Shown: positions 1 through 64,000 of the stretch, piece after piece | Numbering within the stretch: position 1 is the stretch's first letter | How the letters are laid out: every line of letters begins with the position of its first letter | Source: Bacteroidales bacterium | Lineage (GTDB): Bacteria; Bacteroidota; Bacteroidia; Bacteroidales; Tenuifilaceae | NCBI GenBank assembly: GCA_013376985.1 | Contig: JACABB010000006.1 | Span: 24,772-88,771 of the forward strand | Direction of reading: 5' to 3' | Length of the DNA stretch: 64,000 nucleotides | Notes under the pieces: generated by a model | Told to the model about the DNA's origin: nothing | The model's input: only the letters and a program-made list of their open reading frames with translations | Databases searched by the model: none | Program-made: the position numbers and the translations under genes

Positions 1-349
1 CTACGATGCGATATCTGGAGAGGCCAATACAATTGCTTCGCCCGGAGCGAATGTTGATGCATCGGTGTTTACAGGAACGAATGGTTTATCAAATTGGACA
101 ATAAAGAATACGTCACGTTTTTACCCAATTACATTAACTCAACAGCAATTTGAGGCTATTTCTGATCCTGTTTTTGTGATCAATTCATACTCCGAATCGC
201 AGGGAAAACGTAAGGCGAAAAATCTTAAAGTGGGAGATGTGTACTCATTTAAAGACGAAAGTACTGGTAAATATGGAATTCTCAGGGTGTATGAGGTTGC
301 GGGAGAGGATGCTGGTAAGGTGGTCTTTTCCATCGTAATGCAAAAGTAA
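1..349 (+). CDS. C-terminal end of an unrecognised protein (partial)
   Basis: The reading frame is open from base 2 to the TAA at 347-349 and shows the last 115 residues of a protein that begins before the window. I do not recognise the family. The visible part is a soluble, beta-rich-looking domain (NWTIKNTSRFYPI near its middle, VGDVYSFKDESTGKYGILRV near the end) without membrane segments. Only 26 bases separate it from the TonB-dependent receptor downstream on the same strand, so it probably belongs to the same operon and may be an exported companion of the oxyanion-uptake system. That role is an inference from position only. Confidence 0.6.
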   Translation, partial: YDAISGEANTIASPGANVDASVFTGTNGLSNWTIKNTSRFYPITLTQQQFEAISDPVFVINSYSESQGKRKAKNLKVGDVYSFKDESTGKYGILRVYEVAGEDAGKVVFSIVMQK

Positions 350-375
350 AATCAATTAAGCATTGTTAGAAATCT

Positions 376-2664
376 ATGAAATCTGCATTTTGCATTATCA
401 GCCTAATACTAATTTCTTTATCTGGATACAATCAAAATTGTTTCAAGGGGAAAGTTGTAGACTCTAAGACACAAAAACCGCTTGTGGGTGTTACTGTTAA
501 GGTTTTGAATAAGGCAATTGGAACTGTAACTGATTTGAATGGTGTATTCTCTCTCTGTGATATTGTTCAGAAGTCTGTTGACCTTTCTTTTAGCCACGTT
601 GGCTACAAGTCAATTTCTAAATTGAGTATAAATCCAAGCGATTTTGTTGAAGTATCCCTTTCCGAATCACCAATTGCACTCGACCAAATTGTTGTAACGG
701 CAACCCTTACCCCGCAGTCAACATGGGAAGTCCCAGCATTAGTAAGCGTTATTGATAGTGTTAGGGTACGATCTCAGTCAGCATTAAACACAGATAATTA
801 CTTAAGAACAATCCCTGGATTGTATATTGATAGATCGAATGGAGTTTTCTCAAAGAATGCAGCGGTTACTATGCGTGGATTGGATGGCTCGAATCGAGTT
901 TTAATTCTATATGATGGTGCTCCGCTGAATAAGACTTCCTACGGATTCATCAACTGGAGTCTGATTTCGCCCGATATGGTTGACCAGATTGAGGTTGTAC
1001 ATGGCCCTTCATCAGCATTATTCGGGAATAATGCCATGGCAGGTGTAATAAATATCAGAACGAAAGAGCCGCTTAATTCTCCTTTTTATGGCTCAATTAC
1101 TGGTGAGGCAGGTGGTTTTGGCTTGTATGGTACAAGGGCAATGCTTGGAGGAAAGATCCCCGTTTTGAAAAAAGGCATTAGCATAATGGCAAATGGGTTT
1201 TACAGAAAGGGCGATGGTTATATTGTCGATCCTCCCGAAACTCGAGATTCTACAAGTGCTAAATCTTATATCAATGAAAAGGGTTTAGTCGTGAAAGCAA
1301 TTATTCCAATATCTGATAGTTCGACCTTCTATATCGGAGGTAATCTTTATGAGGATAAAAGAGGAGCGGGGAGAGCAGTATATATGAGCGATGGTAGCTT
1401 TGATGCTTATACCACTAAACGCCTAAGATTCGGGTATAATGGGGAGATTGAGAAGTTTAAACTTGAGATTTATGGTTATGCTCAGCGGGAGAATTACTAC
1501 AGACAGAACGAGGCCGTAAATACCGCTGGCGATTATAAACTATTCCATACGTTTCAGGTTTCAGGAGATTTAGGGCTATGGGCAAATGCATCACGAAAGA
1601 TAAGTGCAAAAAATGAGCTAATCGGAGGTGTTGACCTTAAGCATGGCTGGATGGATGCCGAGGATATCTACAGAACATCTACTGATGATGTACAACGCAA
1701 GGGAAAAGTAACATTTGCTGCCATGTTTCTTCAGGATGAACAAACATTCTTTGATTCAAAGCTAAAGGTATTGGGAGGACTCAGATTCGATGTTGCAACC
1801 TTTTTTGATGGATTGCTAAAAGTTACTGATCCCACAAAGAATACGGGTTTTGGTAGAGATACTTTGGCTAATTTTCCTAAAAGTTCATGGAATTCATTAA
1901 ATCCAAAACTTGGTATCAGGTATTTGCCAAATAAGTGGCTAAGCATTTATGGTTCTGTTGCATCTGGGTTTATGCCAGCCAAATTGGATGATCTTTGCTC
2001 AACAAGAAAGATTACAAAAGGATTTAAGTTGGCAAATCCAAACCTAAAGCCAGAGAATCTCTTAACCTATGAATTGGGTGGAGGCTTGAGGTTTAACTCA
2101 ATTTTGAGGCTGGATGCTGCATTATATTTATCGAAGGGATATGATTTTCAATATTTTGTTTCAACAGGCGATTCAATAGATACTGGTGGCGATGGCCTTA
2201 AGCCGATTGTTAAGCGCGAGAATATCACCTCGGTTAGAATTTTGGGTGGAGAAATATCAGTAAGTCTCAATCCTTTTAAATGGCTAATAGTAAGGGGGAA
2301 TTATTCCCAGAATCATTCGGAGATTACTGATTTTAAAGCAAATCCGCTGGTTAATATTGATTTAAAAGGAAAATCACTTGCCGAAGTTCCCCTCAATCAA
2401 GCATCAGGCGAACTAATTTTGCAGAATAGATTTGTTAATGCTGGCCTTGTTTGGGTCTACATCGGTTCTCAATGGGGCGATGAGGTTAATAGTTACAAGA
2501 TTGATTCTTGGAATACATTCAACTTAAGGTTTTGGAAAGATTTCAAATCTATTAAATTGACCCTTGATATACAGGACTTACTAGACAATCCTTATACCGA
2601 TAAAAAGGGACTAATATCACCCGGAAGATTCTTTCAGTTTTCAGCAACATACAGTTTCAAATAA
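376..2664 (+). CDS. TonB-dependent outer-membrane receptor, probably for tungstate/molybdate
   Basis: This 762-residue protein has a signal peptide (about residues 1-20), a carboxypeptidase-regulatory-like domain (about 22-100, beginning KGKVVDSKTQKPLVGVTV), a TonB plug (about 115-225, with MRGLDGSNRVLILYDGAPLN and GPSSALFGNNAMAGVINI) and a beta-barrel ending in an aromatic-rich strand (FSATYSFK). TonB receptors carry scarce ligands across the outer membrane using the proton-motive force. The gene lies 23 bases upstream of the start chosen for wtpA, so the likely ligand is tungstate, molybdate or a chelate of them. That substrate is inferred from the operon; iron or cobalamin compounds cannot be excluded from the sequence alone. 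Confidence 0.9.
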   Translation: MKSAFCIISLILISLSGYNQNCFKGKVVDSKTQKPLVGVTVKVLNKAIGTVTDLNGVFSLCDIVQKSVDLSFSHVGYKSISKLSINPSDFVEVSLSESPIALDQIVVTATLTPQSTWEVPALVSVIDSVRVRSQSALNTDNYLRTIPGLYIDRSNGVFSKNAAVTMRGLDGSNRVLILYDGAPLNKTSYGFINWSLISPDMVDQIEVVHGPSSALFGNNAMAGVINIRTKEPLNSPFYGSITGEAGGFGLYGTRAMLGGKIPVLKKGISIMANGFYRKGDGYIVDPPETRDSTSAKSYINEKGLVVKAIIPISDSSTFYIGGNLYEDKRGAGRAVYMSDGSFDAYTTKRLRFGYNGEIEKFKLEIYGYAQRENYYRQNEAVNTAGDYKLFHTFQVSGDLGLWANASRKISAKNELIGGVDLKHGWMDAEDIYRTSTDDVQRKGKVTFAAMFLQDEQTFFDSKLKVLGGLRFDVATFFDGLLKVTDPTKNTGFGRDTLANFPKSSWNSLNPKLGIRYLPNKWLSIYGSVASGFMPAKLDDLCSTRKITKGFKLANPNLKPENLLTYELGGGLRFNSILRLDAALYLSKGYDFQYFVSTGDSIDTGGDGLKPIVKRENITSVRILGGEISVSLNPFKWLIVRGNYSQNHSEITDFKANPLVNIDLKGKSLAEVPLNQASGELILQNRFVNAGLVWVYIGSQWGDEVNSYKIDSWNTFNLRFWKDFKSIKLTLDIQDLLDNPYTDKKGLISPGRFFQFSATYSFK

Positions 2665-2687
2665 CAATATTGATAATACTTACGGAT

Positions 2688-3662
2688 ATGTTAACTAATA
2701 AGATTAAGATTATACTACTAGCCTCAATTGCACTGTTTTCATGCGGTAGAAAGGCTGAAAAGGTTAACCCCTTTACGGGAGAACTTACAATATTTCATGC
2801 TGGAAGTCTATCAATGCCGATGAAAGCAGCAGTTGATAGTTTTAAGCGATTACACCCAGCAGTAACTTTCAAGTTAGAATCGGCAGGCAGCGTTGAGTGC
2901 GCCCGCAAGATTACAGAATTGGGTAAACAATGCGATCTGTTAGCATCCGCCGATTATAAGGTGATTGATAAAATACTTATCCCTCAGTATGCATCATGGA
3001 ACATCCCGTTTGCAGGTAACGAGATGTCAATTGTTTATCAAGAGAAATCAAGACATTCAGCAGAAATTAATAAGGGTAACTGGTTTGAGATTTTAGCAAA
3101 AGATGATGTTGCCTTTGGTAGAAGCGATCCAAATTCTGATCCTTGTGGATATCGAACTGTTATGACGATTAAACTTGCAGAAAAGTATTACCTGAATACA
3201 ACGATTTCAAAGACTCTACTTGGTAAAGATATCAAGCATATTCGTCCTAAAGAGGTTGATCTTCTTGCGCTACTTGAGAGCAATACAATCGATTATATCT
3301 TCCTGTACAAATCGGTTGCAATTCAACATGGTTTGAAATATCTTACACTGCCTCAAGAGATAAATCTTTCGAATCTTACAATGGATTCACTTTATAAAAC
3401 CGTTTCGGTTGAGGTAAATGGAAAGACACCTGACTCGAAACTAACAATGTTTGGAGAACCAATGGTTTACGGGCTTACAATACCTAAGAATGCTCCGAAT
3501 CCAAAATTGGCAATTGAATTCGTAAAGTATTTCTTAGAGCAGAATGGCGGTCAGGCAATAATTAAAGAGATGGGGCAAACGCCAATTGTGCCTTCATCAA
3601 CAGTTTCATACGATAGTATTCCTGAGCCTTTGAAAGGGTTTGCGTTGAAAAAAAGTTTGTGA
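2688..3662 (+). CDS. wtpA: Tungstate/molybdate ABC transporter substrate-binding lipoprotein WtpA
   Basis: The product binds the oxyanion in the periplasm and hands it to the WtpBC permease. It has a lipoprotein signal ending IALFSC and then the family hallmark LTIFHAGSLSMPM, followed by a two-lobed binding fold with SAGSVECARKI, FGRSDPNSDPCGYRT and GEPMVYGLTIPKNAPN. The ATG at 2688 (MLTNKIKI) is chosen over an in-frame TTG at 2670 because it starts the signal peptide directly; this gives 324 residues, normal for the family. WtpA-type proteins typically bind tungstate and molybdate with high affinity, so the metal preference cannot be told from sequence. The gene lies between the TonB receptor and wtpB. 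Confidence 0.87.
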   Translation: MLTNKIKIILLASIALFSCGRKAEKVNPFTGELTIFHAGSLSMPMKAAVDSFKRLHPAVTFKLESAGSVECARKITELGKQCDLLASADYKVIDKILIPQYASWNIPFAGNEMSIVYQEKSRHSAEINKGNWFEILAKDDVAFGRSDPNSDPCGYRTVMTIKLAEKYYLNTTISKTLLGKDIKHIRPKEVDLLALLESNTIDYIFLYKSVAIQHGLKYLTLPQEINLSNLTMDSLYKTVSVEVNGKTPDSKLTMFGEPMVYGLTIPKNAPNPKLAIEFVKYFLEQNGGQAIIKEMGQTPIVPSSTVSYDSIPEPLKGFALKKSL

Positions 3663-3688
3663 TTGTTAGAACTGTAAGTTTTTTTAAT

Positions 3689-3756
3689 CTTTGTGAATCC
3701 TTTGTGATCTTCGTGGTTCAATTTTAAACACTAAGGACACAAAGGTTTTCACTAAG
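3689..3756. repeat. Imperfect palindromic repeat between wtpA and wtpB
   Basis: Two arms of about 30 bases (3689-3718, containing CCTTTGTGATCTTCGTGG, and 3727-3756, containing ACTAAGGACACAAAGG) are imperfect reverse complements around a short AT loop. A further half-motif (ATCACTAAGAG) follows. It fills most of the 153-base gap between wtpA and wtpB, so it could form an mRNA hairpin that tunes expression of the downstream genes. The same style of repeat appears at 30657-30832. Confidence 0.6.
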
Positions 3757-3815
3757 TATCACTAAGAGTTTTTCTAAACTCTGATAAAATTATATTTGTT
3801 TAAAATATATGTTCA

Positions 3816-4637
3816 ATGCCATCCAAGTTTAGCAATAGCTTAAGAGATTTTAACCAGAGTTTTTCTTGGTTTAGGCTTATTGCCTCGTTGCTGGGTGGCG
3901 TACTACTTCTATTTATTATCTCTCCGATACTTGGAATGGTGTTTGCAACCCCATTGGAAAGTCTAATCAAAACAGCAGGGGAGGATGAGGTTCAGCAGAG
4001 CATCTGGCTTACTATATGGGTTGCTATGGCAGCAACTCTGATCTTTGCAATACTTTCCATTCCACTTTCTTATTTGCTTGCACGTTTCGAGTTTCCTCTA
4101 AAACGGTTGGTGTTAGGTATCATAGACCTTCCAGTAGTTATTCCTCATTCCGCTGCGGGTATAGCTTTACTTGGGTTTATGGCAAGGGATAGTTTTTTGG
4201 GCAAAGCATCATCAACATTTGGGTTAAGTTTAGTTGGTACTTCGGGCGGAATTGCACTTGCAATGGCTTTTGTGAGTGTTCCATTTCTAATAAACTATGC
4301 AAGGGAGGGATTTGCTGCGGTTCCTGAGCGTTTGGAAAAAGCTGCGCTGAATCTTGGAGCATCACCGACAAGAGTCTTTTTTACTATATCGCTTCCTCTT
4401 GCATGGAAGAGCATTGTATCGGGACTTATCATGATGTTTGCCCGGGGGATGAGTGAGTTTGGTGCAGTGATAGTGGTAGCATATCACCCTATGATAACAC
4501 CAGTTCTGATTTTTGAACGATTTGGATCATTTGGTCTTAAATATGCACGACCAGTTGCCGTTCTATTCATCGGGGTTTGCTTGCTAGTATTTATTTTGGT
4601 GCGATTAATCGCCAGAAAGGAGCCCCGCGATGCTTAA
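3816..4637 (+). CDS. wtpB: Tungstate/molybdate ABC transporter permease WtpB
   Basis: This 273-residue inner-membrane protein is the permease of the oxyanion importer. It has about six hydrophobic segments and the cytoplasmic EAA loop contacted by the ATPase (LEKAALNLGASPTRVFF followed by SLPLAW, about residues 175-200). FARGMSEFGAVIVVAYHP is typical of ModB/WtpB/CysT permeases. The first 20 or so residues are a hydrophilic extension before the first membrane segment. Its stop overlaps the start of wtpC by 8 bases, which suggests translational coupling. Confidence 0.88.
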   Translation: MPSKFSNSLRDFNQSFSWFRLIASLLGGVLLLFIISPILGMVFATPLESLIKTAGEDEVQQSIWLTIWVAMAATLIFAILSIPLSYLLARFEFPLKRLVLGIIDLPVVIPHSAAGIALLGFMARDSFLGKASSTFGLSLVGTSGGIALAMAFVSVPFLINYAREGFAAVPERLEKAALNLGASPTRVFFTISLPLAWKSIVSGLIMMFARGMSEFGAVIVVAYHPMITPVLIFERFGSFGLKYARPVAVLFIGVCLLVFILVRLIARKEPRDA

Positions 4638-5688
4638 GGTTGAAGGGTTATCCAAAAAATTTAAGGAATTCGCAATATGCGATATAACCTTTGAGGTGAA
4701 CAAGGGCGATTACTTTATGCTACTTGGCCCTTCGGGTGCAGGAAAATCAATGATTCTTGAAATAATTGCGGGTATTGTTAAACTCGATAATGGGCAAATT
4801 TGGATTAATGGTAATGATGTAACCAAAGCCAGTATTGGAAAGAGAAGCGTAGGTCTTGTTTTTCAGGATTTGGCAGTGTTTCCTAATATGTCGGTATCGC
4901 AGAATATTGGATACCCACTTCGTCGTAAAGGAATTAAAAAGATAGACGAACAAAAAAAGGTTTTTGAAATTGCTGAAAAACTTTCAATTTCGAATCTTCT
5001 CGATAGAAATCCTGCATTGCTCTCAGGTGGGGAATTACAAAGAGTTGCATTAGCACGCACATTAGCTGTGGAGCCAAAGGTTTTACTACTCGATGAACCT
5101 TTATCATCCGTTGATGTACGACTAAGATCTGGATTAATGGCTTTGCTTCGCAGTTTAAACCGTGAGGGGCAAACGATACTTCATGTTACTCATGATTATG
5201 ATGAAGCCATTTCGCTTGGAAGCCACGTTGCAGTTGTAAATAGCGGAACAATCGTTCAAACTGGTACACCTGTTGATGTTTTTAGAAACCCTGCATCAGA
5301 GTTTGTAGCAAATTTTAGCGGTATAAAAAACTTCTTTCAAGGTTCAATATCAGATAAAACGGAACATGGGTTAAAAGGATTTTCCATAAATGGTCTGAAA
5401 GTATGGTTCTATGCCGATGAGATTGAATCCAATGGTTTTATTTGTTTCCCCGAAAACGCAGTTAGCGTGTCAATCGATAAACCTGAAAACAGCGCGTTAA
5501 ATACCTTTCAAGGCACAATTGTCGACATTTTTCCCCAAAAGCATGGATTCGAGGTTTGGGTGGATATTGGGGTTCGTGTTGCAGCTTTAGTAACATGGGA
5601 ATCAGTTGAAAAACTTGGACTAAAGACCGATAAAAAAGTTTGGATTTCAGTTAAGGCAAATTCGGTTAGGTTTATTCCAAAGGTTTAG
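4630..5688 (+). CDS. wtpC: Tungstate/molybdate ABC transporter ATPase WtpC
   Basis: The 352-residue ATPase energises uptake through WtpB. Visible motifs are Walker A GPSGAGKS (residues 33-40), the Q-loop in VFQDLAVFPNMSV, the signature LSGGELQRVALART, Walker B VLLLDEP, the D-loop SSVD and the switch histidine in HVTHD. After about residue 235 comes a C-terminal extension with a TOBE/MOP-like domain (about 290-350), the part that senses oxyanion in some ModC/WtpC proteins. The ATG at 4630 overlaps the wtpB stop. It is the last gene of the operon; the next gene converges from the other strand 39 bases away. Confidence 0.88.
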   Translation: MLKVEGLSKKFKEFAICDITFEVNKGDYFMLLGPSGAGKSMILEIIAGIVKLDNGQIWINGNDVTKASIGKRSVGLVFQDLAVFPNMSVSQNIGYPLRRKGIKKIDEQKKVFEIAEKLSISNLLDRNPALLSGGELQRVALARTLAVEPKVLLLDEPLSSVDVRLRSGLMALLRSLNREGQTILHVTHDYDEAISLGSHVAVVNSGTIVQTGTPVDVFRNPASEFVANFSGIKNFFQGSISDKTEHGLKGFSINGLKVWFYADEIESNGFICFPENAVSVSIDKPENSALNTFQGTIVDIFPQKHGFEVWVDIGVRVAALVTWESVEKLGLKTDKKVWISVKANSVRFIPKV

Positions 5689-5727
5689 GACAAAAGAAAG
5701 ATATATTCCAAATATCAATAATCTACA

Positions 5728-6594
5728 TTATTTCTTTGCGCCAATAAACCCTGAAAACGATTTACTATTTTCCGTTACAACTATTGTGTAGAGTACAGCA
5801 AAGAAAACAATTAGGAAAATAATGGCTATTAAGAATAGTGAGATAACAAGAAAGAAAGTAGTTAAGAAGATTATAAGATTAATTCCCAGTTCCATTAAAA
5901 AGGTTAAAGGCCCAAACTTAATCCCGCTTCGATAGATGGAACCGCTAAAATCAACAATCATCCCCAAAAGAAGAGTCAAATATAGAATCCATATTATCCA
6001 TGCAATACTGCCCATCCCACGTGGTAGAAACGAAAATCTATTGAATAAGGATTCAATTATCTGATCTTTCCAATAAAGATAGAGTATTGCCGTAAGAATG
6101 CCTGTGACAAAGAATATTAGTGGAGATACAGAGATTTTTTTTGCATTAATACCAAATTTGATTTTGAGACGATTCTCGTATCGCATTAATCCTAATTCGC
6201 TAATAATCCAGATGGTGATAAGTAGTATGGAAATGACCCAGAACGGCCATTTCACCCAATCAGCATTCCTTTCAATAAAAGAAACAATTTTGGGTGCTGA
6301 TATTGGATCGATTTTTTTCACATACTCAATGGAAACAAACCCTGTTTGATCGCCAACCTTAACCATTACCCAGTATTTATCGGATGCAAGGGCAGTAATT
6401 ATATCCCCTTTTTTTAGGGTACCAATATTTTTCGATAATTGAGTTGGGTCAATTCTAATATTCAAAGTATTAGTGGTGACAATATACCTTTCCTTTGCAA
6501 AGTACTGGTTTGGTTTAGTACAAGATGCAAGCAATTGAATAAGTATAAAATAAAGAAATAAATAATGCTTTCTGGACACCATTTTCCTCAACAT
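5728..6594 (-). CDS. SH3b-domain lipoprotein with four C-terminal membrane segments
   Basis: The 288-residue product starts with a lipoprotein signal (LIQLLASC) and a bacterial SH3 domain (about residues 35-90; LNIRIDPTQLSKNIGTLKKG, ITALASDKYWVMVKV, QTGFVSIEYVKKI). About four hydrophobic segments follow (near 118-135, 158-175, 198-215 and 225-270). SH3b domains often bind peptidoglycan or peptides, so this may be an envelope anchoring or sensing protein, but no function is established by the sequence. It is transcribed towards wtpC and appears to be a single gene. A start at the second methionine (6582) is also possible. Confidence 0.6.
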   Translation of the reverse strand: MLRKMVSRKHYLFLYFILIQLLASCTKPNQYFAKERYIVTTNTLNIRIDPTQLSKNIGTLKKGDIITALASDKYWVMVKVGDQTGFVSIEYVKKIDPISAPKIVSFIERNADWVKWPFWVISILLITIWIISELGLMRYENRLKIKFGINAKKISVSPLIFFVTGILTAILYLYWKDQIIESLFNRFSFLPRGMGSIAWIIWILYLTLLLGMIVDFSGSIYRSGIKFGPLTFLMELGINLIIFLTTFFLVISLFLIAIIFLIVFFAVLYTIVVTENSKSFSGFIGAKK

Positions 6595-6738
6595 CGAATC
6601 AGAACCAAAGATAGGAAAGGAAAGTGAAAAGTGAATATTTTAAAGTGAAAAGCGAGGCAAGTATTTAACAAATTATAAATAGGGGTAAATAAACTTACAA
6701 AAACCTGCCCTTTGCATAATGCAACCTGCCCTGCCTAG

Positions 6739-6755
6739 TATCGCAATTTGCGATA
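6739..6755. repeat. 17-base palindrome TATCGCA-n3-TGCGATA, copy 1
   Basis: The sequence TATCGCAATTTGCGATA has perfect 7-base arms around a 3-base centre. Identical arms occur at 29185-29201 and 56649-56665, both inside the 3' ends of genes. This copy is intergenic. Confidence 0.7.
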
Positions 6756-6963
6756 TACTATTGCAAAAAAGACCACAAACCACCCGCAACCAATTGTTCA
6801 CTGTAAATTGTGTGGATAGAATAGCGTACTAAACATTAACCGTTTCGTAAAAACAGTCAAGGATTACAACTTTGAAATGACCCAAAACAAACCTAAAACT
6901 ATTAACCAATAAATTTGATTCATGTTGATGATGAACCTATTCAAATATAATTGGTCTCTAAAA

Positions 6964-7000
6964 TCAAAGGAGATGATTCGGTAACTTTCATCTCCTTTGA
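6964..7000 (-). terminator. Terminator of the PYROXD2-like operon
   Basis: A perfect 13-base inverted repeat (TCAAAGGAGATGA at 6964-6976 and its complement at 6988-7000) is followed on the minus strand by a short T run. It lies 46 bases beyond the stop of the small gene at 7046-7291. Confidence 0.6.
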
Positions 7001-7045
7001 AAATAGTAGGGCCGTGGTTAACAAAATCTGTGACTCTTAGTATTT

Positions 7046-7291
7046 CTATTTCTTATCATTCTTTTTAAATATGCCCATTAAAAGTATAAAAGGGTATGCC
7101 AAAAGATATAATTGCACAGCAGGACTTAGAGCTATTCGTATACATATCCAAAACTCTTTTGGCGTTATGTACATTTTTGCAGGCCATGCCCCCATCATTT
7201 TACCAGTTACTTCTAAGGAGTGTCCTTTGCGAGTCACCTTTGTAACCACCATCATTGGAACTCCTTTGTCCGAGATTATTGTTAACTTCAT
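7046..7291 (-). CDS. Small unknown protein paired with a FAD oxidoreductase
   Basis: This encodes 81 residues. The N-terminal half is a small beta-rich stretch (TIISDKGVPMMVVTKVTRKG, then LEVTGKMMGAWPAKMYITP). The C-terminal half contains one hydrophobic segment (LSPAVQLYLLAYPFILLMGIF) and ends with a lysine-rich tail, so it may sit at the inner membrane facing the cytoplasm. It starts 14 bases after the end of the upstream oxidoreductase gene and should be co-transcribed with it. I do not recognise the family; a role as partner or membrane anchor for the oxidoreductase is a guess from the pairing. Confidence 0.6.
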   Translation of the reverse strand: MKLTIISDKGVPMMVVTKVTRKGHSLEVTGKMMGAWPAKMYITPKEFWICIRIALSPAVQLYLLAYPFILLMGIFKKNDKK

Positions 7292-7305
7292 AATTTTTCA
7301 ATAAT

Positions 7306-8886
7306 TTATTCCCACCACTTTTTTAGCTTCAATTCCTCTGCTATAACTTGCACTGCATTATAGCCACATGCTCCGCCAATACTTCCACTTGGATGAGTGC
7401 TAGCACCACACATGTAAAGGTTTTCAATAGGTGTTTTGTATGGTTTATACTCAACGAATGGGCGCATTACTGTTAGCTGATCCTGGCTCATTTCACCATG
7501 ATTAAATCCACCATGCACCATTGAGATCCATTTATTTTCAGTGTCTTTTGGAGACAAAATGAATGTTTTTAAGATTGCAGTATCCATGTTCTCAACATAT
7601 TTACCCCAAACTTCAATACATCTTTGGGCGAAACTTTCTTTCACTTTATCCCATTCTTCTGGGCCTTTTCCTTTAAGCTTATAGGGTACATATTGCCAGC
7701 CCATTGCAGTCCCTTTCCCTTTAGGAGCTTGACTTGGGTCAACAACCGATGGGTATGCTGTAAACATACGTGGATATTCAGGTAGTTTTTGTTTATTAAT
7801 ATCAGCAAAATCATCGTATAATTCTTGGGGGTTATCAACCAGTAGCACACCTAGGCAACGGTTTATATCAGGATTAAATTCAGCACATTTCCATTTTAGA
7901 GGTTCGTTTAAAGCTAGATGGGTAGTGAATAGAACGGTTTCTTCATGGCGGAAGCGTTTAACTGAGTTTACAAACGATGGCTCCAGTTTATCTTCGCCAA
8001 TTAAATTTAAGAATGTTTGGTGGGGCTCAATATTTGAAACAACTAGTTCTTTGGCATGAATTATTGTACCATCTTCAAGTTCAACCCCGGTTGCTTTTCC
8101 GTTTTTAATAATAATTTGTTTTACATGGGCATTTGTTTTAACTGTTCCACCGTTAGTTTCCAAGCATCGTACAAAAGCATCTGCAAGGTTACTTGATCCC
8201 CCTTCGCATATTGCCCAGCCATGTGGCTCATGAGTTTCACCAAGCATCATCGGTACGAACACTCCAAATCCGTAGGTTTCGGGAGAACCGCCAAATTCTT
8301 TAATAAAAGCAAGCAGGAATGATTTTATTTCATTCGATTCGAAAAGTTCATTGACAATGTTTTTGGGGCTAGATAGTTGCATTCTGAGCATATTTAACCC
8401 TTCAACACTACTTTCCATGGCCATTGCTGCAAGAGAAGTTGGTTGTGGCGGGTTAAAAAACCATGGACCAATAATGTTGTCAAGAATAACCCGAAAATTA
8501 GTTGCTAATTGTCTGTATGTTTCTGCATCTTTTTCCGAGAAGCGTGCGATTTCTTTACATGTTTTTTCGAGATTCCGATAAAATACAAGACATTTTCCAT
8601 TGGTGAATGCGGCGGCAACTTGTGCATCAGGCCAGATATATTTTGCGCCATATTTTTCCAATTCAAGATCTTTATAAACGGGGCCTAAATGAAGTATTCC
8701 GTGAAAAAGCGAAGCTAGATTATGCTTAAAACCAGGCAGAGTTGCCTCTTCGGTCCAAGCACCTCCTCCTGCTTTTTCTAACCGCTCAAGCACGAGTACT
8801 TTTTTCCCTGATTTTTGTAGATAACATCCAGCAGTAAGACCATTATGTCCACCGCCCACAATGATAACATCATATTCATTAACCAT
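7306..8886 (-). CDS. FAD-dependent oxidoreductase, phytoene-desaturase/PYROXD2-like
   Basis: The 526-residue protein opens with a dinucleotide-binding motif (YDVIIVGGGHNGLTAGCYL, residues 5-23) followed by LVLERLEKAGGGA, and ends with the FAD-binding C-terminal motif found in carotenoid-desaturase and amine-oxidase relatives (NLYMCGASTHPSGSIGG). Overall it fits the PYROXD2/phytoene-dehydrogenase-like family, whose substrates are mostly unknown in bacteria. No carotenoid genes are nearby, so a pigment role is not supported. A strong ribosome site (AAGGAGG) lies just before the ATG at 8886. The gene is first in a two-gene operon. Confidence 0.82.
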   Translation of the reverse strand: MVNEYDVIIVGGGHNGLTAGCYLQKSGKKVLVLERLEKAGGGAWTEEATLPGFKHNLASLFHGILHLGPVYKDLELEKYGAKYIWPDAQVAAAFTNGKCLVFYRNLEKTCKEIARFSEKDAETYRQLATNFRVILDNIIGPWFFNPPQPTSLAAMAMESSVEGLNMLRMQLSSPKNIVNELFESNEIKSFLLAFIKEFGGSPETYGFGVFVPMMLGETHEPHGWAICEGGSSNLADAFVRCLETNGGTVKTNAHVKQIIIKNGKATGVELEDGTIIHAKELVVSNIEPHQTFLNLIGEDKLEPSFVNSVKRFRHEETVLFTTHLALNEPLKWKCAEFNPDINRCLGVLLVDNPQELYDDFADINKQKLPEYPRMFTAYPSVVDPSQAPKGKGTAMGWQYVPYKLKGKGPEEWDKVKESFAQRCIEVWGKYVENMDTAILKTFILSPKDTENKWISMVHGGFNHGEMSQDQLTVMRPFVEYKPYKTPIENLYMCGASTHPSGSIGGACGYNAVQVIAEELKLKKWWE

Positions 8887-9651
8887 TTTTTATCCTCCTT
8901 ATTTTATAGATTATTATTATTCAAATATAGTATCATTTATGAAAAATAATGCACATCGCATAATATAGGTAAAATCTGTTAAAAATAATGGCTAAAATAC
9001 GCCTTTAATTGTTTATGTTTTAAATAATTATAAAATTGAAACAAATTAAGTGATAAATATTAATAAACTTAAGTTTGGTATAGAAATGTGATAATATGTT
9101 TATTTACAGGTATGTATAAATATTTAGTATGGTAATTGAAAATTAAAGTAATGGAATTTCTTCTAACTTTTTTCCTCCAATATCGGCTCCGTCGAACTTC
9201 GTTTCCATCGTTCCATCATTTCAATTATAATTTGCATGTATAATATTGATTAACATGTAATTATATGTTTTGCTATGTTGAACTTACGTTAATAAGCAAA
9301 AATGATTCATTTGCTAGGGATATTAGTGTCAGAAATATATTTACAGGACTTTGAGGTAAGCAGTATCCAAAAATTGCAGCATGAATGGAAGATCGAATTA
9401 ACGGAAAAGTAATATAAAATATTAGCATAACAGGAAGGGAAAGATGCAACTTCTACACATGTCTTTTCATTAAAAAAGATTTACTTACACTTTTGAAAAA
9501 GCCTTTGAAAGGAAAGGCTCAAAGGTTCTTATCAAAATTACACCAAGGCTAGGTTAGGTGCATTTTTCAAATAAATTTTCGGATAGTAAGTCTTTGAATT
9601 TTCCCACAATATGGTATGTGTTTAGAATAAGTCCAAAAATTGAAAAGTTAA
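8887..9651. other. Gene-poor AT-rich region, possibly with decayed coding sequence
   Basis: Nothing of normal gene size is open here. A 36-codon frame at 9303-9413 (MIHLLGILVSEIYLQDFEV at its start) is followed in the same frame by plausible coding-like stretches broken by several stops up to about 9480. This looks more like decay than a live small gene, and I cannot name a family. Confidence 0.4.
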
Positions 9652-9684
9652 GAGGGAAAAGAATCTATTAATTTCTTTTCCCTC
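9652..9684 (-). terminator. Terminator of the ferritin-like gene
   Basis: Perfect 12-base arms (GAGGGAAAAGAA at 9652-9663 and its complement at 9673-9684) surround a 9-base loop, about 40 bases after the stop of the gene at 9724. There is no clean T run on the minus side, so termination strength is uncertain. Confidence 0.5.
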
Positions 9685-9723
9685 CTTCTATCTTACTGAT
9701 GTGATAATGTATAAAATTAAGTT

Positions 9724-10179
9724 TTAATTCTCTTTTAGCACAAACTCATCGTATTCAAGTTCAAAGCGAAGTTTATGGCGAGATTCTTCTTGCGCAAGAC
9801 CTAAAAATAGTTTTTTCAAATCTTCGTTGGGGGCTTTTTCAGATAATTTTATGTACAGTTTAAATGCTGCTTTTTCTCTTTTCATTGCTAAAACCAAGGT
9901 TTGCTCATAACTCATATCAGCCTTTGGTTCAGTCCTCACAACGTAATCAGCAATTTTAAGATCCGTAACTTTAGCTATTGGAAGGTTGAAGATACCTTCT
10001 TCCCTTATTTTAATTAACCTAGCTTTATGACCCATTTCCTCTTGAGCAAATAGTGAAAATGTGCTACGCATATCTTCCGTGCGAGCTGTTTTTGCAAGTT
10101 CATTATAAAATTCAACAGCATTCTGCTCGTTCTGGATTGCAAAATCCAGTATATCGTTTGTGTTGGTAAATTCGTTCAT
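9724..10179 (-). CDS. Rubrerythrin/ferritin-like diiron protein
   Basis: The 151-residue protein is a four-helix bundle with the paired diiron ligand motifs of the ferritin-like superfamily: an early glutamate in NEQNAVEFY, EEMGHK, a second glutamate in KREKAAFKLY, and EESRHK. It lacks the C-terminal rubredoxin domain of classical rubrerythrin. Relatives in anaerobes reduce peroxide or handle iron, which fits protection of the oxygen-sensitive iron-sulfur enzymes encoded nearby. It is on the same strand as the fusion oxidoreductase operon but separated by 178 bases containing a large palindrome, so it may be expressed independently. Confidence 0.8.
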   Translation of the reverse strand: MNEFTNTNDILDFAIQNEQNAVEFYNELAKTARTEDMRSTFSLFAQEEMGHKARLIKIREEGIFNLPIAKVTDLKIADYVVRTEPKADMSYEQTLVLAMKREKAAFKLYIKLSEKAPNEDLKKLFLGLAQEESRHKLRFELEYDEFVLKEN

Positions 10180-10207
10180 GGTTATGGTTGTTATATGGTT
10201 ATAATGT

Positions 10208-10305
10208 TTAAGTGCCTAAAGTACTTCGAGTTTAGAGTGCCTAAAGTTGAAAGAGAAGATAACAACTTTAAGTACTTTAGCCACTCTAAGTACTCTAGGC
10301 ACTTA
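10208..10305. repeat. Large imperfect palindrome with internal repeats
   Basis: Two arms of about 42 bases (10208-10249 and 10262-10305) are imperfect reverse complements around a 12-base loop. The motif GTGCCTAAAGT occurs twice in the left arm, and TTTAAGTACTTTAG and CTAGGCACTTAA occur in the right. It would form a long hairpin in the spacer between the fusion oxidoreductase and ferritin-like genes. Confidence 0.65.
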
Positions 10306-10357
10306 ATTGTTTAATATATAAACATTCATTTTGTCAATTAGCTTAATTCGAAACAAG

Positions 10358-13300
10358 TTATTTCCCTAAAGCCTTTTCGAATTCTTCATCAAAACGCTTC
10401 ATGATATAATTACAACCGTGTGTAAACATTTGTTCGCTAGTATCACTTTCTGTATAAACAAAATCAAACTTGGTTGGTTCATCATGAGCTGGAAGTAGCG
10501 ATAGTGCTTCAGCATTTGCTTCATGAATATCGCTAATACCATTTGAACCAAACTTTGAAAGAAGTTTAATTAGTTGCTCGACTGATGACACTTCAACTTT
10601 CAATTTCATTCCCGATTCAAAGACCTGAATCATTCGTTGCGTGTTGGTGAATGATCCGCCAGTTTCGAACCATAGCGATGCAGGAAGAATTAGATCGGCT
10701 TCTTTGGCTGTATCGCTCATGAATACATCTTGAACCATTTTAAAATTTGCCTTGCCAAAAATCTGTTCAATAGACTTTCTATTAACAGCGCAACCAATAG
10801 GATCTTCACCAAATATGAAGAGGTTTTTGAATTCGCCTTTCTCGAAACGTTCGGTAAAACACTCATCAATTACCTTTGGAAAATCATTAACACCCCATTT
10901 GCTCTTCATTTTTGTTATGAATTCAGCATTCGATAAATCCTGTAATCCAACACCAGTTTTTGGTCTAACGCCCATATCGAAGAGCCCGTGGGAATTATTT
11001 TTCTGTTTTAGGGAGATTATGCCGCTAGATGTTTTTCCTAGTTTACCAGTAATCATTGCTAAATTGATAATCTCGCGTGCAGCATCTGCGCCAACCTCTT
11101 TTTCGCTGAATATTAATATTGCATTCATCTCGTTGTTAAACGATTCTGCAAAATCGCTAACGCAGCTACAATTGCAATCACATTCACTGTAACAAGCCTG
11201 ACCGCATAATTTTTTATAATCCTCCTTCAGCAAATTCTTTTTATAATCCTCATAACCTATGCAATTATCTTTAATGAACATGCTATTCTGCTTGCCATTG
11301 GCTATTAAGTAGTGGTTAACTGCCTTGATGAAAAGATGATAGGATTTTACTGTGTTAAATGAAAAGGCTTTGTGCTTTAAGGTACTCTTTGGATTTGTGG
11401 AAATTACTTCTAAACGTTTTTGAACAGCATTTACCATATAACCAGCCACAGCATTATCGCGGTTTATCTCAGAACCAAGTAGATAAATAGCAGAAGCCCC
11501 GCTGATAGCGTCAAAAGGAACATTACTATCAGAATCTGTTGTAAAGCCTTTTGCTCCTCCTAAATAATGGAAACTGTTAACGTTATTGGTTTTAGCACCA
11601 ACACGAGCTAGTTTCTGGACAAGGTATTGTTCCTCATTGGTTAACCCAGCTCCTGCAAAGAATGCGTTTTGATCTGGTTTAACAGATTTTATTTTCTCTG
11701 AGATAATATCAAATGCTTTTTCGAAACTAATCTCTTCAAACTTTCCATTGACTTTATGAAGAGGCTTTGTGATTCTTGATTTATCGTTGATAAAGCGATA
11801 ACCAAACTTACCATACATACAAAGATTTCCTTCCTTATTCACCATTCCCTCTGCACCAGTTACCTTCATAACATAGCCAGCACGATGATGGAATGTGAGT
11901 TTACATCCTACAGAACAGTATCCACAAATAGTTTCGAATGTCTCTAGCTTAACAGGTCCCGGTTTAAATGGAACATTCTCGGTGATTGCTCCTGTAGGAC
12001 AAGCAGATATACACATTCCGCACGATTCACATTTTGTATCTTGCAATTTATCTCCAAATGCTGGTGCAACATAGGTGTCGAAACCACGCTTAACAAGAGT
12101 TAAGGCGTTAGCACCAACAACCTCCTTGCAAATCCTCACGCAGCGTGAGCAAAGAATACATTTGTTATTATCAATTTCGATATATGGATGGGCTATATTC
12201 AGTTGGAATTCCTTATGTTCACCAATAAATCTCTTTTGATCGGCTTTATAAGTATCTGCATGTTTCTTTAAATCGCAATCAAAATAGGCAACACAGCCAC
12301 ATTCTAAACAACGACTTGTTTCATTCAAGGTTTGTGCTTCGGAATAGCCAAGTTCTACCTCTTTGAAATTAACCCTGCTATTGGGTTCCATAACAGGCAT
12401 CTCTTCTCTAATCTGGTTGCGATAGCGACCAATATATTCGTCCTTTTCCTGATTTTTAAAGTTGTCCCTTTTACTTAGAAACTCTTTGATGGGAGTTTCA
12501 ACCTTCTGTCCTGTCAAATAAAGATGGCAACTATGGGATGCCAAGCGTGCCTGAGCAACAGCTTCAATTAGCGTGGCAGGCCCTGTTACACCATCACCAG
12601 CAGCAAATACGGATGGAATTCCTGTTTGAAGAGTGTTTTTATCAGCATCAATATCTCCCCATTTAGTAGGTTTTAGTTGACCTCCCTTTGCATATTTATT
12701 GATATCATCAAGGAAATTAATCTCGGTTTTTTGACCAATTGCGGCAAGTATATAATCAACCTCAATATCAAATTCAGAGCCTTCAACTGGAACAGGCCTT
12801 CTTCTGCCCGAAGCATCGGGTTCGCCTAATCCCATACGAATTAGGGTCATGGATTTTAATTTTCCATTCTCATCCTTATTAACCCTAACTGGGTTTGTTA
12901 GAAAAAGATATTCAACCCCCTCAAGTTTTGATTCATGAATTTCAATTGGATTGGCTGGCATTTCAGCTTCAGAACGGCGATAAACCACCTTTACATCGGT
13001 GCTTTTGCAGCGGAGCGATGTGCGACAGCAGTCCATGGCTGTGTTTCCGCCACCAACTACAACTATTTTTTTCCCTGTGAAGTCGTAACGTTGACCAGTT
13101 ACCTCCATATTCCGAAGGAAATCTATTCCAGAGAAGACACCATCAGCATCCTCACCATCGCAACCAAGCAGGGTGCCTCGTTGCGAACCAATGGTTAGAA
13201 TAGTTGCATCATATTTTTCTGATATCTCTTTATAGCTAATGCTTTCGCCTAACTTTTTATTGTAAAAGATATTTGCACCTAATTCTGTTACGCAATCAGT

Positions 13301-14056
13301 CTCTTTTTGAATAATATCATTGGGCAAACGATACTCAGGAATACCATAACGTAACCAGCCCCCAGAGTGTGGTTGTGCCTCATATATATCGCATTGATGA
13401 CCTTTTTGTTGTAAAAAATAAGCACTTGATAAACCACCAGGGCCAGCACCAATAATTGCAACTTTTTTACCTGTTGATGGTGCAACCTCGGGTTTATAAT
13501 GATTTTTAGAAGACAGATCGGAGTCTGCTGCGAATCGTTTCATGTAGTCGATACCAACTCCAGTTCCCTCATCTAATAGATTTCGGCGACATGCAGCCTC
13601 GCAAGGGCGAACACAAACCCTACCACAAATTGAAGGTAGAGGGTTAGTTTGTTTTATCACCTTAACTGCCTCGCTGTATAGACCTTTTTCAATTAGCGAA
13701 ATATAGCCTTGAACATCAACACCAGCAGGGCAACGCTCACGACATGGAGCAACGCAATCGGCATAGTGGTTGCTCATTATCAGGTCGAGTGCGGTTTTCC
13801 GAGCCTTGTAAATTCTGTCATTATCAGTATTAATCTTCATCCCCTCGGCAATTCTTGTTGAACAGGAGGGTTGAAGGTTTTTATTTCCCTCAATCTCAAT
13901 TAAACATACATAGCAAGCAGAGAATGGCTCTAACCTTGGGTCGTTGCAAAGTGTTGGAATTTCAATACCGTGCCTTTTGGCAACATCAAGAATGTACTCT
14001 CCTTTTAAACCAGTGGTATTTTGTCCGTTAAGAACTATATTGATTTTGTCGCTCAT
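10358..14056 (-). CDS. Fusion iron-sulfur flavoprotein with a degenerate molybdopterin domain (NuoG/FdhA-like)
   Basis: This 1232-residue protein joins, in order: a plant-type [2Fe-2S] domain (C37, C48, C51, C65); a cysteine-rich Fer4_20-type segment (DCVAPCRERCPAG, about 100-150); a GltD/NfnB-like FAD and NAD(P) module (IIGAGPGGL near 203, VVVGGGNTAMD near 330); two [4Fe-4S] motifs (CILCSRCVRIC near 632 and CESCGMCISACP near 675); and a molybdopterin-oxidoreductase domain (CGYCSVGC near 710 to the end). At the position of the formate dehydrogenase Cys/Sec the sequence is NNVNSFHYLGG, so the catalytic ligand is absent. An unusual insert near 949-966 holds six cysteines. It is last in an operon with NuoF- and NuoE-like genes and probably relays electrons between NAD(P)H and ferredoxin or another partner. 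Formate dehydrogenase activity is unlikely. Confidence 0.85.
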   Translation of the reverse strand: MSDKINIVLNGQNTTGLKGEYILDVAKRHGIEIPTLCNDPRLEPFSACYVCLIEIEGNKNLQPSCSTRIAEGMKINTDNDRIYKARKTALDLIMSNHYADCVAPCRERCPAGVDVQGYISLIEKGLYSEAVKVIKQTNPLPSICGRVCVRPCEAACRRNLLDEGTGVGIDYMKRFAADSDLSSKNHYKPEVAPSTGKKVAIIGAGPGGLSSAYFLQQKGHQCDIYEAQPHSGGWLRYGIPEYRLPNDIIQKETDCVTELGANIFYNKKLGESISYKEISEKYDATILTIGSQRGTLLGCDGEDADGVFSGIDFLRNMEVTGQRYDFTGKKIVVVGGGNTAMDCCRTSLRCKSTDVKVVYRRSEAEMPANPIEIHESKLEGVEYLFLTNPVRVNKDENGKLKSMTLIRMGLGEPDASGRRRPVPVEGSEFDIEVDYILAAIGQKTEINFLDDINKYAKGGQLKPTKWGDIDADKNTLQTGIPSVFAAGDGVTGPATLIEAVAQARLASHSCHLYLTGQKVETPIKEFLSKRDNFKNQEKDEYIGRYRNQIREEMPVMEPNSRVNFKEVELGYSEAQTLNETSRCLECGCVAYFDCDLKKHADTYKADQKRFIGEHKEFQLNIAHPYIEIDNNKCILCSRCVRICKEVVGANALTLVKRGFDTYVAPAFGDKLQDTKCESCGMCISACPTGAITENVPFKPGPVKLETFETICGYCSVGCKLTFHHRAGYVMKVTGAEGMVNKEGNLCMYGKFGYRFINDKSRITKPLHKVNGKFEEISFEKAFDIISEKIKSVKPDQNAFFAGAGLTNEEQYLVQKLARVGAKTNNVNSFHYLGGAKGFTTDSDSNVPFDAISGASAIYLLGSEINRDNAVAGYMVNAVQKRLEVISTNPKSTLKHKAFSFNTVKSYHLFIKAVNHYLIANGKQNSMFIKDNCIGYEDYKKNLLKEDYKKLCGQACYSECDCNCSCVSDFAESFNNEMNAILIFSEKEVGADAAREIINLAMITGKLGKTSSGIISLKQKNNSHGLFDMGVRPKTGVGLQDLSNAEFITKMKSKWGVNDFPKVIDECFTERFEKGEFKNLFIFGEDPIGCAVNRKSIEQIFGKANFKMVQDVFMSDTAKEADLILPASLWFETGGSFTNTQRMIQVFESGMKLKVEVSSVEQLIKLLSKFGSNGISDIHEANAEALSLLPAHDEPTKFDFVYTESDTSEQMFTHGCNYIMKRFDEEFEKALGK

Positions 14057-14086
14057 ATTCGTTGTCAGTTGAAAGTTTGTAAATCA

Positions 14087-15865
14087 TTAAGAAACACTAA
14101 TTGCACCGAACTTACAGCGTGAGTAGCAATCACCGCAACGGATGCACTTTTCCTGATGAATGAAGTGAACTTTTTTCTTTTCACCCTCAATAGCCTTAAC
14201 AGGACATTTAATTCCACAAACCATGCAACCAGTACATTTATCGGGAAGAATTTGGTAGGTGAGAAGTTGCTTGCAACTTAATGCAGGGCACTTTTTATCG
14301 CGGATGTGCGCTTCATACTCATTCCTAAAATACTTAATTGTTGTGAGCACTGGATTTGGTGCTGTTTGTCCTAATCCGCATAACGTACTATCCTTGATTT
14401 GAGCAGCTAACTCTTCGAGTGTTTCAATATCGCCTTCAACGCCTTTCCCTTCGGTTAAACGGGTAAGTATTTCGAGCATACGCTTTGTTCCGATACGACA
14501 GAAGGTACATTTTCCGCAAGATTCTTTTTGTGTGAAATCAAGGAAGAATCTTGCCATATCAACCATACATGTTGTTTCGTCCATTACAACCATACCACCA
14601 GAACCCATTATGGCACCAGTTGCATTAACTTGGTCATAATCAATTTGTAAGTCTGCAAGGTGTTTTGGAATACATCCGCCCGATGGACCACCCATCTGAA
14701 CAGCCTTAAACTCCTTGTTGTCTTGAATCCCACCGCCAAGTTTGTAGATAATATCTTTGAGGGTAATACCCATGGGGACTTCAACAAGTCCACCGTGTTT
14801 GATTTTGCCTGTTAGAGCAAACACCTTAGTACCCTTACTCTTCTCAGTGCCATACTTGTTGTATGAGCCAGCACCGTTGTAAACGATATATGGGATATTT
14901 GCAAATGTCTCAACGTTGTTGATGTTTGAAGGTTTTCTCCAAAGACCCGATTCTGCTGGAAAAGGTGGTCGTTTGGTTGGCATACCCCGCTTCCCTTCGA
15001 TGGATTGCATTAGTGCGGTTTCTTCGCCACATACAAATGCACCAGCTCCCTCTTTTACATAGATATCAAGGTTGAATCCTTGTATTCCACAAATGTTTTC
15101 GCCTAAATATCCTTTTTTTCTTGCCTGATCCAAAGCGATATTTAGACGTTTAATGGCTAGCGGATATTCGGCACGGCAATATATTACACCATGATTTGCA
15201 CCAATTGCGTAAGCACCAATAATCATCCCTTCAATAACTGCATGAGGATCACCTTCAAGAAGTGAACGATCCATAAAAGCTCCTGGGTCGCCTTCATCGG
15301 CATTACAAATAATATACTTATCATCGGATTTGCTGCTACGTGCAAATCGCCATTTTAAACCGGTTGGGAAACCTCCGCCTCCCCTACCACGCAAACCAGA
15401 ATCGAGAACAGTTTGGATTACATGTTCGAAAGGTAATTTTTCAGAAGCAATTTTCTTAATTGCCTTATATCCATCTCGAACTTCATACTCTTCAATGCTT
15501 TCGGGATCAATATATCCGCAATTACGAAGTGCAATTTTTACCTGACCTTCAAAATAAGCTTTATCGGGTGTATCAAAAAGATCAGTTTTAACTACGTAAT
15601 CTTTGATGGGATTAAAACCGATAACATGCTGTTGAATAATTTCAACTGCTTTATCTTCTGTTACATCCCCGTATATAAAGGAACCAGTATCATCAATAAC
15701 CTCTACCAAGGGTTCTCGATAGCACATACCGATACAGCTGGTTTTTCTAAGTTCGAAATCAATTTTCTCAGCCTCTTGTAAGGCTTTGATTTTGTTATAA
15801 ACCTTGTTGGCTCCAGCAGCAATTCCACAGCTACCTAAACCGACTATAACTTTTGTTTTTGCCAT
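14087..15865 (-). CDS. NuoF/HydB-like NADH-binding flavo-iron-sulfur subunit
   Basis: The 592-residue protein has the layout of HydB/NuoF subunits of NADH-linked soluble oxidoreductases: an N-terminal thioredoxin-like [2Fe-2S] domain (about 1-90, TSCIGMCYREP), the FMN/NADH domain (GRGGGGFPTG near 159, NADEGDPGAFMDR), an SLBB domain, the 51-kDa iron-sulfur motif (ESCGKCTFC near 446, TLCGLGQ), and a C-terminal pair of [4Fe-4S] motifs (CTGCMVCGIKCP and CIRCGDCYSRCK, about 543-588). It oxidises or forms NADH and passes electrons to the fusion protein encoded 30 bases downstream. This multi-cluster layout is found in electron-bifurcating complexes, but bifurcation cannot be proved from sequence. 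Confidence 0.9.
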   Translation of the reverse strand: MAKTKVIVGLGSCGIAAGANKVYNKIKALQEAEKIDFELRKTSCIGMCYREPLVEVIDDTGSFIYGDVTEDKAVEIIQQHVIGFNPIKDYVVKTDLFDTPDKAYFEGQVKIALRNCGYIDPESIEEYEVRDGYKAIKKIASEKLPFEHVIQTVLDSGLRGRGGGGFPTGLKWRFARSSKSDDKYIICNADEGDPGAFMDRSLLEGDPHAVIEGMIIGAYAIGANHGVIYCRAEYPLAIKRLNIALDQARKKGYLGENICGIQGFNLDIYVKEGAGAFVCGEETALMQSIEGKRGMPTKRPPFPAESGLWRKPSNINNVETFANIPYIVYNGAGSYNKYGTEKSKGTKVFALTGKIKHGGLVEVPMGITLKDIIYKLGGGIQDNKEFKAVQMGGPSGGCIPKHLADLQIDYDQVNATGAIMGSGGMVVMDETTCMVDMARFFLDFTQKESCGKCTFCRIGTKRMLEILTRLTEGKGVEGDIETLEELAAQIKDSTLCGLGQTAPNPVLTTIKYFRNEYEAHIRDKKCPALSCKQLLTYQILPDKCTGCMVCGIKCPVKAIEGEKKKVHFIHQEKCIRCGDCYSRCKFGAISVS

Positions 15866-15947
15866 TAAATATACTCTTTTGTAGTAAAGTAGCGGTTTGT
15901 TAAAGTGTTGAGGTAAAGTCGAAACACTTAATACAAAACACTAAACA

Positions 15948-16475
15948 CTAATTGCTTTGGCTTTCCTTAATTTTAATATCCTTGATAATTTTTACGGCAG
16001 AATTGCCTGTGAGCTTGCCATATGCTTCATCGCCTATCATCATAACAGGAGCAAGGGAGCAGCACCCAAGACAGGCAACCGATTCGAGGGTAAACATTTT
16101 GTCTTCGGTAGTTTCTCCATCCTTTACATTTAATGCTTCTTTAATTGCATCGGAGATTGCATCGGCATTTTGAACGTGACAAGCAGTTCCATGGCAAACT
16201 TTTATAATATATTTGCCTACAGGTGCGAGTCTGAACTGTGCATAGAATGTAGCTACTCCATACATGTCGCTGAGACTAATGCCCGATACCTTTGATATTT
16301 TATCAAATGCCTCCCGTGGGATATAGCCAAACATTTCCTGAGTACCTTGTAAAAGTGGAATAAGACTACCTTTTTTGCCTTTATACTTGTCAAGTAAAGG
16401 CTCTAGCAGGTTAACATTTATGGGTTCCTCCTTGGCGGTTGGCTTTGATTCAGGTTGGAGTCTTTGTATGCGCAT
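15948..16475 (-). CDS. NuoE/HydC-like thioredoxin-fold [2Fe-2S] subunit
   Basis: The 175-residue product matches the 24-kDa subunit of NADH dehydrogenases: a helical N-terminal part (LIPLLQGTQEMFGYIP), then a thioredoxin-like domain with four [2Fe-2S] ligands in CHGTACHVQ and CLGCCSLAP. It pairs with the NuoF-like subunit encoded 82 bases downstream. It is the first gene of the operon, and a 12-base palindrome lies 35-62 bases before its ATG. The first 20 residues are variable and rich in charged residues. Confidence 0.9.
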   Translation of the reverse strand: MRIQRLQPESKPTAKEEPINVNLLEPLLDKYKGKKGSLIPLLQGTQEMFGYIPREAFDKISKVSGISLSDMYGVATFYAQFRLAPVGKYIIKVCHGTACHVQNADAISDAIKEALNVKDGETTEDKMFTLESVACLGCCSLAPVMMIGDEAYGKLTGNSAVKIIKDIKIKESQSN

Positions 16476-16509
16476 GGGTAAAACAGTTTGTAATGTAATT
16501 ATTTAATAA

Positions 16510-16537
16510 AAACGATATGTATTTTTACATATCGTTT
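16510..16537. promoter_or_regulatory. Perfect palindrome before the NADH-oxidoreductase operon
   Basis: The arms AAACGATATGTA (16510-16521) and TACATATCGTTT (16526-16537) are exact reverse complements around TTTT. The site lies between the gdhA terminator and the NuoE-like start. It could be an operator for a dimeric regulator or a 5'-leader hairpin. It matches neither the Rex (TTGTTAA-n4-TTAACAA) nor FNR consensus. Confidence 0.5.
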
Positions 16538-16613
16538 AAAACCTTGAATAATTTTTGTAAAAATATTTCTTTAATCTAGAAAAAAGATAATCGCATAAAA
16601 AATTTATAAACAA

Positions 16614-16646
16614 ATCTGTCAGGCTGTGGTGAGCAGCCTGACAGAT
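16614..16646 (-). terminator. Terminator of gdhA
   Basis: Perfect 13-base arms (ATCTGTCAGGCTG at 16614-16626 and its complement at 16634-16646) around a 7-base loop stand 22 bases after the gdhA stop. A T-rich stretch follows on the minus strand. Confidence 0.8.
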
Positions 16647-16668
16647 ACTACTAAAACTAAATTATAAA

Positions 16669-18024
16669 TTAAACAGCTCCTTGATCAATCATTGAGTTGG
16701 CTACTTTAACGAATCCGCCGATGTTAGCTCCATCAACGTAGTTAATATAACCATCCTCTTTTGTACCATATTTCTTACATGTTTCGTGAATGTCGATCAT
16801 AATCTGATGTAATCTTTGATCAACCTCTTCGCGTGTCCATGATAAACGAAGTGAGTTTTGTGACATTTCAAGACCAGATGTTGCAACTCCACCAGCGTTA
16901 GCTGCTTTACCAGGGCCGAATAAAATCTTATTCTTAATGTAAACTTCAACAGCTTCAGGAGTTGATGGCATATTTGCACCTTCTGAAACGCAATAGCAAC
17001 CATTCTTAACAAGAATCTTAGCTTCTTCGCCGTTGATTTCGTTTTGAGTTGCGCTTGGTAAAGCTACATCACACTTGATACCCCATGGACGCTCACCTGG
17101 GAAATAATCACATTTAAACTTATCTGCATATTCTTTAATACGGCCACGTTTCTCATTCTTTAGCCACATTACGAATTGTAATTTTTCAGCATCAATACCT
17201 TTTGGATCATAGATAAATCCTTCAGAATCTGAAAGGGTAACGCATTTTCCACCAAACTCGTTAACTTTTTCAACGGTGTATTGAGCAACGTTTCCTGAAC
17301 CAGAAACTGTAACTACTTTACCTTTAAAGCTCTCACCACGAGTTTTTAGCATTTCTTGTGCAAAATATACATTGCCATAACCAGTTGCTTCTGGACGAAT
17401 TAATGAACCACCCCAAAGTCTACCTTTTCCTGTAAGAACGCCAGTAAACTCATTACGGATACGTTTATATTGACCAAACATGTAACCAATTTCACGACCA
17501 CCTACTCCTATATCACCAGCTGGAACGTCAGTGTCAGGGCCAATATGACGGCAAAGTTCAGTCATAAAGCTTTGGCAGAAACGCATTACTTCTTTATCTG
17601 ATTTTCCTTTAGGATCAAAATCAGAACCACCTTTACCACCACCCATAGGTAGAGTAGTTAAGCTATTTTTGAAAACTTGTTCAAAAGCAAGGAATTTCAA
17701 AATACCAAGGTTTACAGTTGGATGGAAACGTAATCCACCTTTGTAAGGTCCAATTGCGCTATTCATTTCAATACGGAAACCACGGTTTACTTGAATTTCA
17801 CCTTTATCATCAATCCAAGGTACTCTAAACATTAATACTCTTTCTGGCTCAGTAATTCTCTCAAGAATCTTTTCGTTATAATATACTGGATTCTCCTCCA
17901 TGTAAGGAATAATACTTTCAATTACTTCCCTAACTGCTTGATGGAATTCAAGTTCAGAAGGATTCTTAGCCACTACCTGGGCCATGAATTTGTTAACTTT
18001 TTGCTCAATAGCTTGGTTCTTCAT
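16669..18024 (-). CDS. gdhA: Glutamate dehydrogenase, hexameric class
   Basis: The 451-residue enzyme interconverts glutamate and 2-oxoglutarate plus ammonia in the cytoplasm. It has the family's usual length, the catalytic-lysine segment (PMGGGKGGSDFDPKG), GDIGVGGREIGYMFGQYKR, and the dinucleotide-binding turn VSGSGNVAQY. The sequence type is that of small hexameric enzymes, usually NADP-specific, although Bacteroidota also carry dual-specificity members. A strong terminator follows it and the upstream neighbour diverges, so it is probably a single transcription unit. Confidence 0.95.
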   Translation of the reverse strand: MKNQAIEQKVNKFMAQVVAKNPSELEFHQAVREVIESIIPYMEENPVYYNEKILERITEPERVLMFRVPWIDDKGEIQVNRGFRIEMNSAIGPYKGGLRFHPTVNLGILKFLAFEQVFKNSLTTLPMGGGKGGSDFDPKGKSDKEVMRFCQSFMTELCRHIGPDTDVPAGDIGVGGREIGYMFGQYKRIRNEFTGVLTGKGRLWGGSLIRPEATGYGNVYFAQEMLKTRGESFKGKVVTVSGSGNVAQYTVEKVNEFGGKCVTLSDSEGFIYDPKGIDAEKLQFVMWLKNEKRGRIKEYADKFKCDYFPGERPWGIKCDVALPSATQNEINGEEAKILVKNGCYCVSEGANMPSTPEAVEVYIKNKILFGPGKAANAGGVATSGLEMSQNSLRLSWTREEVDQRLHQIMIDIHETCKKYGTKEDGYINYVDGANIGGFVKVANSMIDQGAV

Positions 18025-18292
18025 AATGTGTTAATTTAGTTAGAAATTTTATTGTTAAATAAAAGGTGTTATGAGTTAAATTGCAGTTGAAAGTTAGCCT
18101 AAAAAAGATTTCAAAGTACGAAAGTGTCTTAAATCCAGTTATGTACTGACAAGGTTGTTAGGCGATCCACTTAGAGAATCTCCGAGTTTTACTTATTTTT
18201 ACCATTATGAGTTGTTGAAGCAGAAAAATGCTGCTAAATTGAAGCGATTTGATGTGTTTCTTTTATTAATTTTCTATTTTAACTTCTTACCT

Positions 18293-21200
18293 ATGCCTCA
18301 GAAACCTATTGCAAACCCCGAAGATTTTTATAAGCTATTGGCTCAGAGTAAGGAAAGACTAAAGGAGCTAGCTGCAATCAATCAAGCTATTTCTATTATT
18401 AAGGAAGGAAAATCAATACAAGATACACTGCACCAGCTATGTTTAATATTGCCTGATGCATGGCAATTCCCAGGGCATACAATTGTTAGGATAAAGTATG
18501 GTCAATACGAATTCCAATCATCTGGATTTAGGGAAACCCCTTGGTGTCAAAAACAGGATTTTGAAACAATTGATGGAGGTTTTGGATTTATTGAGGTTTA
18601 CTATACACAGGAATTTCCATCCGAATTTGAAGGCCCTTTCTTGAAAGAAGAGCGAGATCTTATTAATAATATTACCAATATTTTAACAGGTTACTTAAAT
18701 AGTATTAAAGGTAAGGATATTATTCGTGAAATTAAGATAACTCAAAAACGTAAACCAGAAGGAGAGGCATCTACAAGTAAAAGACTTCTACAAAGATTTA
18801 TAAACCAGCACAATGCTGACAGAGATATTTATCATGATTTGATGCCCTTTAAGGTTACGGAGATATTGCTGATTTCAACCCTTTACGATGCATATAGTAT
18901 AGAAAAAGAGGATAGATTAACAGATAATATTCTTGGTGAATACTCGAAACTCAGCCTTTCAACGGTTCCACGTATCACGGGTGTTTCTAATCTTGAGGAA
19001 GCGCTTGAAAAACTTGATGAGAAGTATTTCAACATGATTATCATCATGATGGGAGCAGATACTCAGACACCTCTTGAGATGAGCAAGAAAATCAAGAGTG
19101 AGTACAGCTATATCCCTTTATATTTACTTGTCAACAATAGCGTAATTGTTAATGAGATGGAAAAAAACCCGGTAACCATCTCAAGTATCGATAGAGTTTT
19201 CGTTTGGAATGGAGAACCAAAGGTCTTCTTTACCATGATTAAACTTTTAGAGGATCGAGTTAATATTGAGAATGATACACGGATTGCTTTAACCAGAGTT
19301 ATTCTACTTGTTGAAGATTCTCCAAAGTACTACTCCCGATATCTCCCTTTACTATATAGTAGTGTGCTCGAACAAACAAAGCGGATAATAGAGGATGTTA
19401 GTACGGATGATTTGTATAAAGTATTAAGAATTAGAATTCGACCTAAAATTATTCTTGCAGGAACCTATGAGGAGGCGATTGATCTTTTTACAAGATACAA
19501 GAATTACATGCTTTGCTTAATTTCCGATGTGAAATTTTATAAAAACAATATTCTTGATGAAAATGCAGGAGTTCATCTGGTTGCACATGTAAGAAAAGAA
19601 CTACCTAATTTGCCAATTATTATCCAATCATACGAACAGGATAAGGAGGAAATGGCATTTAAGCTAAAAGCTGCATTCCTAAATAAGAATTCTGAGATAT
19701 TGATGCAGGAAATAAAGAATTTCTTGAGCAACTTCCTTGGATTTGGCGACTTTGTTTTTAGAGATTCTTTGGGAAACCCATTAACTATTGCATCAACCAT
19801 GGAAGAGTTTGAAAGAGCTCTTAGGATAATTCCGGATGAGAGTCTCTTATTCCATTCCCAGAAAAACCACTTTTCCATGTGGCTTGCTGCACGTGGCGAG
19901 ATTCAGGTAGCCAGAATTATTAACCCATCTACAATTGAAGACTTTACTAGTTCAGAGGAGATTAGAGAATATCTCTTAAATACCTTGAAAAAATATAGGC
20001 AGGAGAAGCGCAGAGGGAAAATCGTTGGCTTTGATACAGCATGGGAAGTGGATGAGAGCAATATTGTTAGCCTTGCTGAAGGCTCTTTTGGGGGAAAAGG
20101 TAGAGGCTTATCATTTATCAATACTCTAATTTATACTTTTGATATATCACAGTATACCCCCAATATCAATCTTAGGACACCTCGTACATCAATTATTGGT
20201 ACTAGCGAGTACGAGTGTTTTATGATGAAAAACGGGTTGTACGAAAAGATTTTTGCATCATCAAGTTATTTTGAGATACAAAGACATTTTTTGGAAGGAG
20301 AACTATCCGATCAATTAAAAATCAGATTAGACAGGCTTTTACAAATATATCATAGACCACTGGCAGTGAGGTCATCAGGTTTGCTTGAAGATTCAATAAT
20401 GCAGCCATTTGCGGGTATCTTCCAAACTTATATTGTACCCAACAACCATCCCGATAAGCATGTTCGTTTGAAACAGGCAATGGATGCTATTAAATTAGTA
20501 TATGCATCTGTTTTCTCTGATACAGCACGTGCGTATATAAAAGCCATAAATTATAAGATTGAGGATGAGCGCATGGCGGTTATTATTCAAGAGGTTGTTG
20601 GTAATACCTATGGAAACTACTATTACCCGCATATAAGTGGTGTTGCACAATCCTATAACTACTATCCATTCGGGCATATTCAACCCGAGGATGGATTTGC
20701 TAATATGGCGGTTGGCCTTGGGAAATATGTTGTTGAAGGCGAAAGATCTTACCGATTTTGTCCTAAATATCCTAGTATTATTAATTACTCCAATGCCGAT
20801 TTGATAAAAAACTCCCAGGTTGAGTTCTTTGCAGTCGATCTATCAAAACACAATATCAACCTGTTCGAAGGTGAAGAGGCTGGGCTTGCACGTCTAAATC
20901 TGTATGAGTCCGAACAGCATGGCACCCTTAAACACAGCGCTTCGGTTTTTAACCCCGAAAATAATTCGCTAACGCCTGGCTTAGGGCAACCTGGTCCAAG
21001 AGTGGTAAACTTTGCTAATATTCTTAAGTATAATTATGCTCCATTGGCTCAGTCAATTCAGGTTATTCTGGATGTTGTGAAAGAGGCTTTGGGCGCAGCA
21101 TGTGAAATAGAGTTTGCAGTAGATCTAAATAGGGATACGAACTACAAATCCTCATTTTTCTTGTTGCAAATAAAACCAATGCTTGGTAATACTCAGGAAT

Positions 21201-21739
21201 ATAAAGTAAATCTTGATTCTGTTGATATGAGCAAGGTAATTCTTATGTCGAAGAATGGCATGGGAAATGGGTATATCAATACAATCTCAGATGTTGTTTA
21301 TATAAAGCGTGAATCATTCGATAAATCGATGACTCCTGAGATGGCTCTTGAAATAAACTCAATCAATAATAAGCTAATTGAACAAAATAGGCGCTGCATT
21401 CTGATTGGCCCTGGACGATGGGGAAGTCGTGATAGGTGGATTGGAATTCCTGTTACATGGCCACAAATATCGCAGGCGAAAATTATTGTTGAAACAAGTT
21501 TTGAGGACTTTCCGTTGGATGCATCATATGGTTCACATTTTTTCCACAACGTAATCTCAATGAATGTGGGCTATTGTTCTGTTCAGGATGGAGATCCCAA
21601 AACTAAAATTGCTTGGGATACACTTAATGGTATGCCTGCTGTAAATGAAACAAAGTTTTTCAGGCATGTTCAACTCCCAAAACCATTGATTGTTAGGATG
21701 GATGGAAGACAGAGGTTGATAGTTGCAAGTATTGAATAA
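18293..21739 (+). CDS. GAF / pseudo-receiver / receiver / PEP-synthase-type ATP-grasp protein
   Basis: This protein is 1148 residues from the ATG at 18293; an in-frame upstream start at 18155 would add 46 residues that look non-coding. In order it has a GAF-like domain (about 20-150), a receiver-like fold whose phospho-acceptor Asp is replaced (IIIMMGAD), a second receiver with conserved landmarks (LLVEDSP near 336, Asp near 412 in LISDVKF, AFLNKNSE), a linker, and a PEP-synthase/PPDK N-terminal ATP-grasp domain (GGKGRGLSF near 599, AVRSSGLLEDS near 692, EIEFAVD and LLQIKPM). The end carries a conserved block, GPGRWGSRDRW, near 1035. The swivelling phospho-histidine and PEP-binding barrel domains of PEP synthase are absent. 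The substrate is unknown; I infer a signalling or regulatory phosphotransfer role. A paralogue follows at 22314. Confidence 0.85.
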   Translation: MPQKPIANPEDFYKLLAQSKERLKELAAINQAISIIKEGKSIQDTLHQLCLILPDAWQFPGHTIVRIKYGQYEFQSSGFRETPWCQKQDFETIDGGFGFIEVYYTQEFPSEFEGPFLKEERDLINNITNILTGYLNSIKGKDIIREIKITQKRKPEGEASTSKRLLQRFINQHNADRDIYHDLMPFKVTEILLISTLYDAYSIEKEDRLTDNILGEYSKLSLSTVPRITGVSNLEEALEKLDEKYFNMIIIMMGADTQTPLEMSKKIKSEYSYIPLYLLVNNSVIVNEMEKNPVTISSIDRVFVWNGEPKVFFTMIKLLEDRVNIENDTRIALTRVILLVEDSPKYYSRYLPLLYSSVLEQTKRIIEDVSTDDLYKVLRIRIRPKIILAGTYEEAIDLFTRYKNYMLCLISDVKFYKNNILDENAGVHLVAHVRKELPNLPIIIQSYEQDKEEMAFKLKAAFLNKNSEILMQEIKNFLSNFLGFGDFVFRDSLGNPLTIASTMEEFERALRIIPDESLLFHSQKNHFSMWLAARGEIQVARIINPSTIEDFTSSEEIREYLLNTLKKYRQEKRRGKIVGFDTAWEVDESNIVSLAEGSFGGKGRGLSFINTLIYTFDISQYTPNINLRTPRTSIIGTSEYECFMMKNGLYEKIFASSSYFEIQRHFLEGELSDQLKIRLDRLLQIYHRPLAVRSSGLLEDSIMQPFAGIFQTYIVPNNHPDKHVRLKQAMDAIKLVYASVFSDTARAYIKAINYKIEDERMAVIIQEVVGNTYGNYYYPHISGVAQSYNYYPFGHIQPEDGFANMAVGLGKYVVEGERSYRFCPKYPSIINYSNADLIKNSQVEFFAVDLSKHNINLFEGEEAGLARLNLYESEQHGTLKHSASVFNPENNSLTPGLGQPGPRVVNFANILKYNYAPLAQSIQVILDVVKEALGAACEIEFAVDLNRDTNYKSSFFLLQIKPMLGNTQEYKVNLDSVDMSKVILMSKNGMGNGYINTISDVVYIKRESFDKSMTPEMALEINSINNKLIEQNRRCILIGPGRWGSRDRWIGIPVTWPQISQAKIIVETSFEDFPLDASYGSHFFHNVISMNVGYCSVQDGDPKTKIAWDTLNGMPAVNETKFFRHVQLPKPLIVRMDGRQRLIVASIE

Positions 21740-21745
21740 TATATT

Positions 21746-21777
21746 TTCACCACAATAGACACAATAGGACACATTAG
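21746..21777. repeat. Left arm of inverted repeat around the GxxExxY gene
   Basis: This 32-base sequence (begins TTCACCACAATAG, ends GACACATTAG) is the reverse complement of 22255-22286 with 30 of 32 bases matching. It starts 7 bases after the stop of the upstream gene and ends 3 bases before the ATG of the broken GxxExxY gene. A direct, diverged copy lies at 22205-22236. Confidence 0.8.
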
Positions 21778-21779
21778 AA

Positions 21780-22186
21780 ATGACGCAGAAATATATAAAC
21801 GATTTAACTCATTCAATAATAGGCTCTGCAATTGAGGTTCACAAAGAGATTGGTACTGGACTACTAGAGAGTGTTTATGAGAAATGTTTGACTCATTTAT
21901 TAAAAAAGAAAGAATACAAATTAGATATTCAACAAAAAGTTCCGTTAAAATTCAGAGGTTTATGCCTTGATTGTGATTTGACATATTGGTTGAAGATCTT
22001 GTTATAGTTGAACTAAAATCAATTGAAATGCTTTTGCCAATCCATGAAGCACAACTATTAACTTATTTAAAACTTCTGGAGAAACCAAAAGGTATCTTGT
22101 TGAATTTTAACTGTACAAATATTTTTAAAGAAGGACAAAAAACATTGATTACTAATATTTATGCTAATCTCCCAAAGGGTTATTAG
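21780..22186 (+). pseudogene. GxxExxY protein (PDDEXK-like), frameshifted
   Basis: Two adjacent frames together give a near-complete GxxExxY protein of about 130 residues. The first (21780-22007) has the family motif GTGLLESVYEKCL; the second resumes near 21990 with LVEDLVIVELKSIE, the nuclease-like core, and runs to the TAA at 22184-22186. The frame shifts near 21980-21990, where the sequence reads DCDLTYW rather than continuing into LVEDLV, so one or two bases were lost or gained. GxxExxY proteins are small PDDEXK-fold proteins of uncertain function common in Bacteroidota. The gene sits within a palindromic repeat and may have moved with it. A sequencing error is an alternative. Confidence 0.8.
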
Positions 22187-22204
22187 TGAATAAGACTAAT
22201 ATAT

Positions 22205-22286
22205 TTCATGACAATAGACACATTAGAACACAATAGAGAGAAGGGGATAAAAAACTAATGTGACCTAGTGTGTCTATTGTGGTGAA
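22205..22286. repeat. Palindromic repeat downstream of the GxxExxY gene
   Basis: The left part (22205-22236, containing GACAATAGACACATTAG) and the right part (22255-22286, ending TCTATTGTGGTGAA) form an imperfect hairpin around an 18-base spacer. The right part also pairs with 21746-21777 on the other side of the gene (30 of 32 bases). The repeat family recurs without a gene at 25309-25379. Confidence 0.8.
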
Positions 22287-22313
22287 TTTTAAAGAATTTA
22301 AAATCGCATTGCC

Positions 22314-25304
22314 ATGGAAAATAAGCCCAATGATTTAAAAGAAGGCAAATACTACTTTGCCGAGACGGCATTCGATTTGTTGATGAAAAAGCAGATTAAG
22401 AGTGTTCTACTAATTTGTAGCAAGTATGATGCTTTCATGCTCGAGGAGGATGGTAGGATAGAGGAGCAGATCTTTAATGAATATGTTTCGCTCAACCTTC
22501 GTTATCCTCCAGTATTTTATCAAGCAACATCGGCAGAGGAAGCTTTCTCAATATTAAAGAAACAGTACATAGACCTCGTTATTACTATGCTTAATGTTGA
22601 GGGCATGGATACCTTTACTTTGGCTACAAACATTAAGAATTTATACCCTCAGAAACCAATTGTAGTACTTACTCCTTTTTCACGGGAGGTATCGCTTAAG
22701 TTGAGTAAGGTAGATCTTTGGGCTGTAGATTATGTTTTTGCATGGCTTGGTAATGCACGTATAATGCTTGCAATTGTTAAGCTGATTGAGGATAGCCTAA
22801 ATGTTGAGCATGATGTTAATGAAGTTGGGGTTCAGGTTATTTTACTTGTTGAGGATTCGGTGCGATTTTACTCTAGCTATTTGCCCCATCTATATAACAT
22901 AATTTACACACAGAGTAAAGAATTTATGTCCGAAGGCCTTAATGAACATCAGAAGATGATGAGATTAAGAGGGCAACCTAAAATTCTTCTTGCCGAAAAT
23001 TATGATCAAGCAGTTGAGCTATACGAGAAGTATAAAAATAACCTATTAGGTGTAATAACCGATATGAGTTACCCGCTAAGCGGAAAAATGGAACAACGTG
23101 CTGGTGTTAAACTTATTGAAAAAATAAAAGGGGATAATCCTTTTTTGCCAATTTTGCTACAATCGTCCGATATAAATAATCGCTTAATTGCAAAGCAGGT
23201 TAAAGTCGGATTTCTTCATAAATATTCAAAAACATTATCGCTTGAACTTCGCGATTTTGTGGTTAAGTACCTAGCTTTTGGTGATTTTATATTTATTGAT
23301 CCCGATACAGGAGCAGAAATCTTTAGAGCAACAGACTTAAAATCTTTACAAGATTTAATATTTCAGGTTCCCGAGTCATCACTCGAATATCATATTCGTC
23401 GGAATCATATCTCTAAATGGCTTACGGCAAGGGCTCTATTCCCAATTGCTGAAATCTTTAAATATTTTGTTCCAGAGGACTTTAACAATTTTGATGAGAT
23501 TCGCAGGTTTATTTTCGATACAATTGACCGTTATCGCCAGAGTAAAGGGCGGGGTATAATTTCAAAATTCTACCGAGATCGGTACGATGAGTACCAGATT
23601 TTTTCGCGTATAGGCGATGGTTCAATGGGAGGCAAAGGCCGTGGCCTTGCATTTATCGATTCCGTGATTAAACGTAACTATCTAATGCATAAGTTCGAGG
23701 GGATTACGCTAACTATTCCTCGAACGGTAGTACTCTGCACAGATATTTTTGATGAATTCATGGAGATCAATAATCTCTACTCCGTTGCTATGTCCGATAT
23801 AAGCAACGAGGAGATGCTCCGACATTTTCTTAAGGCGCAGATCCCTTCGCGTATACATAAAGATTTATTCTCCTTTATATCTGTTGCAAAGAACCCTATT
23901 GCTATTCGCTCCTCGAGTTTGTTGGAGGATTCCCATTACCAGCCATTTGCTGGAATCTATTCAACATACATGATTCCAATTCTGCACGAGAATGAACATC
24001 AAATGATTGAAATCCTTGGGCAAGCCATTAAGTGCGTTTATGCATCCGTTTACTATAAGGAGAGTAAAGCGTACATGCAAGCAACACAAAATGTTATTGA
24101 TGAGGAACGGATGGCTGTTGTTTTGCAGGAAGTTGTTGGTTCAACCTATGAACATAGATTTTACCCAACAATATCTGGCGTTGGACGATCTTTAAACTTT
24201 TACCCTATTGAGCCCGAAAAACCATCGGATGGGATTGTTAGCGTTGCACTTGGGTTGGGGAAACATGTTGTTGAGGGGAAACCTAGCTTGCGTTTTTCAC
24301 CTAAATATCCAAAAAAATTATTCCAACTCTCTATTCCTGAGATGGCATTAAAGGAGACCCAGAAGACATTTCTTGCCCTCGATTTAAGAGCATCCAGTTT
24401 TGTTCCATCAACCGATGATGGTATAAATTTGCTCGAATTGGATGTGAGAGAAGCGTATCCCGATGGTTCGCTGGCATTACTTGCATCAACATTTGATTAT
24501 GATGGACAACAAATACGTGAAGGATACAGCGGACAAGGCATGCCAATTATTTCTTTTTCGGGAGTCCTTCGACATAAGCAATTTCCGCTTGCTGAAATTT
24601 TAGAAACACTTCTGAAACTTGGCGAACATGAGATGAATACGCCAGTTGAGATTGAATTTGCTGTTAATCTCAACACTCCTGTGGGGCAGCCAAAACTTTT
24701 TAGTTTTTTACAAATTAGACCAATTGTACAAAATAGGGAACTGGTAAATATTGATGTTGATAATTTTAAGAAAGAGGATCTGATTCTCTTCTCGGATTCA
24801 TCGCTTGGAAATGGGCAAGTACAGGATATATGTGATGTTGTATATATCAAGCCAAAGAGTTTTGACTCTTCCAAAACCTGCGAAATGGCAGAGGTAATCG
24901 ATGAGATTAATCAAAAATTTGTACTTGAAGGTAAACCCTACATCCTAATTGGCCCAGGTCGATGGGGTTCTGTTGATAGATGGTTAGGAATACCCGTTAA
25001 ATGGTCGCAAATATCGGGTGCAAAGCTAATAGTTGAGGCAGGGCAGGAGAACTACAGGATTGATCCAAGTCAGGGAACACACTTTTTTCAAAACTTAACC
25101 TCTTTTAGGGTTGGTTATATTACTGTTAATCCCTATATAAATCAGGGATATTTAGATTTCGATTATCTGGATAGTATTCCAGCAATTTTTGAGGATAATT
25201 ATATTAGGCACATTCGTTTCGAAGATCCTGTGGATGTAATTATTAATGGGCAAAACCGTAAGGCAGTTGTGCTTAAGAGAACAGGAGTTGTTAGGGATAA
25301 ATGA
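22314..25304 (+). CDS. Pseudo-receiver / receiver / PEP-synthase-type ATP-grasp protein, paralogue 2
   Basis: This 996-residue paralogue of the protein at 18293 lacks the GAF domain but is otherwise colinear. The first receiver-like fold (about 30-150) has VITMLNVEGMD where an Asp is expected. The second keeps LLVEDS (near 178), an acceptor Asp near 249 in ITDMSYP, and a lysine in GFLHKYS. The ATP-grasp domain shows GGKGRGLAF (near 440), AIRSSSLLEDS (near 532), DERMAVVLQEVVG, EIEFAVN and FLQIRPI, so ATP-binding residues look intact. The C-terminal block GPGRWGSVDRWLGIPV (near 880) and GTHFFQN match the paralogue. No phospho-histidine or PEP-binding domain follows. The two genes lie on one strand but are separated by 574 bases, so joint transcription is uncertain. 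Confidence 0.85.
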   Translation: MENKPNDLKEGKYYFAETAFDLLMKKQIKSVLLICSKYDAFMLEEDGRIEEQIFNEYVSLNLRYPPVFYQATSAEEAFSILKKQYIDLVITMLNVEGMDTFTLATNIKNLYPQKPIVVLTPFSREVSLKLSKVDLWAVDYVFAWLGNARIMLAIVKLIEDSLNVEHDVNEVGVQVILLVEDSVRFYSSYLPHLYNIIYTQSKEFMSEGLNEHQKMMRLRGQPKILLAENYDQAVELYEKYKNNLLGVITDMSYPLSGKMEQRAGVKLIEKIKGDNPFLPILLQSSDINNRLIAKQVKVGFLHKYSKTLSLELRDFVVKYLAFGDFIFIDPDTGAEIFRATDLKSLQDLIFQVPESSLEYHIRRNHISKWLTARALFPIAEIFKYFVPEDFNNFDEIRRFIFDTIDRYRQSKGRGIISKFYRDRYDEYQIFSRIGDGSMGGKGRGLAFIDSVIKRNYLMHKFEGITLTIPRTVVLCTDIFDEFMEINNLYSVAMSDISNEEMLRHFLKAQIPSRIHKDLFSFISVAKNPIAIRSSSLLEDSHYQPFAGIYSTYMIPILHENEHQMIEILGQAIKCVYASVYYKESKAYMQATQNVIDEERMAVVLQEVVGSTYEHRFYPTISGVGRSLNFYPIEPEKPSDGIVSVALGLGKHVVEGKPSLRFSPKYPKKLFQLSIPEMALKETQKTFLALDLRASSFVPSTDDGINLLELDVREAYPDGSLALLASTFDYDGQQIREGYSGQGMPIISFSGVLRHKQFPLAEILETLLKLGEHEMNTPVEIEFAVNLNTPVGQPKLFSFLQIRPIVQNRELVNIDVDNFKKEDLILFSDSSLGNGQVQDICDVVYIKPKSFDSSKTCEMAEVIDEINQKFVLEGKPYILIGPGRWGSVDRWLGIPVKWSQISGAKLIVEAGQENYRIDPSQGTHFFQNLTSFRVGYITVNPYINQGYLDFDYLDSIPAIFEDNYIRHIRFEDPVDVIINGQNRKAVVLKRTGVVRDK

Positions 25305-25308
25305 TTTG

Positions 25309-25379
25309 AACCACAATAGGCACAGTAGAGAACAATAGTATTAGAAACTAATGTGTTCTATTGTGCCTATTGTGGTGAA
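25309..25379. repeat. Gene-free copy of the CACAATAG palindrome
   Basis: Arms at 25309-25338 (AACCACAATAGGCACAG at the start) and 25348-25379 (ending TGCCTATTGTGGTGAA) form a hairpin with a loop of about 10 bases. The arms belong to the same family as those around the GxxExxY gene. Like the first copy it starts just after the stop of a receiver/ATP-grasp gene. Confidence 0.75.
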
Positions 25380-25394
25380 ATAGAGCATAACAGA

Positions 25395-26210
25395 TTAATA
25401 AAACTCAATTACCCTTTCGATAATCTCAATTGGCTTATCATTCTTATAGGTGGTTTTCTTTACCCAATTACCTGAGTTGTCATACTCGTATTTATAGGTT
25501 AACGAGCCCTTGAAACTATTATCGGGATTGTAAGCCGAGTGTTCAGTTTTATTCCCTTTATCGTCATATTTGAAGGTGTAATTATTTGTTAGCTCATTCT
25601 TGTCGTTGTAATGGTTCTCTTCAATCTGAAGACCTTGGGAATTGTAGCTGAATGTGATTTTCTTGATTTGGCTACCAATCAGATTATATAACACGTATTC
25701 AGTTTGGTTTCCCTTACTATCATACCTATAGGTTGCCTTGTAGTATAAGCTGCCATCGGTGTAATTTGCAGTTTCTACAAGAATATTACCATGATCATCG
25801 TACCTAAAAGTAGATTTATAGTCTAAACTACCATCGGATTTGCTATTGCTGTATTCTATTTTTTTTCCATCCTCATCGTACTTATATGATGATTTATCTT
25901 CCAAATCCCCTTTGGGGTTAAAATTATCCAACTCTACTTGATTTCCATTTTTATCAAATTGCATCAGTTTTTTCGATAGGATATTTCCTTTTATAATTGC
26001 ACCATCCTTTATGGTTGAATAGTAGTAGGTTTCGGTTATCGATTTAATATTCCCAGCAATATTCAACTTTTTGAGATCGCTTTTTGATTTTGTTGTAACC
26101 TTGGAAATATCTGTATTTGCTTTACTATTTTCTTTTTTAGGTTGCTCATTGTTACAGGCGAAAAAAGTCACTGTGATAATGAGTAGGAGGATAATATTAG
26201 AATGTTTCAT
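25395..26210 (-). CDS. Lipoprotein with YD-like repeats
   Basis: From the ATG at 26210 the product is 271 residues; a start at 26240 would put ten extra residues before the signal peptide. The lipobox is TVTFFACN. The mature part is built of about seven repeats of 22-26 residues with a core like FRYDDHGNILVE, YRYDSKGNQTEY and FKYDDKGNKTEH. Such repeats form beta-hairpin ladders in extracellular proteins. It is far too short to be an RHS toxin and has no toxin domain, so a surface structural or binding role is likely; the ligand is unknown. It appears to be a single gene. Confidence 0.7.
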   Translation of the reverse strand: MKHSNIILLLIITVTFFACNNEQPKKENSKANTDISKVTTKSKSDLKKLNIAGNIKSITETYYYSTIKDGAIIKGNILSKKLMQFDKNGNQVELDNFNPKGDLEDKSSYKYDEDGKKIEYSNSKSDGSLDYKSTFRYDDHGNILVETANYTDGSLYYKATYRYDSKGNQTEYVLYNLIGSQIKKITFSYNSQGLQIEENHYNDKNELTNNYTFKYDDKGNKTEHSAYNPDNSFKGSLTYKYEYDNSGNWVKKTTYKNDKPIEIIERVIEFY

Positions 26211-26260
26211 AGAGGTGAACTTATAAAATATTGTTTTCATAATTGTAAATATACAAAAAT

Positions 26261-26839
26261 CTAACTATACCCAGCCTTTCTCATCGCCTCAATCACTTTT
26301 CGTCCTCTTGCTGCAAGGGCGGGTGTGCTTGTAAGCATTTGTAGTTCGATTACATGTGGTAGTTCATCGGCAACCCAAAGGTAACGTTGCGAGAGATGGG
26401 CAAGAATATCCATACAATGAACTTTAACGGCTGCCTTTGTGGTAGGTTCCATTAGTAGTTCAAAACATTTTTCAACCACAGGCTCCATATCAAGTTTTTT
26501 GAGCAATTGGCAAACATCCTTTTGGAGTTGGTTCTTTGAACATGCTGTAAATCCTAAACTCAGCAGCTTGCTGAAATGTCGTTGTACGCTTGGATTCGCA
26601 ATATCTGGGAATAGCTCCACTATTTTACCAAGACATAGCGCAAAAATATCGGGGTTAGCGGTAAGTACATTTTCCAGAACCCACGCAGAGTGGAAAGCCG
26701 ATGTTTCATTCTTGGAACAGCAAAGATCAAATAGCGTTTCAACACCCCCATCTATTTCTGCAAAATAGGCGGCAAGGGCTAGACAATCCTTTTTACCCAT
26801 TACAAAGTTTAACCGTTCTATTAGCCTCTCTTTTTCCAT
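26261..26839 (-). CDS. HEAT/armadillo-like helical repeat protein
   Basis: The 192-residue cytoplasmic protein is all helical in appearance, with repeating units such as SAFHSAWVLENVLTANPD, VQRHFSKLLSLGF and KVHCMDILAHLSQRY, which resemble HEAT repeats. Similar Bacteroidota proteins are sometimes labelled adenylosuccinate lyase in databases, but none of that enzyme's signature is present. A role as a protein-binding scaffold is likely; the partner is unknown. It lies 50 bases upstream of the YD-repeat lipoprotein gene on the same strand. Confidence 0.6.
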   Translation of the reverse strand: MEKERLIERLNFVMGKKDCLALAAYFAEIDGGVETLFDLCCSKNETSAFHSAWVLENVLTANPDIFALCLGKIVELFPDIANPSVQRHFSKLLSLGFTACSKNQLQKDVCQLLKKLDMEPVVEKCFELLMEPTTKAAVKVHCMDILAHLSQRYLWVADELPHVIELQMLTSTPALAARGRKVIEAMRKAGYS

Positions 26840-26919
26840 ATATATTTTCTATTGGAAAATTTTCAATAAACAGATTATAAAATATTTAAAATCCTTATAG
26901 AACCTTATTTTGATTATTC

Positions 26920-27100
26920 AACCCCTTTGGGGTTAAGTATTTAATCTATTTATATCCCGTGGGTTACACCCACGGCTATTCATATTTATCCACCTATCGG
27001 TGGATATTATTGCTTTCAAGTCCGAAGGACTTGAATCTGAATAACCCCCAGTGAAACTGGGGGCGGTTAAAGTATAAATTCAAGAACCCTAAAAGGGTTC
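26920..27100. repeat. Cluster of six short palindromes (REP-like)
   Basis: Six different perfect hairpins with 3-4 base loops follow each other: 26920-26934 (AACCCC/GGGGTT), 26957-26975 (CCGTGGGT/ACCCACGG), 26988-27005 (ATCCACC/GGTGGAT), 27017-27033 (CAAGTCC/GGACTTG), 27045-27063 (CCCCCAGT/ACTGGGGG) and 27084-27100 (GAACCCT/AGGGTTC). They occupy the spacer between the HEAT-like gene and the gene at 27375. Similar hairpins flank the Y1 transposase at 56984. Confidence 0.8.
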
Positions 27101-27374
27101 AATTTAGGTGTTTCTTAGTATAAAAATAAACTGTAAATTCTTTCACAAAACTTGCAGAGGAAATATGGATGAAAAGTAAATAATTATAGAATCCGATAAG
27201 CCATAAAGCGCATATTTTACAACAACTTTTTAAAAAACATCTATTACGCCATTGATTTAGAAGGTATAGGAGATGGGCGAAAAGTATTCTATCTTTCAAT
27301 TAGAAAGTTTATATTTATGGGTAAATATATAAATGAGTTACCTGTAATATTAAAGTGAATCAAACTTGTCAACT

Positions 27375-28052
27375 ATGAAAAAGAAAATTCCCCTAGGAAT
27401 AAGAAAGATTTTAGATGAGGTCTCAAGCAAAGCAAAGGAACTTATTAGTATTGAACTTAATAAAGGGATTATAATTACTTTAAAAGATAGAGATTTAGAA
27501 AGTGATTATTTCTTTTGTATTTTAGGTATAAACCCTCATAATGCTGGTAAAATCACATACCAAATAGAATATAAGCCTTACAATGAAGAAACCTTATCTG
27601 TAAAAAAGATTAATGCGACCCTTTTAGGAATGAAATCTGAATTAGAAAATTGGCTAAAACTACTTGAAGAATCTAATAAAGAAAGTTTATTATTTGAAGA
27701 CCAAATAACACAAAAATATTATGATGACCTTGAACCAAAATTTGAAATCTTGGATAATGACGCTTACATAAAGCCCTATTCAATTGAACAGCAAAAACAG
27801 ATATTATTATATCTTGATAAGGCTTCTGAGTTTATTAATAATTCTGAATTGAAAAATAAGACTGAGATTGAAGAAATCAATTATTTAATTGTTGAAACAA
27901 AAGAAACAATATCAAATTCAACAAAAAAACAAGTTGTAGAAAAAATAAGAAAAATCGTTGCTAAAACATTTAAAATTAGTCTGCAAATTGGAGAAAAACT
28001 TCTCGTTGATTTTGCTGCTGAATTGACAAAAAAAATGATAACTGGAAATTAA
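27375..28052 (+). CDS. Unknown AT-rich protein, 225 residues
   Basis: The ATG at 27375 (MKKKIPLGIRKIL) is chosen over an in-frame TTG three codons upstream. I do not recognise a family. The first part is mixed alpha/beta (ELNKGIIITLKDRDLESDYFF); from about residue 140 the protein is mainly charged helix (EIEEINYLIVETKETIS, TKKQVVEKIRKIVAKTF), probably coiled coil, with no membrane segment. Its high A+T content, charged sequence and position beside a repeat cluster suggest an accessory or acquired gene, possibly part of a small defence-type or phage-derived module. That is speculation. Confidence 0.5.
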   Translation: MKKKIPLGIRKILDEVSSKAKELISIELNKGIIITLKDRDLESDYFFCILGINPHNAGKITYQIEYKPYNEETLSVKKINATLLGMKSELENWLKLLEESNKESLLFEDQITQKYYDDLEPKFEILDNDAYIKPYSIEQQKQILLYLDKASEFINNSELKNKTEIEEINYLIVETKETISNSTKKQVVEKIRKIVAKTFKISLQIGEKLLVDFAAELTKKMITGN

Positions 28053-28193
28053 AAAACAGCATCTAGCACTTAGCAAAATATTTGGGCTGATATGCAGAAA
28101 GCAAGTTTTAGTACTTTAGTAACCGTTTACTGTGGAATAAATGTTTGTCTCTAAACGCCCTAAACCATTGAATATCCCAAAACACACAACCCC

Positions 28194-29228
28194 ATGAAAC
28201 CCCCAATAACCCTCTTACTCCTTCTCTCAATAACCTGCCTCTCGGTCAACTTATTTTCTCAAACTAATGTTGGTCAGAAAACAGTGATGTATCAGGATAG
28301 TTTAAGGAATCGACCTTTAAAAACTGAAATTTGGTACCCAACAAACGACTCAATAACCCAAAATAATAATGCAACAGCATCATTACCCTTTATTCTTAAG
28401 CCAACCGTGAGGAATGGGAGTTTTGTGAATAAAAAATTTCCTCTTATACTCCTATCGCATGGATCGGGTGGGAATCGATTAAGCTTAGCGTGGCTTGCCT
28501 ACAATCTTGTCAAAAATGGCTTTGTAGTTATTGGCGTTGATCACTGGGGGAATACTTATGACAATAAAATTCCCGATCAATTCGTAAAGGCCTGGGAAAG
28601 GCCGCAGGATATAAGTTTTGTGCTAACGCGGCTGCTAAAGGATACCCTTTACAAAAAAAATATCGATGAGAAAAGAATTGGCGTTGCAGGATTCTCGTTG
28701 GGCGGCTACACTGTTATTGCCCTTGCAGGGGCGCAGCTGGATGTAAACCTGCTTCTGAAATTTGCAGATACACCCCAAGGGCGCAAGGAGGGAACAACCG
28801 CTGAGTATGGGGATCTTACTAAACTTATGAGAGAATCTAGCGTTGAGGAATCATTCAAGCATTGCCCTGATTTAAAGGACAATAGAATAAAAGCCTTTTT
28901 TGCCATTGCCCCAGCCATAGGGCAAGGATTTGGGAGCGAAAAGCAGATGGAAAGAATCACCAACCCCATTTTTATTCTTGGGTTGGAGGGCGATAATGTA
29001 ACACCCATAAAAACCAACGCTTTGCACTATCACACCTTAATAAAAAACTCATCCTACCAATTAATTACAGGCAAAGCAGGCCATTACAGCATACTAAACG
29101 AGGCTAAGGATGAGCTTTTACGGGAAGCCAAAGTTTACTATAAGGATGCCAAAGGGGTTAGTAGAGCTACAATCCATGATGATATATCGCAATTTGCGAT
29201 AGGTTTCTTTCAAAAAACATTACAATAA
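28194..29228 (+). CDS. Secreted alpha/beta hydrolase (dienelactone/PAF-acetylhydrolase-like)
   Basis: The 344-residue protein has an N-terminal signal peptide and an alpha/beta-hydrolase fold: LILLSHGSGGNRLSLAWLA with the oxyanion-hole region, the nucleophile elbow GFSLGG (near residue 170), and a late histidine in AGHYSILNE. It resembles predicted dienelactone hydrolases and platelet-activating-factor acetylhydrolases. The substrate is unknown. It is 15 bases upstream of thiF and may share a transcript with thiF-thiS. A 17-base palindrome lies in its last codons (29185-29201). Confidence 0.8.
   Translation: MKPPITLLLLLSITCLSVNLFSQTNVGQKTVMYQDSLRNRPLKTEIWYPTNDSITQNNNATASLPFILKPTVRNGSFVNKKFPLILLSHGSGGNRLSLAWLAYNLVKNGFVVIGVDHWGNTYDNKIPDQFVKAWERPQDISFVLTRLLKDTLYKKNIDEKRIGVAGFSLGGYTVIALAGAQLDVNLLLKFADTPQGRKEGTTAEYGDLTKLMRESSVEESFKHCPDLKDNRIKAFFAIAPAIGQGFGSEKQMERITNPIFILGLEGDNVTPIKTNALHYHTLIKNSSYQLITGKAGHYSILNEAKDELLREAKVYYKDAKGVSRATIHDDISQFAIGFFQKTLQ
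29185..29201. repeat. 17-base palindrome TATCGCA-n3-TGCGATA, copy 2
   Basis: This is identical to the intergenic copy at 6739-6755 and lies in frame inside the hydrolase gene, where it encodes most of ISQFAI near the C-terminus. Confidence 0.7.
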
Positions 29229-29243
29229 GAATAAACCCATTTT

Positions 29244-29858
29244 ATGCCAACATTTGAGCAGATAAAAGCCGTAATGCAAAAGCATACCGTAGGAATAGCC
29301 GGGGCAGGAGGCCTTGGCAGCAACATCGCAATGGCGCTTACACGTGTGGGCATCGGCAAGCTAATTATCGCAGATTTTGATGTTGTATCGGAATCCAACC
29401 TTAACCGCCAGTTCTACTTCCGCGATCAGCTAAACCGTAAAAAAGTTGAGGCATTAAAAGAGAATCTCCATAGAATAAATCCTGATGTTGATATTGAAAT
29501 TCACGATATCACGCTCGATAAGGACAACTTGCTCCCCTTATTCTCATCTGTAGACGTTATGGTTGAAGCATTTGATAAGGCCGAGATGAAGGAGCTGATA
29601 ATTGAGCTATTTCAATCCGAGAAACCGAATATCCCGCTGGTTGCCGGTAATGGCATGGCTGGCTGGGGAGAATCTAATAGGATGAGAGCTCAAAAGTTTG
29701 GAAATTTGTATATTTGCGGGGATTGTGAGACAGAGATTAGCCCAAGTATGCCGCCAATGTCGCCGCGAGTTGGAATATGTGCATCCATGCAGGCAAATGT
29801 TGTAATGAGTATTTTACTTGAAAATCAATTTGGAAATGAATTTAATTTTGAACCATAG
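29244..29858 (+). CDS. thiF: ThiF-family adenylyltransferase for sulfur carrier protein
   Basis: The 204-residue enzyme activates the C-terminal glycine of a ThiS-type carrier as an acyl-adenylate, the first step in sulfur transfer for thiamine. It has the nucleotide-binding motif GIAGAGGLGSN, DFDVVSESNLNRQFY and a CGDC motif near residue 158, and has the short length of the clostridial-type ThiF subfamily rather than the roughly 250-residue MoeB/ThiF form. The next gene, thiS, overlaps its 3' end by 23 bases, and the C-terminal GG of that protein is its expected substrate. No other thiamine gene is in the window. Confidence 0.8.
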   Translation: MPTFEQIKAVMQKHTVGIAGAGGLGSNIAMALTRVGIGKLIIADFDVVSESNLNRQFYFRDQLNRKKVEALKENLHRINPDVDIEIHDITLDKDNLLPLFSSVDVMVEAFDKAEMKELIIELFQSEKPNIPLVAGNGMAGWGESNRMRAQKFGNLYICGDCETEISPSMPPMSPRVGICASMQANVVMSILLENQFGNEFNFEP

Positions 29859-30045
29859 CCCCGAGGTAATTGAAACATCGCAGCAAACAATCACAGTTTC
29901 TGAACTTTTAAAGATTAAAAACTTTACCTTTCGGATGCTCGTTGTTAAAATCAACGATGAAGTTGTTAAAAAGGATAATTATTTAACATCAACCATTAAG
30001 GATGGCGATAACGTGCAGGTAATCCATTTAATAAGCGGTGGATAA
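29836..30045 (+). CDS. thiS: ThiS-like sulfur carrier protein
   Basis: The ATG at 29836 gives a 69-residue protein; an in-frame start at 29818 would add six residues. The beta-grasp pattern ends with the diagnostic GG (VIHLISGG), where ThiF forms the adenylate. The start lies inside thiF, so translation is probably coupled. The pair could serve thiamine thiazole synthesis or sulfur transfer to another cofactor; ThiS versus MoaD identity is inferred from length and from the short ThiF partner. Confidence 0.8.
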   Translation: MNLILNHSPEVIETSQQTITVSELLKIKNFTFRMLVVKINDEVVKKDNYLTSTIKDGDNVQVIHLISGG

Positions 30046-30178
30046 CTTTAAATGTATTTTATGCGTATTGCGTTGATTCATAATATAATTTTGTCAAAAT
30101 AAACTAGTGTAACCACAATCTAAGGGGTTGGGGTTTAAACTAGGGTTCAATAAACAAAAGCAAGTAGTTGGAATTACA

Positions 30179-30481
30179 ATGGATGCTCAACAAATTGGGA
30201 AGAAAATCCTACCACGGTTAAAGAATAAATTTATTCTTACCACGCTGGTATTTTTACTTTGGTTGATTGTTTTCGATCGTAGCAATTGGTTCGATATGGT
30301 TGGTGAAATTCGGGCAATTCATAATCTAAAGAATGAAAAAGAGTACTATCAGAAAAAAATAGAAACCGATAGGCAACGGCTCAACGAGCTTAAAACAAAT
30401 GATGAAAATCTTGAAAAGTTTGCTCGCGAGCAATACCTTATGAAAAAGCCTAACGAGGATATTTTTATTGTTGAAGAATAA
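30179..30481 (+). CDS. Septum formation initiator, FtsB/DivIC family
   Basis: From the ATG at 30179 the protein is 100 residues; an upstream TTG at 30128 is less likely. One membrane segment (TTLVFLLWLIVF) is followed by a coiled coil (LKNEKEYYQKKIETDRQRL) and a conserved short tail (FAREQYLMKKPNEDIFIVEE). FtsB/DivIC proteins bridge FtsL, FtsQ and the septal synthases during division. It is probably a single gene and has its own terminator. Confidence 0.8.
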   Translation: MDAQQIGKKILPRLKNKFILTTLVFLLWLIVFDRSNWFDMVGEIRAIHNLKNEKEYYQKKIETDRQRLNELKTNDENLEKFAREQYLMKKPNEDIFIVEE

Positions 30482-30502
30482 TAGACCGCACTTTGAAAAC
30501 TC

Positions 30503-30531
30503 AACCTCCAATAAACATTGGGGGTTTTTAT
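30503..30531 (+). terminator. Terminator of the FtsB/DivIC gene
   Basis: AACCTCCAAT (30503-30512) pairs with ATTGGGGGTT (30517-30526) over a 4-base loop, with one G-U pair, and TTTTTA follows. It starts 22 bases after the stop codon. Confidence 0.75.
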
Positions 30532-30656
30532 TTATCTATAATCCATTAAATGCGAACGTGTAATTACTCAGATTTATATCTCAGCAAATATTTTGTTTGA
30601 AAGTAAGGATTACAGATTAGTATAGTCATTAAAACTTAATTTCGTTAAGTAGTTAT

Positions 30657-30832
30657 GGGTTCTCGCAAAGTCGCAAAGCACGCCAAGTAAGAAAAAACTA
30701 AAGGTTTTTTCTCTTTGCGCACAAACTGTACATTCGGTTTGGTGTAATTTAATCATAATATTTCAGTTGATTTTAACGATGTTCATCATCTATATTTCTT
30801 TGCGGCTTGGCGACTTAGCGTGAACCCCGAAG
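30657..30832. repeat. Dispersed inverted repeat before the cytochrome gene
   Basis: The arms near 30657-30688 (CGCAAAGTCGCAAAGCACG) and 30797-30832 (TTTGCGGCTTGGCGAC) are imperfect reverse complements; an AT-rich spacer separates them. The motif GCAAAGNCGCNAAG is typical of dispersed repeats in Bacteroidota. Nothing else is visible in the 485 bases between the FtsB terminator and the cytochrome gene. Confidence 0.55.
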
Positions 30833-30966
30833 GGCTCAACGAAGTTAGATATTTTTATTGCTAAATTACGCTGACATAAAAGTTAGTAATAGTTAATATA
30901 AATCATCATAATAAATAAGTTGTAATTCCTGTAATAGTGCTAAATTACCTACCTAAAATTCTTGCT

Positions 30967-32472
30967 ATGAAACTACCACGTTCCTACTATAACCTACTAT
31001 CCTTAATTGGTACAGCCATTGCTGGTGTGAGCTTTTTTATGATCATGTTTCTTTTTATTATCTCCTTCTTCTGGGAGAAGAGCAACTCATACCTTGGCCT
31101 TTTCATCTATATTATTATCCCTGCTTTTCTGGTTATTGGTTTGCTAATTATCCCTCTTGGGATGATTATTGAAATGAGGCGACGAAAAAAACGTGTTCAA
31201 ATCTACCTCAAGAACGAGTGGCCTGTAATCGATTTAAATATATCTAAATACAGAAATGCCATTTTGATATTTGGTATAGGAGCACTTCTATTGTTGCTTC
31301 TTACAGGTTTAGGTAGCTATGAGGCATTTCACTATACCGAATCCGTTGAGTTTTGCGGCAAACTTTGCCACGAGGTAATGAAACCCGAATATACGGCATA
31401 CCAAAACTCACCTCATGCTCGTGTTACATGCGTTGAGTGCCATGTGGGATCGGGTGCAGGCTGGTATGTACGTTCAAAACTTTCTGGTATTAGGCAAGTA
31501 TATGCTGTTACAACCAACAATTTTTCTCGACCAATTGCAACTCCTATACATAACCTTCGTCCGGCAAGGGAAACTTGTGAACAGTGTCATTGGCCTCAAA
31601 AGTTCTACTCTAGGCAGCTTAGAAACGAAAAGCATTTCCTCTCGGATAGTATGAATACCGAATGGAATATCAGCCTACAAATGAAAATTGGACCTTCGCA
31701 TAGCGCATATGGTTTAGCCGAGGGAATTCATTGGCATATCAATCCCAATGTTAAAATCGATTACATTTCAACAGAGGATAATCGTGAGGAAATACCTTGG
31801 GTTAGATATACAAACCTTTTAACTGGTCAGGTAACAATATTTAAGGATACAACTGCTAAATTCGATGATTCACACATTGAGAAATTGAATATCCGTGGAA
31901 TGGATTGTATCGATTGCCACAACCGCCCATCTCATCACTATGCTACACCTGCCGAATTTATTGATTATTCAATGACTACAGGGGCTATTTCCAAGGATCT
32001 GCATTTTATTAAAAAAGCAACTATGAAAGCCTTGGTTGAACCGCTCAAACATACTACCGATAGCACACTAATTCAAATAGATAGTTTAATAAACAGCTAT
32101 TACAAGGAGAATAAACCTTGGATTTATGCCTCAAAACAGACTGAAATAAAGAAGTCAATAGAGGAGGTTAAAAATCAGTTTTGTAAAAATGTTTTCCCAG
32201 AAATGAAAGCCAGCTGGGATGTATACCCCGATCATATTGGGCATAAAACCTACAACGGTTGCTTTAGATGTCATAACGATACCCATATAAGTGAAAATGG
32301 GAAAACTATTTCGAAGGATTGTAATTTGTGCCATACCATTGTTTTACAGGGCAAAGCGGGTCAAGAATCGTACGCTCCGCTGAATAACTCCCTTGAGTTT
32401 GTTCACCCCAAAGACATTGGCAATGAATGGAAAACATCGTTATGTACTGTATGTCATAGGAATCTTTATTAA
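30967..32472 (+). CDS. Seven-haem NapC/NirT-type membrane cytochrome c
   Basis: From the ATG at 30967 the protein has 501 residues (a GTG ten codons upstream is the alternative). Three hydrophobic segments near the N-terminus (about 5-30, 38-65 and 95-115) anchor it in the inner membrane. The periplasmic part has one CGKLCH (C-x3-C-H, near 130) and six CxxCH haem motifs (CVECH 156, CEQCH 204, CIDCH 314, CFRCH 432, CNLCH 451, CTVCH 494). NapC/NirT/NrfH proteins pass electrons from quinol to periplasmic reductases; the long C-terminal part with four further haems suggests a built-in partner or a catalytic role. No NrfA or other reductase is in the window. Confidence 0.85.
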   Translation: MKLPRSYYNLLSLIGTAIAGVSFFMIMFLFIISFFWEKSNSYLGLFIYIIIPAFLVIGLLIIPLGMIIEMRRRKKRVQIYLKNEWPVIDLNISKYRNAILIFGIGALLLLLLTGLGSYEAFHYTESVEFCGKLCHEVMKPEYTAYQNSPHARVTCVECHVGSGAGWYVRSKLSGIRQVYAVTTNNFSRPIATPIHNLRPARETCEQCHWPQKFYSRQLRNEKHFLSDSMNTEWNISLQMKIGPSHSAYGLAEGIHWHINPNVKIDYISTEDNREEIPWVRYTNLLTGQVTIFKDTTAKFDDSHIEKLNIRGMDCIDCHNRPSHHYATPAEFIDYSMTTGAISKDLHFIKKATMKALVEPLKHTTDSTLIQIDSLINSYYKENKPWIYASKQTEIKKSIEEVKNQFCKNVFPEMKASWDVYPDHIGHKTYNGCFRCHNDTHISENGKTISKDCNLCHTIVLQGKAGQESYAPLNNSLEFVHPKDIGNEWKTSLCTVCHRNLY

Positions 32473-32604
32473 ATAATTCGAGTTGCTGTTTAGAACAATA
32501 ATATTTAATTTCGAATAACTTCTGAAATCAAGATTCGTTAATCCTTGTTCTTAAATCTTTTGTTTTAACGATAACTTGCAATTTGAATTAAAGAAACGAG
32601 AGGT

Positions 32605-33117
32605 ATGGATAATTCTCAAGAAGCGAAATATATTGGCTATCTCTCAAGCCCAATTGGACTCCTCGAAATTGCGGGAGATGGTCAATTTATTACCTCAATC
32701 CAATTCTTGAATGATGCTGAACCAAAGCAAATAGATAAACCGAACGATCTTATCCAAGATTGCATAAAACAGCTAGATGAGTATTTCGGGGGTAATCGTA
32801 AAGTTTTCGATCTTCCGTTAAAACCTACAGGTACCGACTTTCAGTATAAAGTATGGGATAGGATTTCCGAAGTACCTTTTGGAATGACCTCTTCATACGG
32901 TTTAATATCTAAACTATTAGGTAATTTTAAACTTACCAGAGCCGTTGGATTGGCAAATGGAGCAAACCCAATTCCTATTATTATTCCCTGCCATAGAATA
33001 ATTGGTAGCGATGGAAGCCTTACAGGATATGCGGGTGGTTTAGATAAAAAGAAGTGGTTACTTAATCATGAGCAGCGGTACTCTAAATTTAGTGAAGGGC
33101 AATTAAAACTATTCTAA
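32605..33117 (+). CDS. ogt: Methylated-DNA--protein-cysteine methyltransferase
   Basis: The 170-residue enzyme removes alkyl groups from O6-alkylguanine by transfer to its own cysteine. The active-site motif IIPCHRIIG places the acceptor at Cys129. FQYKVWDRISEVPFG and RAVGLANGANP are conserved in the helix-turn-helix DNA-binding domain, and a short N-terminal ribonuclease-like domain precedes. The length is normal for Ogt. It appears as a single gene 132 bases after the cytochrome. Confidence 0.93.
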   Translation: MDNSQEAKYIGYLSSPIGLLEIAGDGQFITSIQFLNDAEPKQIDKPNDLIQDCIKQLDEYFGGNRKVFDLPLKPTGTDFQYKVWDRISEVPFGMTSSYGLISKLLGNFKLTRAVGLANGANPIPIIIPCHRIIGSDGSLTGYAGGLDKKKWLLNHEQRYSKFSEGQLKLF

Positions 33118-33195
33118 TCAGATTAAAGTGTTTTCCATACTCCATCAGGAAACTCAATTTTTGCATTATGAGCAACTTGGATTTGGGTAAAAAAA

Positions 33196-34458
33196 TTAAA
33201 GTTGATTTAAGCTCTCTTTTTCGCGGTAGGACTTAAGTATGTCAATAGGATTTGGATTCTGAGGTAGTTTAAGTCCTATATTATTTGCAAGAGTTATTGC
33301 TTCTTCCATAACTGGTTTACGCTGAAAGTGATTTTCGTTTGCAAAATTTAAGTATTTAAGTAGCATAAACGCATCGAACCAGAAGAAAAATCTTTTACGA
33401 AATGATTCTAGGTTGCTAGTATTGGCTTTGATTTCAGCAATTTTTTGAAGATAGTTATAGTTCGATAAAAATAGAACTAGGACAGGATGTAAGTTGATAG
33501 CCCACTCCTCAATAATATGGTTTTGAGAATTATAAAAAAAGTCTATGTTTTCGAAAATTGGAATTAGCGTTAAGAATGAGTTTAGATTATAGGTTAAAAT
33601 TGATTCCTCTGGATTTTGTTGATATTTGGTCATTGCCCTACCCGTTCCAAAAGGAACACGGAATGATGGGCGAGGAGAGGGGTAAACACACGTACTATTT
33701 AGTTCACGAAAATGCCCATGTGGAATTATTTTTTGAAGGAAATAGAAATCCTCTCCAGCCTGATGGCGATTCATTCCCCCGAACTTTACGTACGCCTCAG
33801 CAGAACAAGCCATACTCGAGCCTATAGTATGATATGCAAATGGAAATTTGATAAACCTACTCGCCTGATTATAGTATCGGAGATGTAATTCGTAAAGTGT
33901 AATCCCTTTGTAAATGCACTCATCGAATTCAGTCCCATTCATTGGATGTTCATATCGAATCGAACATGCTTGAGTTTTAGGGTAATTTCTCCAAAGATTA
34001 ACAAGTTCCACAAGGTAATTTGGTATACAATCGGAATCTGCATCGTAGCAAGCAATTACCCCTTTAGGGTTGTTGATACTGAAAAAACGCCAGGCAGCCT
34101 CATCCATACCAATCTTTCTTGCTAAACCAACACCCGCTTGTTTTTTAGGTAAATCGGCAGCTAATATGTGGCTAAATTTTAGCCTTGAATTTGATGAGAG
34201 TTGATTAATCTCTTTAACTTTTTCAATACAATAATATGCATTTTCAATAACATCTTGGGATGAGTCAATAGGGTAGTTGATTACTGATATTATTTCTACT
34301 GAGCAATTGGGTAATTTACAATTTAATAGTGATTGTAAAGATTCCTTTAGATTAGGCTCATTGTAGGATGGAATTACAACCACCAATCCAAGATCCTGAT
34401 TAGGCAAATCGCTAATAGAAGGTTTATATTCTCCATATTTACTAAAGTACCCTATCAT
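33196..34458 (-). CDS. Glycosyltransferase family 2 (GT-A fold)
   Basis: The 420-residue cytoplasmic protein has a GT2 domain in its first 260 residues: VVVIPSYNEPNLKESL, a sugar-nucleotide/metal motif CYDADSDC near 140, and the late acidic residues in HQAGEDFYFLQKI. No membrane segment is evident. The C-terminal third is helical and of unknown function. Family members add sugars to lipids, polysaccharides or proteins; the acceptor here cannot be predicted. It is flanked by a shared terminator at 34504-34547. Confidence 0.8.
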   Translation of the reverse strand: MIGYFSKYGEYKPSISDLPNQDLGLVVVIPSYNEPNLKESLQSLLNCKLPNCSVEIISVINYPIDSSQDVIENAYYCIEKVKEINQLSSNSRLKFSHILAADLPKKQAGVGLARKIGMDEAAWRFFSINNPKGVIACYDADSDCIPNYLVELVNLWRNYPKTQACSIRYEHPMNGTEFDECIYKGITLYELHLRYYNQASRFIKFPFAYHTIGSSMACSAEAYVKFGGMNRHQAGEDFYFLQKIIPHGHFRELNSTCVYPSPRPSFRVPFGTGRAMTKYQQNPEESILTYNLNSFLTLIPIFENIDFFYNSQNHIIEEWAINLHPVLVLFLSNYNYLQKIAEIKANTSNLESFRKRFFFWFDAFMLLKYLNFANENHFQRKPVMEEAITLANNIGLKLPQNPNPIDILKSYREKESLNQL

Positions 34459-34503
34459 GAATTTGCTTTATAGTTACAACAAGATTGTATTTTAATAAAA
34501 TGA

Positions 34504-34547
34504 AAAACCCCCTTCTTTTCAATTATTTATGAAGAGAAAGGGGTTTT
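34504..34547. terminator. Terminator between the OmpH and glycosyltransferase genes
   Basis: AAAACCCC (34504-34511) pairs with GGGGTTTT (34540-34547); an additional CTTCTTTTC/GAAGAGAAAG stretch extends the stem. It lies just after the OmpH gene stop on the minus strand and upstream of the glycosyltransferase. Confidence 0.7.
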
Positions 34548-34563
34548 ATAATGTAATGATTAA

Positions 34564-35190
34564 CTATTTTTTTGAAACATTCGATTTGTGTTCTGCTGAA
34601 TACTTTTCGTTAAGGCCTTTTTGTACCTCTTTTGTGATATCAATAGAAGGATGACCGTAAAGTAATGGACCACCAAATGTGCTACTAAAAATAAGGTGGT
34701 AACCCTTGTCTTTATTATATATTGCAAGGTATTCAGTAATACTTTGGTGAATTTTGCGAAGTTTAACTTGTTGTTCATCGTTAAGTTGTGCACGGAGTTC
34801 ATCACGCAAACGATAAAGTTCCTGCTCCTTAGCCGCTAAATCCTGTTGTATTTGCTGTAACTTTGAGCGAGTTTCCAATCCTTTCTGTGCTTTATCTTGA
34901 AAATCGGCAGCCTGCTTTTCAAAATCTCTTGATTTTGAATTAAGTTCAGCTTCAAGTTTATGCCCACTCTCTTCCAACTCCTTCTGCATATCATAATACA
35001 TGTCGTAATTATTGATTAGAGTATCAATATTTACCCAAGCTGCTGAAAAATTATTTGTTAGCTTAACATTAGAGGTATTATCGCTATTGTTTTTAGTTGA
35101 TGTTTCACTATTTTTCGATTTGCAATTTGATAATAAACCTACAACTGCGATTGCTGCTATAACATTGACTACTAAAGTAATTTTTTTCAT
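34564..35190 (-). CDS. OmpH/Skp-family periplasmic lipoprotein
   Basis: The 208-residue product has a lipoprotein signal (GLLSNCKS) and the OmpH/Skp pattern: a conserved AWVNIDTLINNYDMYYDM strand, a long charged coiled coil (about 75-150) and the C-terminal return strand YHLIFSSTFGG. Skp-type chaperones hold unfolded outer-membrane proteins in the periplasm. The lipid anchor is unlike E. coli Skp but common in Bacteroidota relatives. It seems to be transcribed alone. Confidence 0.8.
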   Translation of the reverse strand: MKKITLVVNVIAAIAVVGLLSNCKSKNSETSTKNNSDNTSNVKLTNNFSAAWVNIDTLINNYDMYYDMQKELEESGHKLEAELNSKSRDFEKQAADFQDKAQKGLETRSKLQQIQQDLAAKEQELYRLRDELRAQLNDEQQVKLRKIHQSITEYLAIYNKDKGYHLIFSSTFGGPLLYGHPSIDITKEVQKGLNEKYSAEHKSNVSKK

Positions 35191-35350
35191 TATAATGGTT
35201 ATTTATTTTACAAACTTAACCCGTAACCGATAATTTTGTTTAAATCAATATGAGGTAACGGAATTAATGTAAGTTGATTTACCGCAAATATAAGAGAAAA
35301 TAAAACAAATTATCGAGTCATTTCATTTTTTAGTTAACTGATAGTAGGTA

Positions 35351-35734
35351 TTATTCGAATAATCCATCATCTCGCACAAGTAAAAGGATAGATGAAAAAG
35401 GTACTATAAAATATTTTTCATGATTGAATTCAATTTCAATACTACTCTCTTGAAGGTATACCGCCAAATCGCCTATTTTTGCTTGAAGGGGAAAATACCT
35501 TGCATCATCTTTCTTGCTCTTCCATGATTCATCAAATTCATTTATTGCAGGGATTGGATAGCCGGGACCAACCTTAACAACATATCCATGATGTACTTTT
35601 TGTCTTTCCTGAACCCCAGGAGGTAAAAGCAATCCAGCTTTTGTTCTTTCTTCTGGATTTTTAGGTTTGATTAAAACCCTATCTCCAACAACAATGAGTT
35701 TGTCAATATCTTTCGTATCTAATATTAGCGACAT
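35351..35734 (-). CDS. Divergent GroES-like co-chaperonin domain protein
   Basis: The 127-residue protein has the Cpn10 beta-barrel pattern (VVGDRVLIKPKNPEERTKAG, then VKVGPG, then GDLAVYL). It carries an insert of about 25 residues (near 60-85, with FDESWKSKKDDARYFP) where GroES has a short loop. No groEL is adjacent. It is probably a second GroES-like protein with a special role; the main GroES is expected elsewhere in the genome. Confidence 0.75.
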   Translation of the reverse strand: MSLILDTKDIDKLIVVGDRVLIKPKNPEERTKAGLLLPPGVQERQKVHHGYVVKVGPGYPIPAINEFDESWKSKKDDARYFPLQAKIGDLAVYLQESSIEIEFNHEKYFIVPFSSILLLVRDDGLFE

Positions 35735-35817
35735 AATAGCTGATTTAGTGCCACAAAAATAGCAGATAATAAAGTAATTTTTCTTATTTTAATTAAAAGA
35801 AATCAATCACTAAAAAT

Positions 35818-36816
35818 TCAAAAAACTTTCTCAAAAAACTTTGAAATTGTTTTAATATTGATTCTTCTATTAGGATGAGATCTGGAAATTTCAATTCCAT
35901 TGTGAGTTTTTTTTATCTGAAATGAGAAAACATAGGCTTTTTCATCTTCAAAATCGAGGCTGCAGTATCTTAAATCATAGAGCCACAAATTGCCCGAAAT
36001 ATCCTTTTCAACAGTGTAGAAACCTTTTGTGAAGCGCAGCAGATTTAGTATGTCTTTATCTCCTAAAAGCGAGTTTAGTAAACCGGAATTACGTGCCTGA
36101 AAATTAAACCTTACATTTTTATTTCTGATTGGATAATAGTAACCAATATTGTATCCATTATCATTCTCTGCAACTATTAACCATAAAAAATTTGATAGAG
36201 GAGCAGGGGTCGTGAGCAATCTTTTGTATTTAATATTACTATCTTCCAGTTGCTTCTCAATTTTCGATTCAACATTTATTTTATTAACGATTGTAAAGAG
36301 GAAATAAGCAGTTGAGAGTCCAAGTCCAATCCACGTTATAACTCTTCTAATCCTATCTTGTTTTTGATAAAACATCACCCAAATTACGGCAATGGCTATA
36401 GGTGCAAGAAATATAAAATCGATTATTGCCATTGTATCGTAGGCAATTCTAATATTACTGAAGGGCTCAAAAATTCCAGTTCCGTAGGTGTTAAAGCAAT
36501 CGATAAAAATGTGGGATAGTAGAGGGAAAAATGAGAATAAGATCCACGTTTTAAGCTCAATTGAATGTTTCTTTTCAATCTTCGATAAAATCCATCCTGC
36601 AATTGGAACTAAAAGTACCAAGAAGAGCAAGGAATGAGTAATTCCTCTATGGAAAAAGAGTGATGAAACTGGGTTTAAAAAAGGGGTAATAAAAACATCC
36701 AAATCTGGAATAGTCCCAAGTAATGCGCCATAAAGAAGTGCCTTATTGCCAATCTTTTTACCCAGAGCAACCTCTCCAATTGCAGCACCAAGAACAATAT
36801 GTGTTAATGAGTCCAT
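35818..36816 (-). CDS. Membrane-bound metal-dependent hydrolase, YdjM/DUF457 family
   Basis: The 332-residue protein starts MDSLTHIVLGAAIGE, typical of the family, and has conserved metal-binding-like residues in HRGITHSLLF (near 57) and SHIFIDCFNTYGT (near 105). About five hydrophobic segments lie in the first 180 residues; the C-terminal half is soluble. Family members are predicted zinc- or other metal-dependent membrane hydrolases of unknown substrate. Confidence 0.8.
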   Translation of the reverse strand: MDSLTHIVLGAAIGEVALGKKIGNKALLYGALLGTIPDLDVFITPFLNPVSSLFFHRGITHSLLFLVLLVPIAGWILSKIEKKHSIELKTWILFSFFPLLSHIFIDCFNTYGTGIFEPFSNIRIAYDTMAIIDFIFLAPIAIAVIWVMFYQKQDRIRRVITWIGLGLSTAYFLFTIVNKINVESKIEKQLEDSNIKYKRLLTTPAPLSNFLWLIVAENDNGYNIGYYYPIRNKNVRFNFQARNSGLLNSLLGDKDILNLLRFTKGFYTVEKDISGNLWLYDLRYCSLDFEDEKAYVFSFQIKKTHNGIEISRSHPNRRINIKTISKFFEKVF

Positions 36817-36884
36817 GTTTTATACTAACTTTGCAAGCAAAACAGTTTTATATAACATTTGTTTGATTCCAAAAGTAGTAAAAG

Positions 36885-38297
36885 GTGGTTAAAAACAGAA
36901 AACATCCTTTGTTAGAGCGTATTTTAATTGAGGATATTGCAGCAGAAGGTAAAGCTTTAGCACGGGTAAACAATAAAGTGGTTTTTACAACATTTGCAGT
37001 TCCTGGAGATATTGTAAATATACAGATTGTAAGGAAACGAAAAAGTTACATGGAGGGTTATATAACCCAATATCACGAGTACTCATCATTAAGAACCGAA
37101 CCGTTTTGCGAACACTTTGGGATGTGCGGAGGGTGTAAATGGCAGAACTTACCCTATTCGGAACAGTTGAACTTTAAACAACGCCAGGTATTTGATCAGT
37201 TTAAAAGGATAGGAAAGATAAATATTGAGGAAATGAACCCAATTATTGGTTCTAAAAACACTAGCTATTATAGAAATAAACTTGAGTTTACTTTTTGTAG
37301 AAGTAGATGGCTTACCAATGAAGAGATTTCTCTTAGAACTGATATTCCGCTTGAACCTGCCTTGGGGTTTCATATTCCTGGCATGTTCGATAAAGTTTTT
37401 GATGTTAAAAACTGCTACCTTCAACCAGAACCTTCTAACTCAATTAGGCTTGAGGTAAAGAAATTTGCCCTTCAACACCAAATCACCTTTTATGATATTC
37501 GGAAAAGAGAAGGCTTTTTAAGAAATTTGATTATCAGAACCTCTTCTACAGGAGATGTAATGGCTATTTTCTCCTTTTTTTATGATGATGCTGAAGTTCG
37601 AAATAATCTTTTAAATCATATAAAAAACCTTTTCCCGCAAATTACATCATTACTGTACGTAATAAACTCAAAGGTAAATGACACCATTAATGATCTTGAA
37701 TTACATACGTTTAGTGGTAATGACTTTATTTTTGAGGAGATGGAGGGGCTTCGATTTAAGGTTGGCCCAAAATCATTTTACCAAACAAATTCCGATCAGG
37801 CATACACCTTATATAAAGTAGTTCGAGATTTTGTGGGTTTAACTGGGAATGAACTTGTATACGACCTATATACTGGGACTGGAACTATTGCTCAATTTAT
37901 TGCTAAGAGTGCTTCCAAGGTTATTGGGATTGAATTTGTTCCAGAGGCAATAGTAGATGCTATGGTGAACTCTAAAATAAATGATATTGCCAATGCTCAC
38001 TTTTTTGCTGGCGATATTAAAAATATACTTATTCAATCATTCTTTGAGTTGCATGGTTACCCCGATATAATTATTCTTGATCCACCCCGTGCAGGTATTC
38101 ATGGGGATGTTGTTGAGGCATTAATACATGCTAACCCAAGGAGAATTGTGTACGTTAGCTGTAATCCTGCTACCCAAGCAAGAGATATAGCACTTTTAGG
38201 TGAAAAATATTCAGTAATTAAAGTTCAGCCTGTAGACATGTTCCCCCACACTCATCATGTTGAAAATGTCGTTCTCCTCGAGAGAATCTTGACTTAG
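36885..38297 (+). CDS. rlmD: 23S rRNA (uracil(1939)-C5)-methyltransferase RlmD-like
   Basis: The 470-residue enzyme methylates a uracil in 23S rRNA with SAM. It has an N-terminal TRAM domain (AAEGKALARVNNKVVF), the iron-sulfur ligands FCEHFGMCGGCKW and NCYLQ, the SAM motif VYDLYTGTGTIAQF, and catalytic YVSCNPATQARD. It starts at GTG 36885; no ATG nearby keeps the conserved TRAM domain. RlmD, RlmC and TrmA are close relatives, so the exact target base is inferred. A TAACTTTG -7-like box at 36826-36833 is a possible promoter. Confidence 0.9.
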   Translation: MVKNRKHPLLERILIEDIAAEGKALARVNNKVVFTTFAVPGDIVNIQIVRKRKSYMEGYITQYHEYSSLRTEPFCEHFGMCGGCKWQNLPYSEQLNFKQRQVFDQFKRIGKINIEEMNPIIGSKNTSYYRNKLEFTFCRSRWLTNEEISLRTDIPLEPALGFHIPGMFDKVFDVKNCYLQPEPSNSIRLEVKKFALQHQITFYDIRKREGFLRNLIIRTSSTGDVMAIFSFFYDDAEVRNNLLNHIKNLFPQITSLLYVINSKVNDTINDLELHTFSGNDFIFEEMEGLRFKVGPKSFYQTNSDQAYTLYKVVRDFVGLTGNELVYDLYTGTGTIAQFIAKSASKVIGIEFVPEAIVDAMVNSKINDIANAHFFAGDIKNILIQSFFELHGYPDIIILDPPRAGIHGDVVEALIHANPRRIVYVSCNPATQARDIALLGEKYSVIKVQPVDMFPHTHHVENVVLLERILT

Positions 38298-38708
38298 CAG
38301 GTAATTCATTGTTGTGTTTTGATTACTTTTCTTAATCGTTCGAATTCGAACACTAATTGTTTGATTTCGTTCAATTCCTAGAAATGTAAAATGTTTTATT
38401 TTTATTATATTGTTGATATTCAATAAATAATATAATTTGGCACAAATCTGGTTAACCATATATTAATTGAATAAGTTTTTTATTATAGTTTATTTTTTAA
38501 AAGCTTCTACAACCCGAAATTGAAATACTTTTATTATTGAAAATTTTAAAGAAAAGAGATTAAAAATTTATTAAAAAATTTGAACAATTAGAATGTTGGG
38601 CTTAACATTATTAAAGGATTAAAAAATGAGTGCTGTTTATTATGAGTATCTGGAATATTTAAAATTATTTTTTGATGTGATTTAAAAATTATAAAATGGG
38701 TTGTAAAA
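38298..38708. other. AT-rich spacer without a gene
   Basis: No supported gene lies between rlmD and the ferredoxin terminator. The sequence is extremely A+T rich, and long homopolymer-like stretches make short open frames meaningless. Confidence 0.6.
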
Positions 38709-38736
38709 AAAGTCCGTGACGAATATCACGGACTTT
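38709..38736 (-). terminator. Terminator of the ferredoxin gene
   Basis: AAAGTCCGTGA (38709-38719) pairs perfectly with its complement at 38726-38736, with T runs on both sides, so it may act in both directions. It lies 34 bases beyond the ferredoxin stop. Confidence 0.8.
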
Positions 38737-38770
38737 TTCATTTATGGGTATCAGTAAACTGCAAACCTAG

Positions 38771-38938
38771 TTATGCAGGATGAATTGCCTCAACAGGACA
38801 AACATCAGCGCATGAACCGCAATCTGTACAAACTTCTGGATCGATTTTATAGATATCACCTTCAGAAATTGCCTCAACTGGACACTCATCAATACATGTA
38901 CCGCAAGCGGTGCAGTCTTTAGAAATTTTGTAAGCCAT
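38771..38938 (-). CDS. 2[4Fe-4S] ferredoxin
   Basis: This short gene encodes 55 residues, MAYKISKDCTACGTC at its start and two CxxCxxCxxxCP motifs (CTACGTCIDECP and CTDCGSCADVCP). It is a clostridial-type low-potential ferredoxin of standard length. Such ferredoxins accept electrons from aldehyde:ferredoxin and 2-oxoacid oxidoreductases, so it is a candidate partner for the oxidoreductase at 58538 and the NADH-linked complex at 10358-16475. It has its own terminator. Confidence 0.95.
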   Translation of the reverse strand: MAYKISKDCTACGTCIDECPVEAISEGDIYKIDPEVCTDCGSCADVCPVEAIHPA

Positions 38939-39072
38939 TTTTTTATTTGTTATTGGTTAAACTTAACTCTTAATTTACGAGCACAAATTTATATTCATTT
39001 ATCAAAACCAAAAATAAAAATAAACAATTTCATTTGATTATTATTAATTATATCGATTTTAAATGCTTTTTA

Positions 39073-40266
39073 TTAATCTAATTTGTTGGATAAGTTAAAA
39101 GAAATCCAAGCCATAAGTCCTGATGAATATTTTAGAACCTCCTCGTTTGCAATAAACGTTGAACTATGAAGTTGGTAGTTACGGTTATTCTCAAATCCCA
39201 CGCCCATCCGAAAAAAAACGGATGGAATTACTTGACTAAAATAAGCAAAGTCATCTGTGGTCATTCGTTTATCCAAATCAATTACATTTGAAGGGTCAAG
39301 GTAATGCTCTGCCAATCTTTTGGATTTCCTTGTAATTTCTGGATTATTGTAAATAGAGGGGTAACCTTTTCTTATTTCAATTTCACAATTACCTCCTAAT
39401 TCAATACATGTCTTTTTTGATATCTCTTCGATGAAATGGTGAACTTTACGCCTCCAATCTTCATCCATTGTTCGGAAGGTTCCCTCAATAAATACTTCAT
39501 TAGGTATTATGTTTGTTGCCCCATTAGCCTGTATCTTTCCAAAAGAGAGAATGCTTGGAATTTGTTGAGGTGTTTCGTTGTCGATAAATTCTTTAAGGTT
39601 TAAAATCAGTTTAGATGCGATAACTATAGGGTTAACCGTTGTTTTTGGTAAAGCAGCATGTCCGCCCTTTCCCTTTACTGTAATATAAACCTCATCACCA
39701 GAGGCCATGTACTGACCTTCTCTAAAGCCCGCTTTACCCAAAGCTAGTTCTGGTAGTACATGAAACGTAAGCATAATGTCAGGAATATTCTGTTGAAAAA
39801 TATTCGAGTCAATAATTTGCTTAGCTCCTCCGGGAATTTGCTCTTCACCCGATTCAAATACTAATAATATTCTTCCTTTAAGGTTGTTCTTTAGTTTGTT
39901 AATAATTATTGCAGTTCCCAGTAATGAAGCCATGTGGATATCATGACCACAAGCATGCATTGCGCCACTATTTTTTGAAGAAAAATCAAGTGAGGTGTTT
40001 TCAATTATTGGTAGTGCATCAAGTTCGGCTCGAATACCAATTGTTTTGCCATTTGGTTGACCCTCAATTATTCCAATTATTCCTGTTCCTCCAATTGTCT
40101 CAAAAACGGGGATGTTATTTCCTCTTAAAGTTTTGGCAATAAATAGCGATGTTTGTTTTTCCTGAAAAGAGAGTTCTGGATTTGCATGCAAATAATGTCG
40201 AAAAGTCCGAATCTGTTCGAATAGGTTTTCGGAGTGATTTCTAATTAAATCTAAGAGTTTTTCCAC
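39073..40266 (-). CDS. M20-family amidohydrolase / aminoacylase-like peptidase
   Basis: The 397-residue enzyme belongs to the M20D group of metal-dependent amidohydrolases (hippurate hydrolase, IAA-amino-acid hydrolase). Metal ligands appear in HACGHDIHMASLLG and ESGEEQIPGGAK, with RAELDALP before them. The dimerisation domain begins VKGKGGHAALPKTTVNP. It starts at GTG 40266. It hydrolyses N-acyl amino acids or peptides in the cytoplasm; the substrate is not known. Confidence 0.88.
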   Translation of the reverse strand: MEKLLDLIRNHSENLFEQIRTFRHYLHANPELSFQEKQTSLFIAKTLRGNNIPVFETIGGTGIIGIIEGQPNGKTIGIRAELDALPIIENTSLDFSSKNSGAMHACGHDIHMASLLGTAIIINKLKNNLKGRILLVFESGEEQIPGGAKQIIDSNIFQQNIPDIMLTFHVLPELALGKAGFREGQYMASGDEVYITVKGKGGHAALPKTTVNPIVIASKLILNLKEFIDNETPQQIPSILSFGKIQANGATNIIPNEVFIEGTFRTMDEDWRRKVHHFIEEISKKTCIELGGNCEIEIRKGYPSIYNNPEITRKSKRLAEHYLDPSNVIDLDKRMTTDDFAYFSQVIPSVFFRMGVGFENNRNYQLHSSTFIANEEVLKYSSGLMAWISFNLSNKLD

Positions 40267-40377
40267 TGAATCAGAAATATAAGTCTAGCAAATGTAGAAA
40301 AATGAATAATACATCTATGAATAGAAGGTCAAGTAATTATAAATAAATTCAAATCATTTTATCTGAAACGATTTACT

Positions 40378-40408
40378 TTGTTAACCGCTAAAATCTTTTT
40401 TACCTTTG
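40378..40408 (+). promoter_or_regulatory. Bacteroidota-type promoter
   Basis: TTTG at 40378-40381 and TACCTTTG at 40401-40408 match the -33 (TTTG) and -7 (TAnnTTTG) elements with a 19-base spacer. The predicted start near 40415 leaves a leader of about 130 bases before the DUF1573 gene. Confidence 0.6.
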
Positions 40409-40545
40409 ATGCAGTAATATCTTTAATATATAACGAGTCAAATTCAAAAGCACACGAAATAGCCTTGAGAAATAAATATCACAACAATCGGGAATGTTTA
40501 CACATGGCGTATTCTATGTGGCCTTAAAAAATAAAAAACGAGCAC

Positions 40546-41649
40546 ATGAAAAAAACATATTTATTTTCAATGATTTTGGCTTTTGCGGTAGCATCTTTAG
40601 CCATTGCACAACAAAAGAATGCTTTGATTTCTTTTAAGCAGACAAATCATGATTTTGGAACAATAAAGGAGGAAGATGGAATTGTATCTTATAGTTTTGA
40701 ATTTGTAAACTCTGGGAAAAGTCCTTTAATAATTCAACGAGTAATAACTTCATGTGATTGTACTACATCCGATTGGTCAAAAGAGCCTTTATCTCCTGGG
40801 GTCAATGGAGTAATTAAAATATCATATAACCCTAAGAATAGGCCAGGGAGTTTTGATAAAATGATTACTGTGTATTCTAATGCTGAAACTCCGACTGTAA
40901 TTTTGCAGGTAAAAGGAAATGTTCAGGAGAGACCAAAATCCATTGAAGATATTTATGGCAGATTAATTGGTGATTTTAGATTTAAAACAAATCACCTTTC
41001 GTTCGATAGAGTTTTTGTAGAAAAGGTAAAAACTGATACGCTTGAATTTGTATCTGTTGCCAATGAACCAGTTAAAATTGGTTGTAAGGTTGATGGGTTG
41101 CCTCATCTGAATGTTAAGTTTATCCCTGAAACGCTAAAACCAAAGGAAAAAGGGCTTATGATTGTTAAGTTTGATGCAAAGAAGAGGAATGATTGGGGTT
41201 TTGTTTTAGATAGGTTTAACTTAAAGGAAAATGATAAAGATATTAAAGATGGTTTGATTAACATAAGCGCAAGTATAGAGGAGAATTTTTCCAATTTAAC
41301 AGAAGAACAACGCATTAATGCTCCTAAAATTGAATTTGCTAAAACAGATTATGATTTTGGACAAATAAACGAAGGTCAAGTTGTTGAATATGAGTTTTCA
41401 TTTACAAATACAGGGAAAAGCGATCTGATTATAAGAAAGATTAAATCAAGTTGTGGGTGTACAACTGTTGAACCATCCGATAAAGTAATAAAATCAGGGA
41501 AAACAAGTACATTTAAAGCATCAGTTAGAACAAAAGGGCTAAGTGGTAGAAATACTAAGAGTATAACGGTTATTTCTAATGATCCTGTTAATCCTAATGT
41601 TGTTCTTCGGATGAGTGGGATTGTAAATGTAATCCCTAAAAAAGAATAA
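40546..41649 (+). CDS. Exported protein with two DUF1573 domains
   Basis: The 367-residue protein has a signal peptide (AFAVASLAIA) and two DUF1573 Ig-like domains (about 27-115 and 262-360). Both have the shared pattern HDFGTIKEEDG/YDFGQINEGQ followed by VNSGKSPLIIQR/TNTGKSDLIIRK and a Cys pair (SCDC, SCGC). DUF1573 proteins are common surface or periplasmic proteins in Bacteroidota, without a defined function. The region between the domains also looks Ig-like. Confidence 0.85.
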   Translation: MKKTYLFSMILAFAVASLAIAQQKNALISFKQTNHDFGTIKEEDGIVSYSFEFVNSGKSPLIIQRVITSCDCTTSDWSKEPLSPGVNGVIKISYNPKNRPGSFDKMITVYSNAETPTVILQVKGNVQERPKSIEDIYGRLIGDFRFKTNHLSFDRVFVEKVKTDTLEFVSVANEPVKIGCKVDGLPHLNVKFIPETLKPKEKGLMIVKFDAKKRNDWGFVLDRFNLKENDKDIKDGLINISASIEENFSNLTEEQRINAPKIEFAKTDYDFGQINEGQVVEYEFSFTNTGKSDLIIRKIKSSCGCTTVEPSDKVIKSGKTSTFKASVRTKGLSGRNTKSITVISNDPVNPNVVLRMSGIVNVIPKKE

Positions 41650-41726
41650 ACGTTGAATAGGATTGGTTCATAATTGACTTTATTATTAAAATTTTCAAAT
41701 TGATATTGGAATAAAGATTTATAGAA

Positions 41727-42818
41727 ATGTCAGATAAGGATTTTAAAAGTGCATTAAAGGTTAACCCAGGAATAGATCCACTTCCTTCAATTAATTATGA
41801 TTCTGCTAATAAGTTTAAGGCCCGAAAGAAAAAACTATTAAGTGCTGATGAATATGCCGAAGGAATTCTATCTCAAAATAAAACATTACTCAGCCAAGCA
41901 ATTACTTTAATTGAAAGTTCACTACCTGAGCATCATATATTAGGTCAGCAGGTTATTGAAAAATGCCTACCATATTCTGGCAACTCAATAAGGATAGGTA
42001 TAACAGGAGTACCAGGTGTTGGGAAAAGTTCTTTTATCGAAGCCCTAGGTTCAACCATCACAAATTCAGGGCATAAATTAGCCGTTTTAGCAATAGATCC
42101 TAGTAGTGAACGTAGCAAAGGGAGTATTTTAGGCGATAAAACTAGGATGGAGACTTTGAGTACCGATGCAAACGCTTTTATTAGACCATCCCCTTCGGCA
42201 GGATCGCTTGGCGGTGTGGCTCGTAAAACTCGTGAAACCATTATTCTTTGCGAAGCATCAGGCTTTGATACTATTTTTATTGAGACGGTGGGTGTTGGGC
42301 AAAGCGAAACGGCAGTGCATTCAATGGTCGATTTCTTTCTCCTGCTAATGCTTGCAGGAGCCGGTGATGAACTTCAGGGAATCAAGCGAGGGATAATGGA
42401 AATGGCTGATATGATTGCTATCACTAAAGCCGATGGAGATAACTTTAGAAAAGCACAAGTTGCCAAAGTAGAATATGAAAGCGCATTACACCTATTTCCC
42501 CCTTCCGAATCGGGATGGATTCCAAGAGTGTCCACATGTTCATCAAGGGATATGATGGGTATCGTTGAGTTATGGAATGATATTCAGGATTATCTAAAGT
42601 TTACTAATAGTAATGGATTCTTTACTAATAGGAGAAGAAATCAGGCGAAATATTGGATGTACGAAACTATAAATGAAGCGTTAAGAGGTAATTTCTACAA
42701 TTCAAAATCAATTCAGGATATTTTGAAACAGAAAGAAGAAAAAGTTTTATTAGACAAACTTAGTTCTTTTACCGCAGCTAAGGAATTGCTAGAAATTTAT
42801 TTTTCGTCCAAATCTTAA
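41727..42818 (+). CDS. meaB: Methylmalonyl-CoA mutase-associated GTPase MeaB
   Basis: The 363-residue G3E-family GTPase protects and reactivates adenosylcobalamin-dependent methylmalonyl-CoA mutase and gates cofactor loading. It has Walker A GVPGVGKSSF (near 94), the switch region around DPSSERSKGSILGDK, the Walker B-type motif ETVGVGQSE, and ITKADGDN for guanine recognition. No mutase gene is adjacent. The PduO-type adenosyltransferase at 52321 makes the matching cofactor. Confidence 0.92.
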   Translation: MSDKDFKSALKVNPGIDPLPSINYDSANKFKARKKKLLSADEYAEGILSQNKTLLSQAITLIESSLPEHHILGQQVIEKCLPYSGNSIRIGITGVPGVGKSSFIEALGSTITNSGHKLAVLAIDPSSERSKGSILGDKTRMETLSTDANAFIRPSPSAGSLGGVARKTRETIILCEASGFDTIFIETVGVGQSETAVHSMVDFFLLLMLAGAGDELQGIKRGIMEMADMIAITKADGDNFRKAQVAKVEYESALHLFPPSESGWIPRVSTCSSRDMMGIVELWNDIQDYLKFTNSNGFFTNRRRNQAKYWMYETINEALRGNFYNSKSIQDILKQKEEKVLLDKLSSFTAAKELLEIYFSSKS

Positions 42819-42846
42819 ACTATTATAATGTCAGTTCGATATAAGG

Positions 42847-42915
42847 TGTCATCCTGAGCGAAGCGAAGGATCTAATTGTTTAGAAAACAAATGCTTCACT
42901 TCGTTCAGCATGACA
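42847..42915. repeat. Dispersed palindrome TGTCATCCTGAGCG...
   Basis: The 22-base arms at 42847-42868 (TGTCATCCTGAGCGAAG at the start) and 42894-42915 pair with three mismatches around a 25-base loop. This looks like the widespread 'GTCATCCTGAGCGAAGCGAAGG' type repeat of Bacteroidota. It lies between meaB and the DUF4249 gene, which converge, so it may also act as a bidirectional terminator. Confidence 0.75.
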
Positions 42916-42998
42916 AAGCAACAATCTAACACTATGCTAAGGATCAATGTGTTATGCTTACATCGAATTCGCATTATTATAATACTAGTGTTTTTGGT

Positions 42999-44141
42999 TT
43001 AGTATGGCCAAAAATCAGGTTTTGTAGTACTACCTCCTTCCGCAAAACATTCTACGCAAGCGGTTTCAAGTTTTCCTCCCTCCCAAAGATAAATAATTAC
43101 AGGGCTGTTTTTGGGTAATGCAAAAGGAGGTGCTTCAGGATCACATTTTGGGTAATAGAGTTCTAGGTTCGCAATATTTCGTACAAAAATTCTTTTAGTC
43201 CGAACAGAAGTAGTTTGGAAAATACCTAATACTTTTTTGCTAGGGGATGTTAAATTCTTTAAATTTCCTTTGACGTTGATAGGCTGCTTCCCATACAAAC
43301 CTCCTAATTCGTTGTTTTCCCTTTGTTGTTCCCAGAAAATATATGCTGATGGACTCAATGCGTACTGACTTACTAAAATGCTGTATCCATAGGTTAATCT
43401 TTGAGTTAGATTATCTACGAAATGTAGCGGGTGCATAATAATTTTCTTCTGAGCTAAATTCTCTGTTGATAAAGTGTAATGATTTTTTAGTTTTTCGGTT
43501 GACCAACAAACCATCATGGAGTAATCAGGCGGGTTCGCTATTTTTATAGTTTTTCCATCCCAATAAGTTTTTTTGGGATAAACTGCATGATGCTCATACG
43601 TTTCTTCAATCTCCCATTTGAAATAATGGCTGCTAACATTTGTAACATCCATATCTATATAAAATTGAATACCTTGTAAAGGTTTATCTGGATTGGTTGT
43701 GGGGATATCTTTTCGTACATAATAAACCGAATCAATTTTAGGACATTCAGGAAGTTGGTCATAATCGGATTCAATTTCCTCACCTGAACTTGTTGTAACG
43801 TTAAGTTTGTATGAAGTACCAGGTTTGAGTAAATCCTTTGTCATCCATACCCTATAAAGACCTGGTTGATACTCATCTAGGTTGAATGAATTTCCTAAAT
43901 TATCATGTAGAGTAACTGTACAGCCAGAAACAGGATCAAACTGAGGTGAATTAACAAAAATAATAGATGTCGAATTTGAAATTGTTACTGTTTGATATCC
44001 TTCACTGTCAGTGATTTGTCCAAATATGGCAATGTTATGTGAGTCTTGACTCCCAATAGGGGGAATGTATTTGTCTATGCATGAATTATTAATGAGTACA
44101 ATACAAATAAGCGTAATAAAATATTTTTTAAATGGATGCAT
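42999..44141 (-). CDS. DUF4249 lipoprotein, copy A
   Basis: From the ATG at 44141 the product has 380 residues; an upstream start at 44201 would bury the signal peptide. The lipobox is VLINNSCID. The mature part has an Ig-like N-terminal domain (AIFGQITDSEGYQTVTISNS) and a beta-rich remainder (YDQLPECPKIDSVYYVR, GIQFYIDMDVT). DUF4249 lipoproteins are companions of TonB receptors at the Bacteroidota surface. It is closely similar to copy B upstream, roughly two residues in three by eye. Confidence 0.85.
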   Translation of the reverse strand: MHPFKKYFITLICIVLINNSCIDKYIPPIGSQDSHNIAIFGQITDSEGYQTVTISNSTSIIFVNSPQFDPVSGCTVTLHDNLGNSFNLDEYQPGLYRVWMTKDLLKPGTSYKLNVTTSSGEEIESDYDQLPECPKIDSVYYVRKDIPTTNPDKPLQGIQFYIDMDVTNVSSHYFKWEIEETYEHHAVYPKKTYWDGKTIKIANPPDYSMMVCWSTEKLKNHYTLSTENLAQKKIIMHPLHFVDNLTQRLTYGYSILVSQYALSPSAYIFWEQQRENNELGGLYGKQPINVKGNLKNLTSPSKKVLGIFQTTSVRTKRIFVRNIANLELYYPKCDPEAPPFALPKNSPVIIYLWEGGKLETACVECFAEGGSTTKPDFWPY

Positions 44142-44246
44142 TGCTATTGTTTGTTTTAAAAACAGTAAAATAAGCGTTTTTACTCTAATTGTAAATCTCA
44201 TTTTGCGATATTTTTTAAAAGCATTAATCGATAAACATTTACTACA

Positions 44247-45428
44247 TTAATAATTATGGAATGGTTTTTCTACAAAATCAAACGGCCAGAAATCAGGCTT
44301 TTTTGTAGATCCACTAAAATGGAAGCATTCTACACATTCAGGTTCAAGTTTCCAAAGCTGTGAGTTAATTTCCATAAGATATGCATAAGGATCGTGGGCA
44401 ATTGAATATGTAAGAGGCTCTTCGGGATCACATTGTAAATGAAAGCGATCAAGATCTGCAACATTCCTTACAAAAATTCTTTTAGTTCGAATTGAGGTTG
44501 CCTGAAAAATGCCTAATACCTTCTTCCCTGGAGATGTCAAATTCCTTAAATTACCTTTAATGCTTATTGGTTGCTTCCCATATAATCCCTCTAAATCGTT
44601 GTTTTGTCTTAGTTGTTCCCAGTAGTTATATGTAGATAAACTTAATGCGTATTGGCTAACTAAAATGCTATAGCCATAGGTTAACCTTTGTGTAAGATTA
44701 TCCACGAAATGAAGCGGATGCATTATAATTCTATTCTGCGATAAATTCTCTGTTGATATGGAGTAATAATTTTTCAACTTCTCTGTAGTCCAACAAATCA
44801 TCATTGAGAAATCAGCAGGTTTTGTTTCTGAAACATTCTTCCCATTCCAATACCACGTTTTAGGATAAACCGCATGATGCTCCCATGTCTCTTCAATTTC
44901 CCACTTAAAATAATGGCTATTAGTTTTTGTGGCATCCATATCTATATAAAACTGAATCCCTTGTAATGGTTTTTCAGGATCTCCTGTGGGAATATCTTGC
45001 CTAACAAAATATACCGAATCAACATCAGGACATTCTGGAAGTTGATCGTAGTCTGATTCAATTTCCTCCCCTGAGTTTGTTGTTATTTTGAGTTTGTATG
45101 AGGTGCTAGGTTTGAGAAAATCCTTTGCCATCCATACTCTATAGAGACCTGGTTGATACTCATCAAGATTAAATGAATTTCCCAAATTATCGAGTAAAAC
45201 AACTTTGCAACCAGATATTTGTTCGGGTATTGGCGAAATAGTAGAAGTAATAGATGCCGAAGTTGAAATTGAGACAGTTTGATAACCTTCAATATCAGTA
45301 ATTTGACCAAAAACAGTAATATTGTGAGAGTCTTGACTCTCAATAGGTAGATTGTAAGTATCTATGCATGAGCTGTTAATGTATAGAATACAAATACATG
45401 TAACAAAATATTTTGTAGACTTATGCAT
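44247..45428 (-). CDS. DUF4249 lipoprotein, copy B
   Basis: The 393-residue lipoprotein (lipobox YINSSCIDTY) is a tandem paralogue of copy A: the shared YDQLPECP and GIQFYIDMD motifs, the RTKRIFVRN segment and a GSTKKPDFWPF end match closely. It has extra residues near the C-terminus (DPYAYLMEINSQLWKLEP) absent from copy A. It lies between copy A and the large surface protein gene and is transcribed with them and the TonB receptor. It probably binds the same or a related ligand. Confidence 0.85.
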   Translation of the reverse strand: MHKSTKYFVTCICILYINSSCIDTYNLPIESQDSHNITVFGQITDIEGYQTVSISTSASITSTISPIPEQISGCKVVLLDNLGNSFNLDEYQPGLYRVWMAKDFLKPSTSYKLKITTNSGEEIESDYDQLPECPDVDSVYFVRQDIPTGDPEKPLQGIQFYIDMDATKTNSHYFKWEIEETWEHHAVYPKTWYWNGKNVSETKPADFSMMICWTTEKLKNYYSISTENLSQNRIIMHPLHFVDNLTQRLTYGYSILVSQYALSLSTYNYWEQLRQNNDLEGLYGKQPISIKGNLRNLTSPGKKVLGIFQATSIRTKRIFVRNVADLDRFHLQCDPEEPLTYSIAHDPYAYLMEINSQLWKLEPECVECFHFSGSTKKPDFWPFDFVEKPFHNY

Positions 45429-45522
45429 AGCTGTTATTTCTTACAAAATGCAATGCTTTAAACTTTTTTTACTAATCTCTTAAATCTTATTAAAGTATTA
45501 AATATGGTATTTAGTATAATTT

Positions 45523-47241
45523 TTATTTAACAGAAAAAGTTGATGTACAATAGAATGCTTCACCATTACTTTGCAATCCTCTTAATACAACAACATAGTT
45601 TCCGGGTGTGTCTGATGTTGTAAACGTTATCTCCTTTTTACTTTCAAACTCAAAATTTGGATTCCAAAAAAGCGTATTTCTTGTATCGGGTTTGTTAATT
45701 GAGGAGTAATCATTTAAGTTGATATCAGCGCAATTGGTTAAGAAATTGAAATTAAAAAACACTCCCGAAGATGGTAGGTCAATTCCTGCGTAATCCCCTT
45801 TTTTTGAAAAGAAACTGATAATACCCGCATAGGTGAAATTACCTCTAATATATGGCACATCAATTAATTCGATTCTTGAAATATTCTGTGGATTCAATGC
45901 CAATATTTTACTTGGATCATCTATGGATACTAAATCCAATAATATTAGAGGTTCATAGATTTGCATTTCGGGTTCGGCACTGTATATTTTTAAGGATTTA
46001 CGGCCATGATTATTCTTGATTTTAAGAAAGGATAGCAGTTCATTGATATAATCCTCAATTGTTGGAAGTTGAATATATTGATCAAAAACTAAAACCATAG
46101 AAGGTTCACCGTAAAATGGTTTGAATGTTTTTGACAATGTATCTGTATTAGGGCTTTTTCTAAAATGTTGTTCTAGTTGAAAGTTAACAGCAAGATTGTA
46201 CGCTGTATTTTTTTCATCCACAGTTAGTTTAAATGCTGGAGATGGTAAATTCACCTTTGTTTGACAAAAGTCGTTATCTATTAGGATTGATGGTTTAGTA
46301 TCTTTTGAATATTCAGTACAAAGGAAGATATCTCTTGCCCCAATGAATTTTGGGAGAGAAAAGAAAAAACGACCCGTTGAATCTGTCGTTGCGGAAGAGA
46401 AGTCACGTTCATTACCAACTATTGAAAGATTAATCTTTTTAAGAGGTAATGCTTTATTTGAATTGTTATCAACCAACTTTCCTGTCAGGGAAATACCTTG
46501 AATTTCAGGATAGTAATCATATTTTTTGATATTTTCAAAAGTCGACTTATAAATGTTTTTTGCATTTATTGAGAATTCAGGAGCAACGGAAATACATATA
46601 CTATTGGCCAATTCATTGTTTGGATTAACCCTTTCAATCTTTATAGTAACTTTCTCGCGTTTAGAATATTCTTTTTTATCAGTTGAAATAGTTAAAATAT
46701 TCGTGATACCATTCTGGTCAGGCTCAATCCTGCTCACTTTAGATGAATCATTAGTAATTGACAATACCTCCTTACTACTTGGGTTAATAATTTTTAAAGG
46801 GATATAGCAATATGAATATGGACTAAAATTTCGCATGTACTTAGTATATGCTCGTAGAAAATAATTACCAGTGATAATACCCTTTGGTATGTTTAAATTC
46901 CCTGAACTTACTAGATTTTGAATGACATATTTTCCTTCTGCAATTCTTTCGCCATTAGGTGTAATAAGTTCAATGTATGATATATCGCTAAAGTTTGAGG
47001 ATGTATTCTTGGGCAATCTTATCAATAAATCCTTTTCGCCTGATCTGTAGCTTGTATTATCAGTAATTGTTATAATGGCTGAAAAGTATATAGATTCTCC
47101 AACAACATAAATATTTCTATCGGTAAATAATGATATCTTTTCATTAGGCAATCTTAATTTGCTGCTTTGCCCATAAACATTCAGACCTTCAATAACAAAA
47201 AGGCAGAGAGACAATACAACGAGTATAATTTTTTTCTTCAT
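45523..47241 (-). CDS. Large exported protein with MG2-like/carboxypeptidase-regulatory domain
   Basis: From the ATG at 47241 (the in-frame TTG at 47256 is less likely) the protein has 572 residues and a signal peptide (VVLSLCLFVIEGLNVYG). The N-terminal half has macroglobulin-like features (LPNEKISLFTDRNIYVVGES, IPKGIITGNYFLRAYTKYM), and a regulatory-like segment lies in the middle (ISLTGKLVDNNSNKALP). Such proteins accompany TonB receptors with DUF4249 lipoproteins in Bacteroidota. The ligand is unknown. It sits between DUF4249 copy B and the receptor. Confidence 0.75.
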   Translation of the reverse strand: MKKKIILVVLSLCLFVIEGLNVYGQSSKLRLPNEKISLFTDRNIYVVGESIYFSAIITITDNTSYRSGEKDLLIRLPKNTSSNFSDISYIELITPNGERIAEGKYVIQNLVSSGNLNIPKGIITGNYFLRAYTKYMRNFSPYSYCYIPLKIINPSSKEVLSITNDSSKVSRIEPDQNGITNILTISTDKKEYSKREKVTIKIERVNPNNELANSICISVAPEFSINAKNIYKSTFENIKKYDYYPEIQGISLTGKLVDNNSNKALPLKKINLSIVGNERDFSSATTDSTGRFFFSLPKFIGARDIFLCTEYSKDTKPSILIDNDFCQTKVNLPSPAFKLTVDEKNTAYNLAVNFQLEQHFRKSPNTDTLSKTFKPFYGEPSMVLVFDQYIQLPTIEDYINELLSFLKIKNNHGRKSLKIYSAEPEMQIYEPLILLDLVSIDDPSKILALNPQNISRIELIDVPYIRGNFTYAGIISFFSKKGDYAGIDLPSSGVFFNFNFLTNCADINLNDYSSINKPDTRNTLFWNPNFEFESKKEITFTTSDTPGNYVVVLRGLQSNGEAFYCTSTFSVK

Positions 47242-47286
47242 AGTTAAGATGTCCAAAAATCAACAAAAAAAATAAAAATGAAATAG

Positions 47287-50055
47287 TTAATCTGACGCAT
47301 AGTTGCCAAGTTTAAAAATCCACGTAATTGTAAAAATGGGAACCCCTATAATTGAATATTTATAGCTCCTTATTTTCCCATCTTCGGTTTTAAAATATAC
47401 CGAGTAAGGATTCTTTCTTCCAGTCAAGTTATAAACATTGAACATTAAAGAACTATGCAGGAGTTTTCTTTTCTTAAGGTTTCCTTCAAAAGTAAGAGAG
47501 GCATCAACTCTAAAATAATCAGGGATATTATACTTGTTTCGCTTTGAATAATCATAGTAGGGTACACCATTTAGGTAAAAAACAGATTGAGGGTATGTAA
47601 TTGGCCTTCCTGATTGGTAGCAAATTATTGTCGATGCAATTACTCTTCTACTGAAGTGATAATTAATTAGAGCACTTAAGGAATTTGGAACATCGTAGTT
47701 TGCAGGATAGGAATCTCCATCATTAATTTTATCCCAAGAGTTTTTTCCATCGATCTTAACAATCGATCGGGAATAGGTGTAGGATAGCCACCCATCGAGT
47801 TTATGGTTGCTTCTTTTAATAAAAAACTCTACGCCATAAGCCTTTTGATTGCCTTGTAGAACGGTTGTTTCAACATTGGGGTTATCAAGAAAGTTTGCAC
47901 CATCCTTGAATTCAGGAAAATTACTTGTGTTTTTATAGTAAAACTCAACGGATGTTTCCCAACCTCCTTTTGGTAGATTTCTGTATACTCCAATTGACAC
48001 TTGATTACTCTTTGATGGCTTTAAGTAGTAATCTGCAAGTTTCCACTGAGTATTGGGAGCAATGGAGGTTGCATTATTTAGCATAAAAAGATTTTGCTGC
48101 ATCTTGTTGTATGCTAATTTAATAGAACCCAATGGATCGGTCTCTATGTTAACTGCTATTCTGAATTCGGGAGTTGAATACCATTTTATGGGTTTATTTT
48201 TACCGAATAGTATTGAGTCCGAAATAAAATTTTGATTTCTTGGATAACCGGAAGCATATGTATATACTTTTCTAGGACCAATTGGAGTAAATAGTGAATA
48301 CCTTAATCCTAATGTTAGATTTAGCCAAGGCAAAATATTATAATTGTTGTTAAAATACATTGCGCTTTCAATACCCCTTTCATCCCCTAGTTTTAATGGC
48401 CGTCTAACCGATGATTCTCCATACGGATTAACATCTCCTCTAAAAAGTTTGTATAGAATAAAGTCTGTACCGTAATCGAATGTGGTTTTTTCGTTTATTG
48501 TATGATTAAAATCGCATTTTAATTCATAATGCTCAAGTTTATAGCTATGCTGTAATGCAGTAGACGGTTCTTGCTGATCAATTGTATTAAATGAATACTT
48601 TGCACCAACTAGAGCGAAATCTGCTTTTATAGAGTTATTAAAAATATAACGATAATCTAATGATGCACCACTGTTGGAATACTTATAGTTATTGATATCA
48701 GCTAAATGAAAATTATCGTTGCTATTATAAATGAATAGGGATGTTTGCGCTTTTTGTAAATCGTAATTCAAAGATGCGCTGAAATCGTTAAAAGCAGCAC
48801 TACTACTTCTAATTGTTGGATCCTTAATCCGCGATAGTATCCAATCAGAATAAGATGATCGAGCATTTAATAGCACTGTTAATGTATCTTTAATGATAGG
48901 ACCTTCAAGCGTTATATTTGCCGAAACAGGATTTACTCCACCATGTACAGTAAATTGTTTTTTGTTTCCCTCACGAGCAATTATGTTAAAAACCGATGAT
49001 AATTTTCCTCCATATTGTGGGGGAACATGTCCTTTATAAATTGAAAAGTCTTTAATGATATCGGAATTGAAAGCAGGGAAAAAACCAAATAGGTGGGATG
49101 TGTTATAAATTGGAATTTTATTTATATAGAATGCATTTTGGTCGGATCCACCGCCACGAACGTTTAACCCGGCAGAGCCTTCTCCAATACTAATGATACC
49201 TGGAAGGAGACTAGATACTTTAAGGATATCTCTCTCTCCAATCATCATTGGAATTTCTTTTATTGTTTTTGTAGATATTTTTTCAAGTCCTGGGTCGCGT
49301 GATTTAATATTAAACTGACTATTGCCACGGACAACGATTTCATCAATTAGTATAGCAGTCTTTTTTAGTTCTACGCTAAACTCCCCATTTGAAAGAACCT
49401 CAAGCCTGTATTTACTTTTTTCAAAACCAAGGCACTCAATTTTGGCATTGTAGCTATTTGGAGTCATCACTAAGGAAAAGAAACCATTTTTATCAGTAAC
49501 AGAACCTGCTCCGGTCTCTTCAATGTAAATAGTAGCACCAATAATAGGCTCACCTGAGTCCTGCTGAGTTATTCTTCCTAAAACCTTTACCTTTGAATTT
49601 GTAATTCCACCGTAACTGCCTACACGAATGGTTTTTACAATATCTGTCTTTCTTCCTGTTATATATTTTGTTTCACTTGCAGTAATTTTTTTAGTAAATT
49701 GAGTTGTCGTATCAGCTCTTTTCTCTTCATTTTCAAATAGAGGAAGTTCCGATATTAGTTTTCCCCCCTGTATTATCACTATACTATTATGCCAAACTGA
49801 TGCTTCAAGGCCAGAGTTTTTTAAAGCAATTTTTACTGCTGATACAACGTTCATGCTATCTGCATCAAGTGTTACTTTGATATTTTTAACAGACTCTTCG
49901 TTATAATATATTCGTGTTCCAGTTTGATCATATATAGTTTTTGCAAATTCGGTAAAGGTTATGTCTGCAACATGACAAGATATATTTCTATCTATTTTAG
50001 TATCTTCTGAATGATAACCAAAAAGAAAAAATAAAAAAAAGAGAGTTGTTTTCAC
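47287..50055 (-). CDS. TonB-dependent receptor with STN and CarboxypepD-regulatory domains
   Basis: The 922-residue receptor begins at GTG 50055, which overlaps the stop of the preceding gene (GTGA), so translation is probably coupled. It has a short signal, an STN (secretin/TonB N-terminal) domain (about 20-95, with VADITFTEFAKTIYDQTG), a carboxypeptidase-regulatory-like domain (about 160-240, LGRITQQDSGEPIIGATIYI), a plug (LNVRGGGSDQNAFYINKIPIY) and a barrel ending TITWIFKLGNYASD. STN domains usually signal to an anti-sigma factor, but no FecR/sigma pair is in the window. It is the core of the DUF4249 uptake locus. Confidence 0.88.
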   Translation of the reverse strand: MKTTLFFLFFLFGYHSEDTKIDRNISCHVADITFTEFAKTIYDQTGTRIYYNEESVKNIKVTLDADSMNVVSAVKIALKNSGLEASVWHNSIVIIQGGKLISELPLFENEEKRADTTTQFTKKITASETKYITGRKTDIVKTIRVGSYGGITNSKVKVLGRITQQDSGEPIIGATIYIEETGAGSVTDKNGFFSLVMTPNSYNAKIECLGFEKSKYRLEVLSNGEFSVELKKTAILIDEIVVRGNSQFNIKSRDPGLEKISTKTIKEIPMMIGERDILKVSSLLPGIISIGEGSAGLNVRGGGSDQNAFYINKIPIYNTSHLFGFFPAFNSDIIKDFSIYKGHVPPQYGGKLSSVFNIIAREGNKKQFTVHGGVNPVSANITLEGPIIKDTLTVLLNARSSYSDWILSRIKDPTIRSSSAAFNDFSASLNYDLQKAQTSLFIYNSNDNFHLADINNYKYSNSGASLDYRYIFNNSIKADFALVGAKYSFNTIDQQEPSTALQHSYKLEHYELKCDFNHTINEKTTFDYGTDFILYKLFRGDVNPYGESSVRRPLKLGDERGIESAMYFNNNYNILPWLNLTLGLRYSLFTPIGPRKVYTYASGYPRNQNFISDSILFGKNKPIKWYSTPEFRIAVNIETDPLGSIKLAYNKMQQNLFMLNNATSIAPNTQWKLADYYLKPSKSNQVSIGVYRNLPKGGWETSVEFYYKNTSNFPEFKDGANFLDNPNVETTVLQGNQKAYGVEFFIKRSNHKLDGWLSYTYSRSIVKIDGKNSWDKINDGDSYPANYDVPNSLSALINYHFSRRVIASTIICYQSGRPITYPQSVFYLNGVPYYDYSKRNKYNIPDYFRVDASLTFEGNLKKRKLLHSSLMFNVYNLTGRKNPYSVYFKTEDGKIRSYKYSIIGVPIFTITWIFKLGNYASD

Positions 50056-50786
50056 TTTAATATACTATTACAATAGTTAATTAATTGCTCCATTATATTA
50101 TCAGAGGCATACGTTACTTTAACCTTATTGCTCCTTAGATATTTTTTTATTTGTGGTTGAATGATTTTATCAAAAATCTTTATAAAACCTCTGTTGCTAT
50201 TGTACTGATGAAGCGATTTATTGATAAATATAAAGGACGACTTATTCGTGACATAGGCATAATTTGAAGAGCCTGGTGCATTATTTAGATTTAAAACTTT
50301 TTTTATGTAGTAATAAATTTGAATTGAATCGTTTCCAATAACTTGATATATTCTTTCGGGAAAATTGTTCATAGCACAAAGTTTAAACTTTGATTTACCT
50401 ATTGAAAATTCTTCCAACCATGCTTTTGAAACCATTATCGTGTTTATGAAGCCATTTGGAGCATTATATTTTAGAAGTAATTCCTGATTGAATATATCGA
50501 GGTTTAAACTAAGGTTATTAAATTTATTACCCCTAATCGTAACTTCGCCTTGCACAAATAATTCGTTTTTAAAATATTGATTTCCAATAATATTCTTCTG
50601 TGAATAATACTTGTATAGTTTTCCATTATATAAAATGGGATCTAAACCATAAATGGATTTTAAACTATCTTTTAAATCAAAAGGAAAAGTATTAGTTTGA
50701 CAATGCAAATTATTAGTTGAAAGCAATGTGAAAATAGAAAATAGTAATAAACCATTAATATGAAAAGAAATTCGAAATCGATTCAT
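50052..50786 (-). CDS. Exported unknown protein, first gene of the DUF4249/TonB locus
   Basis: The 244-residue protein has a signal peptide (INGLLLFSIFTLLSTNNLHC) and a mixed-beta, lysine-rich mature part (LKSIYGLDPILYNGKLYKYY at its start, NRGFIKIFDKIIQPQIKKYL near the end). I do not recognise a family. It overlaps the TonB receptor start by 4 bases and is probably translated together with it, so a role at the same outer-membrane system is likely. Confidence 0.65.
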   Translation of the reverse strand: MNRFRISFHINGLLLFSIFTLLSTNNLHCQTNTFPFDLKDSLKSIYGLDPILYNGKLYKYYSQKNIIGNQYFKNELFVQGEVTIRGNKFNNLSLNLDIFNQELLLKYNAPNGFINTIMVSKAWLEEFSIGKSKFKLCAMNNFPERIYQVIGNDSIQIYYYIKKVLNLNNAPGSSNYAYVTNKSSFIFINKSLHQYNSNRGFIKIFDKIIQPQIKKYLRSNKVKVTYASDNIMEQLINYCNSILK

Positions 50787-51070
50787 AAGGTAATATTTTT
50801 ATTTGTCGTATAATAATTTGATATAACAGGTAAAAAAAGATCAGAACGAGTATTTTCGTTAAAATATTTTTATACTAGTTTAAAAAAACAACACATTATG
50901 TTTTTTTTAAACTATTTTTTGTATAAAAATAAATTGAATTACCAATTCAAAAGCACTATTTATCAGTTAAATAACGCTCAAAGGTAAAATAAAGGTTATT
51001 AAAAAACTACTAAAAATTCATCAATTGAAATTGGTTGTTTTTTGTTTAGAGATTTTTTGACGAAAAGTCT

Positions 51071-51355
51071 CTACTGAAGTAACCTTGAAAAACCAGTATA
51101 AGGAAGTAACTCCCTGATTTCAAAATGTATTAGACCATTTTTAACAAGAGGAAGGGTATTAATAATATTTTCTGCTTCATTTATACTATTACACTCTAAT
51201 ACTAAGATTGCGCAGTGAAATTGATCAAAATAAATTTCACGAATCACTCCCTTCTCGTAATATTCAAGAACTTTTAGCGATTCATTTTTGAGATGTGGGG
51301 TGAATGGCTCGTTTTTAGCACCATCATTTTCTATTTCAATGGCCAAATATTTCAT
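51071..51355 (-). CDS. Small YCII/muconolactone-isomerase-like dimeric alpha-beta barrel protein
   Basis: From the ATG at 51355 (MKYLAIEIEN) the protein has 94 residues; an upstream in-frame start would add ten residues. It has the beta-alpha-beta pattern of small dimeric alpha-beta barrels: MKYLAIEIE, a central helix (NESLKVLEYYEKG), FDQFHCAILVLEC and LPLVKNGLIHFEIREL. YCII-like and muconolactone isomerase-like proteins share this fold; catalytic residues cannot be identified. It is a lone gene. Confidence 0.55.
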   Translation of the reverse strand: MKYLAIEIENDGAKNEPFTPHLKNESLKVLEYYEKGVIREIYFDQFHCAILVLECNSINEAENIINTLPLVKNGLIHFEIRELLPYTGFSRLLQ

Positions 51356-51608
51356 AGCAGAAGTGTTTGTGAGGTTCAAAATCAAACTAAAGAAAAATCA
51401 TCTACCCTTATTATTTGATAAGAAATTCGATAAACTTGTAACAAAGTTATAATTTGGTAGTCTTATATCAAAAGTTTATTTAAAACCGAACAGCCATTGT
51501 TCATAATCGAACGGTTTGTAAAAATTTGATAAATTATTAAACACACATAATCAGTGTGATATAAATTGTGGTATAGGATATGAAATAAAATAAATAATAA
51601 ATCTTACT

Positions 51609-51920
51609 ATGATGACAGTAAAACTTTACGAAAATGAAACCGTGCTGAAGGCTGCGAATACAAGTTATTATGATAGTACTGCACAAGTTGATGGAAAATT
51701 AATACTTACCAATCAAAGAATATATTTCAAAACTATGACAGAGGAAAAAAAGCATATAGATTTTGAAATTTTGCCAAATCAAATAAAGGAAGTTATGTTC
51801 TTTAATACTTGGAAAATTATTCCAAATGGATTAAGCGTTATAACTAAAGAGGGGAAAGAGTTAAAGTTTTTAGTAAAAAATCGCGATCAATGGTGTTTAA
51901 TGATTAATAAGATGTACTAA
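51609..51920 (+). CDS. GRAM/PH-like domain protein
   Basis: The 103-residue cytoplasmic protein is all-beta with one C-terminal helix. The central KLILTNQRIYFKTM is the classic signature of GRAM or bacterial PH-like domains, followed by LPNQIKEVMFFNTW and LKFLVKNRDQWCLMINKM. These domains bind lipids or proteins. The two possible ATG starts at 51609 and 51612 differ by one residue. There is no clear operon partner. Confidence 0.7.
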   Translation: MMTVKLYENETVLKAANTSYYDSTAQVDGKLILTNQRIYFKTMTEEKKHIDFEILPNQIKEVMFFNTWKIIPNGLSVITKEGKELKFLVKNRDQWCLMINKMY

Positions 51921-51991
51921 ATTAATTTATTGTAATGCAATATTTTATAAAATATAATCAAATATTATTAACCATAGGAGATAGAGAAAAT

Positions 51992-52017
51992 AAAAAGAGG
52001 CCATAGGGCCTCTTTTT
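51992..52017. terminator. Bidirectional terminator
   Basis: AAAAAGAGGCC (51992-52002) pairs perfectly with GGCCTCTTTTT (52007-52017) over ATAG. It lies between two converging genes and touches the stop codon of the DUF2795 gene. Confidence 0.9.
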
Positions 52018-52238
52018 TAGTATTCATCTTCGTTAAAGAAAAAATCCTCTTTGGTAGGATAGTCAGGCCAAATATCTTCTATACTTTCGTATATTTCCGC
52101 TTCTTCCTCTAGTTCTTGAAGATTCTCAATAACCTCGAGCGGAGCACCGGAACGAATAGCAAAGTCTATCAACTCTTCTTTAGTTGCTGGCCAAGGAGCA
52201 TCTTCTAATTTTGATGCGAGTTCAAGTGTCCAGTACAT
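52017..52238 (-). CDS. DUF2795 family small acidic protein
   Basis: The 73-residue protein has the DUF2795 pattern: MYWTLELASKLEDAPWPATKEELIDFAIRSGAP-type sequence (positions 1-33) in which a helix-turn leads to EVIENLQEL. The C-terminal half is very acidic (EEEAEIYESIEDIWPDY). Function is unknown; relatives are widespread in Bacteroidota. It is probably single. Confidence 0.8.
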   Translation of the reverse strand: MYWTLELASKLEDAPWPATKEELIDFAIRSGAPLEVIENLQELEEEAEIYESIEDIWPDYPTKEDFFFNEDEY

Positions 52239-52320
52239 AATCTAAAATATTTTCGTTAAGTAGTTGTTTTACAGAATATTGTACAAAATACCCTGTTTGC
52301 AAATATAAAAAATAATAATA

Positions 52321-52869
52321 TCAAATTTTAGGATTCCAAGAAATTTGATCAATATTAAGTTCTTTAGCAATTTTTCTAGATAAAACAAAGAAAAAATCAC
52401 TCAGGCGATTTATATAAACAATAAGTTCTTCTGGCACGGGTGTCTCTTCCGAAAGTTTTATGATTATTCTTTCGCATCTACGACAAATAGTGCGACATAC
52501 ATGGCAGAGGGATACTGCTTGATGACCTCCAGGTAGAATAAATGAAGTTAAAGGTTCTAGTAAAGTTTCAAATTTATCGATTTCCAATTCAATTTTTTGA
52601 GTGTCCGAGGGAAGTATCGTTGGGATTTTAACCCTACAATCCGTACAATCTGCAGCAAGGATTGATGCGCAGCTCATTAATTTATCTTGAATCTCGATTA
52701 GAAATAGTTTTACTTCATGGTCAATATCCTGATCGCGAAGTAAACCGATATAAGAAATCAATTCGTCAACAGTGCCATAGGCTTCTATTCTTGGATGGTA
52801 CTTGGAAACTCGCTTTCCTCCGATTAGCGAGGTTGTACCTTTATCTCCTGTTTTTGTGTAAACCTTCAT
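52321..52869 (-). CDS. Cob(I)alamin adenosyltransferase, PduO type
   Basis: The 182-residue enzyme transfers adenosyl from ATP to cob(I)alamin. It has the family's opening MKVYTKTGDKGTTSLIGG, the RIEAYGTVDELISYIG helix, RTICRRCERIII and YINRLSDFFFVLSR, all typical of PduO. The ATG at 52869 is used rather than a TTG one codon upstream. It lies 14 bases after an ABC ATPase gene on the same strand, so the two may be co-transcribed. Its product serves adenosylcobalamin enzymes such as methylmalonyl-CoA mutase. Confidence 0.92.
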   Translation of the reverse strand: MKVYTKTGDKGTTSLIGGKRVSKYHPRIEAYGTVDELISYIGLLRDQDIDHEVKLFLIEIQDKLMSCASILAADCTDCRVKIPTILPSDTQKIELEIDKFETLLEPLTSFILPGGHQAVSLCHVCRTICRRCERIIIKLSEETPVPEELIVYINRLSDFFFVLSRKIAKELNIDQISWNPKI

Positions 52870-52883
52870 CAAAAAAATGGATT

Positions 52884-53612
52884 TTATTGCTCAATTAGTA
52901 CTACCTTTTGTTTCATCACAGGATTGGGATTAATTTCGTCAGACTCTATTAACCCATCGCGCAATCTAACAATTCGTCTTGCATGACGTGCAATATCCTC
53001 TTCATGCGTAACAACAATGATTGTATTCCCTTGATCATAAATATCTTCGAAAAGATTCATGATATCTATTGATGTTTTTGAATCGAGGTTACCAGTAGGT
53101 TCATCGGCAAGAATAATTGAAGGATTATTGACTAAAGCACGAGCTACGGCAACCCTTTGGCGTTGTCCGCCAGATAGTTCATTGGGGCGATGTTCCATTC
53201 TGTCCTCTAGTCCAACGTTTTGCAAGGTTTCAATACCTTTTGCAATTCTAGTCTCTTTCCCAACGCCTGCATAAATTAGCGGGAGTACAACATTCTCAAG
53301 GGCTGTGTAGCGAGGTAGCAGATTGAATGTTTGGAATACGAACCCTATCTCTTTATTACGTATTTCGGCAAGTTGGTCGTCTACCAAGTGGCTAACATTA
53401 GTGCCGTTGAGGATATAGTCGCCCTCGGTTGCTGTATCGAGGCAACCGATTATGTTCATTAGTGTAGATTTTCCAGAGCCAGAAGGCCCCATAATAGCCA
53501 CATATTCGTTTTTATTTATTGTAAGGTCAATCCCTTTTAGAGCCTTAACCACCACGGTACCAACTTTGTAGTACTTCTTAAGGTTTCTTAATGAAAATAG
53601 ATTATCGGACAT
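52884..53612 (-). CDS. ABC transporter ATP-binding protein, LolD/MacB type
   Basis: The 242-residue ATPase belongs to the group that drives lipoprotein release (LolCDE) or MacB-like efflux. Motifs are Walker [27 protein letters not shown], the signature [15 protein letters not shown], Walker [14 protein letters not shown] and HVTHEED-like VTHEED. No membrane subunit is adjacent, which is usual when the FtsX-like permeases are encoded elsewhere. It lies between a methyltransferase and the PduO gene, all on one strand. Confidence 0.9.
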
Positions 53613-53638
53613 TGCTTAATTATTATTTTATAAAAATA

Positions 53639-54445
53639 CTAAAAAGGACCATATCTTAAATTAAAATGCTGCTTAACTACCCCTTTTCGGAAAAAGGCTA
53701 AGCCGCAATTGAAGAGATCTACAGAGATTGAAACGTTGTTATCATCACAAATATTACTCCATGCATTTTGCATTCCGTTGCTCCATCTAATATCGTCAAA
53801 AATAATTAGAGTATCACTATCTGCTTTCTCCGAAAAATATTTAAAATACCTTAAAGTTGCATTTTCAGTGTGATTGCCATCGATAAAAATAATTCCACAT
53901 TTTTTTATTTCACTCAAAAGAATAGGGATTTGGGTATCAAAATCTCCACTTATAACATTAACGTTGCCTAAACCAAGTTTGTTTAGATTTTCGGTTGCTA
54001 TTTTCACTAAAGATTTATTACCCTCTAGGCTGTATACTTTTGATTTATCATTTCCTGCTGCAAGGTAGCATGTGCTTATACCTACAGATGTGCCCAATTC
54101 AATAATTGTATCGGGCTTTAGGTAGTTGGCTAATCGGTACAATAATCGACCTGTAAATGGTTTTACTGCCGATAGTTTTGTAATATCTTTTATAGTCTGC
54201 TCCTTACTATTAGCTTGTTTTGAACCTGCTCCAAAATCAACTTTCGAAATAATAGTTTTATTCCTAAGTAGCTCTTTTCTTATTTTTTCAATCCTATTAA
54301 ATATCTCTGCTTTGCTTTTTATATCAATGCTTTGGGTGTATAAATCGTAAATAAATGGGGAATGAATACCATGACCGCCTCTGGGCTTTGAGTTTGCCCG
54401 AAAGTTTAAATATCTAACTATAAGATCTAATTTCTCCTGAAACAT
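53639..54445 (-). CDS. Class I SAM-dependent methyltransferase, O-methyltransferase-like
   Basis: The ATG at 54445 gives 268 residues; a GTG two codons upstream is possible. The SAM site appears in TIIELGTSVGISTCYLA, the acidic residue in VYSLEGNKSLV, and FIDGNHTENATL resembles the metal/active-site region of O-methyltransferase family 3. The N-terminus (NFRANSKPRGGHGIHSPFI) is conserved in Bacteroidota relatives. The substrate is unknown. It is probably the first gene of the methyltransferase-ABC-PduO cluster. Confidence 0.8.
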   Translation of the reverse strand: MFQEKLDLIVRYLNFRANSKPRGGHGIHSPFIYDLYTQSIDIKSKAEIFNRIEKIRKELLRNKTIISKVDFGAGSKQANSKEQTIKDITKLSAVKPFTGRLLYRLANYLKPDTIIELGTSVGISTCYLAAGNDKSKVYSLEGNKSLVKIATENLNKLGLGNVNVISGDFDTQIPILLSEIKKCGIIFIDGNHTENATLRYFKYFSEKADSDTLIIFDDIRWSNGMQNAWSNICDDNNVSISVDLFNCGLAFFRKGVVKQHFNLRYGPF

Positions 54446-54616
54446 CAACACAAATTTAGCGAAAGGATTTCTTTGTTATTTTCGGCGAAGATATAGTTTG
54501 ATTCTTTTAAACTAAGATGTTGGATGTTAAAAAACGTTTAAAATATCAATATGAAAACTCTTTGCTATAAATGGGTGCTTGGGTATTTTGAACGATCATT
54601 TTTTTAAATTTGCTAA

Positions 54617-56725
54617 ATGAGGGTGAATCTATCAACCGATATAATGTATCTGGGAGGAGTGGGGCCAAAGAAGGCGGAACTTCTTCGTAAAGAGCTAAAT
54701 ATTCATACCATTGGCGATTTATTGCGCTATTATCCTTATAAATATGTTGATAGATCTAAAATCTATAAAATATCCGAAATTGTTGACGATCTGCCATACA
54801 TTCAGCTTATTGGCAAGTTAATTAGAATTGACCAAACAGGAGTTGGCCCAAAGAAAAGACTTACAGCAATATTTTCCGATGAAACGGGAATGGTTGAGTT
54901 GGTATGGTTTAAGGGCATAAAATGGGTTGAGAAAAATATAAAGTTGAATTCTAATTATTTGGTTTTTGGTAAGGCAACCCTCTTCAATGGTCGTTTTAAT
55001 ATTGCTCATCCTGAAATAGAGGAGTATAAACCTGAGAATGATAAGACTAAAAGCTCCTTTGAGGCAGCCTATAACACAACCGAAAAGCTTAAGAACAGCT
55101 ATTTAAATTCAAAGTATATTCATAGGCTCCAACAGACCTTAGCTTTTCAAACCCAATTTGATATTGAGGAGACATTACCCGCACACCTTATAGATAGGTA
55201 TAAATTAATGACCTTGCCAGAGGCATTAAAACAGATTCATTTCCCAGATAATTCTACACTTCTCCAAAAATCGCAAAACCGATTAAAGTTTGAGGAGCTG
55301 TTTTATGTTCAACTCGGCTTACTAAAGCAGCGAAGTTTGAGGTTGAGTAAGCAGAACGGGCATGTTTTTAAGGTGGTTGGGGATATGTTTAATCGCTTTT
55401 ATAGAGAGAAACTCCCCTTTGAGCTAACCGATGCGCAAAAGAGAGTAATCAAGGAGATAAGGCGCGATATGGGCAACGGCAAGCAGATGAACCGCTTACT
55501 TCAGGGAGATGTTGGGAGCGGAAAGACGCTTGTTTCGTTGATGTGCATGCTAATTGCTATGGATAATGGGTATCAATCATCTATAATTGCTCCAACCGAA
55601 ATTCTTGCAAATCAGCACTACCTAACAATTACAAAGTTGCTTGGGGATCTTCCCGTTAAAGTGGGATTGCTTACAGGATCTACCAAAAAATCGGAGAGAA
55701 AGGTTTTGCATAATGATTTGTTGAGCGGAACAACGAATATTCTAATAGGCACTCACGCTCTGCTGGAGGATATTGTACAATTCAAAAATCTTGGCTTTGT
55801 TACAATTGATGAGCAGCAACGATTTGGCGTTGCGCAAAGGGCAAAACTTTGGGATAAGAATGATAATCCGCCCCATGTGCTTGTGATGACTGCAACACCT
55901 ATACCCCGTACCCTTGCAATGACCCTTTATGGTGATTTGGATGTTAGCGTTATCGATCAGCTGCCACCGGGCAGAAAGCCAATTAAAACAATTCATTTTA
56001 CCGATGCCAAAAGAAACCTTGTTTTTGGCTTAATGCGCGAGCAGATTAAGCAGGGACGGCAGATATACGTTGTTTATCCGCTGATAAAGGAATCTGAAAA
56101 GATGGAGAATCTGAAAGATTTGCAGGATGGGTACGAGAGCATCACTAGGGCATTTCCACAGCCTGAATATGTTACCGTTGTTGTGCACGGGCAGATGAAA
56201 CCCGATGATAAGGAGTTTTCCATGAACCTATTTGCAAAAGGTAAAGCGCATATAATGGTTGCAACCACAGTAATTGAGGTTGGAGTTAATGTGCCAAATG
56301 CAACGGTGATGGTAATTGAAAGTGCCGAAAGATTTGGCTTATCGCAGCTTCATCAATTAAGGGGTAGGGTAGGGCGTGGGGCCGATGAGAGCCACTGTGT
56401 ACTGATGTCATCGGTTAAATTAACCCATGAATCGCGAAAGCGATTGGAAACCATGGTTGCAACCAATGATGGTTTTCAAATTGCAGAGGTAGATCTCCAG
56501 CTCCGTGGTCCCGGCGATTTAGAAGGAACTCAGCAAAGCGGACTACCATTTGAACTAAAAATAGCGAGTTTAAGCAAGGATAGCCAGCTTTTGCAATATG
56601 TACGGCAGGTTGCAATGGAGATACTTGATGAAGATCCACAACTTGTATTATCGCAAAATGCGATATTGAATTTACAACTCGAAAAAGCCGAAAAGCAGAA
56701 GGTGAATTTTAGTCAGATAAGCTAG
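54617..56725 (+). CDS. recG: ATP-dependent DNA helicase RecG
   Basis: The 702-residue enzyme remodels stalled forks and branched DNA. It has an N-terminal wedge/OB domain ([26 protein letters not shown]), then helicase motifs [13 protein letters not shown] (I), [14 protein letters not shown] (II), [12 protein letters not shown] (III), [16 protein letters not shown] and [12 protein letters not shown] (VI). It has the typical RecG length. A TAAATTTG box at 54605-54612 sits only four bases before the ATG, so if used the transcript would be leaderless; no good -33 element accompanies it. A 17-base palindrome lies near the 3' end (56649-56665). Confidence 0.97.
56649..56665. repeat. 17-base palindrome TATCGCA-n3-TGCGATA, copy 3
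   Basis: The arms are identical to those at 6739 and 29185 but the centre is AAA rather than ATT. It lies in the recG coding sequence, about 20 codons from the end, and encodes part of LSQNAIL. Confidence 0.7.
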
Positions 56726-56814
56726 GGGTAATTGTGCTTTACTTTAGATATCATAGAGGATATGCATAAAATTTGATTGATACAATTATTTCTGCCAAAC
56801 CAAAAAAGTAATTA

Positions 56815-56909
56815 CGCTTGATAACCTTTTTACTGGCAACGAACCATCTGAAAACGAATATGGTATTGCAAATGCGAGATGTAGAAATTGACTTTAAAAC
56901 GATTTAAAC
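56815..56909 (+). pseudogene. Gene remnant A left of the Y1 transposase
   Basis: Two frames show protein-like remnants: DNLFTGNEPSENEYGIANA (56820-56876) and, in another frame, VLQMRDVEIDFKTI ending in TAA at 56905-56907. The last 47 bases (56862-56908) are duplicated at 57759-57805 with two differences. The parent gene is not certain. Similarity to the fragment at 57649, which resembles the N-terminus of a type III restriction enzyme, suggests a degraded restriction gene. Confidence 0.5.
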
Positions 56910-56913
56910 ATTC

Positions 56914-57462
56914 AATAACCCCCGACTTTAGTCGGGGGCAGGGAACAAAACAAAATCGGGCTTTAGCCCAAAAATTAGTGATTATGAGTTATATAAAGAT
57001 AATGGTACATTCTGTTTGGGGTACAAAGAACCATCAACCTATTTTAGTGACTGATGTACGAGAAAAATTATTTGAGCATATCCGTGAGAATGCAAGATTA
57101 AAAAATATTTATATTGACATTATTAATGGACATGATGATCATGTTCATTGTCTCATAAGCTTAGGTGCTGAGCAGAACATAGCTAAAGTAATGCAACTCA
57201 TCAAAGGGGAGGCATCATTTTGGGCAAATAATGAGAAGTTGTTAAAACATAAATTAGAATGGGCTGAAGATTATTTTGCAGCTTCAGTTAGTGAATCAGC
57301 ACTTAGCAAAGTAAGAAATTATATCAGAAATCAGGTAGAACACCATCGTAAAATAACATTCAAGGAAGAATATGAAAAGTTTATTAAAAGTTATGGTTTT
57401 AAGTTGGGCTAAAGCCCAAATAAATTGATAGAATTTTCCCCCGACTAAAGTCGGGGGTTATT
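56914..57462 (+). mobile_element. IS200/REP-associated Y1 transposase unit with perfect inverted ends
   Basis: The element has perfect 25-base terminal inverted repeats: 56914-56938 (AATAACCCCCGAC at the start) and 57438-57462. Each end is itself a hairpin (CCCCCGAC with GTCGGGGG). A second, inner pair of hairpins (GGGCTTTAGCCC at 56958-56969 and GGGCTAAAGCCC at 57406-57417) flanks the transposase gene and is also inverted between the two ends. The stop codon of the transposase lies inside the right inner hairpin. Element ends bracketed by REP-like hairpins are typical of IS200-type and RAYT units. Confidence 0.85.
56984..57412 (+). CDS. Y1-type (HUH) transposase, IS200/TnpA_REP family
   Basis: The 142-residue enzyme from the ATG at 56984 (MSYIKIMVHSVWGTKNHQP) nicks and rejoins single-stranded DNA. 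An upstream frame start at 56888 runs through the left hairpins and is not likely to be used. The HUH motif is HVH (His53 and His55 in DDHVHCLI), and the probable catalytic tyrosine is Tyr113 in SKVRNYIRNQ. Helices ending KITFKEEYEKFIKSYGF complete the fold. The gene appears intact, so the element may be active or able to mobilise related repeats. Confidence 0.9.
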   Translation: MSYIKIMVHSVWGTKNHQPILVTDVREKLFEHIRENARLKNIYIDIINGHDDHVHCLISLGAEQNIAKVMQLIKGEASFWANNEKLLKHKLEWAEDYFAASVSESALSKVRNYIRNQVEHHRKITFKEEYEKFIKSYGFKLG

Positions 57463-57480
57463 AAAAAGACATAATTTGAT

Positions 57481-57609
57481 ATGAAAGATTTAATTCACTC
57501 ATACACCGAATGGTTGAAAAAAAAATTTAACTACAAAGAAATAAACGGACACTTTGAAGTAACTACTCCATTTGTAAATCACATAAATGACCAGATATGG
57601 TATCAATGA
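57481..57609 (+). pseudogene. DUF1828-like protein fragment
   Basis: The frame encodes 42 residues, KDLIHSYTEWLKKKFNYK then EVTTPFVNHINDQIWY, before a stop. It matches the N-terminal part of DUF1828 proteins, which are normally over 100 residues, so it is a truncated remnant. The rest of the gene appears deleted. Confidence 0.55.
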
Positions 57610-57648
57610 TTTTTCATGGAAGAAGAAAGAAAATTGGTAGCATAATAT

Positions 57649-57804
57649 ATGAAACTACACTTTGACAGCAAACAGAAATTTCAGTTAGAGGCAGTAAAAG
57701 CCATTACTGATATTTTCGAAGGACAACCTTTGAGTAGTGGAGACCCGCTGAAAACAAAGGTATTGCAAATGCGAGAAATAGAAATTGACTTTAAAACGAT
57801 TTAA
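57649..57804 (+). pseudogene. Remnant of a type III restriction-like protein
   Basis: The 51-residue frame begins KLHFDSKQKFQLEAVKAI and continues DIFEGQPLSSGD, which resembles the N-terminus of type III restriction enzyme Res subunits. After GDPLKTK it jumps to VLQMREIEIDFKTI and stops, so the helicase and nuclease domains are missing. Its 3' part (57759-57805) duplicates bases 56862-56908 on the other side of the transposase. Confidence 0.55.
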
Positions 57805-57840
57805 AATCATTTTGTTGGCGTGAACAAAGCAGTATAAGAA

Positions 57841-58381
57841 ATGAAAAATAAAACGATTACAGTAAAGGGAATAGAGATAACTATCATTAAACAAAACAAT
57901 ACAGATTACATCTCTTTAACCGATATGCTCAAAGCCAAAGATGGTGATTTTTTCATTGCTGATTGACTTAGAAACCTTAACACCGTTGAATTTCTTGGTA
58001 TTTGGGAAAGTGTTTATAACCCCGATTTTAATTATGGCGAATTCGCCATAATTAAAAGTCAAGCAGGATTAAACAATTACAAGATAAGTGTAAAGGAATG
58101 GGAAGAAAAAACAAATGCTATTGGATTAAAAGCCACCGCAGGTCGTTATGGCGGTACTTACGCTCAAGCAATGGCGTGATGAAAACCCAAAGCAAGAAGG
58201 CAACATCCGCGACACCGCAACCATTGAGTAATTAGTAGTATTATCAAATATGGAAAGCATCAATGCCGTCTTAATTCATCAGGGATTGCAACAAAGCGAA
58301 CGATTAAAACAACTCAATAGCATTGCCATTGCGCAGATAAAATCGTTGATAGGAAACAAACAGTTGAAAAGAATGAAGTAA
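57841..58381 (+). pseudogene. KilA-N domain protein with stops and an internal deletion
   Basis: The remnant starts KNKTITVKGIEITIIKQN with YISLTDMLKAKDGD, then has an in-frame TGA after FFIAD and resumes RNLNTVEFLGIWESVYNP, YGEFAIIK and KATAGRYGGTYA, the KilA-N core. A deletion then joins it to WRDENPKQEGNIRDTATIE and, after another stop, NAVLIHQGLQQSERL and IKSLIGNKQLK, the usual C-terminus of Bacteroidota KilA-N proteins. KilA-N proteins are DNA-binding proteins linked to phages and restriction loci. It is clearly non-functional. Confidence 0.75.
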
Positions 58382-58484
58382 TTCTATCTGGGTAAAGACC
58401 CTGAATTTCTGTTCATTTTATGCTATAAAGCCCAGAGTTCCGAACTTTTTAAAAGATCGCAACTCTTATCAAATAAGTACTAAT

Positions 58485-58520
58485 AAAAAAACCGCCCCAA
58501 AATTTTGAGACGGTTTTTTT
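58485..58520 (-). terminator. Terminator of the aldehyde oxidoreductase gene
   Basis: AAAAAAACCG (58485-58494) pairs perfectly with CGGTTTTTTT (58511-58520), with an inner CAAAA/TTTTG stem. It lies 18 bases after the stop codon, and a run of T on the minus strand completes the signal. Confidence 0.9.
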
Positions 58521-58537
58521 GATGTTGGACTTTTAAT

Positions 58538-60691
58538 CTATTGTAAAGGTTTTACTACTTCAATAAGCTCAGGAAGATCCATTCCAATATTCTTTAGATG
58601 CTCAACTGTAGGAACACCGTTGCTTGTCCATCCACGACGTTTGTAAACAGCGTCTAATAACTGCTCGTAACGATCTTCGCGGTATTTACGCATTGCAACC
58701 ATTTTTTCCTCAAGGCTCATATTGGTTGGGTCAACGCCAACAAGCTCTTTAAGCTGCTTGTCGTAGCGTTCTGCACGGCTTTCGTATTCCTCCTTGGTAA
58801 CAGGACCTGCAGCACGGTAGGGCTGAGCATCATGCTTGCGTAAACCATAACCACGGCGGATATTGAATATGCGTTGGAAGTTATAAACTCTTTCGCTTTG
58901 GCGAATAATGTCATCTTTGTTGATATTGCTACCAGTTACGGCATTGTAAATGGTAACATAGTTATCCACATGTTGAGGAACCTTTGCTGGCTCTGATGTT
59001 GTAGCATTATCTTCTGGCTCAACATCGTTCCATGGAAGTTTGCAGAGACCCTGTAAACCAAACCATGTGCGGAACATTGGGAAGTAGTGTAATGCTTCAG
59101 CTTTTTTCTCGAAGGTTGGAATATGATTGTTAACCATATCCATAAATATTAGCCAAGCTTCGTCGTGCTGAGGACCCTTGTTCGTCATTGCATATCCACC
59201 TTGCTGTGCAAGCGATTCTTTTGAAACGTACTGGCTATACTCAAGGCCTTTATTCTCCATTCCAATATCCTGCATCAATTTTGGATCGCCACCAAAATTC
59301 TTTGCAAAATACTCTTTTAGCTTACGAATTCCCATACCAACTATCTTTCCAAATCCTTCGCCACGACCAAGTTGATGAAGAAGTTCCATTGCATCATCCT
59401 TGCTACCGAAGCTTAAATCGAGACCACCTGTGCGCTCTTTGTTAAGAATTCCACGTTGGTAGCACTCCATAACAAATGCAAGTGTTGTACCCCAAGAGAT
59501 TGTGCAAATACCATAGGTATCGCAGTAGAAGTTTGCTTCAATAACATACTCCGGATCAAAGATACCGCAGTTAGAACCTAAACCAGCTGCTGTTTCGTAC
59601 TCAGGACCATCAACAATAACCTCTTCGTCTTTATATGGGCCAGTTTTTAGCTTAAATTTATCAACCCCTTTAGCGCAAGCCATATTACAGCCAATCCAAC
59701 AACCATCAGGAACTCCTTGGGTGAAATAGCTTTTCCAAACCTCGGAATGTATCTTACCTGAATCTTTATGCGCACCGTACTGGAAATTATGGGTTGGAAG
59801 TAAATCGTAATCGTTCATAATCTCAACAAGGTGAGCAGTTCCCTTTGAGCGCATTTGGCACTGCTTATCGTCTAAATCGCGAATCTCCTTATTGAATGTA
59901 CGTCCACGTTCAGCAATGGCTTCAAGGTTTGCAACATCATTAAGATTTCCTTTAACTCCAGGAATTTTGCAAACAATTGCTTTAATCTTTTTATTGCGGA
60001 ATACCGTACCAATGCCACCACGACCGGCTTGTTTAAGACGAACGCATTTACGTTTATTATCGTAGAATGTGAAGTTCAGCATACCCATTAAGCTGTGATC
60101 CGCAGCTGTGCCGGCAGATACAATACCAATGTTCTTTTTCTCGGACTCATCCTTTGCAAACATCTCGCTAAGAACCTCGCCTAAAACGTGGCTATCAATT
60201 GGTTCTTCGGGTGCTTCGAAAATTTCTACTTTATGATCAATACCATCAATAAAAATAATAACATCATTTTTTGCTTTGCCTTGAAGTTCAATTGCATCGA
60301 ATCCAGAAAACTTAAGGAATGGGCCAAAGAAACCCCCAACGTTACTATCAATTATAATGTCTGTTTGTGGGGAAATTGCACACACAATCGATTTTCCTGT
60401 ACCTGAATATTGGGTGATACCACCGATAGGACCCGATGAAATTACAATCTCATTCTCAGGATCGGTCCATTTTGTGTTTGGTTTTGTAGCATCCCAGAGT
60501 AGGCGTAGGTCATAACCTTTACCACCAATAAATTTTTCTTTCATCTGGGGTGGAACTATTTTCTCTTTTACCTCGTTGGTTCCGACATTAATATAAAGGG
60601 TTTTGTCGGTATAACCTCTGTGAAGAGCTTTCCACTCGTATTTCCAGGAATTTAGCTGCTTATGCTTTTGGATCATCTCCTGAACTTTCAT
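58538..60691 (-). CDS. Aldehyde:ferredoxin oxidoreductase (tungsten/molybdenum pterin enzyme)
   Basis: The 717-residue enzyme belongs to the AOR family: these oxidise aldehydes (or reduce acids) with a bis-pterin tungsten site and pass electrons via [4Fe-4S] to ferredoxin. The N-terminal domain has LYINVGTNEVKEKIVPP and FIGGKGYDLRLLWD; the pterin regions include SSGPIGGITQYSGTGKS and RGGIGTVFRNKKIKAIV. Cluster ligands appear as Cys331, Cys335 and Cys339 (GCWIGCNMAC) and Cys550 (GLCKLPWND). The spacing is C-x3-C-x3-C rather than the C-x2-C-x3-C of Pyrococcus AOR. At 717 residues it is longer than the roughly 605 of Pyrococcus AOR; substrate unknown. The metal probably comes from the wtp uptake system at the start of the window. 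Confidence 0.92.
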   Translation of the reverse strand: MKVQEMIQKHKQLNSWKYEWKALHRGYTDKTLYINVGTNEVKEKIVPPQMKEKFIGGKGYDLRLLWDATKPNTKWTDPENEIVISSGPIGGITQYSGTGKSIVCAISPQTDIIIDSNVGGFFGPFLKFSGFDAIELQGKAKNDVIIFIDGIDHKVEIFEAPEEPIDSHVLGEVLSEMFAKDESEKKNIGIVSAGTAADHSLMGMLNFTFYDNKRKCVRLKQAGRGGIGTVFRNKKIKAIVCKIPGVKGNLNDVANLEAIAERGRTFNKEIRDLDDKQCQMRSKGTAHLVEIMNDYDLLPTHNFQYGAHKDSGKIHSEVWKSYFTQGVPDGCWIGCNMACAKGVDKFKLKTGPYKDEEVIVDGPEYETAAGLGSNCGIFDPEYVIEANFYCDTYGICTISWGTTLAFVMECYQRGILNKERTGGLDLSFGSKDDAMELLHQLGRGEGFGKIVGMGIRKLKEYFAKNFGGDPKLMQDIGMENKGLEYSQYVSKESLAQQGGYAMTNKGPQHDEAWLIFMDMVNNHIPTFEKKAEALHYFPMFRTWFGLQGLCKLPWNDVEPEDNATTSEPAKVPQHVDNYVTIYNAVTGSNINKDDIIRQSERVYNFQRIFNIRRGYGLRKHDAQPYRAAGPVTKEEYESRAERYDKQLKELVGVDPTNMSLEEKMVAMRKYREDRYEQLLDAVYKRRGWTSNGVPTVEHLKNIGMDLPELIEVVKPLQ

Positions 60692-61037
60692 ATCGATTAT
60701 ATTTTTAGTTTATATTTTTCTTAAGAATTTAGGTTACAAATGTACTAAAAAAACATCTGCATAAAATGATATAAGTCAATATGAAAACGTTTGCATATTG
60801 CAATTTATCAGGTTTTTAGATAATGATTAAAAGATGAAAATGAGGTGTAGGGTTGATTGTGCTTTTTTTATAAATGTTAATTTGATAATACATCATTAAA
60901 TGTTGAACGTTCATGATTTAATCTTTTTAGTTATCTTAACATCATAATTACTAAGATATTTAGTTAATTATTAATGAGATATAGTTTGAATAAAGTGCGT
61001 ATTATTTTGTAATTGATTTTAAATTAAAAGCAAGAAG
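60692..61037. other. Divergent regulatory region of the aldehyde oxidoreductase and membrane protein genes
   Basis: No gene is visible. A -7-like box on the minus strand, TACATTTG (CAAATGTA at 60737-60744), lies 46-53 bases before the oxidoreductase start. Its -33 region is weak. The middle of the interval is AT rich. Confidence 0.6.
60737..60744 (-). promoter_or_regulatory. Possible -7 box of the aldehyde oxidoreductase gene
   Basis: TACATTTG on the minus strand matches TAnnTTTG, with a predicted start about 40 bases before the ATG. The expected TTTG 19-21 bases further upstream is replaced by TTTT, so the promoter may need an activator. Confidence 0.4.
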
Positions 61038-61772
61038 ATGAAAACTACCGAAATCCGTAAAATCTTCCTTTGGCTTACGCTTTTCAGCATTGCTATGGCT
61101 TTTCTGGAAACATCTGTTGTGGTATATCTGCGTAAGTTATACTACCCCGAAGGTTTTAATTTTCCCATGAAGATGATGGATAAGGATATTGCAATTGTTG
61201 AGCTATTTCGGGAGTTAGCAACTTTAGTAATGCTTTTGGGTGCTGGTTTTATTGCGGGAAGGAGTAAAACCGAAAAGTTTGGATTGTTCCTTTACAGCTT
61301 TGCTATTTGGGATATTTTCTACTATGTATTCCTAAAGATTACACTCAATTGGCCCGAAAGCCTTTTTACTTGGGATGTTTTATTCTTAATACCAACAACT
61401 TGGGTTGGACCTGTAATTGCCCCAGTAATTGTTTCGTTGTTTATGATTGTTTTTGCTTTCCTGATTTCAAAATTTACTAATTGCGATACTAGCGTAAACA
61501 TAAACAAATACGAATGGTTGCTTTTAGTGTCGGGTTCAATTATTCTAATTATTGGGTTTGTTTACGATTACGTAAAGTTTATGCTTCAATTTTTCAGTCT
61601 CGGTGAGATTTTCTCACCCTCAAATACTACAAGACTGATGGAAAAAGCATTAACGTATGTTCCTGTTTCTTTCCCTTGGTTAATATTTACATTTGGGATT
61701 GTAATAATTATAGGAGGAATTGCTTTATTCTATCGTAGGAATAAACACAATCTAAATAGAACCTTGTTGTAA
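61038..61772 (+). CDS. Integral membrane protein of unknown function
   Basis: The 244-residue inner-membrane protein has about six hydrophobic segments. The first is preceded by KTTEIRKIF and followed by conserved-looking polar residues within the membrane (AFLETSVVVYLRKLYYPEGF). Other polar membrane residues occur in IVELFRELATLVMLLGAGF and FAIWDIFYYVFL, and WDVLFLIPTTWVGPVIAPV is striking. The pattern resembles a conserved but unnamed membrane family. It diverges from the aldehyde oxidoreductase gene, 346 bases away; a functional link is unproven. Confidence 0.75.
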   Translation: MKTTEIRKIFLWLTLFSIAMAFLETSVVVYLRKLYYPEGFNFPMKMMDKDIAIVELFRELATLVMLLGAGFIAGRSKTEKFGLFLYSFAIWDIFYYVFLKITLNWPESLFTWDVLFLIPTTWVGPVIAPVIVSLFMIVFAFLISKFTNCDTSVNINKYEWLLLVSGSIILIIGFVYDYVKFMLQFFSLGEIFSPSNTTRLMEKALTYVPVSFPWLIFTFGIVIIIGGIALFYRRNKHNLNRTLL

Positions 61773-61780
61773 TATCTATT

Positions 61781-63103
61781 TTACTGGTCTTTTACACACC
61801 TAACACTAAAACCATACCCCTTCTTTATGTTCAAACGAATAATTTGAGCATTATCGTAATTTAATAATCTAGTCCATGCGCTAGTTGCATCAAACTCTGA
61901 ACTAGTCCAAAAATTTGCTGATTTTGAATCATTGTTGAATGCTCCATTATCGCTACGATAACCTGCTCCAAGGGCAGTAAAACCAGAAGAATTTGTTGCT
62001 CCCGTATTGGGGAAGTACCATCCATCGTAAATTGATATCCCCTTATATTTCAATTTACCACCCTCATCGGTTCCTCGTAAGCCTGTGGCATCTGCTTGGC
62101 TCTGGCTCATCCCAAGAAATGTCTCTAATGTTTTCCAATCTTCATCAGTTGGAACATGCCAACCTGTTGGGCAAAGTTTTCGGCTATCAACAACTGTATA
62201 ATAGTTATAAAGTTTTCCAAAATCTGTGTATTTACAACTTGCACTAGTAGAGGTTGAACTCCATAATAAATCATCCTGAATTAGAGGGATATCACTTCCA
62301 TCATTAAATTTTGTGGTTTCTAAATTTTTAGTTATCCAAATCTGTGTACCAATAGTTTTAATTTGATATTTATTGCCAGAGATATCTGTTATTTCTCCTT
62401 CGGTAGTCGTAAAACTGACTTCAGGGCTATAATCAATTCCCGATTCATTTTTTGTATATCCTCTCACATAGTAGGTTGTACTGGGAGTTAGGTTTTCAAT
62501 AAGCATGGTTCGATAATTCTCACTAAACCAATCAACCAGAATATGGTTTCCTTCATTAGTGGGATTAGAGCTTGTGCCATAGCAAATTCCTCTTTCATCA
62601 ACAAGATACGGAGGTGTACTAGCTATCCAATATTTAACATTAACACTTGTTGCCATTACAGTTTCAATAGATACACCAATTGATCCAGAACTAGGTGGTA
62701 ATCCTTTGGGAACGAATGTTAATACTTCTCCATAAGCAGTGCCAGCTTTATTGGTGGCATAAGCTCTTATGGTATGGGTTTTTGTATGCCTATTAATCAT
62801 CCCAAACCACTTGGCATTTATTGTATCTGTGAAACTACCTAAACCATTGCCCTTAGTTGTATTCCAGCAATGAATATTGTCGTTGATTGTTGGGATCACA
62901 TTTTCATCTGTAGTAGCACAAATACCTCTTGAAGTTACCGTTGAACCTCCATCATCTATTACCTCACCACCAGCAATGGCGTATGCCCAAGTTACTTCTG
63001 ATACTGGTAATGTATTTACTTTTGGTAAATTTGCTTTATCTTTAAAACACGAGGAAAGGATAAGCAGCAGTCCCAATTGAATTATAAATATTGATTTTTT
63101 CAT
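61781..63103 (-). CDS. FISUMP-domain surface lipoprotein
   Basis: From the ATG at 63103 (MKKSIFIIQLGLLLILSSC) the lipoprotein has 440 residues; an upstream start would add 20 residues before the signal. Two fibronectin/Ig-like repeats come first (ATNKAGTAYGEVLTFVPK and RGYTKNESGIDYSPEVSFTT), then the Fibrobacter succinogenes major paralogous (FISUMP) domain from about 255 (ISGNKYQIKTIGTQIWITKN, RKLCPTGWHVPTDEDWKTLE, FWTSSEFDATSAWTR, GFSVRCVKD). These proteins are surface-exposed in Bacteroidota; the ligand is unknown. It converges on the membrane protein, only 8 bases away. Confidence 0.9.
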   Translation of the reverse strand: MKKSIFIIQLGLLLILSSCFKDKANLPKVNTLPVSEVTWAYAIAGGEVIDDGGSTVTSRGICATTDENVIPTINDNIHCWNTTKGNGLGSFTDTINAKWFGMINRHTKTHTIRAYATNKAGTAYGEVLTFVPKGLPPSSGSIGVSIETVMATSVNVKYWIASTPPYLVDERGICYGTSSNPTNEGNHILVDWFSENYRTMLIENLTPSTTYYVRGYTKNESGIDYSPEVSFTTTEGEITDISGNKYQIKTIGTQIWITKNLETTKFNDGSDIPLIQDDLLWSSTSTSASCKYTDFGKLYNYYTVVDSRKLCPTGWHVPTDEDWKTLETFLGMSQSQADATGLRGTDEGGKLKYKGISIYDGWYFPNTGATNSSGFTALGAGYRSDNGAFNNDSKSANFWTSSEFDATSAWTRLLNYDNAQIIRLNIKKGYGFSVRCVKDQ

Positions 63104-63301
63104 TACCCTTTTTATAGATAGTTTTGGTAACTCAAATTTAAAGAAAAATATCAGTTTTAGCAATTGTTAATTAGTAAGTATTAGTTTTTTAGATACTCTA
63201 TTTTGGTCGTATAACATTATACGAAAATTTGCTAAGCAATCACTTTTTTAAATAAATTTGATTGTTAATAGATTTAAGGAATTCCCTAAAAATACAAAGG
63301 C

Positions 63302-64000
63302 ATGCATAAAGGAATCTTAAGGTTTTTTGTATTATTAGCATTGGTATTTCCAATCATTTCATGTAGAAGTCAAATGAACGATAAAGCTCCAATAAAAATT
63401 GACAGACAACCTGTGGTAGCAGGTTCGTTCTATCCTTCAGATAAGAAGGAATTAATTAAAATGCTCGAAGGGTTCTTTAATGAAGCTCCACAGGTTCTTT
63501 CACAACAACCCCTTGCGGTTATTGCTCCTCATGCAGGATATGTTTTTTCTGGCGGGGTTGCTGCGGCTGCTTTTAAGCAGATTGATAGGAATAGAAAGTT
63601 TAAGCATGTTTTTATCATTGGGTCAAGTCATACCATGTATTTCAGTGGGGCATCGGTTTATTCACAGGGTGATTTTATTACTCCTCTGGGTAAGGTAACC
63701 GTTGATACACTGGCTGGCTTGTTGCATAGTAAGTATAGTTTTATTTCAAATGATGCTGAACCACATGCAAAAGAGCATAGTTTGGAGGTGCAGCTACCAT
63801 TTTTACAATATTGGCTAAAGAACCCATTTTCAATTGTTCCAATTGTTATTGGGGGCGAATCCCAGTCTAATTGCAGTAATTTGGCTGATGCGCTTGCACC
63901 TTATTTTAATGAGGATAACCTATTTGTGATTAGCACCGATTTTTCGCACTATCCTTCAAGTGCCGATGCAATAAAATCTGATAATACAATGGCCGACGCC
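63302..64000 (+). CDS. AmmeMemoRadiSam system protein B (MEMO1 family), partial
   Basis: The gene starts at ATG 63302 and runs out of the window. A lipoprotein signal (LALVFPIISC) is followed by the MEMO1-type fold: VAGSFYPSDKKEL, IAPHAGYVFSGGVAAAAF, IIGSSHTMYFSGASVY, EHSLEVQLPFLQYW and ISTDFSHYPSSAD. The conserved histidines in PHAGY and GSSHT form part of the metal site in MEMO proteins. It is usually encoded with AMMECR1 and radical-SAM genes of the AmmeMemoRadiSam system, which would lie beyond the right edge. The lipoprotein signal is noteworthy for this otherwise cytoplasmic-type family. Confidence 0.9.
   Translation, partial: MHKGILRFFVLLALVFPIISCRSQMNDKAPIKIDRQPVVAGSFYPSDKKELIKMLEGFFNEAPQVLSQQPLAVIAPHAGYVFSGGVAAAAFKQIDRNRKFKHVFIIGSSHTMYFSGASVYSQGDFITPLGKVTVDTLAGLLHSKYSFISNDAEPHAKEHSLEVQLPFLQYWLKNPFSIVPIVIGGESQSNCSNLADALAPYFNEDNLFVISTDFSHYPSSADAIKSDNTMADA

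Follow-up and report, generated by a model that had tools for sequence, protein, structure and literature searches.

Covalent regulators of nitrogen enzymes are known from GlnE and GlnD and, for glutamate dehydrogenase (GDH), from GarA-PknG. GDH is a main entry point of ammonia in the bacteria considered here, gut commensals among them. A different type of phosphotransfer is found in PEP synthase (PpsA) and PPDK, which combine an ATP-grasp domain, a swivelling domain whose histidine is phosphorylated from ATP and a barrel that binds PEP or pyruvate. The swivelling domain of PPDK spans residues 380-515 with H456 as its histidine (PMC5371819), while that of rifampin phosphotransferase (RPH), a rearranged small-molecule enzyme of the same superfamily, spans residues 767-865 with His825 (PMC4844700).

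The window, i.e. the whole 64,000 nucleotide stretch of Bacteroidales DNA that was analysed, encodes two long proteins that the original prediction had presented as paralogues forming a candidate undescribed signalling system. Both ORFs were found on the plus strand and their products share 37% identity, confirming their paralogy. The two genes and their upstream neighbours are as follows:

10358..14056, minus strand, oxidoreductase of 1232 aa, a fusion of GltD-like, NuoG-like and formate dehydrogenase-like portions
14087..15865, minus strand, NuoF-like subunit
15948..16475, minus strand, NuoE-like 2Fe-2S subunit, the next gene after gdhA
16669..18024, minus strand, gdhA, NADP-specific glutamate dehydrogenase (NF006929, 769 bits)
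18293..21739, plus strand, protein 1, 1148 aa (ORF call)
22314..25304, plus strand, protein 2, 996 aa (ORF call)

The length of protein 1 is counted from an ATG, and its open frame extends upstream to a TTG at 18155. A third paralogue, encoded on a different contig of the source genome, is 56% identical to protein 2. The intergenic gap between proteins 1 and 2 measures 574 bp, compared with about 30 bp in a relative (L006), and contains a decayed, frameshifted PF13366 (PDDEXK_3) fragment (21780-22007, E 1.5e-14). This fragment is bracketed by a 32-nt inverted repeat of 94% complementarity (21746-21777 and 22255-22286), an extra direct copy of which is also present, and the content of the gap from 21746 to 22286 looks like a small inserted element. 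No Rfam RNA or tRNA was found within the window.

Protein 1 is composed of an N-terminal sensor-like domain, a degenerate receiver, an intact receiver, a linker, a PPDK_N-type ATP-grasp domain and a divergent swivelling His domain, and protein 2 follows the same order from the degenerate receiver onwards. Pfam recognises only the ATP-grasp domain and receivers in the two proteins, besides a weak match to DUF5752 in the linker. The domains are placed as follows:

18293..18802, plus strand, N-terminal sensor-like domain of protein 1, conserved and without Pfam or PDB match
19295..19747, plus strand, receiver 2 of protein 1, intact pocket (E341 D342, D412, S446, K465)
20084..21208, plus strand, ATP-grasp domain of protein 1, residues 598-972 (PPDK_N, E 6.3e-35)
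21218..21736, plus strand, predicted divergent swivelling domain of protein 1, assigned through its homology with the protein 2 model, with H1082 (codon 21536-21538) as the catalytic candidate
22395..22793, plus strand, receiver 1 of protein 2, degenerate, with M92 at the phospho-Asp position
22830..23288, plus strand, receiver 2 of protein 2, intact (E180 D181, D250, S284, K303)
23622..24740, plus strand, ATP-grasp domain of protein 2, residues 437-809 (PPDK_N, E 4.7e-38; structure match)
24750..25280, plus strand, predicted divergent swivelling domain of protein 2, with H923 (codon 25080-25082) as the catalytic candidate

The PPDK_N matches of the two ATP-grasp domains lie far beyond the Pfam cut-off, as anticipated from the proposed PEP synthase-type N-terminal domain, and the ATP-binding landmarks, which had been judged intact, hold up in a careful alignment: G439-G440-K441-R443, R532-S533-S534, E779/E781 and Q800-x2-P803 (protein 2 numbering) are invariant in 91 of 91 homologues. 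The top structural match of the protein 2 ATP-grasp model is RPH (5hv1, Z 26.3), and HpeI, a stand-alone ATP-grasp component, is also among the matches to the protein 2 model.

The region that follows requires a revision, as the original prediction held that neither protein has a phospho-histidine swivelling domain. The C-terminal domain, about 180 residues long in both proteins and bearing the motifs GPGRWGS and GTHFFxN in protein 2, is on predicted structure best matched by domains of this kind and is structurally a divergent form of them. The full-length model of protein 2 (pLDDT 85) aligns over residues 418-989 with PEP synthase (2ols; Z 25.9, rmsd 3.6, 326 aligned) and over the same range with several PPDKs (1dik included), which carries the alignment well beyond the end of the ATP-grasp domain near residue 806. 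Modelled alone (pLDDT 89), the C-terminal domain of protein 2 yields seven best VIA matches that are all of the swivelling type, namely the pyruvate kinase C' domain (2e28, Z 6.7), PPDK 371-515 (5jvn, Z 6.6), RPH 755-867 (Z 6.6), more PPDK and RPH chains, and Enzyme I (Z 5.7), and the aligned ranges in RPH and PPDK span the published swivelling domains. These Z scores (6.7 to 5.7) are modest, all below 8, and Foldseek returned no match below E 0.001 for the lone domain, so that the assignment leans on the agreement of three facts: the fold ranking, a location immediately after the ATP-grasp domain and a histidine that never varies. The last of these is the GxHFF histidine (H923 in protein 2, H1082 in protein 1), which is retained in 91 of 91 homologues and, as H923, also in distant paralogues of 1027-1070 aa; in the predicted structure H923, part of GxHFFxN, lies where the appropriate helix for a candidate catalytic histidine begins. 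The Pfam swivelling model PF00391 does not match the C-terminal domain, its only match in the source genome being the PPDK, and profile-profile alignment of the family with PPDK and PEP-utiliser sequences gave no useful match, the ATP-grasp part included; thus the His-domain claim rests on structure. Of the proposed comparison by HMM and structure, Pfam bore out the ATP-grasp domain, while the supposedly missing swivelling domain was supported by structure only. The absence of the PEP-binding barrel stands, with no Pfam match at E values up to 1 and a chain that ends after the His domain. Relative to the PEP synthase/PPDK plan it is only the acceptor (PEP/pyruvate) domain that is missing.

The receiver-like domains are present as predicted, with an intact pocket in receiver 2, but the loss of the phospho-Asp from receiver 1 had gone unnoticed. 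Its place is taken by methionine or another non-acidic residue in all 91 homologues, whereas E180, D250, S284 and K303 of receiver 2 are kept in every one of them. The Pfam receiver match is above the cut-off in protein 2 and below it in protein 1, and residues 172-326 of the protein 2 model align with receiver structures with VIA Z scores of up to 15.8. The N-terminal domain of protein 1 had been taken for an added GAF domain, an identification that found no confirmation, as neither Pfam nor PDB sequences produced a GAF match at E values up to 5. It is a conserved domain of about 160 aa that a profile search also detects in distant paralogues, with three copies in one homologue (L050, 2649-6929) and two in another (L038, 25-4107).

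A profile of the C-terminal domain detected family members in 49 of 296 genomes from a sample spanning the Bacteroidota. Among 148 genomes close to the window, which all belong to its order, 127 had the family. In a plasmid collection, full-length matches were confined to Bacteroidales, with additional ATP-grasp fragments from Deinococcus. Four architectures can be distinguished: proteins of about 1000 aa with two receivers, proteins of about 1150 aa with the additional N-terminal domain, a receiver-less core of 575-606 aa that adjoins GDH, and proteins of 1027-1070 aa that join the N-terminal domain of protein 1 (profile E 1e-23 to 1e-32) to the core. Genes for the proteins of about 590 and 1065 aa overlap or abut in the same direction. 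Most of the 1027-1070 aa paralogues end in a GSx10DxD nucleotidyltransferase motif, of the type used by GlnD and GlnE to modify nitrogen-metabolism proteins, and this suggests that nucleotidylation may serve as a second regulatory chemistry in these paralogues. The motif is canonical, GSxxNAxxxPxSDIDL, where it terminates the GDH-linked proteins of about 1065 aa at six loci (L089, L090, L093, L094, L095 and L096) and is lost at a further one (L098). Two Bacteroidales loci (L057 and L058, 2-3916) carry a 379-391 aa piece and a 911-913 aa protein of the 590 plus 1065 aa kind a few kb upstream of a receiver type, so the two kinds coexist. At four loci (L086, L091, L092 and L103) two GDH/family pairs flank genes for a PAS histidine kinase and for a response regulator of the LuxR type; these genes were checked by Pfam for L086, L103 and part of L092, and by gene order for L091.

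It had been suggested that the two proteins act together, with conservation of the pair across the Bacteroidota as a test. Two-gene pairing is indeed common in the wider phylum, but the case for an obligate pair is weak in relatives: the protein 1 type adjoins a 996 aa type in 10 of the 35 cases listed from 69 related genomes, and the 996 aa type is solitary in many genomes. The conserved neighbour that had been missed is GDH. In the window gdhA is oriented divergently from protein 1, 268 bp upstream of it, while the third paralogue forms a KorA-KorB-paralogue 3-GDH array on one strand; thus both full-length GDHs of the source genome adjoin a family gene, and a third, weak ELFV match does not. 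Across the phylum, GDH lies within 6 kb of 70 of the 85 family genes from 49 genomes, where about 0.7 would be expected by chance, and 67 of these 70 linked GDHs are on the strand of the family gene. Among the matches listed for the 69 near relatives, GDH is found within 8 kb of at least 28 of 35 protein 1 types and is divergent in at least 25, both counts being lower bounds, and the contigs of the seven listed cases without a nearby GDH carry no GDH at all. For the 996 aa type the same distance captures GDH in 38 of the 75 genes listed, 28 times downstream on the same strand, and 32 of the 75 have no tested partner within 12 kb, which is partly owing to short contigs. In Parabacteroides distasonis a family gene divergent from gdhA is annotated only as 'PEP/pyruvate-binding domain-containing protein'.

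The linkage extends to the phylogeny of GDH itself. A branch with SH-aLRT 91 sets off the GDHs adjoining protein 1 types (21 rows), a clustering that none of 500 shuffles equalled, and those linked to 996 aa types fall elsewhere in the tree, so that in Bacteroidales each of the two GDH clades is matched with its own paralogue type. Links extend to GDH subfamilies at a greater distance, with about 30% identity. Copy numbers covary as well: two or more GDHs are present in 39 of the 45 genomes with at least two family genes compared with 4 of the 24 with one (Fisher p 1e-8, on complete match counts and treating genomes as independent of ancestry). GDH occurs in 117 of 118 family-positive genomes and is kept in 54 of 59 family-negative ones, and the dependence is therefore one-way. 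Proteins 1 and 2 would thus seem to be two switches working in parallel, each for its own GDH, that happen to lie side by side here. A search among GDHs revealed no residue that separates family-linked from unlinked enzymes, and so gives no sign of an acceptor site specific to GDH.

Family genes that lack an adjoining GDH often have KorAB (2-oxoacid:ferredoxin oxidoreductase) or NuoF/GltD-Fdh-like genes as neighbours, and homologues of the 1232 aa oxidoreductase adjoin family genes elsewhere too. The minus-strand genes from 10358 to 16475 may encode a complex linked to NAD(P)H/ferredoxin or to formate and coupled to the metabolism of glutamate. Bacteroides are reported to form glutamate from succinate by reductive carboxylation via 2-ketoglutarate:ferredoxin oxidoreductase (PMC11304471), and this could be the reason for a regulator common to KorAB and GDH. 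Overall, a functional tie of the family to GDH and the adjoining 2-oxoglutarate and electron-transfer enzymes is strongly supported.

It is proposed, with a probability of about 0.5, that these members of the PEP synthase/PPDK superfamily act as signalling phosphotransferases in the service of GDH and place the glutamate/2-oxoglutarate node under receiver-gated control. ATP would phosphorylate the histidine of the swivelling domain (H923/H1082), as it does in PEP synthase, and from there the mobile domain would pass the phosphoryl group on to another protein, most probably GDH itself or a complex of enzymes assembled with GDH. This transfer would be switched on or off by the phosphorylation of receiver 2, to which protein 1 would add the influence of its N-terminal sensor-like domain, and the outcome would be a reversible post-translational control of the flux between glutamate and 2-oxoglutarate. 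Phosphorylation-controlled phosphotransfer, as originally put forward, is still the best reading and is stronger than before because the swivelling His domain is present; the acceptor, which had been left unnamed, is narrowed towards GDH and the surrounding 2-oxoglutarate enzymes by the linkage, the pairing of each paralogue type with its own GDH clade and the copy-number covariation. The most specific form, in which a receiver-gated, ATP-grasp-driven phospho-histidine system reversibly phosphorylates GDH directly, perhaps together with a linked 2-oxoacid oxidoreductase, and so represents a new class of protein phosphotransferase, is tentative and on balance doubtful.

The phosphoryl group might instead stay within the family. 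The ATP-grasp/swivelling module would then act as a histidine kinase for D250 of its own or its partner's receiver, the receiver state would control binding to GDH, and the result would amount to a two-component system without a HATPase kinase. Transfer from phospho-His to Asp is the usual chemistry of receivers, and the conservation of the pocket in receiver 2 alongside a degenerate receiver 1 fits such a relay, which is nevertheless unlikely: the receiver-less core beside GDH means that the receiver cannot be the general acceptor, and several genomes of the phylum encode a classical histidine kinase and a LuxR-type response regulator between paired copies. It is similarly improbable that the ATP-grasp domain merely binds ATP or AMP as a sensor of energy charge or metabolites and regulates GDH by direct contact with no phosphate transfer. 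The strong GDH linkage, the lost small-molecule acceptor domain and the lack of an apparent acceptor site on GDH would suit such a regulator, but the invariance of H923 and the ATP-site residues over a wide divergence exceeds the needs of binding alone, and the swivelling-domain architecture is retained. A further reading is a dikinase in two parts, whose substrate would be a small molecule from the glutamate/2-oxoglutarate pathway and whose acceptor site would lie on a partner such as GDH. It has precedents in rearranged superfamily members such as RPH (PMC4844700) and in the stand-alone HpeI, and the neighbouring genes do encode enzymes of one pathway. Receivers, sensor-like domains and a nucleotidyltransferase fusion such as that of the paralogues are however typical of regulators, and many genomes have GDH but no family gene; this reading, too, is improbable. 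That the linkage reflects mere co-regulation or shared physiology of proteins acting on something unrelated to GDH, as the additional KorAB and NuoEF/GltD-Fdh-like neighbours might imply, is very unlikely given the several GDH subfamilies involved, the varied orientations, the clade-by-clade matching and the copy-number covariation.

No published function for the family, and no receiver-gated, acceptor-less dikinase coupled to GDH, was found in the open-access literature searched, which upholds its status as a candidate undescribed system. The chemistry is that of a known superfamily, and it is the combination of receiver gating, an acceptor-less dikinase and GDH coupling that this literature did not show, with a smaller chance that the family constitutes a new class of protein phosphotransfer. 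A dikinase-type phosphotransferase as a signalling output acting on a metabolic enzyme would add such a class to the histidine kinases, the Ser/Thr kinases and the PTS. The GDH linkage suggests an undescribed protein switch on the making or burning of glutamate in the Bacteroidota and, if this is true, it would offer a handle on the control of the glutamate/2-oxoglutarate node and of the nitrogen/carbon balance in Bacteroidales and other classes of the phylum.

In comparison with known systems, the family shares with GlnE/GlnD and GarA-PknG a proposed post-translational control of a nitrogen-assimilation enzyme and, in a distant paralogue, a nucleotidyltransferase motif, whereas its core is not homologous to them and its chemistry differs. 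Like two-component response regulators it has a receiver (receiver 2) with the full acidic pocket, Asp, Ser/Thr and Lys, but receiver 1 is degenerate and the output is an ATP-grasp phosphotransferase in place of a DNA-binding domain or a known signalling enzyme. RPH provides the top structural match of the ATP-grasp domain and one of the best of the swivelling domain, and is likewise a dikinase turned to a non-pyruvate acceptor; unlike the family, it carries a rifampin-binding domain between its ATP-grasp and His domains. In PEP synthase and PPDK, as in the family, the ATP-grasp domain leads straight into a swivelling domain whose histidine does not vary, and the fold matches over residues 418-989; the family differs in dispensing with the PEP/pyruvate barrel, in a swivelling domain that falls outside PF00391 and in the receivers placed in front.
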